This document shows, piece by piece, positions 1 through 33,810 of a stretch of 33,810 nt of DNA; the stretch's first letter is position 1, and each line of letters begins with the position of its first letter. The DNA is from Caulobacter sp. (GTDB lineage: Bacteria; Pseudomonadota; Alphaproteobacteria; Caulobacterales; Caulobacteraceae), in NCBI GenBank assembly GCA_019636175.1, contig JAHBYC010000031.1, forward strand, positions 1 through 33,810, in the 5' to 3' direction. Under the pieces are notes generated by a model. It did no database searches and had not been told where the DNA came from. It worked only from the letters and a program-made list of their open reading frames with translations. A program made the position numbers and the translations under genes.

Positions 1-27
1 ATCGCGCTGCGCGCGTCCCGGATGACG
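1..27. repeat. right end of a GTCATCCCGG-type intergenic palindrome
   Basis: The first bases end in TCCCGGATGACGGCG. This matches the right arm of the intergenic repeat seen complete at 7372-7487. The rest of the element lies outside the window. Confidence 0.5.
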
Positions 28-81
28 GCGCATGAGGTAGCTCGCCCCGCCACGATCCGACCCACAAACCCCGCGCCTCGG

Positions 82-117
82 CCTACGCACCGACCTACGC
101 TCCAACCTACATCCACC
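82..117. repeat. three imperfect 12-bp tandem repeats in the ppdK leader
   Basis: Three consecutive 12-mers start with CCTAC (CCTACGCACCGA, CCTACGCTCCAA, CCTACATCCACC). They lie in a C-rich stretch between the repeat end and the ppdK promoter. A Pro/Thr-rich frame crosses them, but its codon use is not that of a real gene here. The rest of 28-368 holds only the candidate promoter and leader. Confidence 0.4.
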
Positions 118-196
118 CAGCCTCGACCCACGCCAAAGCCAACAGGGCAGGGAACTTGGCCTCGCCGATCGCCGATTCCGCGGAACGCCGCCTGTT

Positions 197-223
197 TTGT
201 GGGTCGGGCGAGGCCGCTACACT
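197..223 (+). promoter_or_regulatory. candidate housekeeping promoter for ppdK
   Basis: TTGTGGG (197-203) and GCTACACT (216-223), 12 nt apart, resemble the Caulobacter housekeeping form TTGACGS-N10-14-GCTANAWC at 5 of 7 and about 5-6 of 8 positions. Use of this site would give a leader of about 138 nt before the ppdK ATG. GANTC sites flank it at 174-178 and 340-344. This is pattern matching only. Confidence 0.35.
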
Positions 224-368
224 GGCTCTCCGCTTCGATAGACCGCCAATTGCCGCCTCGCCGGATCAAACAGGGCTCCGAGGGTGTTCCCCACGGCGCT
301 TGGGGCATGTATCTGAACCCCCATCCGAATGGGCCTTCGGAATCGCGACGCATTTTGAGGACGGCTTG

Positions 369-3038
<2,670 letters not shown>

Positions 3039-3044
3039 CCCCCC

Positions 3045-3155
3045 TTCCGCTTCCCCGGCGAAGGCCGGGGCCCAGAGTCTGCCGCTGCTCTCACGGACCT
3101 ATCAACGGTCTGGGGTTCCTTGGTCTGGGCCCCGGCCTTCGCCGGGGAAGCGGAA
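3045..3155. repeat. long intergenic palindrome with perfect 31-bp arms
   Basis: Arms 3045-3075 and 3125-3155 are exact reverse complements (31 of 31) around a 49-nt centre. The core of the arm is CCCCGGCGAAGGCCGGGGCC. It starts 6 nt after the ppdK stop and ends 19 nt before the next start. The same element recurs in the array at 3765-4247 and, diverged, at 19411-19512. A transcript would fold into a strong hairpin that could cap ppdK mRNA. Confidence 0.9.
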
Positions 3156-3174
3156 ACTGTAGGAAGCTTGGCCA

Positions 3175-3759
3175 ATGTCGACGGAGCCTGAACCGACAAC
3201 CCGGAAGATGAAGCTCATCTTCCTCTACGGCCCGGCGGCCTGCGGCAAGCTGACGGTGGCCCGTGAGCTTGCCGCCCGCACCGGCTGGAAGCTGTTCCAC
3301 AACCACCTGACGATCGACCTGTTGACCAGCGTCTTCGAGTTTGGCCATCCAGGCTTTGTCCGCCTGCGGGAGACCATCTGGCTAGGCATGTTCGAGGAGG
3401 CGGCGCGAGCAGGCGTGTCGCACCTGATCTTCACCTATGCGCCCGAACGAACGGTCACCGAGGCCTTCCTTCCGGCTGTCGAGCGGGTGATGGCCGAGGC
3501 CGGGGGAGAGGTGGTCTATATCCATCTCGACTGCCCGCGTGAGACCGTCGAGGCCCGCATCACCGATCCGTCCCGCCGCGCCTTCGGAAAGATCGCCGAC
3601 CTCAATCTCTATCGCAGCCTGAAGGCCTCCGGCGCCCTCGACGGACCGACCCCGTCCAGCCCGGCCCTGACCATCGACACCGCCGCCTCCTCGCCCGCGC
3701 AGTCGGCGGAGACCATTCTCCGGGCCCTGGGGTGGTCGGAAGATCGGAAGGGGGCCTGA
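3175..3759 (+). CDS. small P-loop NTPase / kinase-like protein
   Basis: A 194-residue protein of the AAA/shikimate-kinase-like P-loop group; the substrate is unknown. A beta strand (KLIFLYG) runs into GPAACGKLTVA (G19 to K25). This has the Walker A spacing, but Leu follows the Lys where Ser/Thr is usual, with Thr next. The variant recurs, from memory, in a family of small alphaproteobacterial ATPases. HNHLTIDLL follows, as in nucleotide-kinase-like folds, and a second strand reads VVYIHLDCP. I chose the ATG at 3175 because AGGAAG lies about 8 nt upstream; an internal ATG at 3208 is the alternative. It sits alone between two palindromes. It could phosphorylate a small molecule or a nucleotide, but nothing visible decides this. 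Confidence 0.75.
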   Translation: MSTEPEPTTRKMKLIFLYGPAACGKLTVARELAARTGWKLFHNHLTIDLLTSVFEFGHPGFVRLRETIWLGMFEEAARAGVSHLIFTYAPERTVTEAFLPAVERVMAEAGGEVVYIHLDCPRETVEARITDPSRRAFGKIADLNLYRSLKASGALDGPTPSSPALTIDTAASSPAQSAETILRALGWSEDRKGA

Positions 3760-3764
3760 CAAGG

Positions 3765-4247
3765 GCCAGCCATGGCGGCAGCTTCATTTTCCGCTTCCCC
3801 GGCGAAGGCCGGGGCCCAGAGTCTTCCGCTGCTCTCATGGACCTATCAATGGTCCTGCGTTCCTTGATCTGGGCCCCGGCCTTCGCCGGGGAGGCGGGGT
3901 ATTGGATAGTGGGGTCAAAGGGGGGCTAATGCGGTTATCTGGCCATGGTTGACGGCCTCATTCTCCGCTTCCCCGGCGAAGGCCGGGGCCCAGAGTCTGC
4001 CGCTGCTCTCATGGAGCTATCAACGGTCCGAAGCCGTTTGATCTGGACCCCGGCCTTCGCCGGGGAGGCGGGGTATTGGATCGTGCGGCAAAACGGGAGC
4101 TAACGGAATTATCCGGCCATGGCTGATGGCCTCATCTCCCGCTTCCCCGGCGAAGGCCGGGGCCCGGAGTCTGCCGCTGCTCTCATGAATCAATCCACGG
4201 TTCGGAAACCTCTGATCTGGACCCCGGCCTTCGCCGGGGAGGCGGGG
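3765..4247. repeat. three-unit tandem array of long palindromes, 174-bp period
   Basis: Left arms start at 3791, 3965 and 4139, exactly 174 bp apart each time. The matching right arms are at 3868-3897, 4042-4071 and 4216-4245. Each pair of 30-nt arms is nearly complementary; the first pair has one mismatch. The 67-nt spacers between units (3898-3964 and 4072-4138) are also alike, sharing GGTATTGGAT and GGCCATGG, so the whole unit was duplicated and not only the hairpin. This fills the 562-bp gap between the P-loop gene and the sulfatase; I see no gene in it. Confidence 0.9.
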
Positions 4248-4321
4248 GAGGGCCGATAGGCTAAAAGCTGCTGACAGGGCCGCTCCAGCGTGGCCAGCTG
4301 TCGGTCAATGGGGGAGAGTCC

Positions 4322-5830
4322 ATGACGGTCAAGACGCCGAACAACGCCATTATCATCCTGCTCGACAGTCTCAACCGGCATATGCTCGGAGCCTATGGCG
4401 GGACCGAGTTCGAGACCCCCAACCTTGACCGCTTCGCCGCGCGGTCGGTGCGCTTCAACAACCACTACACCGGCTCTCTGCCCTGCATGCCGGCCCGGCA
4501 CGACATCCTCTGCGGGGCCCTCGACTTCCTCTGGCGGGCCTGGGGCTCGGTGGAGATCTGGGAGGAGGCCATCACCGCCGCCCTGACCCGGGCCGGCGTC
4601 GCCACCCAGTTGATCAGCGACCATCCGCACCTGTTCGAGACTGGCGGCGAGAACTACCACACCGACTTCACCGCCTGGGCCTATGAGCGGGGCCATGAGG
4701 GCGACGCCTGGAAGACCCGCCCGGACCCCAGCTGGGCCGGCGCCCCGCGCTTTGGCCGTGGCCACATGCCCTACGACAACTCGCGCGGCTGGTTCCGCGA
4801 CGAGGCCGACTTCCCGGGACCAAAGACCATGGCCGCCGCCGCCCGATGGCTGGATGACAACGCCGGCCATCATGACCGCTTCATGCTGTTCATCGATGAG
4901 TTCGACCCGCACGAACCCTTCGACACCCCCGAGCCCTGGGCCTCGAAATATGACCCGGACTGGGAGGGCCCGCACCTGATCTGGCCGCCCTATATGCAGG
5001 GGGCGATCGCCAAGGGCGTGCTCAGCGAGCGCGACGCCCGCCAGCTGCGCGCCAGCTATGGCGGCAAGTTGTCGATGATCGACCACTGGCTGGGCAAGGT
5101 GCTGGACGCCGTCGATCGCCACGGCCTGTGGGACGACACCCTGATCATGGTCTGCACCGATCACGGCCACTACCTGGGCGAAAAGGACATCTGGGGAAAA
5201 CCGGGCGTGCCGGTCTATCAGCCCCTGGCCCACATCCCCCTGATGATCAGCCATCCCGGCGTGGCGCCGGGGGAGCGAACCGCCCTGACGACGGCGGTCG
5301 ATCTGCACGCCACCCTGCTGGACCTGTTCGGCGTCGCGGCCGCCCACCGCACCCATGGCCGGTCGCTGATGCCGGTGCTGCGCGGGGAGGCGGAGGGCGT
5401 GCGCGACTGGCTGCTGACCGGGGTCTGGGGCCGGGAGGTGCATCTGGTGACGGACCGCTACAAATACGCCCGCGGACCGGTCGGCCAGAATGCGCCGCTG
5501 TCGATGCTGTCCAATCGCTGGTCGACCATGCCCACCCATGTGGTCAGCCGCGACGAGGCCCTGCCGCCGCCGGACGACCGCGCCTTCCTCGACCGCATGC
5601 CCGGATCGGCCATCCCGGTGATCCACCAGACCTGGCAGGCCGGCGACGCCATTCCCTTCTGGGCGCGGTTCAAACCGTCCGGTCACCGTCTGTTCGATCT
5701 GGTCGCCGATGCGGACGAGGAAACCAACCTGGCCGGCACGCCCCTGGAAGCCGAGGCGGTCGCGCTGCTGACCCGGGCGCTGCGGGAGCTCGAGGCGCCC
5801 GCCAGCCAGTTCGAGCGGCTGGGGCTGTAG
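4322..5830 (+). CDS. sulfatase family hydrolase (formylglycine type)
   Basis: A 502-residue member of the alkaline phosphatase/sulfatase superfamily that would hydrolyse a sulfate ester. The signature LPCMPARHDIL places Cys55 in C-x-P-x-R, the site that formylglycine-generating enzyme oxidises. The metal site is suggested by Asp15 in IIILLDSLNRH and by CTDHGHYLGEKDIWGK further on. The start ATG follows GGGGGAGAG with a short spacer. There is no signal peptide or membrane segment, so the protein appears cytoplasmic, which is less common for sulfatases. The substrate cannot be read from the sequence; the superfamily also includes phosphonate monoester hydrolases and other esterases with the same Cys motif. 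No maturase or sulfate-ester transporter is nearby. Confidence 0.88.
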   Translation: MTVKTPNNAIIILLDSLNRHMLGAYGGTEFETPNLDRFAARSVRFNNHYTGSLPCMPARHDILCGALDFLWRAWGSVEIWEEAITAALTRAGVATQLISDHPHLFETGGENYHTDFTAWAYERGHEGDAWKTRPDPSWAGAPRFGRGHMPYDNSRGWFRDEADFPGPKTMAAAARWLDDNAGHHDRFMLFIDEFDPHEPFDTPEPWASKYDPDWEGPHLIWPPYMQGAIAKGVLSERDARQLRASYGGKLSMIDHWLGKVLDAVDRHGLWDDTLIMVCTDHGHYLGEKDIWGKPGVPVYQPLAHIPLMISHPGVAPGERTALTTAVDLHATLLDLFGVAAAHRTHGRSLMPVLRGEAEGVRDWLLTGVWGREVHLVTDRYKYARGPVGQNAPLSMLSNRWSTMPTHVVSRDEALPPPDDRAFLDRMPGSAIPVIHQTWQAGDAIPFWARFKPSGHRLFDLVADADEETNLAGTPLEAEAVALLTRALRELEAPASQFERLGL

Positions 5831-5876
5831 CCCCAAGCCCGTCATCCCGGCCGAAGCGCAGCGTAGAGCCGGGACC

Positions 5877-5928
5877 TAGAGCATGTCGGGGCGAAGTGTA
5901 CGCGGTTCGCCCGCCCGGACATGCTCTA
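5877..5928. repeat. AGAGCATGTC palindrome
   Basis: TAGAGCATGTC (5877-5887) and GACATGCTCTA (5918-5928) are exact reverse complements. The inner flanks GGGGCGAA and TTCGCCCG extend the pairing imperfectly. It lies inside the composite element. Confidence 0.8.
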
Positions 5929-5939
5929 AATGTTTGATT

Positions 5940-5997
5940 CTAGACCCTTTTGATCAGGTTTTGATGCGTACATCAAAACCTGATCAAAAGGGTCTAG
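5940..5997. repeat. perfect 27-bp AT-rich palindrome with 4-nt loop
   Basis: The arms 5940-5966 and 5971-5997 are perfect reverse complements (27 of 27) around CGTA. The arm contains CCTTTTGATCAGGTTTTGAT, so it is much richer in A+T than anything nearby. A GANTC site (GATTC, 5936-5940) abuts its left edge. No U-run follows, so it is not a textbook terminator. Confidence 0.92.
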
Positions 5998-6166
5998 GGG
6001 TCTCGCTGCTGCAACCGCCCGCGCGGCGGCCCTGGGTCCCGGAGCCCGCTGCGCGGGTCCGGGAATATGGAGAGAAGCATCCACCCTCACCCTGTCCGCG
6101 AATTCACCTGACAAGCCGCGGTTCCCGTGGCCTCATCCTGTCACACTGTCCGGGGAGGGACCTGCC

Positions 6167-7360
6167 ATGGCCAAGTTCGACGCCGCCGCGGAGACGGCGC
6201 GCTATCTCGCCACCCTGCCTCCAGAAGCCCACGCCAAGGCCACCGCCTATACCCAGGGCGGACACTGGCTGTTGCTCTGGGGCGCCTTGATCTCCCTGGT
6301 CATCGCCTGGCTGGTGGTGCGCTCGGAGGTGCTGAGCAATCTGCGCCGCCGCATCGAGGGCGGACGCAACCGGCCCTGGCTGTCGGCGCTGGTGGTGCTG
6401 CTGGTCGCCGAGGCGGCCATGGGTCTGGTCCGACTGCCCTGGACCATCTATTCCAACTGGTGGCGCGAGAAGCAGTACGGTCTGACCAGCCAGGCTCTCG
6501 GCGGCTGGCTGGGTGAGTGGGCCATGGGTTTTGGTCTCAGCCTGGTGTTCACCACCCTGTTGCTGCTGGTCTTCTACTGGCTGCTTCGCCGTGCGCCGCG
6601 CACATGGTGGATCTGGGCCTCAGGCGTGGCCGTGGTCTTCCTGGGCGTCGTTCTGCTGGCGGCCCCGATCTTCATCGAGCCGCTGTTCAACAAATACACG
6701 CCCGCGCCGCCCGGACCGGTGCGCGACGCGGTGGAGGAAATGGCCCGGGCCAACGGCATCCCGCCGGACAAGATCTTCGTCTACAACGGCTCCAAGCAGT
6801 CCAATCGCTACACGGCCAATGTCTCCGGGCTGTTCGGCTCGGCCCGGGTTGCGATGAGCGACACCATGTTCAAGGCCGGCGCCGATCTGGCGGAGGTGCG
6901 GGGCGTGGTCGGACATGAGATGGGCCACTACGCCCGCCATCATATCCTCTGGCAGATGGGGGCCATGAGCCTGCTGATGGTTCTGGCCCTGTGGCTGGTC
7001 GACCGGCTGTTTCCGCTGTTCGCCCGGCTGATGGGCGCGACCCAGGTCAAGGGCATTTCCGATCCGGCCGGCTATCCGGTGTTCACCGCTGTCCTGGTGG
7101 TGATCGGGTTGCTTGGCACGCCGGTGATCAACACCCTGATCCGCCTGGGCGAAAGCGACGCCGACAACTATTCCCTGCAGATCGCCCGCGAGCCGGACGG
7201 CCTGTCCAGGGCCCTGGTCAAGACCATCGAGTATCGCGCCGCCACCCCATCGAAGCTGGAAGAGGTGATCTTCTATGACCACCCCGCCGTCGGAAACCGG
7301 GTGCGCAACGCCATGGACTGGAAGGCCAGGGAGCTGGCCGCGGGCCGGACCGTGCCCTGA
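6167..7360 (+). CDS. M48 family metalloprotease, Ste24 (CAAX prenyl protease 1) type
   Basis: A 397-residue integral inner-membrane zinc protease. Hydrophobic segments lie near residues 34-52, 70-90, 118-140, 150-170, 262-282 and 308-326. The zinc motif HEMGH is at 250-254 within GVVGHEMGHYARHH, and the third ligand is probably the Glu in LGESDADNYSLQ. EPLFNKYTP and GSKQSNRYTANVSG are typical of the Ste24 branch rather than HtpX. The ATG follows GGGGAGGGA by 7 nt. Bacterial members are thought to act in membrane-protein quality control, since prenyl-CAAX substrates are not known in bacteria; the substrate here is unknown. It converges with epmB across a palindrome. Confidence 0.93.
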   Translation: MAKFDAAAETARYLATLPPEAHAKATAYTQGGHWLLLWGALISLVIAWLVVRSEVLSNLRRRIEGGRNRPWLSALVVLLVAEAAMGLVRLPWTIYSNWWREKQYGLTSQALGGWLGEWAMGFGLSLVFTTLLLLVFYWLLRRAPRTWWIWASGVAVVFLGVVLLAAPIFIEPLFNKYTPAPPGPVRDAVEEMARANGIPPDKIFVYNGSKQSNRYTANVSGLFGSARVAMSDTMFKAGADLAEVRGVVGHEMGHYARHHILWQMGAMSLLMVLALWLVDRLFPLFARLMGATQVKGISDPAGYPVFTAVLVVIGLLGTPVINTLIRLGESDADNYSLQIAREPDGLSRALVKTIEYRAATPSKLEEVIFYDHPAVGNRVRNAMDWKARELAAGRTVP

Positions 7361-7371
7361 GCTGAACCGCC

Positions 7372-7487
7372 GTCATCCCGGCCGCAGCGCGCAGCGCGGA
7401 GAGCTGGGACCCACGAGAGCGCGCTGTTCGGAGCGCCCTTGCGCCGGCCCCTGGGTCCCGGATCGCCCTGGGGGCGTCCGGGATGAC
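7372..7487. repeat. intact GTCATCCCGG intergenic palindrome
   Basis: It begins GTCATCCCGGCCGCAGCGCG and ends GTCCGGGATGAC, with inner arms GCTGGGACCCA and CCCTGGGTCCCGG. It occupies the gap between the convergent protease and epmB genes and could serve as a terminator for both strands. Confidence 0.85.
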
Positions 7488-7496
7488 GGCTGACTC

Positions 7497-8534
7497 CTAA
7501 CCCTCGGGCGGATACGCGCGAACGCGTCCGGCCGGATCCTCAATGGTTCCCTCGGCCAGATAGGCCGGCCCGATGGGAACCTTGCCGTGGCCGTCCGGGA
7601 TGTCGAGGATGTAGGTGGGCTGGCAGAGGCCCGAGACCGCGCCGCGCAAGGCCCGCATGATCGCCTGGCCGTCCTCGATGCTGGTCCGCAGATGGCCGGT
7701 GCCGGGGGCGAGGTCCATGTGGTGCAGGTAGTAGGGCTTGATCCGTGTCTCGACGAAGGCGCGCATCAGGGCGCCCAGCGTTTCGGGGTCGTCGTTGATC
7801 CCCTTGAGCAGCACGGTCTGGCTGACCATGGCGACGCCGCCGTCGACCAGCCGGGCGCAGGCGGCCCGCGCGGCGGGGCTGAGTTCGCGGGGATGGTTGG
7901 CGTGCAGGGCGACCCAGGTGGTCAGGGCCGGCGCGCGCAAGGCCTGCACCAGGTCCTCGGTCACCGCGTCCGGCGTCACCACCGGAATGCGGGTGTGGAT
8001 GCGGGCGATTTTCACATGAGGAATGGCCGACAGCCGGTCCATGACCTCCTTCAGGCGGCGCGGCGACAGCACCAGCGGATCGCCGCCGGTCAGGATCACC
8101 TCCCAGATGTCGGGACGCCCGGCGATGTAGGCCAAGGCCGCGTCCAGCTGGGCGGCGTCCAGATTGCCATGGCCTTCGGGCCCAACCATCTCGCGGCGAA
8201 AGCAGAACCGGCAATAGACGGCGCAGGTGTGGGTCAGTTTCAGCAGCACCCGGTCGGGATAGCGATGCACGATCCCGGCGACCGGACTGTGGGCGGCGTC
8301 GCCGATCGGATCGGCCCGCTCGATGGCGGTCGTGCTCAGCTCGGCTTCCTGCGGCAGGAACTGGGCGGCGATCGGGTCGGCCGGGTCTTCGGGCGCGATC
8401 AGCTCGGCCATGCCCGGCGTCACGGCGATGGCATAGCGCCTGGCCACGGCCTCCAGCGCCGCCCGCCGCTCCGGCGCGACCAGACCGGCGTTCGCCAGGT
8501 CGGTCAGGGTGCGCAGGGTCGGGGCGGCGGTCAT
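7497..8534 (-). CDS. epmB: EF-P lysine 2,3-aminomutase (EpmB), radical SAM
   Basis: A 345-residue radical-SAM, PLP-dependent enzyme that converts alpha-lysine to beta-lysine for EF-P modification. THTCAVYCRFCF gives Cys104, Cys108 and Cys111 of the CxxxCxxC cluster. LTGGDPL follows. The PLP lysine is probably Lys318 in DIPDGHGKVPIGP. The length fits EpmB; catabolic lysine aminomutases are longer. The ATG at 8534 overlaps the epmA stop as ATGA, so the two are translationally coupled, and 12 further codons upstream in frame are not needed. Adjacency to epmA and efp fixes the role better than sequence alone. Confidence 0.92.
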   Translation of the reverse strand: MTAAPTLRTLTDLANAGLVAPERRAALEAVARRYAIAVTPGMAELIAPEDPADPIAAQFLPQEAELSTTAIERADPIGDAAHSPVAGIVHRYPDRVLLKLTHTCAVYCRFCFRREMVGPEGHGNLDAAQLDAALAYIAGRPDIWEVILTGGDPLVLSPRRLKEVMDRLSAIPHVKIARIHTRIPVVTPDAVTEDLVQALRAPALTTWVALHANHPRELSPAARAACARLVDGGVAMVSQTVLLKGINDDPETLGALMRAFVETRIKPYYLHHMDLAPGTGHLRTSIEDGQAIMRALRGAVSGLCQPTYILDIPDGHGKVPIGPAYLAEGTIEDPAGRVRAYPPEG

Positions 8535-9592
8535 CGCGGGGATATGGCGCCCTGTGCGACCGGCGTCCACTGCACCTGGTCGATGCGCGCGGCTCCGGTG
8601 GCCAGCATCACCAGCCGGTCAAAGCCCATGGCGCAGCCGCTGGCCGGCGGCATCAGGGCCAGGGCGGCCAGGAAATCCTCGTCGATCGGATAGCGCTCGC
8701 CATAGATGCGGGCCTTTTCCTCCATCTCGATCTCGAACCGCCGCCGCTGCTCGACGGGGTCGGTCAGTTCGCCGAAGGCGTTGGCCAGCTCGACCCCGCA
8801 GGCATAGAGCTCGAACCGCTCGGCCACGCGGGGATCCGACGGCTTGGGACGGGCCAGCGCCGCCTCGCTGACCGGGTATTCGCAGAGGATGGCCGCCCGG
8901 CCGTCGCCGAGGTTGGGCTCGACCGTCTCGACCAGCAGCCGGCTGAAGATGTCCGCCCAACTGTCGTCGGCGGCCACCCGCGTGCCCCGCGCCGTCGCCT
9001 GGGCGGCCAGGGCCTCCCTGTCCGTCTGCCCGGTCGCGGACACGGTGGCCAGTAGATCGACCCGGGCGAACCGGTCCAGAGCCTCCGCGACCGTGATCCG
9101 CTCCGGCGCCGCGAAGGGGTCGCACCGCCGACCGCGAAACGTCAGGGCGTTGCTTTGCGCCGTCTGCGCCGCCAGGGCCAGCAGGGCGGTGCAGTCGTCC
9201 ATCAAAGCCTCATAGGGCTCCCCTGTCCGATACCATTCCAGCATGGTGAACTCGGGGCTGTGCAGCGGGCCGCGCTCGCGGTTCCGCCACACCCGGGCCA
9301 GATCGAAGATGCGCGTCTCGCCGGCGGCCAGCAGCTTCTTGGCGGCGAATTCCGGCGAGGTGTGCAGATACATGGCCGAGGCCTCGCCCGCCGGGGTCAG
9401 GGCCCGGGTCTCGAAGGCGTGCAGATGCGCCTCGTTGCCTGGAGAGACCTGCAGGGCGGCCGCCTCGACCTCTATGAAGTCCCGCGCGCCGAACCAGTCG
9501 CGCACCGCCGCGGTGATGCGGTTGCGGGCGATCAGGAACGGTCGGCGATCCTGGTGGCGGTCCGGCGCCCACCAGGGGGAAGAGGGGGTCAT
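8531..9592 (-). CDS. epmA: EF-P lysine ligase (EpmA / PoxA / GenX)
   Basis: A 353-residue paralogue of class II lysyl-tRNA synthetase that lacks the anticodon-binding domain and attaches beta-lysine to a lysine of EF-P. Motif 2 is seen in DLARVWRNRERGPLHSPEFT and motif 3 in GCAMGFDRLVML near the C-terminus. The length is close to that of the characterised enterobacterial enzymes. The start at 9592 (MTPSSPWW) is preferred to an in-frame start 22 codons upstream that would run into the efp intergenic region. It is the first gene of epmA-epmB and divergent from efp. Confidence 0.94.
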   Translation of the reverse strand: MTPSSPWWAPDRHQDRRPFLIARNRITAAVRDWFGARDFIEVEAAALQVSPGNEAHLHAFETRALTPAGEASAMYLHTSPEFAAKKLLAAGETRIFDLARVWRNRERGPLHSPEFTMLEWYRTGEPYEALMDDCTALLALAAQTAQSNALTFRGRRCDPFAAPERITVAEALDRFARVDLLATVSATGQTDREALAAQATARGTRVAADDSWADIFSRLLVETVEPNLGDGRAAILCEYPVSEAALARPKPSDPRVAERFELYACGVELANAFGELTDPVEQRRRFEIEMEEKARIYGERYPIDEDFLAALALMPPASGCAMGFDRLVMLATGAARIDQVQWTPVAQGAISPR

Positions 9593-9702
9593 GACGATGA
9601 TGGGCCCAAGGGTGGCGGATTCATTCGCGAACCTATAGAGAGCGGCCCAACCGAACAAAACGGAATCGAGCGCGAAGCGCCGTCCGCAGTCACGAGGATA
9701 CT
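9593..9702. promoter_or_regulatory. divergent epmA/efp control region
   Basis: This 110-bp gap must hold both promoters. It contains two GANTC sites (GATTC 9618-9622 and GAATC 9663-9667) and an AT-rich CTATAG (9633-9638) that could be part of a -10 on either strand. No convincing -35 is visible. CACGAGGATACT before the efp ATG carries the SD. Confidence 0.4.
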
Positions 9703-10272
9703 ATGCCCAAGGTCGCCGCCAGCTCGCTCCGCAAGGGCGCCGTCGTTGATGTCGATGGCAAGCTCTATGTCGTTCTCAGCGTGGACAACATCCACCCCGG
9801 CAAGGGCACGCCGGTCACCCAGCTGGACATGCGCCGCATTTCCGACGGCGTGAAGGTGTCCGAACGCTACCGCACGACCGAGCAGGTCGAGCGCGCCTTC
9901 GTCGACGAGCGCGAGCACACCTTCCTCTACCAGGATGGCGAAGGGTTCCACTTCATGAACCCCGAGACCTTCGACCAGTATGTCGTCCCCGAGGACATGA
10001 TCGCCGACAAGGCCCAGTGGCTCAGCGACGGCATGACCGTCTTCCTGTCGATCCACGAGGGCAACCCCATCGCCATGGAACTGCCGGCCCGCGTGACCTT
10101 CGAGATCACCGAGACCGAGCCGGCGATGAAGGGCCAGACGGCGTCCTCGTCCTACAAGCCCGCCACGCTGAGCAACGGCGCCCGGGTCATGGTGCCGCCC
10201 TACATCGGCGTCGGCACCCGCATCGTCATCCTGACCGAAGACGGCAGCTACTACGAACGCGCCAAGGACTAG
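9703..10272 (+). CDS. efp: elongation factor P
   Basis: A 189-residue translation factor that rescues ribosomes stalled at polyproline. The three beta-barrel domains are present at normal length. The domain I loop reads HPGKGTP with Lys34 as the expected beta-lysylation site, matching the epmA-epmB pair encoded divergently. The C-terminal region ends with [19 protein letters not shown], typical of the family. It converges with the amidase gene with only 7 nt between stops and no room for a hairpin terminator. Confidence 0.97.
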
Positions 10273-10279
10273 GGCGCGT

Positions 10280-11707
10280 TCAACCGTTGAAGGCCGGGCG
10301 GCGACCCGCCCAGGGCGCGGCCTGCTCAAGCTGGCCCGCCAGCCGGAACAGGGCGGCCTCGTCCGCCGGTCGCCCGACGAACTGCACGCCGATCGGCAGA
10401 CCGGCCTTGCTCATGCCCAGCGGCACGCTCATCGCCGGCTGACCGGTGACGTTGAACAGCTGGGTGTTGGTCATGAAGGCGAACAACCGGTCGGCATAGC
10501 CGCCCAGATCCAGCGGCTCGCCCCGCAGGCTGCCCTTGCGGATCGGCGGCGATCCCAGCGTCGAGCACAGCAGAACATCGAAGCCCTGCATCGACCGGGC
10601 GACGGCCCGTCCCGCGGCATGGGCGGTCTGCATGGCCTGGACGTATTCGGCGCCGCTCACCCGGGCGCCGCGACCGGCCATGGCATGGGTCACGATATCA
10701 ACCTCGTCGTCCTGCAGCGGCCGTCCCCGGCGGCGGGTTTCGGCGTCCAGGGTGGCGGCGATGCTGGCGGCGATGACCGAGCCGGCGGCGGCGCGCATGG
10801 CCTCGAAATCGACGGTGAGGCTGATCTCTTCAACCTCATGACCCAGATCCCGGCACAGACGCGCCGCATCGGCCGCGGCGGCGGCGCATTCGGGATCGAT
10901 TGTCTCGCCGGCCACGCCGCCGGGGATGAAGCCGATCCTCAGCTTGCCCGGGTCGCGCGACACCTCCTCAAGGAACGGACGCTGCGGCGGCGCGGCCCAA
11001 TAGGGATCGCCATCGACCGGTTGGCAGGTCGCATCCAGCAGGGCGGCGCTGTCCCTCACGCTCCAGGTCACCGCATGCTGGATGGAAAAGCCGCCCCAGC
11101 CCTCATCGGCGGGCGCGAAGGAGGTCCGGCCGCGTGAGGGCTTGAGCCCGAACAGGCCGCAGCAGGAGGCCGGGGTGCGGATCGAACCGCCCCCGTCGCT
11201 GGCGTGGGCCGCCGGAACGATCCCGCCCGCGACGGCCGAGGCGGCGCCGCCGGACGATCCGCCGGGCGTGTGCTCAAGGCTCCAGGGGTTGAGCGTCGGA
11301 CCGAACAGCTCCGGCTCGGTTACCGGTTCCAGCCCGAACTCGGGGGTGTTGGTCTTGCCGAAGATGACCAGCCCCGCCTTGCGATAAGCTGTGACAATGG
11401 CGCTGTCGGCCGGCGAGATCACGTCCTTCAGCAGGCGCGACCCGGACGTCGTCGCCGTTCCCGCCACCTGGGCGCCGATGTCCTTGATCAGCCAGGGAAC
11501 GCCGCCCAGCGGACCGGACGGCGTTCCCTTCGCGACCTCGGCCCGGGCCTGATCGACCAGCGAGAGCGTCACGGCGTTGAGGGTCGGATTGACCGCCTCC
11601 ATCCGGGCGATGGCCGCTTCCAGCACCTCGGCGGCCGAGACCTCGCCGCCGGCGACAAGCCCCGCTAGCCCCACCGCGTCCTGCGCCTGATAGTCCTGCT
11701 GGTTCAT
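10280..11707 (-). CDS. amidase signature family hydrolase
   Basis: A 475-residue amidase. The Ser-cisSer-Lys triad is visible: Lys75 in PWLIKDIG, Ser151 in TPGGSSGGAAS and Ser175 in DGGGSIRTPAS. The Ser-Ser spacing of 24 matches FAAH and malonamidase. DGGGSIR and the C-terminal GLPIGVQFVGRPADEA recall the 6-aminohexanoate-cyclic-dimer hydrolase-like branch rather than GatA, and no gatB/gatC neighbours are present. The substrate is unknown. The ATG at 11707 is preceded by GGAAGCGGG. It is probably cotranscribed with or independent of the SDR gene upstream (77-bp gap). No signal peptide is visible. Confidence 0.9.
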   Translation of the reverse strand: MNQQDYQAQDAVGLAGLVAGGEVSAAEVLEAAIARMEAVNPTLNAVTLSLVDQARAEVAKGTPSGPLGGVPWLIKDIGAQVAGTATTSGSRLLKDVISPADSAIVTAYRKAGLVIFGKTNTPEFGLEPVTEPELFGPTLNPWSLEHTPGGSSGGAASAVAGGIVPAAHASDGGGSIRTPASCCGLFGLKPSRGRTSFAPADEGWGGFSIQHAVTWSVRDSAALLDATCQPVDGDPYWAAPPQRPFLEEVSRDPGKLRIGFIPGGVAGETIDPECAAAAADAARLCRDLGHEVEEISLTVDFEAMRAAAGSVIAASIAATLDAETRRRGRPLQDDEVDIVTHAMAGRGARVSGAEYVQAMQTAHAAGRAVARSMQGFDVLLCSTLGSPPIRKGSLRGEPLDLGGYADRLFAFMTNTQLFNVTGQPAMSVPLGMSKAGLPIGVQFVGRPADEAALFRLAGQLEQAAPWAGRRPAFNG

Positions 11708-11784
11708 GGCCCGCTTCCATCCCCGTTTCCCGTTGTTACCGGCAGGCTAGAGCGGGTTTCGGGGCGTGGAAACCGGGAATCGGA

Positions 11785-12567
<783 letters not shown>

Positions 12568-12793
12568 GGCGGTCTCCCTGGCGATTTTGTTGAACGTTCG
12601 GCCAATAGGCACAGGCCGGCCCCGTCGTCGACCGTGACCCAACGGCGCCCCTTGTTCGTTTGATCCGATCAGGACGCCGCGGCCGTCCAGGCCAGGGGCC
12701 CCCCGGTCGGAAGCCGGTCAATTCTCCATTGCACTCTTGCGCCGGGGCGGCTTCTCTCAGGGGCGTTGGCGTTGATTTCAGTGTGGTGAGAGT

Positions 12794-14623
12794 TTGAGTC
12801 GCAGCGCCGGGCCGGACGCCCCCGATCCCCTGACCCCATGGCTCGACGCCCCCGGCGAGGTTGCCGAGGACATTCGCAGCGGCTCGCGGGCCTATGACGA
12901 CACCTTCACCAAGAGCATCGTCGGCTATGGCTACCTGAAGCCGGATCGGCTTGGTCTGGCGCTGCTGGCCCGGGACGGCGCCCTGGTTTTCGCCAACGCC
13001 AGCTTCGAGGCGTCGGTCGAGGCGGCCATGATCGACAGGGCGGCCATGGACGCCGCCCTCGCAGGCGACCGCGTGGTCATCAGCCGGTCGGAACCCGCCG
13101 ACGGCGCCGGCGCTTCGGTGACCATGGCCTATGGGCCCGTCGCCCTGGCCCGGGGATGGGCGCTTCCCGAGGACAGTCTGCGTCAGCTGGAGAAGACGCC
13201 CTGCGCGGTCGTGGTGCTGGCGATCGCCGGCGCCGACACCCTGGAGTCGCTGTCGGACGCCTGTGACAGTTTCGGGCTGACGCCGGGCGAGACCCGGGTC
13301 GTGATCGGCCTGATCGCAACCGGAAACCTGCGGGACGCCGCGCGGCAGGCCGGGGTCGGCTATGGCACCGCCCGCAAGGCGGTGTTCGAGGCCATGCGCC
13401 GCATGGGCGTCACCCGGCAGACGGCGATGGTCGAGCGGCTGCTGAAGCTTTCGCTGGGAGTCTGGCCGGTCGGACGGGAGGGCGACGCGGTTCTGTCCGA
13501 CACCTGGGGGCTGACAGCCCGGCAGGGCGCGCTGGCCTATCGGGTCTCGGTCGGCATGTCCCGCACCGAGGCGGCCCGGGCCACCGGCGTGTCCGAGGCG
13601 GTGGCCAAGAAGGAACTGGCGGCGGTGTTCGCCGCCCTGGGCGTCAATTCCATGGCCGCCCTTTCGCGGTTCGTGGTCGAGGCCCGCGCCCTGTCGATGT
13701 TGACCGACGTGATCGCCGGCGGCCTGCGGCAGGGTGATGAGGTGATCGAGCCGCTGCGCATCCTGCCAAGACCCGATGGCTCCTTCATCGGCTTCAGCGA
13801 CTATGGTCCCCGATCCGGGGCGCCGGTGCTGGTGCTGCACAGCAGTTCCTCGACCCGGCCGGTTCCGCGCCGCCTGGTCCGGGCCCTGCACGCGGCCCGC
13901 TTCCGGCCCATTGCCATAGACCGGCCGGGCTTTGGCATGACCGATCCGCGCCGGGCCGCGGATCATCCCGATCCCTTCGACGCCGCCTGTCCCGACATCG
14001 CCCGGGTTCTGGACGCCCTGAAGATCGAGCGCATCGACGTGATCGCCCGGGGCGGCGCCCAGGTCGCCATGGCCATGGCCGCGCGAATGCCCGAACGCAT
14101 GGGGCGGGTGATCCTGATCAACCCCGATCCGCCGACCCGGCCCGATGAGCGCCGGCGCGGGCCCATTCGCGCGGTCAAGGAACTGTTCTTCCGGCGGCCG
14201 GAACTGATCGAGCTGTTCGCCAACACCATGGCCGCCCACATCTCGGAAGATCGCGCCCGGCAGGTCATCGCGCGGCTGGTGGAGGGCAGCGCAGTCGACA
14301 CCGCCGCCATGGCCGATCCGTTGAACTACGCCGACTTCTATCGCGGCATCCGCATGTTCATGACCGGCCGGGCGGTCGGCTATGTGCGCGAGCAGATGGC
14401 CATGACCCGTTCCGACCCGCCGCCGCTGTCGGACGCCTCCGACTGGCGGGTCTTCATCGGCGCGGCCGACCCGCTGCATGATCATCGCCATGTGGACGCC
14501 TACTGGCGGGGTCTGCTGCCTGGGGCCCGGTTCGAGACCATCGCCGACGGCGGCCGCTTCATCGCCATGACCCACGCCGACCGGATCGTTGCCAGCCTGT
14601 CGGCAGAGGCCGTGTCGTCCTGA
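12794..14623 (+). CDS. tandem LuxR-type HTH protein fused to a degenerate alpha/beta-hydrolase
   Basis: 609 residues from a TTG start; no ATG lies in frame near the N-terminus, so the start is uncertain. Residues 1-150 are of unknown fold. Residues 160-218 (LTPGETRVVIGLIATG then ARQAGVGYGTARKAV) and 238-295 (LTARQGALAYRVSVG then ARATGVSEAVAKKEL) are two successive LuxR/GerE-like HTH units. Residues 325-605 form an alpha/beta-hydrolase with IDRPGFGMTDP and the late Asp in GAADP. The nucleophile elbow reads IARGGAQVAMAMAARMPER, with Arg419 where Ser is expected. The usual His position near the end reads GGRF. It is therefore probably not an enzyme but a ligand-sensing transcription factor. Neighbours are the divergent SDR and the downstream MDR gene. 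Confidence 0.75.
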   Translation: MSRSAGPDAPDPLTPWLDAPGEVAEDIRSGSRAYDDTFTKSIVGYGYLKPDRLGLALLARDGALVFANASFEASVEAAMIDRAAMDAALAGDRVVISRSEPADGAGASVTMAYGPVALARGWALPEDSLRQLEKTPCAVVVLAIAGADTLESLSDACDSFGLTPGETRVVIGLIATGNLRDAARQAGVGYGTARKAVFEAMRRMGVTRQTAMVERLLKLSLGVWPVGREGDAVLSDTWGLTARQGALAYRVSVGMSRTEAARATGVSEAVAKKELAAVFAALGVNSMAALSRFVVEARALSMLTDVIAGGLRQGDEVIEPLRILPRPDGSFIGFSDYGPRSGAPVLVLHSSSSTRPVPRRLVRALHAARFRPIAIDRPGFGMTDPRRAADHPDPFDAACPDIARVLDALKIERIDVIARGGAQVAMAMAARMPERMGRVILINPDPPTRPDERRRGPIRAVKELFFRRPELIELFANTMAAHISEDRARQVIARLVEGSAVDTAAMADPLNYADFYRGIRMFMTGRAVGYVREQMAMTRSDPPPLSDASDWRVFIGAADPLHDHRHVDAYWRGLLPGARFETIADGGRFIAMTHADRIVASLSAEAVSS

Positions 14624-14661
14624 GGGTCGCGGGAGAAATCCGGGGTTTGAAAAGGAAGCTC

Positions 14662-14691
14662 TTGGGCGACCCAACGTCAGGTCCCTAGATT
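14662..14691 (+). promoter_or_regulatory. weak candidate promoter for the MDR oxidoreductase
   Basis: TTGGGCG (14662-14668) and CCTAGATT (14684-14691) lie 15 nt apart and loosely resemble the Caulobacter housekeeping form, 34 nt before the ATG. The spacing is one base too long. Confidence 0.25.
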
Positions 14692-14724
14692 TGCTCCTGT
14701 TGTCTCTGGAACGGGAAGATCGCC

Positions 14725-15729
14725 ATGAAAGTCGCCGCCGTCAAAGCCCCGGGCGGGCTGGACAAGATCGTCATCGAAGAGCGTGACCGGCCCACTCCCG
14801 GCCATGGGGAGATCCTCGTCAGGGTTCGCGCCAGCTCGCTGAATTTCCACGACTTTGCCGTCGTCGCCGGGATGATCAAGACGCCGGACGGCCGCATCCC
14901 GATGTCCGACGGCGCCGGCGAGGTGGTGGATACCGGGCCCGGAACCAGCCGCTTCAAGGTCGGCGACCATGTGTTGTCGACCTTCTTCCCCAACTGGCCC
15001 GCAGGCGGCCCGACCCTGCCGCGACTGATCGGCGTTCCCGGCGACAATGCCGACGGCTTCGCGGCGGAATATGTCGCCATGCCGGAATCCGCCTTCACCC
15101 GCCTGCCGAAGGGCTACAGCTTCGCCCAGGCGGCCACCCTGCCGTGCGCCGCCCTGACCGCCTGGCGGGCCTTGATGGTCGAGGCGCAGATCAAGCCCGG
15201 CGACATTGTCCTGACCCAGGGGACCGGCGGGGTGTCGATCTTTGCGCTGCAGCTGGCCAAGGCGGCCGGGGCGACGGTGATCTCGACCTCGTCCTCGCAG
15301 GACAAGCTGGACCGGCTCAAGGCCCTCGGCGCCGACCATCTGATCAACTACCGCGAGGAAGCCAACTGGGGCCAGGCGGCCATGAGCCTGACCGAGGGGC
15401 GCGGCGTCGATGCGGTGGTGGAGATCGGCGGGCCGGGCACCCTGACCCAGTCGATCCATGCCTCGCGGATCGGCGGCCACATCTCCCTGATCGGCGTTCT
15501 GACCGGAGTGTCCGGCGAGGTGCCGACCGCGCTTGCGATGTCGAAAAACGTCGCGATCAAGGGCATCACCGTGGGCTCGCACCAGGACCAGGTCGACATG
15601 ATCGCCGCCATCGAGGCCAACGGGATCGAGCCGGTTATCGATTCCAGCTATCCGCTGGACCAGATCTCGGCCGCCTTCGCCCACCAGATTTCGCAGAAGC
15701 ACTTCGGCAAGATCTGTCTGGAGTTCTAG
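14725..15729 (+). CDS. MDR-family oxidoreductase, quinone reductase-like
   Basis: 334 residues of the medium-chain dehydrogenase/reductase superfamily. The N-terminal GroES-like domain contains LVRVRASSLNFHDF and SDGAGEVVDTG, where zinc-dependent members carry Cys/His ligands; these are absent, so it is of the zinc-free quinone oxidoreductase/enoyl reductase type. The Rossmann domain shows LTQGTGGVSIFALQLAKAAG (164-183) and GADHLINY. NADPH use is likely. The ATG follows AACGGGAAGATCGCC. It may form a unit with the reductase gene 75 bp downstream. The substrate is unknown. Confidence 0.88.
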   Translation: MKVAAVKAPGGLDKIVIEERDRPTPGHGEILVRVRASSLNFHDFAVVAGMIKTPDGRIPMSDGAGEVVDTGPGTSRFKVGDHVLSTFFPNWPAGGPTLPRLIGVPGDNADGFAAEYVAMPESAFTRLPKGYSFAQAATLPCAALTAWRALMVEAQIKPGDIVLTQGTGGVSIFALQLAKAAGATVISTSSSQDKLDRLKALGADHLINYREEANWGQAAMSLTEGRGVDAVVEIGGPGTLTQSIHASRIGGHISLIGVLTGVSGEVPTALAMSKNVAIKGITVGSHQDQVDMIAAIEANGIEPVIDSSYPLDQISAAFAHQISQKHFGKICLEF

Positions 15730-15755
15730 GCGCGGCGCGGAACAAAGCTCTGGAT

Positions 15756-15766
15756 TTACGCTGTAA
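15756..15766. promoter_or_regulatory. TTACGCTGTAA palindrome, possible repressor operator
   Basis: TTAC-GCT-GTAA is symmetric and recalls TetR/AcrR-type operators. It lies 39 bp before the ATG of the saccharopine-dehydrogenase-like gene, where an operator would be placed. No TetR gene is in the window. Confidence 0.25.
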
Positions 15767-15804
15767 GACAGGCGACTGTGCGGCCCCGTTCAAGGAGCCG
15801 TTGC

Positions 15805-16962
15805 ATGAATCCCCAGGCCGAGTTCGACATCATCGTCTATGGCGCCACCGGTTTTACCGGTCGGCTCGTCGCTGAGTATCTGGCCGGGCGCTATGGTGTC
15901 GGCGGCGCGGTCAAATGGGCGATGGCCGGGCGCAGCGCCGACAAGCTGGCGGCGGTTCGGGACGAGATCGGCGCGCCGGCCGACACCCCGCTGATCGTGG
16001 CCGACGCGGCTGATCTGGCCTCGCTCAAGGCCATGGTGACCAGGGGCAAGGCGATACTGACCACCGTGGGCCCCTATCAGCTCTACGGCAGCGAGCTGGT
16101 CGCCGCCTGCGTCGCAGCCGGAACCGACTATCTCGACCTGTCGGGCGAGCCCACCTGGATGGCGCAGATGATCGCCGCGCACGAGGCCGCGGCGAAGGCG
16201 TCCGGCGCCCGGATCCTGTTTTCCTGCGGCTTCGATTCCATTCCCTTCGAACTGGGCGTGTTCTGGACCCAGGACATCGCCCGCAAGCGCCTCGGCCACC
16301 CCGTCAGCCGCATCAAGGGGCGGGTGCGCTCGATGCAGGGCGGCCTGTCTGGCGGAACCGCGGCCAGCGGCGCCGCGACCATGGCGGCGATACAGAAGGA
16401 CCCGTCGCTCGCGGGTCTGATGTTCGATCCCTTCGCCCTGACCCCCGGTTTCAAGGGGCCGGCCCAGCCGGACGGCATGACCCCGCACCGGGACGAGGAC
16501 CTGGGTCAGGAGGTCGGACCGTTCATGATGGCGACCATCAACACCAAGAACATCCACCGCTCCAACATGCTGCAGGCCTATGCTTACGGGTCCGACTTTG
16601 CCTATGACGAGATGTCGGTGATCACCCCCGGCGCCCAGACCGAGTTCACCAGCCTGGGCGGCGAGGGCATGCCCAAGCCGGGGGAGGGGCCCAGCAAGGC
16701 TCAGCGTGAGGCGGGCTTCTACGATCTGCTGTTCATCGGCCTGGACAAGGACGGGCGGCAGGTGCGGGGGTCCGTCCATGGCGACAGGGACCCGGGTTAT
16801 GGCTCGACCTCGAAGATCATCGCCGAGACCGCCATCTGCCTGGTCCAGGACGCGGCCGATGTGCCGGGCGGCGTCTGGGTTCCCGGGGCGGCGCTGGGGC
16901 AGAAGCTTGTCGACCGGCTCCAGGCCAATGCCGGCCTGACCTTCAGGGACGAGACGGTCTGA
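15805..16962 (+). CDS. saccharopine dehydrogenase family / trans-acting enoyl reductase-like protein
   Basis: 385 residues. The N-terminal Rossmann motif YGATGFTGRLVAEYL (residues 12-26) is typical of the saccharopine-dehydrogenase NAD(P)-binding family that includes mycobacterial trans-acting enoyl reductase. TVGPYQLYGSELVAAC and DYLDLSGE follow as in relatives, and FSCGFDSIPFELG begins the middle domain. No lysine-pathway partner is nearby, so true saccharopine metabolism is unlikely. The ATG at 15805 follows AAGGAG by 7 nt; in-frame codons upstream lack support. A lipid or acyl substrate is a guess from the family. Confidence 0.87.
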   Translation: MNPQAEFDIIVYGATGFTGRLVAEYLAGRYGVGGAVKWAMAGRSADKLAAVRDEIGAPADTPLIVADAADLASLKAMVTRGKAILTTVGPYQLYGSELVAACVAAGTDYLDLSGEPTWMAQMIAAHEAAAKASGARILFSCGFDSIPFELGVFWTQDIARKRLGHPVSRIKGRVRSMQGGLSGGTAASGAATMAAIQKDPSLAGLMFDPFALTPGFKGPAQPDGMTPHRDEDLGQEVGPFMMATINTKNIHRSNMLQAYAYGSDFAYDEMSVITPGAQTEFTSLGGEGMPKPGEGPSKAQREAGFYDLLFIGLDKDGRQVRGSVHGDRDPGYGSTSKIIAETAICLVQDAADVPGGVWVPGAALGQKLVDRLQANAGLTFRDETV

Positions 16963-17031
16963 TCAGTTCGGCAGGCGTTGCCGGACGGGCCTGCCGCCCT
17001 AGATGCGTTCGTCGATGCGACGGGCGATGCG

Positions 17032-17211
17032 ATGAAGGCCAAACGGAAGTCCGACCTGCCGGAGAAGCTATGCGCGGTGTGCCGGCGGCCTTTTTCGTGG
17101 CGGCGCAAATGGGCGTCGTGCTGGGATGAGGTGCGCTACTGCTCCGACCGTTGCCGCGGCCAGCGCGGTCGAGCCGGTGACCGGGCCTTGGGCGAGCCCG
17201 CGCGTCCGTGA
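17032..17211 (+). CDS. DUF2256 small zinc-ribbon-like protein
   Basis: 59 residues, basic and Cys-rich: LCAVCRRPFSWRRKW, then Cys30, Cys37 and Cys41 (VRYCSDRCR). This matches the short DUF2256 family. The Cys pairs suggest a bound zinc, and the Lys/Arg content suggests nucleic-acid contact; both are inference. The stop overlaps the GTG of the next gene (GTGA), so the two are translationally coupled. From memory, DUF2256 genes are often next to or fused with this photolyase family. A TTG start 18 codons upstream is possible but adds sequence not typical of the family. Confidence 0.82.
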   Translation: MKAKRKSDLPEKLCAVCRRPFSWRRKWASCWDEVRYCSDRCRGQRGRAGDRALGEPARP

Positions 17212-18800
17212 CCATCGTCAAACCTGAAGATGGGTCAGAGGCCGGCGTTCTGCGCCTGGTCCTTGGCGACCAGGTTTCGGATGGCCTGTCTGCCCTGAGT
17301 GACCTCGATCCCGCGAGGGACGTAGTGCTGATGGCGGAGGTGCGTGGCGAGGCTACCTATGTGCGCCATCACAAGCAGAAGATCGCCATGATCTTCGCGG
17401 CCATGCGCGGCCACGCCGGGCGTCTGGCCGCCAGGGGAGTCGAAGTTCGCTACGTGCGGATCGACGATGCCGACAACAGTCACACCATCGTCGGGGAACT
17501 GGGGCGGGCGCTCGAGGCGACCGGTTGCAACCGGGTCGTCATGACCGAATGCGGCGAGTGGCGGCTCGCCAAGGCCCTTGAGGCCTTCGCCGACAGCGCT
17601 CCGGTTCCGGTCGAGATCCGAGAGGATCACCTGTTCATCTGCTCCCATGAGGCCTTCCGGCGCTGGTCCGGAGACCGTCGCCAGCTGCGCATGGAGTATT
17701 TCTATCGCGAGATGCGGCGTCAGACGGGGCTGTTGATGGATGGCGCCAAGCCCGTCGGCGGACAGTGGAACTACGACGCCGACAATCGCAACCGGCTGCC
17801 GAAGGGACTGCGGCCGCCGGCGAGGCCGCGGACGGCGCCGGGCGAGATCACCCTGGGCGCCATCGCCGACGTCGAGCGACTGTTCCCGGACCATTTCGGC
17901 GATCTGGACGGCTTTGGCTGGCCGACCACGCCGGCGGAGGCGGAAACCGCCCTCGATGACTTCCTGAGCAACATCCTGCCGGGCTTTGGCGACTGGCAGG
18001 ACGCCATGGCCGAGGGCGAGCCGTGGATGTGGCACGGACTGATCTCGACGGCGCTCAACATCGGCCTGCTCGACCCGCTCGAAACCTGTCGGCGGGCGGA
18101 GGCCGCCTACCGAAATGGCGATGCGCCCCTCAACGCCGTCGAGGGCTTCATTCGCCAGATCCTCGGCTGGCGCGAGTTTGTCCGGGGCGTCTACTGGCTG
18201 AAGATGCCGGAGTATGGCCTGAGGAACGCGCTCGGCGCCGACCGCGACCTTCCCTGGTTCTTCTGGTCCGGCCAGACCGATATGGCCTGTGTCGCCGACA
18301 CCGTGGAATCCACCCGCCGCAACGCCTATGCCCATCACATCCAGCGCCTGATGGTGACCGGCAACCTGGCCATGCTGTTGGGGGTCGATCCGGACCAGGT
18401 GGACGCCTGGTACATGACCGTCTTCGCCGACGCCTTCGACTGGGTTGAGATGCCCAATACGCGCGGCATGGCGACCTTCGCCGACGGCGGCATCGTCGGC
18501 TCCAAGCCCTATGCGGCGTCGGGCGCCTACATCAGCCGCATGAGCGACTACTGCGGCCCCTGCCGCTATGACGTGAAGGCCAGGAGCGGTGAGGGCGCCT
18601 GTCCCTTCAATCGCCTGTACTGGGGTTTTCTGGAGCGAAACCGCGGGGTCCTCGCCGGCAACGCCCGCGTGGCCATGCCCTATCGGACGCTGGACGGATT
18701 CGGCGAGGACCGGCGCAAGGCGCTGCTCGCCGAAGCCGAGGAGACCCGTCTGTCGCTGGGGGCTATTCCGACGACGAAGGCCGTCACCGCTATCGAATGA
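17208..18800 (+). CDS. iron-sulfur bacterial cryptochrome / (6-4) photolyase
   Basis: 530 residues, PhrB/CryPro type (DPRP family). It is a light-driven flavoprotein that repairs (6-4) UV photoproducts or acts as a photoreceptor. The N-terminal alpha/beta antenna domain starts GVLRLVLGDQVSD, and the helical FAD domain includes NAYAHHIQRLMVTGN. Four cysteines match the [4Fe-4S] ligands of Agrobacterium PhrB in spacing: Cys361, Cys449, Cys452 and Cys465 (88, 3 and 13 residues apart, as in PhrB 350/438/441/454). The GTG start overlaps the DUF2256 stop. A CCCC-TGA-GGGG hairpin at 18841-18851 follows, with no U-run. Confidence 0.95.
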   Translation: MTIVKPEDGSEAGVLRLVLGDQVSDGLSALSDLDPARDVVLMAEVRGEATYVRHHKQKIAMIFAAMRGHAGRLAARGVEVRYVRIDDADNSHTIVGELGRALEATGCNRVVMTECGEWRLAKALEAFADSAPVPVEIREDHLFICSHEAFRRWSGDRRQLRMEYFYREMRRQTGLLMDGAKPVGGQWNYDADNRNRLPKGLRPPARPRTAPGEITLGAIADVERLFPDHFGDLDGFGWPTTPAEAETALDDFLSNILPGFGDWQDAMAEGEPWMWHGLISTALNIGLLDPLETCRRAEAAYRNGDAPLNAVEGFIRQILGWREFVRGVYWLKMPEYGLRNALGADRDLPWFFWSGQTDMACVADTVESTRRNAYAHHIQRLMVTGNLAMLLGVDPDQVDAWYMTVFADAFDWVEMPNTRGMATFADGGIVGSKPYAASGAYISRMSDYCGPCRYDVKARSGEGACPFNRLYWGFLERNRGVLAGNARVAMPYRTLDGFGEDRRKALLAEAEETRLSLGAIPTTKAVTAIE

Positions 18801-18878
18801 AGGAGTCGCGCTTCAAAGCGGCCCACATTACGGACCACCACCCCTGAGGGGACGGCGCCAATGATCTGCAAGGAATAA

Positions 18879-18954
<76 letters not shown>

Positions 18955-19031
18955 GTATCGACCTATCGGGCGTACCCGGCGGCGAGGGCGCGGAACATAG
19001 TCGAAAATTATCAGGAAGCAAGGCGTTATTC

Positions 19032-19373
19032 TTGGCCAGACGAGACATCACCGGGGCGGTGGATTTTCCCTATCTGGAAGGCTTCGCGGCCGGGGACCAG
19101 GAGGTGGTCGACGAGGTGCTCAATCTGTTTCGTGAGCAGGCGGCGATCTGGTCGCGGATGCTGGCGCCCGACAGCGACGGCTGGCGCGACGCGGTTCACA
19201 CACTCAAGGGGGCAGCGCGGGGCATCGGGGCCAACGCCCTGGGCGATGTCTGCGAACGGGCCGAGCGCGACGGCGCCGGCGTGCTGCCGGCCGTGCATGC
19301 GGCGCTGGATGCGGCCCTGCTGGATGTCGCCGCCTACCAGCACGAGCAGGCGCTGAAGTCGCTGAAAGGCTAG
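19032..19373 (+). CDS. Hpt domain protein (orphan histidine phosphotransfer protein)
   Basis: 113 residues forming a single Hpt four-helix bundle. The phosphorylatable His56 is in AVHTLKGAARGIGA, the canonical H-x-L-K-G-x-x motif, so it probably relays phosphate between a hybrid kinase and response regulators. The start is TTG, with AAGG about 9 nt upstream; no ATG lies before the domain. No kinase or regulator gene adjoins it. Caulobacterales encode few free Hpt proteins and ShpA is one, but I cannot assign this as ShpA from sequence memory. It converges with the chorismate mutase gene across a palindrome. Confidence 0.85.
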   Translation: MARRDITGAVDFPYLEGFAAGDQEVVDEVLNLFREQAAIWSRMLAPDSDGWRDAVHTLKGAARGIGANALGDVCERAERDGAGVLPAVHAALDAALLDVAAYQHEQALKSLKG

Positions 19374-19410
19374 TCCCGGTCGGCTGTCAGGCAAGCTCCC
19401 GTCTTCCGCT

Positions 19411-19512
19411 CTTCCCGGCAAAGGCCGGGATCCGGATTCGGCCGCCCTGTTGGTGGAGTCGTCCTGACTGGATGGCGTTCAGGCGGCTGGGCCCCGGCCT
19501 TCGCCGGGGTGA
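19411..19512. repeat. diverged copy of the CCCCGGCGAAGG palindrome
   Basis: The left arm CTTCCCGGCAAAGGCCGGGA (19411-19430) and the right arm CTGGGCCCCGGCCTTCGCCG (from 19487) are the same element as at 3045-3155, with more mismatches. It lies between the convergent Hpt and chorismate mutase genes. Confidence 0.8.
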
Positions 19513-19553
19513 GCGGCGGGAAGGCGGATCAGGTCACCGCCTGTCGCCTGGAC

Positions 19554-19886
19554 CTAGTCCCGGGTGCGGTCCCAGACGTCGAACTCATAGGCGATGCAGC
19601 GGTCAACCAGGGTGCGCCAGACCGGTTCGGCGATGGCGTGGCTGAGGCCGGCCTCGCTGGCGGCGGCCTTGACCTTGGCGATCACGTCCTCGATGCGCGG
19701 CACATCGCGAACCACGCCCCGGTGCGGCTTGATGCGGGCGGCGGCGTCCATATAGCCCTGCCGTTCGGCCAGCAGCAGAACCAGCGCCCGGTCGAGGGCG
19801 TCAACGCCGACCCGGACCTCCGCCATCGTCGTGCAGTCGAGAGGGGCGACGCGGGCGTCGACCGGGATGGAAACGTCTTTGGGCAT
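19554..19886 (-). CDS. chorismate mutase, AroQ type
   Basis: A 110-residue all-helical monofunctional chorismate mutase that converts chorismate to prephenate. GVDALDRALVLLLAERQGYM is the first long helix. AARIKP and RGVVRDVPRIEDVI supply the expected Lys, Arg and Asp active-site positions, and AEPVWRTLVDRCIAYEF ends the domain. The length matches stand-alone AroQ/PchB-like enzymes. There is no prephenate dehydratase domain and no signal peptide, so it is cytosolic. The ATG at 19886 lies 8 nt after the stop of the LysR gene, so they are probably one transcript. Salicylate genes (isochorismate synthase) are not in view. Confidence 0.88.
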   Translation of the reverse strand: MPKDVSIPVDARVAPLDCTTMAEVRVGVDALDRALVLLLAERQGYMDAAARIKPHRGVVRDVPRIEDVIAKVKAAASEAGLSHAIAEPVWRTLVDRCIAYEFDVWDRTRD

Positions 19887-19894
19887 GAAGAACT

Positions 19895-20854
19895 CTAGAT
19901 ACCTGCGCCGTTGTCGAGGGTCTGGAGGGCGGCTTCGTGAGCGGCCGCCTCTTCCATCAGCCAGGAGACGAAGGCCTTGACCTGCGGCAGTCGTCCCTTG
20001 GTCTTGGGATGGACGACGTAATAGGCGAAGTCGACCGCCGTGGCGATCTGAATTGGCGTCACCAGACGGCCGGCGTCGAGATCGGCCTGGGCCAGGGTGC
20101 GCTTGGCCAGGGCCACGCCGCGACCGTTGACCGCCGCCTCGATGACCATGCTGGACTGGTTGAACCTTGGCCCCCGGGCGCCGTCGACCTCCTTGATGCC
20201 GCGCGCCGCCAGCCACATCGCCCAGTCGGGACAGCTGTCGTCGGCGTCGGGAGAGCCGTCATGCAGCAGGATGTGGTGGGCCAGATCCGAGGGGTCGCTG
20301 AGCGGATTTTCCGCCAGCAGGGCCGGGCTGACCACGGGAATCACCGTCTCGCTCATCAGTCGAACGACATCGAGCCCGGGATAGCGGCCGCCGCCGTAGC
20401 GAATAGCCAGGTCGACCTCGCCGGCGGCGAAATCGACAACCTCCATGCCCGCCGACAGCCAGACATCCACCTGGGGGTTGCGGGTCTCGAACTTGCCCAG
20501 GCGCGGCACAAGCCACTTGGCGGCGAAGGACGGGGCGGCGGTCAGGCTGAGCCGGCGGCCATCGACGGCGGCGGTCAGCAGGCTGGCGGCTTCGGCGAGG
20601 CGGTCAAACGCCTCGCGCAGGGCGGGGAGGGCGGTCTGGGCCGCGTCGGTCAGCAACAGCCCCTTGGGCGTGCGCTTGAACAGGGCCGCACCGACATAGT
20701 CCTCGAGGTTCTGGATCTGCTGCGAGACCGCCCCGGGCGTCACCGACAGCTCCTCGGCGGCGCGGCTGAAATTGAGGTGACGGGCCGCGGCCTCGAAGGC
20801 CCGGAGCGCATTCAGAGGCGGCAATCGACGCCGATGATCGGAAGGTTTTTCCAT
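19895..20854 (-). CDS. LysR-family transcriptional regulator, GcvA-like
   Basis: 319 residues. The N-terminal winged HTH LPPLNALRAFEAAARHLNFS, then TPGAVSQQIQNLEDYVG, has the opening typical of the GcvA/AmpR-like subgroup. The substrate-binding domain contains PRLGKFETRNPQVDVWL and GEVDLAIRYGGG. The start at 20854 fits the family; earlier in-frame codons run through a hairpin and are not supported. It is divergent from the sulfur operon (cobA, 21031) and cotranscribed with chorismate mutase. It may control either side; which one is not visible. Confidence 0.92.
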   Translation of the reverse strand: MEKPSDHRRRLPPLNALRAFEAAARHLNFSRAAEELSVTPGAVSQQIQNLEDYVGAALFKRTPKGLLLTDAAQTALPALREAFDRLAEAASLLTAAVDGRRLSLTAAPSFAAKWLVPRLGKFETRNPQVDVWLSAGMEVVDFAAGEVDLAIRYGGGRYPGLDVVRLMSETVIPVVSPALLAENPLSDPSDLAHHILLHDGSPDADDSCPDWAMWLAARGIKEVDGARGPRFNQSSMVIEAAVNGRGVALAKRTLAQADLDAGRLVTPIQIATAVDFAYYVVHPKTKGRLPQVKAFVSWLMEEAAAHEAALQTLDNGAGI

Positions 20855-20892
20855 CCTAGTTTTCCTGAACACCCCGGCAGAAGTCCTAGTTT
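20855..20892. promoter_or_regulatory. direct repeats TCCTAGTTT, possible LysR operator
   Basis: TCCTAGTTT occurs at 20855-20863 and again at 20884-20892, 29 bp apart (near three helical turns), immediately upstream of the LysR start. Repeated sites in this position suit autoregulation by the LysR protein. AGGA in the minus strand may also be part of the SD. Confidence 0.35.
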
Positions 20893-20963
20893 GCGAAGTG
20901 GTCTTCCCGGCCCCAATTTGCAAGCATCCGGAGGCGTAACGGCCCTTTTCGTCAACGGATGGC

Positions 20964-20997
20964 GGGCGAAGCGGACCCAATCGGGTCCGTTTCGCCC
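20964..20997. promoter_or_regulatory. 15-bp hairpin upstream of cobA
   Basis: GGGCGAAGCGGACCC (20964-20978), loop AATC, then GGGTCCGTTTCGCCC (20983-20997). There is one mismatch, a G-U pair in RNA. It ends 33 nt before the cobA ATG. No U-run follows. It could be a DNA operator, a leader hairpin, or the remains of an intergenic repeat. Confidence 0.45.
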
Positions 20998-21030
20998 CTG
21001 AAACCGTCCTTATAGAGAAGCTAACACGCC

Positions 21031-22008
21031 ATGTCCCGGCCATCCCGTCCCGCACCCTCAAGCCGCCGCTTGGTGGCCCTGAACGGTCCCGCCGCTGTTC
21101 CGGGAACGGTCTGGCTGGTCGGCGCCGGGCCTGGCGACCCTGACCTTCTGACGGTGAAGGCCGCCCGCATTCTCGGTGGCGCGGACGTGGTTGTGCACGA
21201 CGGACTGGTGTCGGACGCAATTCTGGCCATGGCCCCGTCGCAGGCGCGGCTGATCAATGTCGCCAAGCGCAAGAGCCGCCACACCCTCCCTCAGAACGAT
21301 ATCAACCAGCTGCTTGTGGCCTTGGCCCTGCAGGGTCTGACCGTCGTTCGGCTCAAGGGGGGCGATCCCTTCATCTTCGGCCGCGGCGGCGAGGAGATGG
21401 CCGCCTGCCGCGCGGCCGCCGTCGACTGCCGGATCGTGCCCGGCGTCACCGCCGCCCTGGCCGCCAGCGCCTCGGCCGGCGCGCCCCTGACCCATCGCGG
21501 AGCGGCCCAGGCGGTGACCTTCGTCACCGGTCACGCCGCCCATGGCGAGCCCGACCTCGACTGGCCCGCCCTGGCCCGTGCCAACCAGACGGTGGTGATC
21601 TACATGGGTCTGACCACGGCGGCGGTCATCGCCGATCGCCTGATCGGCGCCGGACGCGACAGGGTGACCCCCGCCCTGGTGGTGGTCAACGCGAGCCGGG
21701 AGGACGAGCAACGCATCCCGACCACGCTGGGCGACCTGGCGAGCGCGGTTGAAGGGCTTTCAGGGCCGGCTCTTCTGATGGTCGGTGAGGCGATGGCGCT
21801 GGCGACGGCGAGAATCCTCCCTCGGGACTTCGTCCCGGGGGAGGGGGACCACGCAGTGGTGGAGGGGGCTGCGCCGGCCTTGAACGCTATTGCGCGGTCC
21901 TTCGGCGGCAGCGTTCATGATTTGCCGGATAGGGCGACGACGCCCCCTCCACCCCGCTTCGCGCGGTCCCCCTCCCCCGTCGCTGCGCGCCAGGGGAGGA
22001 TCTCTTGA
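21031..22008 (+). CDS. cobA: uroporphyrinogen-III C-methyltransferase with a repeat-derived tail
   Basis: 325 residues. It uses two SAM to make precorrin-2, the first step to siroheme, the cofactor of the sulfite reductase encoded downstream. Residues 25-260 form the SUMT domain: VWLVGAGPGDPDLLTVKAAR, VVRLKGGDPFIFGRGGEE, VPGVTAALAASASAGAPLTH, and VVIYMGL. Unlike enterobacterial CysG, there is no N-terminal dehydrogenase/ferrochelatase domain, so precorrin-2 oxidation must be encoded elsewhere. Residues 262-325 are translated from a palindromic repeat and look unstructured (Pro/Arg-rich). The stop overlaps the TTG start of the next gene (TTGA). It is the first gene of the sulfur operon. Confidence 0.93.
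   Translation: MSRPSRPAPSSRRLVALNGPAAVPGTVWLVGAGPGDPDLLTVKAARILGGADVVVHDGLVSDAILAMAPSQARLINVAKRKSRHTLPQNDINQLLVALALQGLTVVRLKGGDPFIFGRGGEEMAACRAAAVDCRIVPGVTAALAASASAGAPLTHRGAAQAVTFVTGHAAHGEPDLDWPALARANQTVVIYMGLTTAAVIADRLIGAGRDRVTPALVVVNASREDEQRIPTTLGDLASAVEGLSGPALLMVGEAMALATARILPRDFVPGEGDHAVVEGAAPALNAIARSFGGSVHDLPDRATTPPPPRFARSPSPVAARQGRIS
21814..22001. repeat. 188-bp palindromic element inside the cobA 3' end
   Basis: The ends ATCCTCCC (21814-21821) and GGGAGGAT (21994-22001) are inverted. The inner arms GGGGGAGGGGGACCACGC and the complementary GCGGTCCCCCTCCCCC pair, the arms GTGGAGGGGG and CCCCCTCCAC pair, and a central stem is TGAACGCT/AGCGTTCA (21881-21888, 21910-21917). The layout is that of an intergenic repeat, yet it is read in frame as the last 64 codons of cobA, and its right end gives the SD of the following gene. 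Confidence 0.8.
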
Positions 22009-22367
22009 AAGCCCTGACCGCCAACCGCCTGATCGACGGCGAGGTCGTGTTCTGGCGCGCCGGCCAGTGGGTCGAGCGTTTCGCGGACGCCGACCTGTTC
22101 GCCGCCGACGACCCCGCCGCCACGGACGCCGAGGCCGCCGGCAAGGCCCAGCCCACCGTGGTGGTCGACGCATACCTGATCGACGTCGACCAGGGTCCGG
22201 CCGGACCGGCCCCGGTCAGCTACCGTGAACGCATCCGGGCCCTGGGGCCCACCAACGAGCCCGATCACGGCAAGCAGGCCGAGGGAGGCGAGGCCATCGC
22301 CGCCCTGCAGGCCGCCACCGGCGCCGCCCGCTCGACGGGCCGCGTCGACCTGATCCGCAGGAAGTAG
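22005..22367 (+). CDS. DUF2849 protein of the sulfite reduction operon
   Basis: 120 residues; the family has no assigned biochemical function. KALTANRLIDGEVVFWRAGQ opens the protein as in relatives, and the C-terminal half is RIRALGPTNEPDHG. It starts with TTG at 22005, overlapping the cobA stop (TTGA), with GGGAGGA as ribosome-binding site. It is small, soluble and acidic, without Cys. Its constant position between siroheme methyltransferase and sulfite reductase genes in alphaproteobacteria (from memory) suggests an accessory role in sulfite reduction. Confidence 0.85.
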   Translation: MKALTANRLIDGEVVFWRAGQWVERFADADLFAADDPAATDAEAAGKAQPTVVVDAYLIDVDQGPAGPAPVSYRERIRALGPTNEPDHGKQAEGGEAIAALQAATGAARSTGRVDLIRRK

Positions 22368-22371
22368 CGCC

Positions 22372-24027
22372 ATGTATCTGTACGACGCCATCGACAAGGA
22401 CTTCCTGGCCGACCGGGCCAACGAGTTTCGCGGACAGGTCGCCCGCCGTCTGGCCGGGGAACTGACCGAGGACCAGTTCAAGCCTCTGCGGCTGATGAAC
22501 GGCCTCTATCTGCAACTGCATGCCTATATGCTGCGGGTCGCCGTGCCCTACGGGTCGCTGAACCCGACGCAGATGCGCGCCTTCGCCCATATCGCCCGCA
22601 CCTGGGACAAGGGCTATGGCCATTTCACCACCCGACAGAACATCCAGTTCAACTGGGTCAAGCTGGGCGATGCGCCGGACATTCTCGATCATCTGGCCAG
22701 CGTCGACATGCACGCCATCCAGACCAGCGGCAACTGCATCCGCAATGTGACCTCGGACCCCTATGCCGGCGCCACGGCTCAGGAGGTCGACGACCCGCGC
22801 GTCTGGTCCGAGGTGATCCGGCAGTGGTCGACGCTGCATCCGGAATTCAGCTTCCTGCCGCGCAAGTTCAAGATCGCCGTCACCGCGGCCGATACCGATC
22901 GTACCGCCGCGCGGGCCCATGACATCGGCCTGCGGATTCATCGCGGGCCGGACGGGGATCTGGGCTTCGAGGTGATGGTCGGCGGCGGGCAGGGGCGGAC
23001 CCCCTATCTGGCGCCGACGATCCGGCCGCACCTGCCGGCCTCGCGCCTGATCAGCTATCTGGAAGCGATCCTGCGCGTCTACAATCGCCATGGCCGTCGG
23101 GACAACATCTACAAGGCGCGGATCAAGATCCTGGTCGCCAGCCTGGGCGCCGACGCCTTCGCCCGTGAGGTCGAGGCGGAGTGGTCGAAGATCGGCGAGG
23201 GCGCCGATCTGCCCGACACCGAGCTGGCCCGCATCCGGGGCAGCTTCGCGCCGCTGAACTTCGCCACCCTGCCGCCGCGCTCCGAAGCGTTCGAGACGGC
23301 CAGAGCCTCCGACAAGGCCTTCGCCCGGTTCGTGCGCAACAATGTGAAGGCCCACAAGCAGCCCGGCTACGGCATCGTCGAAATCTCGCTGAAGGCGCCG
23401 GGGGCGACCCCGGGCGACGCCAGCGCCGAGCAGATGGAGGCGGTCGCCGACCTGGCCGAACAGTTCGGGCTCTCCGACATCCGGGTGACGCATGAGCAGA
23501 ACCTGGTGCTGCCCCATGTCAGGCTGGACGATGTGCCGGCGGTCCACGCCGCCCTGGCCGCGGTCGGGCTGGCGACGGCCAACATCAATCTGATCAGCGA
23601 CATCATCGCCTGCCCGGGTCTCGACTACTGCGCTCTTGCCAACGCGCGGGCCATCCCGGTCGCCCAGTCGATCGCCGAGCGGTTCGCCGATCCGGACCGG
23701 GCCGAGAGCATCGGCGAGCTGAAGGTCAAGATCAGCGGCTGCATCAACGCCTGCGGCCACCACCACGTCGGCCACATCGGGGTGCTTGGCGTCGACAAGA
23801 AGGGCGAGGAATTCTACCAGCTGAGCCTCGGCGGCTCTGGCGCGGAAGACGCCAGCCTGGCCTCGATCCTGGGACCGGCCCTGCCGGCCGACAAGGTCGC
23901 CGACGCCGTCGACAAGCTGGTCGAGACCTATCTGTCTATCCGCCAGGGCGAGGAACGCTTCCTCGACACCTTCCGCCGCACCGGCATGACCCCCTTCAAG
24001 GAGGCCGTCTATGTCGAGGCTCATTAG
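22372..24027 (+). CDS. cysI: nitrite/sulfite reductase, siroheme-[4Fe-4S] hemoprotein
   Basis: 551 residues. It catalyses six-electron reduction of sulfite to sulfide (nitrite reduction is possible in this family; context favours sulfite). There are two ferredoxin-like half domains. The first has HFTTRQNIQFNWVKL and NCIRNVTSDPYAG. The cluster/siroheme cysteines are Cys414 and Cys420 (ACPGLDYC) and Cys457 and Cys461 (GCINACGHHH). The ATG lies 4 nt after the DUF2849 stop with AGGAAG just ahead. No CysJ flavoprotein is adjacent, so the electron donor (ferredoxin or another reductase) is unknown. Confidence 0.94.
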   Translation: MYLYDAIDKDFLADRANEFRGQVARRLAGELTEDQFKPLRLMNGLYLQLHAYMLRVAVPYGSLNPTQMRAFAHIARTWDKGYGHFTTRQNIQFNWVKLGDAPDILDHLASVDMHAIQTSGNCIRNVTSDPYAGATAQEVDDPRVWSEVIRQWSTLHPEFSFLPRKFKIAVTAADTDRTAARAHDIGLRIHRGPDGDLGFEVMVGGGQGRTPYLAPTIRPHLPASRLISYLEAILRVYNRHGRRDNIYKARIKILVASLGADAFAREVEAEWSKIGEGADLPDTELARIRGSFAPLNFATLPPRSEAFETARASDKAFARFVRNNVKAHKQPGYGIVEISLKAPGATPGDASAEQMEAVADLAEQFGLSDIRVTHEQNLVLPHVRLDDVPAVHAALAAVGLATANINLISDIIACPGLDYCALANARAIPVAQSIAERFADPDRAESIGELKVKISGCINACGHHHVGHIGVLGVDKKGEEFYQLSLGGSGAEDASLASILGPALPADKVADAVDKLVETYLSIRQGEERFLDTFRRTGMTPFKEAVYVEAH

Positions 24028-24508
24028 GCTGACGCAGGCGGGGTTCGCCGCCGCCGAGGACATCTTCACCGACGTTGCCGACGAGGACGCCATTCCCGAG
24101 GGACCGGTGATCCTGTCCCTGACCCGCTTTCAGGCCGAGGGCGACGCCCTGGTCACCGCCGGCCGCGCCGTCGGGGTGCGGGTCGCCTCGGACGAGGCGG
24201 TCGAGGACCTGGCCTATGACCTGCCGCGGCTTGCGCTCGTCGCCGTGGTGTTTCCGAAGTTTCGCGACGGCCGCGCCTTCACGACCGCCACCCTGCTGCG
24301 CGAGCGGCTCGGATATCGCGGCGAGGTGAGGGCGGTCGGCGATGTCCTGCGCGAGCAGGCGCTGTTCATGGTCCGCTGCGGCATCGACGCTTTCGCGCCG
24401 GCCGACGGCGCGACCGCTGAAAACTGGGCCCGGGCCGCCGGCCGTTACCGGCATGTGTACCAGCGCGCGGCGGACCACCGCCCGCCGGCTTTCGAGGAGA
24501 GAGGCTGA
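24011..24508 (+). CDS. DUF934 protein
   Basis: 165 residues, family of unknown biochemical role but regularly placed between cysI and cysH. FPKFRDGRAFTTATLLRERL and GEVRAVGDVLREQALFMVRCG are the diagnostic stretches; the single Cys is in the latter. The start overlaps cysI by 17 nt and the stop shares one base with the cysH ATG, so translation is coupled on both sides. Proposed as an accessory factor for sulfite or APS reduction, by context only. Confidence 0.88.
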   Translation: MSRLIRLTQAGFAAAEDIFTDVADEDAIPEGPVILSLTRFQAEGDALVTAGRAVGVRVASDEAVEDLAYDLPRLALVAVVFPKFRDGRAFTTATLLRERLGYRGEVRAVGDVLREQALFMVRCGIDAFAPADGATAENWARAAGRYRHVYQRAADHRPPAFEERG

Positions 24509-25245
24509 TGGCCTTCGACCAACTCGAGCGCCCGACAACTGCCGCGTTCCTGGACGCGGAGCTGCGTGACGCCCACCCGACCACCATCATCGAGGCGGCT
24601 GTCGCCGCCCATGGCGACCGCCTGGCCCTGGTCTCGTCCTTCGGGGCGGAATCGGCGGTGCTGCTGCACCTGGCCGCCCAGGTGAAGCGCGACATTCCGG
24701 TGCTGTTCCTCGACACCGGAATGCTGTTTGGCCAGACTCTCGACTACCGCAAGCAGCTGACCCAGCGTCTGGGCCTGACCGATGTGCGCGACCTGCGGCC
24801 GCGCTTTCAGGACCTGGCCGTCACCGACCCAGACGCCAACCTGTGGAAGACCGACACCGACGCCTGCTGCAACATCCGCAAGGTCATTCCGCTTGATCTC
24901 GCGCTGGAAGGCTTCGAGGCCTGGCTGACCGGGCGCAAGCGGTTCCACGGCGGCGACCGGCTGCGGCTGGCCGTGGTCGAGCAGGCCGACAGCCAGATCA
25001 AGTTCAATCCGCTGGCCAACTGGGGCAAGGCCGAGCTGGACGCCTATGTCGCCGAGCACGACCTGCCGGCCCATCCCCTGGTCGCCCAGGGCTTCCCGTC
25101 GATCGGCTGCTGGCCCTGCACCAGCCCGGTCGAACCGGGGCAAGATGTCCGCGCCGGACGCTGGGCCGGTCAGGACAAGACCGAATGCGGCATCCACGTC
25201 GCCCGGGCCAATGTGAGCCCGACGAATGTGGGCGGAGGCATCTGA
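24508..25245 (+). CDS. cysH: phosphoadenylyl/adenylyl-sulfate reductase, [4Fe-4S] type
   Basis: 245 residues. It makes sulfite from activated sulfate with thioredoxin or glutathione as reductant. The PP-loop-like SSFGAESAV binds the nucleotide. Cys120-Cys121 and Cys201-Cys204 (CC and CxxC) are the iron-sulfur ligands that mark APS-type reductases, and Cys227 in ECGIH is the catalytic thiol. Enterobacterial PAPS reductases lack the CC/CxxC set, so APS is the likely substrate. It is the last gene of the operon; ATP sulfurylase is not in the window. Confidence 0.94.
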   Translation: MAFDQLERPTTAAFLDAELRDAHPTTIIEAAVAAHGDRLALVSSFGAESAVLLHLAAQVKRDIPVLFLDTGMLFGQTLDYRKQLTQRLGLTDVRDLRPRFQDLAVTDPDANLWKTDTDACCNIRKVIPLDLALEGFEAWLTGRKRFHGGDRLRLAVVEQADSQIKFNPLANWGKAELDAYVAEHDLPAHPLVAQGFPSIGCWPCTSPVEPGQDVRAGRWAGQDKTECGIHVARANVSPTNVGGGI

Positions 25246-25257
25246 CCCGCCTTCTGG

Positions 25258-25271
25258 CCGGGTCGGCCCGG
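25258..25271. terminator. weak hairpin between convergent cysH and 3D-domain genes
   Basis: CCGGG-TCGG-CCCGG lies in the 38-bp gap between two convergent stops. The 5-bp GC stem has no U-run, so intrinsic termination is only possible, not clear. Confidence 0.25.
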
Positions 25272-25283
25272 TCTGCGCCGGAC

Positions 25284-25880
25284 CTAGCGCGCGGCCACCC
25301 GGCTGCCGGCCTTCGGGCAGCCGGTAAAGGCGCCGGCCTTGATCACCGCGACATTGCGGGTGTTGATCTTCATCAGCGGCTGCATCGACTTGCGGCCATG
25401 GCCAGTGAACAGGTCGATGATGGCGCCCTTGATGGCGCCGCCGGTGTCGGAGGCGTACCAGTAACCGTCGTGGGACGAGCCGTCGGGCATCTTCAGGCCG
25501 ACGGTGGCCGGAATGAACAGGATCGACCGGCGCGGCGCCACAGCGGGATCCACCGCCGCCGTGCGCATCGCCACCACCGGGCAACCAAGCGAATCGCGGG
25601 CGCCCGCGCCGCCGCCGCCGGAGTGGTAGAGGGTGACCTTCATGGTCCAGTCGGCGTCGGCGTTTTCGTCGATCGCCTCGCTCTGGACGCTATCGTCGGG
25701 TATCGGCGCCATCTCGCCAAAGCCGGGCGCCTGGGCCCCGGTCAGCAGCGATTGTTCAATCAGGTCGCCGATGGGATCGGCGCCAGCGGGAGTCCGGCCG
25801 TGACGGGAAGGTTGGGCCAGAGACTGGGTTGCGACCAGTCCGATGACCAGCGCGGCGAGGCATGCCGAGGTCCGCTTCAT
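25284..25880 (-). CDS. secreted 3D-domain protein (double-psi beta-barrel)
   Basis: 198 residues. A signal peptide (KRT, hydrophobic ACLAALVIGLVATQSLA, cleavage near residue 22) implies a periplasmic location. The C-terminal half carries the three Asp of the 3D domain: Asp111 in AAVDPAVAP, Asp145 in YASDTGGAIKG and Asp156 in IIDLFTGHG. This domain is the catalytic barrel of MltA-like lytic transglycosylases. The protein lacks the extra MltA domain, so it may trim peptidoglycan or bind it. The ATG at 25880 is chosen because it begins the signal peptide. It is divergent from the GST gene. Confidence 0.85.
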   Translation of the reverse strand: MKRTSACLAALVIGLVATQSLAQPSRHGRTPAGADPIGDLIEQSLLTGAQAPGFGEMAPIPDDSVQSEAIDENADADWTMKVTLYHSGGGGAGARDSLGCPVVAMRTAAVDPAVAPRRSILFIPATVGLKMPDGSSHDGYWYASDTGGAIKGAIIDLFTGHGRKSMQPLMKINTRNVAVIKAGAFTGCPKAGSRVAAR

Positions 25881-25953
25881 GGGCGTTCCCCCCTGTTGTT
25901 TCTCGACGTAACGAGGCCGTTCCCTACCGACGGCCGCGCAGCCTGGCAACCGC

Positions 25954-25963
25954 AACAATTGTT
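25954..25963. promoter_or_regulatory. AACAATTGTT palindrome before the GST gene
   Basis: A perfect 10-bp palindrome 15 bp upstream of the GST start, in the 98-bp divergent gap. Its A+T content contrasts with the surroundings. It is a possible operator or part of a minus-strand promoter. Confidence 0.25.
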
Positions 25964-25978
25964 ACAGGGAGAGCTTTG

Positions 25979-26566
25979 ATGAGCATCACCATCTATGGCG
26001 ACAGCATCTCGGGCAATTGCCTCAAGGTGAAATGGACGGCGGAACACCTGCAATTGCCGTATCGCTGGGTTGAGACCGACATTCTCAAGGGCATGAGTCG
26101 CACGACAGATTTTCTGATGCGGAATCCCGCCGGCCAGGTTCCTATGGTTGTGCTCGAGGATGGTCGCGCCCTGGCCCAGTCGAACGCGATTATCCTCTAT
26201 CTTGCTGAAGGCTCGCGGCTGATGCCCGAGGACCCCTACCTGCGCGCCAAGGTGCTGGAATGGCTGTTCTGGGAGCAGTACAGCCACGAGCCCTATGTCG
26301 CCGTGGCGCGGTTCCAGATGGCCTATCTGGGCAAGCCGGCCAGCGAGCTTGATCCAAAGATCGTCGAGCGCGGCAAGGGCGCCCTGGCCCGGATGGAGAT
26401 GGCGCTGGAGGACGGCGGCTTTCTGGTCGGCCAGCACGCGACGCTGGCGGATATCGCCCTGGTCGCCTACACCCGCGTGGCGCACGAGGGCGGCTTTGAT
26501 CTGTCGGATTTTCCCGCCGTCACCGCATGGATAGCCCGCGTCGAGACCGCGATAGGAATTGCATGA
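25979..26566 (+). CDS. glutathione S-transferase family protein
   Basis: 195 residues, cytosolic. The N-terminal thioredoxin fold has [14 protein letters not shown] with the Ser/Asn/Cys region of bacterial GSTs, [14 protein letters not shown] with the cis-Pro, and [12 protein letters not shown] binding glutathione. The helical C-domain ends [18 protein letters not shown]. The ATG at 25979 follows AGGGAGAGC. Its stop overlaps the next ATG (ATGA), linking it to the deiodinase-like gene. A role in conjugation or isomerisation of an electrophile is inferred from the family. Confidence 0.92.
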
Positions 26567-27249
26567 GCCAGGACGACCCAAGGGCGTTTGTCCTCGACCC
26601 CCTTCCCTGGACGGAATTTGAGCCCGGCGAGATGGCGGCGCGGGCCGAGGCCTTTCGCGAGGTGATGGCGGCGCGGCGCACGGTGCGAGACTTCTCCGAT
26701 CGTCCCGTCCCCCGGGCCTTGATCGAAACCTGCCTGCGGACCGCCGCCAGCGCGCCCAGCGGCGCCAATCTGCAGCCCTGGCATTTCGCCGTGGTTGGCG
26801 GCGCGGAGGTCAAGCAGCGCATCCGCGTCGCCGCCGAGGCGGAGGAAAAGGCCTTCTACGCCGGCAAGGCGGGCGAGGCCTGGCTCGAGGCCCTGGCGCC
26901 GCTGGGCACTGATCCGGACAAGCCCTTCCTGGAGATCGCGCCCTGGCTGATCGTCGTCTTCGCCCAGCGCCGGGCCGGCGCCCTGCCGGGAGAGGATCGC
27001 AAGGCCTACTACTTCAACGAATCGGTCGGCATCGCCACCGGCCTGTTGATCGCCTCGCTGCATCAGGCCGGCCTGGCCACCCTGACCCACACGCCGGCGC
27101 CGATGGGATTTCTCAACGAGATCTGCGACCGGCCGGCGACGGAAAAGCCCTATCTGATCGTGGTCGCGGGCTATCCCGCCAAGAACGCCGCGACACCGCG
27201 CTTCGCCCGGCATAGAAAGCCGCTCGACACCATCACCACCTGGCTGTGA
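26563..27249 (+). CDS. nitroreductase-fold flavoprotein, iodotyrosine deiodinase-like
   Basis: 228 residues, FMN-dependent. [14 protein letters not shown] holds the FMN-phosphate arginines (Arg38, Arg39), [14 protein letters not shown] the next FMN contact, and [19 protein letters not shown] the dimer/FMN helix. Ungapped alignment from memory to human iodotyrosine deiodinase places Glu95, Tyr99 and Lys120 on the substrate lid triad Glu157, Tyr161 and Lys182, with identical spacings of 4 and 21. LATLTHTP matches the deiodinase TVTTTP. The expected reaction is reductive dehalogenation of a halophenol such as halotyrosine; the physiological substrate is unknown. It overlaps the GST stop (ATGA), with AGGA as SD. 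Confidence 0.85.
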
Positions 27250-27257
27250 CATCCCCC

Positions 27258-28271
27258 ATGACTTTCAAGCGCCTCATCCCCTCCCTCTGCGCCCTCGCCG
27301 TCGGCGGGCTGGTGGTCACCCAGGCGATGGCCTGGGGCAACACCGGCCACCGCCTGATCGGCATGCTGGCGGTCGAGTCCCTGCCGGCGGAGCTGCCGGC
27401 CTTCCTGCAAGGCAAGGAGGCGGTCCGCGCCATCGGCGAGCTGGCCCGGGAACCGGACCGATGGAAGGGAGCCGGCAAGATCCATGACACTGATCGCGAC
27501 CCGGCTCATTTCCTCGATCTGGGCGACGACGGCCGCATTCTGGGCGGACCGCTGCTGACCGATCTGCAGCCGACCCGCGCCGACTACGAGAAGGCGCTGC
27601 AGGCGGCCGGGACCAACAGCTGGCAGGCCGGATATCTGCAGTATTCAATCATCGACGGCTATCAGCAGCTGGTGAAGGACTTCGGCTACTGGCGGGTGAC
27701 CGCCGCCGCCGAGAAGCGGTCGGTCGGCCATCGCAAACGCTGGTACAAGGCTGACCGGCTGCGGCGCGAGCAACTGATCCTGCGGGACCTCGGCGAGTTC
27801 GCCCACTATGTCGGCGATGGCTCCCAGCCCCTGCACGCCACCGTCCACTACAATGGCTGGGGCGACTATCCCAATCCCAAGGGCTACACCACCGACCGGA
27901 TCCACGGCCCCTTCGAGGGCGCTTTCGTCGCGGGATCGGTGACCCAGACCGGCGCCAGGGAGGCGATGCGTCCGTTCGAGGACTGCGGCTGCCCGATCGA
28001 GAAGCGGGTGATCGGCTATCTGACCACCACCCAGACGCAGGTCGAGCCGCTCTATGCCCTGTGGAAGGACGGCGGCTTCAAAGACAAGGACCCGCGCGGC
28101 CAGGTCTTCGCCACTGTCCGGGTCGCGGCCGGCGCCAGCGAACTACGCGACCTGACCGTGCTGGCCTGGCGCGAGAGCGCGACGACGAAGGTCGGCTGGC
28201 CGGCGGTCAGCGTGGCCGATGTCGAGGCCGGCAAGGCCGATCCCTGGGAAGCCATGCTGGGCGCCGACTGA
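27258..28271 (+). CDS. secreted S1/P1-type nuclease
   Basis: 337 residues including a signal peptide ending AMA. The mature protein starts WGNTGHRLIG, which gives Trp1 and His6 as in P1 nuclease, where the N-terminal Trp itself binds zinc. Further ligands are expected in EPDRWK, DPAHFLDL and EFAHYVGDGSQPLHA. Three zinc ions would hydrolyse single-stranded nucleic acids, or nucleotides, in the periplasm. The start could also be GTG at 27246, overlapping the previous stop as GTGA; neither has a clear SD. The stop shares a base with the Nudix ATG. Confidence 0.9.
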   Translation: MTFKRLIPSLCALAVGGLVVTQAMAWGNTGHRLIGMLAVESLPAELPAFLQGKEAVRAIGELAREPDRWKGAGKIHDTDRDPAHFLDLGDDGRILGGPLLTDLQPTRADYEKALQAAGTNSWQAGYLQYSIIDGYQQLVKDFGYWRVTAAAEKRSVGHRKRWYKADRLRREQLILRDLGEFAHYVGDGSQPLHATVHYNGWGDYPNPKGYTTDRIHGPFEGAFVAGSVTQTGAREAMRPFEDCGCPIEKRVIGYLTTTQTQVEPLYALWKDGGFKDKDPRGQVFATVRVAAGASELRDLTVLAWRESATTKVGWPAVSVADVEAGKADPWEAMLGAD

Positions 28272-28717
28272 TGCTGGAGTTCGGCGTCCGTGATCCGGAG
28301 CTGGCCTATCGGTTCCGGCCCGCCGCCTTCGGCATCTGCGAGAGGGACGGCCTGATCGCCCTGGTGCTGGTCGAGCGGACCGGCGGACGGTCCTACCACG
28401 ATCTTCCCGGCGGCGCGGTCGACGGGGAGGAAACCGAGCATCAGGCGGTGGTCCGCGAGTTCGGCGAGGAGACCGGACTGGTGATCGAGCCCAGGGAGCT
28501 GGTGCTGCGCGCCAGCCAGCTGTTCCTCAAGAGTGACGGCGAGCCGGTCGAGAACGAGGGCGGCGTCTATCAGGTGCGGCTCGCCGGCGAGGACGCGGCC
28601 CTGAAGATCGAGGACGATCACACCCTGGTCTGGGTCGAGCCGACGGCGGCCGTCGTCACTCTGCGCCACGAAAGCCATGCCTGGGCGGTGGCGAAATGGT
28701 TGCGGGCGCGCCGTTAG
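28271..28717 (+). CDS. Nudix hydrolase
   Basis: 148 residues. The Nudix box runs GAVDGEETEHQAVV then REFGEETGL, fitting G-x5-E-x7-R-E-U-x-E-E-x-G-U exactly, so it hydrolyses a nucleoside diphosphate linked to another group with Mg2+. The N-terminal YRFRPAAFGICERDGLIALV is the first barrel strand set. Placement right after a nuclease suggests nucleotide clean-up, though one is periplasmic and the other cytosolic. The substrate is not predictable. Confidence 0.92.
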   Translation: MLEFGVRDPELAYRFRPAAFGICERDGLIALVLVERTGGRSYHDLPGGAVDGEETEHQAVVREFGEETGLVIEPRELVLRASQLFLKSDGEPVENEGGVYQVRLAGEDAALKIEDDHTLVWVEPTAAVVTLRHESHAWAVAKWLRARR

Positions 28718-28736
28718 TCCGACAATCATCCCGGCC

Positions 28737-29213
28737 ATGAGCACCGATCGGACTATCTACGGATCGCGCGGCAAGCTGGCCCTGATTCTGGTGATCGGCC
28801 TGATCTTCGTCGCCATCGGCGTTCTTCTCGTGTCCCGGCCAGACCAGACCGCGTCCGACCTGTTGATCGCCTGGGGCGCCGTGGGGTTCTTCGGGCTGTG
28901 TGTTCTGGTCGCGGGCTACCAACTGGTTCGGCCCAGCCGGCTTGACCTTACCGCGAGCGGCTTCACCTACACCGGCCTCTTCGGCAAGAGCTTCACGGTG
29001 GCGTGGTCTGATGTGGAAACCTTCCATGTCTGGCAAAATCCTGCCGCCGCCCATCGCCTGGTGGCCTGGCGCTATTTCGAGGGCCGGGCTCCTCGCGGCG
29101 CCGCCATAGGTCAGGCCCTCGGAGCGGAGGGCGCCATTCCCGGAGCCTGGACCCTGTCGACCGACAGGCTGGCGGCCCTGATGCAGTCCCACCTGGAGGC
29201 GTCCCGCAAATGA
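28737..29213 (+). CDS. small membrane protein with PH-like domain (STM3941-like)
   Basis: 158 residues with two membrane helices near residues 13-33 and 42-64. A cytosolic beta-rich part follows (LDLTASGFTYTGLFG, AWSDVETFHVWQ) that resembles bacterial PH-like/STM3941 proteins. Function unknown. The ATG at 28737 lies 19 nt after the Nudix stop; SD weak. The stop overlaps the methyltransferase ATG as ATGA. Confidence 0.75.
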   Translation: MSTDRTIYGSRGKLALILVIGLIFVAIGVLLVSRPDQTASDLLIAWGAVGFFGLCVLVAGYQLVRPSRLDLTASGFTYTGLFGKSFTVAWSDVETFHVWQNPAAAHRLVAWRYFEGRAPRGAAIGQALGAEGAIPGAWTLSTDRLAALMQSHLEASRK

Positions 29214-29830
29214 CCAGCTTCTATGACCGCCACATCATGCCCCGCCTGATCGGTTGCGCCTGCGCGGCCAAGCCGATCGCCTATCAGCGGCGCAAGGTGG
29301 TGCCCCGCGCGGCGGGCAAGGTTCTGGAGTTGGGGATCGGCGGGGGGATGAACCTGGCCTACTATGACGCCTCTAAGGTGACCAGCGTCTCCGGGGTCGA
29401 TCCGTCCGACGAACTGCGGGCCCGGGCCGAGGCGGCGCCGCGTCCCGATGGCCTGAAGGTCGATATCCAGGCGGGGACGGCCGAGGCCTTGCCCTTCGAG
29501 GACCACAGCTTCGACTGCGTGGTCTGCACCTTCACCCTTTGCACCGTGCAGTCGCCGGCCGCCGCCCTGGCGGAGGCGCGGCGGGTGCTCAAGCCGGGCG
29601 GGCGGTTCCTGTTCTGCGAACATGGCCTGGCGCCCGACCCCGAGGTCGCCAAATGGCAGCGGCGCATCGAACCGGTGTGGAAGCGGCTGGCGGGGGGATG
29701 CCATCTGACCCGGCCCGTGGGCGCGACCCTGACCGCCGCCGGGCTCAATCTGGCCGACATCGAGACCATGTACCTGCCCAGCACGCCGCGCCTTCTGGGC
29801 TGGAACGAATGGGGCGAGGCGAGAGCCTGA
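29210..29830 (+). CDS. class I SAM-dependent methyltransferase
   Basis: 206 residues. Motif I is KVLELGIGGGMNLAYYD, the acidic end of strand 2 is SGVDPSDE, motif II-like is FDCVVCTFTLCTV, and LKPGGRFLFCEHG is motif III. The pattern and size recall UbiE/METTL7-like enzymes, whose targets range from quinones to thiols. The second half (CHLTRPVGATLTAAG) is also typical. It is the last gene of the GST-to-methyltransferase run, coupled to the membrane protein gene; a 91-bp gap with a candidate promoter follows. Confidence 0.9.
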   Translation: MTSFYDRHIMPRLIGCACAAKPIAYQRRKVVPRAAGKVLELGIGGGMNLAYYDASKVTSVSGVDPSDELRARAEAAPRPDGLKVDIQAGTAEALPFEDHSFDCVVCTFTLCTVQSPAAALAEARRVLKPGGRFLFCEHGLAPDPEVAKWQRRIEPVWKRLAGGCHLTRPVGATLTAAGLNLADIETMYLPSTPRLLGWNEWGEARA

Positions 29831-29856
29831 TCCGGGCCGATCCGGGTCCGTCCCGG

Positions 29857-29885
29857 TTGACGCTACCGGCCCAGACCGTCAAATG
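29857..29885 (+). promoter_or_regulatory. candidate promoter for the crtE-ABC-crtZ unit
   Basis: TTGACGC (29857-29863) is an exact fit to the Caulobacter housekeeping -35. GTCAAATG lies 14 nt further on as a poor -10. The distance to the crtE ATG (36 nt) is suitable. Confidence 0.4.
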
Positions 29886-29921
29886 AGCGGGGCCCGCTTC
29901 GGGGGCGGTTCGGGGTAGCGC

Positions 29922-30821
29922 ATGGACGATGCGGCCTTCCTTCAGTCGGTGGAACAGACCAGAGCCGCGGTCGAGCGCCGACTCGCGCAGCTTGTTCCAG
30001 CGGAGTGCCAGGGGCCGGAGGGCCTGACCGGCGCGGTTCGCTACGCCCTGCTGGCCCCCGGAAAGCGCTTCCGGCCGATCCTGACCCTGCTGACGGCGCG
30101 GGATTTCGGCGCGGTCGACGGGGCGGCGCTGGATGTCGCCTGCGCCTGCGAGATGGTGCATGCCGCCTCGCTGATCCTCGATGACCTGCCGTCGATGGAC
30201 GACGCCGGCCTGCGCCGAGGCCGGGCGACCACCCACAGGGCTTTCGACGAGGCGACCGCCATTCTCGCCGCCGTCGGTCTGTTGAACCGCGCTTTCGGCG
30301 TGATCGCCGAGGACAGCGGCCTGTCCACCGACCTGCGAAACCGGCTGTCGGCCCGGCTGTCGGAGGCGGTTGGCTTTCGCGGCCTGACCGCCGGCCAGGC
30401 GCGGGACCTGGGACGGCGGGGCGGCGCCCTGAGCAACGACGAGATCGACCTGCTCAATCACCAGAAGACTGGCGTCCTGCTGGTTGCCGCCGCCCAGGCG
30501 GGCGCGCTGGTGGCCGGGGTGGAGGATGCGCGGCTGACGGCCATCGGCGAATTCGCCCGGCGCATCGGCCTGGCCTTCCAGATCCGCGATGATCTGATCG
30601 ACGCGGAGGCCCTGGCCGGCGCCGGCGCGCCGGAAGGCAAGGACCTGGGCAAGGACGCGGGCATGCCGACGCTGATTACAAGCCTGGGCATCGAGGGCGC
30701 GCGACGCACGATGGAAGGCTATCTTGCCGCGGCCGAGGCCGCGTTGGCCGAGGCCGGGGGCGGAGAGAGCGCCTGGCGGTTCGCCCATGGTCTGTTCCGG
30801 GACCGGAAGGTCGCCGCGTGA
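29922..30821 (+). CDS. crtE: geranylgeranyl diphosphate synthase-type polyprenyl synthetase
   Basis: 299 residues. It condenses IPP with allylic diphosphates. The first Asp-rich motif is DDLPSMDD (87-94) and the second is FQIRDDLID with Asp223, Asp224 and Asp227; GKRFRP near residue 48 binds IPP. Ala82, five residues before the first Asp, is small, as in Pantoea CrtE; farnesyl synthases carry Tyr there. This favours the C20 product GGPP, the carotenoid precursor. The stop overlaps the GTG of the ABC ATPase gene, and crtZ follows at the end of the unit. An ispA (C15) role is the alternative. Confidence 0.85.
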   Translation: MDDAAFLQSVEQTRAAVERRLAQLVPAECQGPEGLTGAVRYALLAPGKRFRPILTLLTARDFGAVDGAALDVACACEMVHAASLILDDLPSMDDAGLRRGRATTHRAFDEATAILAAVGLLNRAFGVIAEDSGLSTDLRNRLSARLSEAVGFRGLTAGQARDLGRRGGALSNDEIDLLNHQKTGVLLVAAAQAGALVAGVEDARLTAIGEFARRIGLAFQIRDDLIDAEALAGAGAPEGKDLGKDAGMPTLITSLGIEGARRTMEGYLAAAEAALAEAGGGESAWRFAHGLFRDRKVAA

Positions 30822-31762
30822 TCGACAACCGGCCGATCCTCAACGTCTGGAACGCCGAGCATTCCTATGGCTCGCGCAAGGTTCTGCGCGGCATCGACCT
30901 GGCCCTGAAGCCCGGTGAAATCTACGCCCTGCTGGGCCCGAACGGCGCCGGCAAGACCACCTTGATCCACGCCATCTGCGGGCGGCTGAAACTGACCGGC
31001 GGCGAGGTGGCCCTGGACGGCAAGGATCCCTGCACCACGCCGATCTGCCGCGCCGCGCTGGGGCTGGTGCCGCAGGACATCGCCCTCTATCGCCATATGA
31101 CGGTGCGGGAGAACCTGGAGACTTTCGGCCGGCTGGCCGGGGTCAAGGGTCAGGCCTTGAAGGACGCGGTCAACCGCGCCAGCCGGCTGACCCGGGTGGT
31201 CGAGCGGGAGCATGTTCCGATCCGCCACCTGTCCGGCGGCTATCAGCGGCGGGTGAACATCGCCTGCGCCATCCTGCATGAACCCCGCCTGCTGATCCTC
31301 GACGAGCCGACCGTGGGGGTGGACAGCGATGCGCGCGAAGCCCTCGACGGGGTGATCCGCGACCTGCGCGACACCGGCGTGTCGGTCCTGATCGTGACCC
31401 ATGACCTCGACCAGGCCGGCGCCCTGGCCGATCGCGTCGGCTTCATGCGCGAGGGGCGCAAGGTGATGGAAGGCGATCCGCGCTTTCTGATCACCCAGGC
31501 CTTCGGCGATGAAATGGAAATCCTGGTGCAGCTGGGCGAGGACCCGGACAGCGGCGACGAGATCGTCCTGTCGGGCGCGGGGCTGGAGCGGCGCGGCAAG
31601 ACCAATCTCTGGTCCATGCTGGACGCCGGCGGCTATGGCGCCGCCGCCAGGCTCGACACCGCCCTTCGCAAGGCGGGCCTGAACCCGCGCGAGATCCGCG
31701 TGCGGCAACCCTCGCTGCAGAACCTCTTCACCCTCGTCGCTGACTGGCACCCCACCGCATGA
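30818..31762 (+). CDS. ABC transporter ATP-binding protein (ABC-2 / drug exporter type)
   Basis: 314 residues. Walker A GPNGAGKTTL (40-49), Q-loop LVPQDIALYRHM, signature LSGGYQRR (138-145), Walker B LLILDEP (158-164) and H-loop VTHD are all intact. It has the C-terminal extension of the CcmA/NatA-like group. The GTG start overlaps the crtE stop (GTGA), and its own stop overlaps the permease ATG (ATGA). With the permease it should form an exporter; the substrate is unknown, but the flanking genes point to an isoprenoid or a membrane process. Confidence 0.93.
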   Translation: MIDNRPILNVWNAEHSYGSRKVLRGIDLALKPGEIYALLGPNGAGKTTLIHAICGRLKLTGGEVALDGKDPCTTPICRAALGLVPQDIALYRHMTVRENLETFGRLAGVKGQALKDAVNRASRLTRVVEREHVPIRHLSGGYQRRVNIACAILHEPRLLILDEPTVGVDSDAREALDGVIRDLRDTGVSVLIVTHDLDQAGALADRVGFMREGRKVMEGDPRFLITQAFGDEMEILVQLGEDPDSGDEIVLSGAGLERRGKTNLWSMLDAGGYGAAARLDTALRKAGLNPREIRVRQPSLQNLFTLVADWHPTA

Positions 31763-32970
31763 TGCTGGCCATGTTCAGGGTGATGTTCCTGGCGATGCTG
31801 CGCGACCGCGGCGCGCTGGCCATGACTTTTCTGTTGCCGCCCCTGGTGTTTGTCATCTTCGCCACCGTGTTCGCGGGGGCCTCGGGCGAGGACATCCGCC
31901 TGCGCCTGGCCATCGCCGACCAGGCCCAGACCCCCGCCTCCCATCGGCTGGTCGAGGCGCTGCTGGCCGACAACCAGCTGCGCGCCAGCCGGGCGGAGCC
32001 GGCCAGCGACCGCACGGTCCGGCGACAGGTTCGCGCCGGCAAGGCCGACGCCGGCCTCGTCATCCTGACCGATCCCGGCACCCGGGGAACGCCCTTCCTG
32101 ATCGTCACCGACCCGACCCGGGCAATGGCCTCGCCGATCACCCAGGGACGCATCCAGGCGGCGATGAACGAGCATCTTCCCGATGTCATGCTGGCCAAGA
32201 CCCTGGAGATCACCGGGCCGGTCCTGGCGCCCCTCTCGTCCGAGCAACAGGCGCGATCCCGGGCGATTGTGAAGTCGGTTCGCGAGGCCGCCGAGGCCGG
32301 CAGGCCCGCGCCGCAGCCGGCGCGGATGTTCACCGTCGAGCAGATTTCCGGGGCCAAGAAGGGGCGGGGCACCATCGTCTACTACGCCGGGGCGGTGACC
32401 ATCCTGTTCGCGCTGTTCTCGGCCATGCATGCGGCCATGACCCTGATCGAGGAGCGGCAGGCGGGAGTCTCCGATCGTCTGCTGGCGGGCGCCGCCGGCA
32501 TGACGCCGGTGGTCAACGGCAAGTTTCTGTTCCTGGTGCTGCAGGGCGTGCTGCAGGCCGGCGCCATCTTCCTGGTCGCCCAGGTCGTCTATGACATTCC
32601 GGTCCGAGCCAACCTTGTCCCCTGGCTTGTGACCAGCGTCGCGGCGGCGGCCTGCGCCGGCGGCCTGGCCCTGGGGGTGGTGTCGCTGTCGCGCACCCGC
32701 GATCAGGCGCAGATGGTCTCCACCTTCCTGATCCTGGTGCTGGCGGCCGTCGGCGGCAGCATGGTGCCGCGCTTCTTGATGCCGCCCTGGCTGCAGACGC
32801 TTGGCTGGTTCACACCCCACGCCTGGGCCATCGACGCCTATCACGCGCTGCTTTGGCGCGACGCCGACTGGACAACGTTGTATCCTGCCTGGATCGTGCT
32901 GCTGGGTGTCGGGATCGCCGGCCTGATGGCGGCGCACATCACAACCCGCCTCGTCAGGCGTCAGGCATGA
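31759..32970 (+). CDS. ABC-2 type transporter permease
   Basis: 403 residues. One membrane helix near residues 20-40 (MTFLLPPLVFVIFATVFAG), then a large extracytoplasmic domain (about 45-205), then about five helices (GAVTILFALFSAMHA, FLVLQGVLQAGAIFLVAQVV, and others) ending near 395. This is the NatB/YhgE-like topology with IEERQAGVSDRLL between helices. It pairs with the preceding ATPase; two half-permeases would form the pore. The start overlaps the ATPase stop; the stop overlaps the crtZ ATG. Confidence 0.93.
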   Translation: MMLAMFRVMFLAMLRDRGALAMTFLLPPLVFVIFATVFAGASGEDIRLRLAIADQAQTPASHRLVEALLADNQLRASRAEPASDRTVRRQVRAGKADAGLVILTDPGTRGTPFLIVTDPTRAMASPITQGRIQAAMNEHLPDVMLAKTLEITGPVLAPLSSEQQARSRAIVKSVREAAEAGRPAPQPARMFTVEQISGAKKGRGTIVYYAGAVTILFALFSAMHAAMTLIEERQAGVSDRLLAGAAGMTPVVNGKFLFLVLQGVLQAGAIFLVAQVVYDIPVRANLVPWLVTSVAAAACAGGLALGVVSLSRTRDQAQMVSTFLILVLAAVGGSMVPRFLMPPWLQTLGWFTPHAWAIDAYHALLWRDADWTTLYPAWIVLLGVGIAGLMAAHITTRLVRRQA

Positions 32971-33443
32971 TCCAGCTTCTGGTTTCCATCGCGCTCTACC
33001 TGGGTTCCGTCGTCTTCATGGAAGGTTTCGCCTGGGTGATGCATCGCTATGTCATGCACGGCTGGGGCTGGGTGTGGCATCGCTCGCACCATGAGCCGCG
33101 CACCGGCCCGTTCGAGCTGAACGACCTGTTCGCCGTGGTCTTCGCCGCCCCGGCCATTGTGGCCATCTACCTAGGCGTCCATGGAACGCCGTGGCTGCTG
33201 CCGGTCGGGCTGGGCATCACCACCTACGGGGCCATCTATTTCCTGTTCCACGATGGCCTGGTCCACAAGCGGTTCGCCATGCCCCGGCCCAGAAGCGCCT
33301 ACTGGAAGCGGCTCATTCAGGCGCACCGGTTTCACCATGCGGTGCACACCAAGGACGGCGCGGTGTCGTTCGGCTTTCTGATGGCCCCCGACGTCCGCAA
33401 GCTGAAGGCGGAACTGGCCCGGCGCGGCGTCGAGGCTGAGTAG
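32967..33443 (+). CDS. crtZ: beta-carotene 3-hydroxylase
   Basis: 158 residues, integral membrane di-iron enzyme of the fatty-acid-hydroxylase superfamily that hydroxylates beta-ionone rings, giving zeaxanthin. The His boxes are HRYVMH (26-31), HRSHH (38-42), FHDGLVH (His95, His100) and HRFHHAVH (120-127). Four hydrophobic stretches are present. The ATG at 32967 overlaps the permease stop (ATGA). No crtB, crtI, crtY or crtW is in the window, so the rest of the pathway is elsewhere. Confidence 0.94.
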   Translation: MIQLLVSIALYLGSVVFMEGFAWVMHRYVMHGWGWVWHRSHHEPRTGPFELNDLFAVVFAAPAIVAIYLGVHGTPWLLPVGLGITTYGAIYFLFHDGLVHKRFAMPRPRSAYWKRLIQAHRFHHAVHTKDGAVSFGFLMAPDVRKLKAELARRGVEAE

Positions 33444-33488
33444 GGCCCCGCCGGCCGGCGCGCCGCCCGCCGGTCCTCACGACAAGGC

Positions 33489-33517
33489 TTGACCGGCCGC
33501 CCGCGACGCCCCATTCC
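33489..33517 (+). promoter_or_regulatory. candidate rnpB promoter
   Basis: TTGACC (33489-33494) stands at the right distance for transcription to begin near 33525, where the RNase P RNA homology starts. The -10 (CATTCC) is poor. The GC-rich inverted sequence GCCGGCCGGCGCGCC just upstream (about 33451-33470) follows crtZ. Confidence 0.4.
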
Positions 33518-33525
33518 TCCGCGCG

Positions 33526-33810
33526 GATCAGATGGCCGGGCGGTCGCGGCGCGCAAGCGTCGAGGAAAGTCCGGGCTCCACGGTGACAAGGCGGCGGGTA
33601 ACGCCCGCCGGGGGCGACCCCAGGGATAGCGCCACAGAAAGCAAACCGCCCTCACTCCGGTGAGGGTAAGGGTGAAAGGGTGGGGTAAGAGCCCACCGCG
33701 GGCCTGGTAACAGGTCCGGCATGGCAAGCCCCGCCTGGAGCAAGACCGAATAGGGGCGCCGGGCCCGATAAGTCCGTCTTCGGACGGATACTTCCGGCAG
33801 GACCGTCTCC
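33526..33810 (+). ncRNA. rnpB: RNase P RNA, type A, 3' part cut by the window end
   Basis: The conserved core elements are in order: GAGGAAAGTCCGGGCTCC (33562-33579), GCCACAGAAAGCAAACCGCC (33631-33650), GGTAAGGGTGAAAGGGTGG, GTAAGAGCCCACCGC, GGTAACAGG, GGCATGGCAAGCCCC and AGCAAGACCGAATAGGGG. It is the ribozyme that matures tRNA 5' ends. The 5' end is approximate. The final section with ACAGAACCCGGCTTA and the P1 partner strand is beyond the window. Confidence 0.95.

Follow-up and report, generated by a model that had tools for sequence, protein, structure and literature searches.

A Probable Iodotyrosine Deiodinase Family Gene in Caulobacter, Placed Among Resident Neighbors

The iodotyrosine deiodinase (IYD) family is already known from bacteria as well as animals, and a bacterial IYD has already been deposited in the PDB. 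The closest described system is represented by entries 5ko7, 5ko8, and 5krd, whose PDB molecule name is 'Nitroreductase' and which we take to be the IYD of Haliscomenobacter hydrossis, an organism of another phylum. Mammalian IYD, or DEHAL1 (4ttb, 5yak, 3tnz, and 3gb5), provides a second reference, and the animal enzymes carry an N-terminal membrane anchor. A further entry, 6pz0 (192 aa), is named 'iodotyrosine deiodinase' and is presumably a Thermotoga protein. In PMC5499721, the lid helix of mouse IYD is described as covering both the substrate and the FMN, and a thesis on the use of the Haliscomenobacter enzyme in the detoxification of iodophenols is cited in PMC8076288. A literature search for IYD in combination with Thermotoga or with Glu157 returned no paper.

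The window considered here, meaning the whole stretch of 33,810 nucleotides that was analyzed, comes from a Caulobacter draft genome of 3.17 Mb in 91 contigs (86.9% complete), and its relevant genes are collected in Table 1. The IYD-family reading frame has a stop-free translation, and an alternative, longer start is available in the same frame at 26527; the start was taken at 26563, because the ATG at that position overlaps the TGA of the GST gene by four bases (ATGA, 26563-26566) and because several relatives (L018, L024, L033, L047, L052, and L096) match from residue 1 or 2. The earlier note had described the two genes as translationally fused, a description that gives way to this overlap; since the ATG of one gene overlaps the stop of the other, the pair is expected to yield two separate proteins, possibly translationally coupled. 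Among the 199 sampled genomes of the organism's bacterial family, the closest relative of the IYD is encoded by a genome of the same genus, Caulobacter (G022, the source of L018), at 93% identity.

Table 1. Genes at and around the IYD-family gene, with positions counted along the window.
Feature	Coordinates	Strand	Remark
3D-domain protein gene	25284..25958	-	Divergent from GST; same place in relatives
GST-like gene, 195 aa (start by homology)	25979..26566	+	Common in the bacterial family; not considered a dedicated partner
IYD-family FMN reductase gene, 228 aa	26563..27249	+	Lid triad, FMN site, and Thr177 aligned
S1/P1-nuclease-like gene, start ATG 27258	27258..28271	+	PF02265 at 21.8 bits, below the cut-off of 29.5
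NUDIX hydrolase gene	28271..28717	+	End of the GST-nuclease-NUDIX row

The assignment of the protein to the IYD family is carried by its scores against solved structures. In a phmmer search of those sequences, 5ko7 is the best match (218.5 bits, E = 7.5e-64, residues 13-219), followed by four animal IYD sequences at 146.5 (human 4ttb) to 138.7 bits; 6pz0, also of the IYD family but shorter and far more distant, reaches 76.8 bits, while the best chain outside the IYDs obtains 55.5 bits and the BluB structure 2isj obtains 26 bits. A profile built from 40 relatives gives the same order, with 300.5 bits for 5ko7, 226.4 to 222.9 bits for the four animal sequences, 107.6 bits for 6pz0, and 74.6 bits for the first other nitroreductase. 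As a control, restricted to one of the generic nitroreductase paralogues of the same genome and run against the PDB, a generic protein scored 198.8 bits to 3gr3 and 23 bits (E 0.00049) to 5ko7. The protein thus matches solved IYDs over nearly its full length and far above other nitroreductases. Pfam assigns Nitroreductase PF00881 (77 bits) as well as TM1586_NiRdase, whose 28.8 bits only just pass the cut-off of 27; no NCBIfam family exceeds its own cut-off.

The residue-level comparison agrees with this placement. In pairwise alignment, 107 of 206 residues (52%) are identical with 5ko7 and 85 of 209 (41%) with mouse 3gb5. By phmmer and pairwise alignment alike, Glu95, Tyr99, and Lys120 fall on Glu91, Tyr95, and Lys116 of 5ko7 with no gap between them; in the mouse chain they correspond to Glu121, Tyr125, and Lys146, and, counted along the phmmer alignment, to positions 127, 131, and 152 of the 4ttb chain, which become human Glu157, Tyr161, and Lys182 after the addition of 30. 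The claim of the earlier note that these three residues occupy the human lid positions is therefore borne out by gap-free alignment to 5ko7, mouse, and human proteins. The FMN site is represented by Arg38, Arg39, and Arg42 together with PSGAN at residues 65-69; 5ko7 and mouse both share the three arginines, Pro65-Ser66-Gly67-Ala68, Ser154, Thr175, Thr177, and Pro178 with this protein. The counterpart of Thr177 is Thr173 in 5ko7, Thr203 in the mouse chain, and Thr239 in the human enzyme, which we take to occupy the flavin N5 position. The THTP stretch pairs with THTP in 5ko7 and with TTTP in mouse; the correspondence of FMN motifs and THTP that had been proposed also holds. The lid triad, a threonine at the N5 position, and the FMN arginines with PSGA are thus all found in alignment. 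The triad spacing of 4 and 21 residues, on which the first reading had leaned, is correct but weak as evidence on its own, because the automatic alignment placed E, Y, and K in the same columns for a generic paralogue (L004) as well; the case for a putative IYD rests on the whole-length match, not on the spacing.

On these grounds, it is probable that the gene product is a bacterial IYD-family protein, by homology a homodimeric FMN enzyme for which the adjoining GST is no dedicated partner, and its likeliest activity would be an FMN-dependent reductive removal of halogen from ortho-halotyrosines or halophenols. The known IYD family is the source for the chemistry, for the dimer, and for what each residue would do, including what we assume for the individual lid residues Glu157, Tyr161, and Lys182 of the human enzyme. 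By that analogy, Glu95, Tyr99, and Lys120 would grip a halotyrosine-like substrate by its amino-acid end when the lid shuts on the flavin, and the backbone at Ala68, whose human counterpart presumably holds the substrate phenolate, would do so here together with an FMN ribityl hydroxyl. Thr177 would bond flavin N5 and favor one-electron steps, and reduced FMN would then expel the ortho halogen as halide, with the enzyme acting as a homodimer.

The conservation of these residues was read from an alignment of 117 proteins, consisting of the window's protein, 5ko7, mouse, 79 of 80 loci from a pattern search, 31 loci from a whole-genome search, and four of nine plasmid matches; they comprise 113 distinct sequences, and three or more of the whole-genome-search loci repeat a pattern locus. 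The locus left out (L093) lies on a Rhodobacterales metagenome contig and has an in-frame stop inside its IYD match, which indicates either a disrupted gene or an error in sequencing. The lid triad and Thr177 are present in all 117 proteins; the 80 pattern loci are biased in this respect, as Glu95 and Tyr99 lie inside one search pattern (EAEEKAFY) and Asn69 inside another (ANLQPWHF). The triad and Thr177 are likewise found in 31 of 31 whole-genome-search loci, which were chosen without a pattern and all come from the organism's class. At E 1e-40 or better, an IYD occurs in 38 of 385 sampled genomes of the class and in 14 of 199 sampled genomes of the bacterial family, with the window's own genome included in both counts. 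At E 1e-3, the pattern search returned at least 532 stretches, some of which may not be IYDs, and the best 80 of these include titles from Chloroflexi/Anaerolineae, Acidobacteria, Planctomycetota, Lacunisphaera (Verrucomicrobiota), KSB1, and Neomarinimicrobiota. The family has a wide and patchy distribution. A plasmid gene was considered and set aside, as tblastn (E 1e-20) found nine relatives in 72,556 plasmid records, each below 60% identity; three annotated ones that were read carry the label 'nitroreductase family protein'.

One position departs from the solved enzymes. Residue 69 (26767-26769), which adjoins Ala68, is Asn in 113 of the 117 aligned proteins and His in four, namely 5ko7 (His65), mouse, and two plasmid proteins from Streptomyces and Deinococcus; the four His rows all fall within one five-row set of the tree, the fifth row of which has Asn. 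We treat this difference as a lead, not a finding. A speculative extension would be that Asn-type IYDs act on a different natural phenol, in which case halide release from iodotyrosine would be a special case. A related reading, which we consider unlikely but the best of the alternatives, keeps the protein in the IYD family with its fold and triad and assigns its real job to another reduction, such as that of a nitrophenol, a quinone, or another amino-acid-like phenol, so that dehalogenation would be a side activity. The predominance of Asn69 beside a His in both solved proteins of the set points in this direction, as does the Asn at the matching motif place in the genome's three generic nitroreductases; the invariance of the triad and Thr177, however, would be hard to explain if an amino-acid-like phenol had been dropped.

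The searched genomic associations also lean toward such another reduction, given that no partner gene is shared across lineages and no link to halogenases was found. In the 199 family genomes, Trp_halogenase PF04820 (E < 1e-100) occurs in six of the 14 with an IYD versus 93 of the 185 others (Fisher p 0.78), and at E 0.001 in nine of 14 versus 112 of 185; a halogenase partnership was thus rejected, IYD genomes not being enriched for PF04820. The window's own genome holds one open reading frame with two PF04820 matches of 46.2 and 33.2 bits (cut-off 21), compared with 640 to 690 bits for the strong ones. In the lineages read, no gene was a constant companion of the IYD, whether in the 40 largest clusters among neighbors of the 80 pattern loci or in clusters of at least three among 115 loci, where the neighbor calls include spurious antisense reading frames of high-GC DNA; the clusters stay within related groups, for instance a Reyranella group and a Methylobacterium/Beijerinckiaceae group. 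Chief among the exceptions is a regulator-like reading frame that lies on the upstream side of the IYD at five loci (L047, L052, L075, L096, and L100), which include Lysobacter, Phyllobacterium, and Nitratireductor, with IYDs that are close in the tree for L047 and L075. By eye, these five upstream frames resemble a GntR-type regulator, a hint that regulator and IYD may have been transferred together. A scan of 25200-28800 showed no sigma-70-type site and is uninformative for this lineage. Taken together, halogenases and gene neighbors point to no natural substrate or reductant for the predicted dehalogenase.

The earlier note had further suggested that the GST suits a joint handling of halogenated or electrophilic aromatics, i.e., that the two genes form a detoxification module. 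The genes do overlap, and the GST adjoins the IYD in five of the 14 IYD-bearing family genomes (G000, G022, G092, G143, and G168), which span two genera, but the module is improbable in view of how the GST is distributed. GST orthologues (E 1e-50 or better) are found in 122 of the 199 sampled family genomes, 112 of which have no IYD; the GST is present in ten of the 14 IYD genomes and absent at that threshold from the other four (G002, G066, G174, and G177); and among the 80 pattern loci it matched L018 and L019 well, L031 and L079 weakly, and no others. Of the 122 GST loci, 30 were fetched and read, two of which carry the IYD, whereas 28 have no IYD beside the GST, including one (L163) from a genome with an IYD elsewhere. 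Counting the next matched gene, with a largest GST-nuclease gap of about 270 bases (L142), the nuclease follows the GST on the same strand in 27 of these 28 loci (the exception being L144); the NUDIX gene follows the nuclease in 26 of the 27 (not in L152), and the 3D-domain gene lies on the other side of the GST in all 28. The resident order is therefore 3D-domain gene, divergent from GST, nuclease, and NUDIX gene (25284-28717), kept with or without the IYD, and, because the IYD-less loci have the nuclease next in nearly every case, the IYD is an extra gene of patchy occurrence that sits between the GST and the nuclease.

No co-occurrence of GST and IYD beyond their shared position was found, and the GST looks like a resident neighbor of the IYD, not its dedicated partner. 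The nuclease, which lies within the fetched flank in nine of the 14 family IYD loci (L001, L005, and L008-L014), is the steadier neighbor; its predicted protein gave no NCBIfam match at E 0.001, and the gene is divergent yet conserved in this bacterial family. The IYD occupies the same insertion place in two genera, which suggests either a single old acquisition with subsequent losses or a transfer of this stretch. Base composition gave no sign of a recent foreign import, the GC of the IYD gene (69.3%, GC3 87.7%) being equal to that of its neighbors. The GST gene itself has a GC of 62.2% (GC3 79.0%) versus 68.4-69.6% (GC3 87.3-88.5%) for cysH, IYD, nuclease, and NUDIX genes.

In a 57-row tree, the window's protein groups with L018 (100/100) and then with L019 (99/98); a separate six-row Brevundimonas group (100/99; L062 is titled Brevundimonas halotolerans) lies inside the same 16-row set (97/85), and 5ko7, mouse, and a Bacteroidota plasmid protein (L138) lie in another set (98/87). 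A different IYD branch (L015, L016, and L017; 100/100) occurs in three further genomes of the window's genus, where it sits in other surroundings beside a shared upstream reading frame of 474 aa, so that at least two IYD lineages are present in the genus. The split between IYD and generic rows has no more than 89/64 support. AU tests on 34 rows rejected none of the placements: keeping the 26 IYD rows together gave p 0.528, joining the window's protein to two BluB rows gave p 0.34, and joining it to all eight outgroup rows gave p 0.532. The tree consequently does not fix where the family is rooted, and it is the score gap that carries the distinction of the putative IYD from BluB and generic proteins. 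A misreading of a BluB, a malonic semialdehyde reductase, or a generic nitroreductase as an IYD is scarcely credible, for although all share Pfam family PF00881 and the AU tests give no fixed rooting, the protein scores far below the curated cut-offs of BluB (TIGR02476, the best NCBIfam match, 54.6 bits versus 150) and malonic semialdehyde reductase (NF003768, 31.5 bits versus 152) and reaches 218.5 bits to 5ko7. The BluB match lies mainly over the N-terminal FMN-site part, and a separate malonic semialdehyde reductase is encoded in the same genome (C40, 279.5 bits). Placement within BluB or the generic nitroreductases, which the earlier note had named as the opposing outcome, is contradicted by the scores and not rejected by the AU tests, and the original identification as a bacterial IYD-like protein stands on the identities to 5ko7 and mouse and on scores well above those to BluB. 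Family membership is accordingly supported at the level of sequence, with the protein far nearer to solved IYDs than to BluB.

For the biology of such genes, the likely label 'nitroreductase family protein' may be sharpened to a substrate-level prediction, namely a probable dehalogenase of the IYD family. The tempting operon argument from the GST is at the same time removed, the GST being a resident gene, and the Asn/His difference at residue 69 offers a concrete comparison for the role that enzymes of this kind may play in soil and water bacteria.
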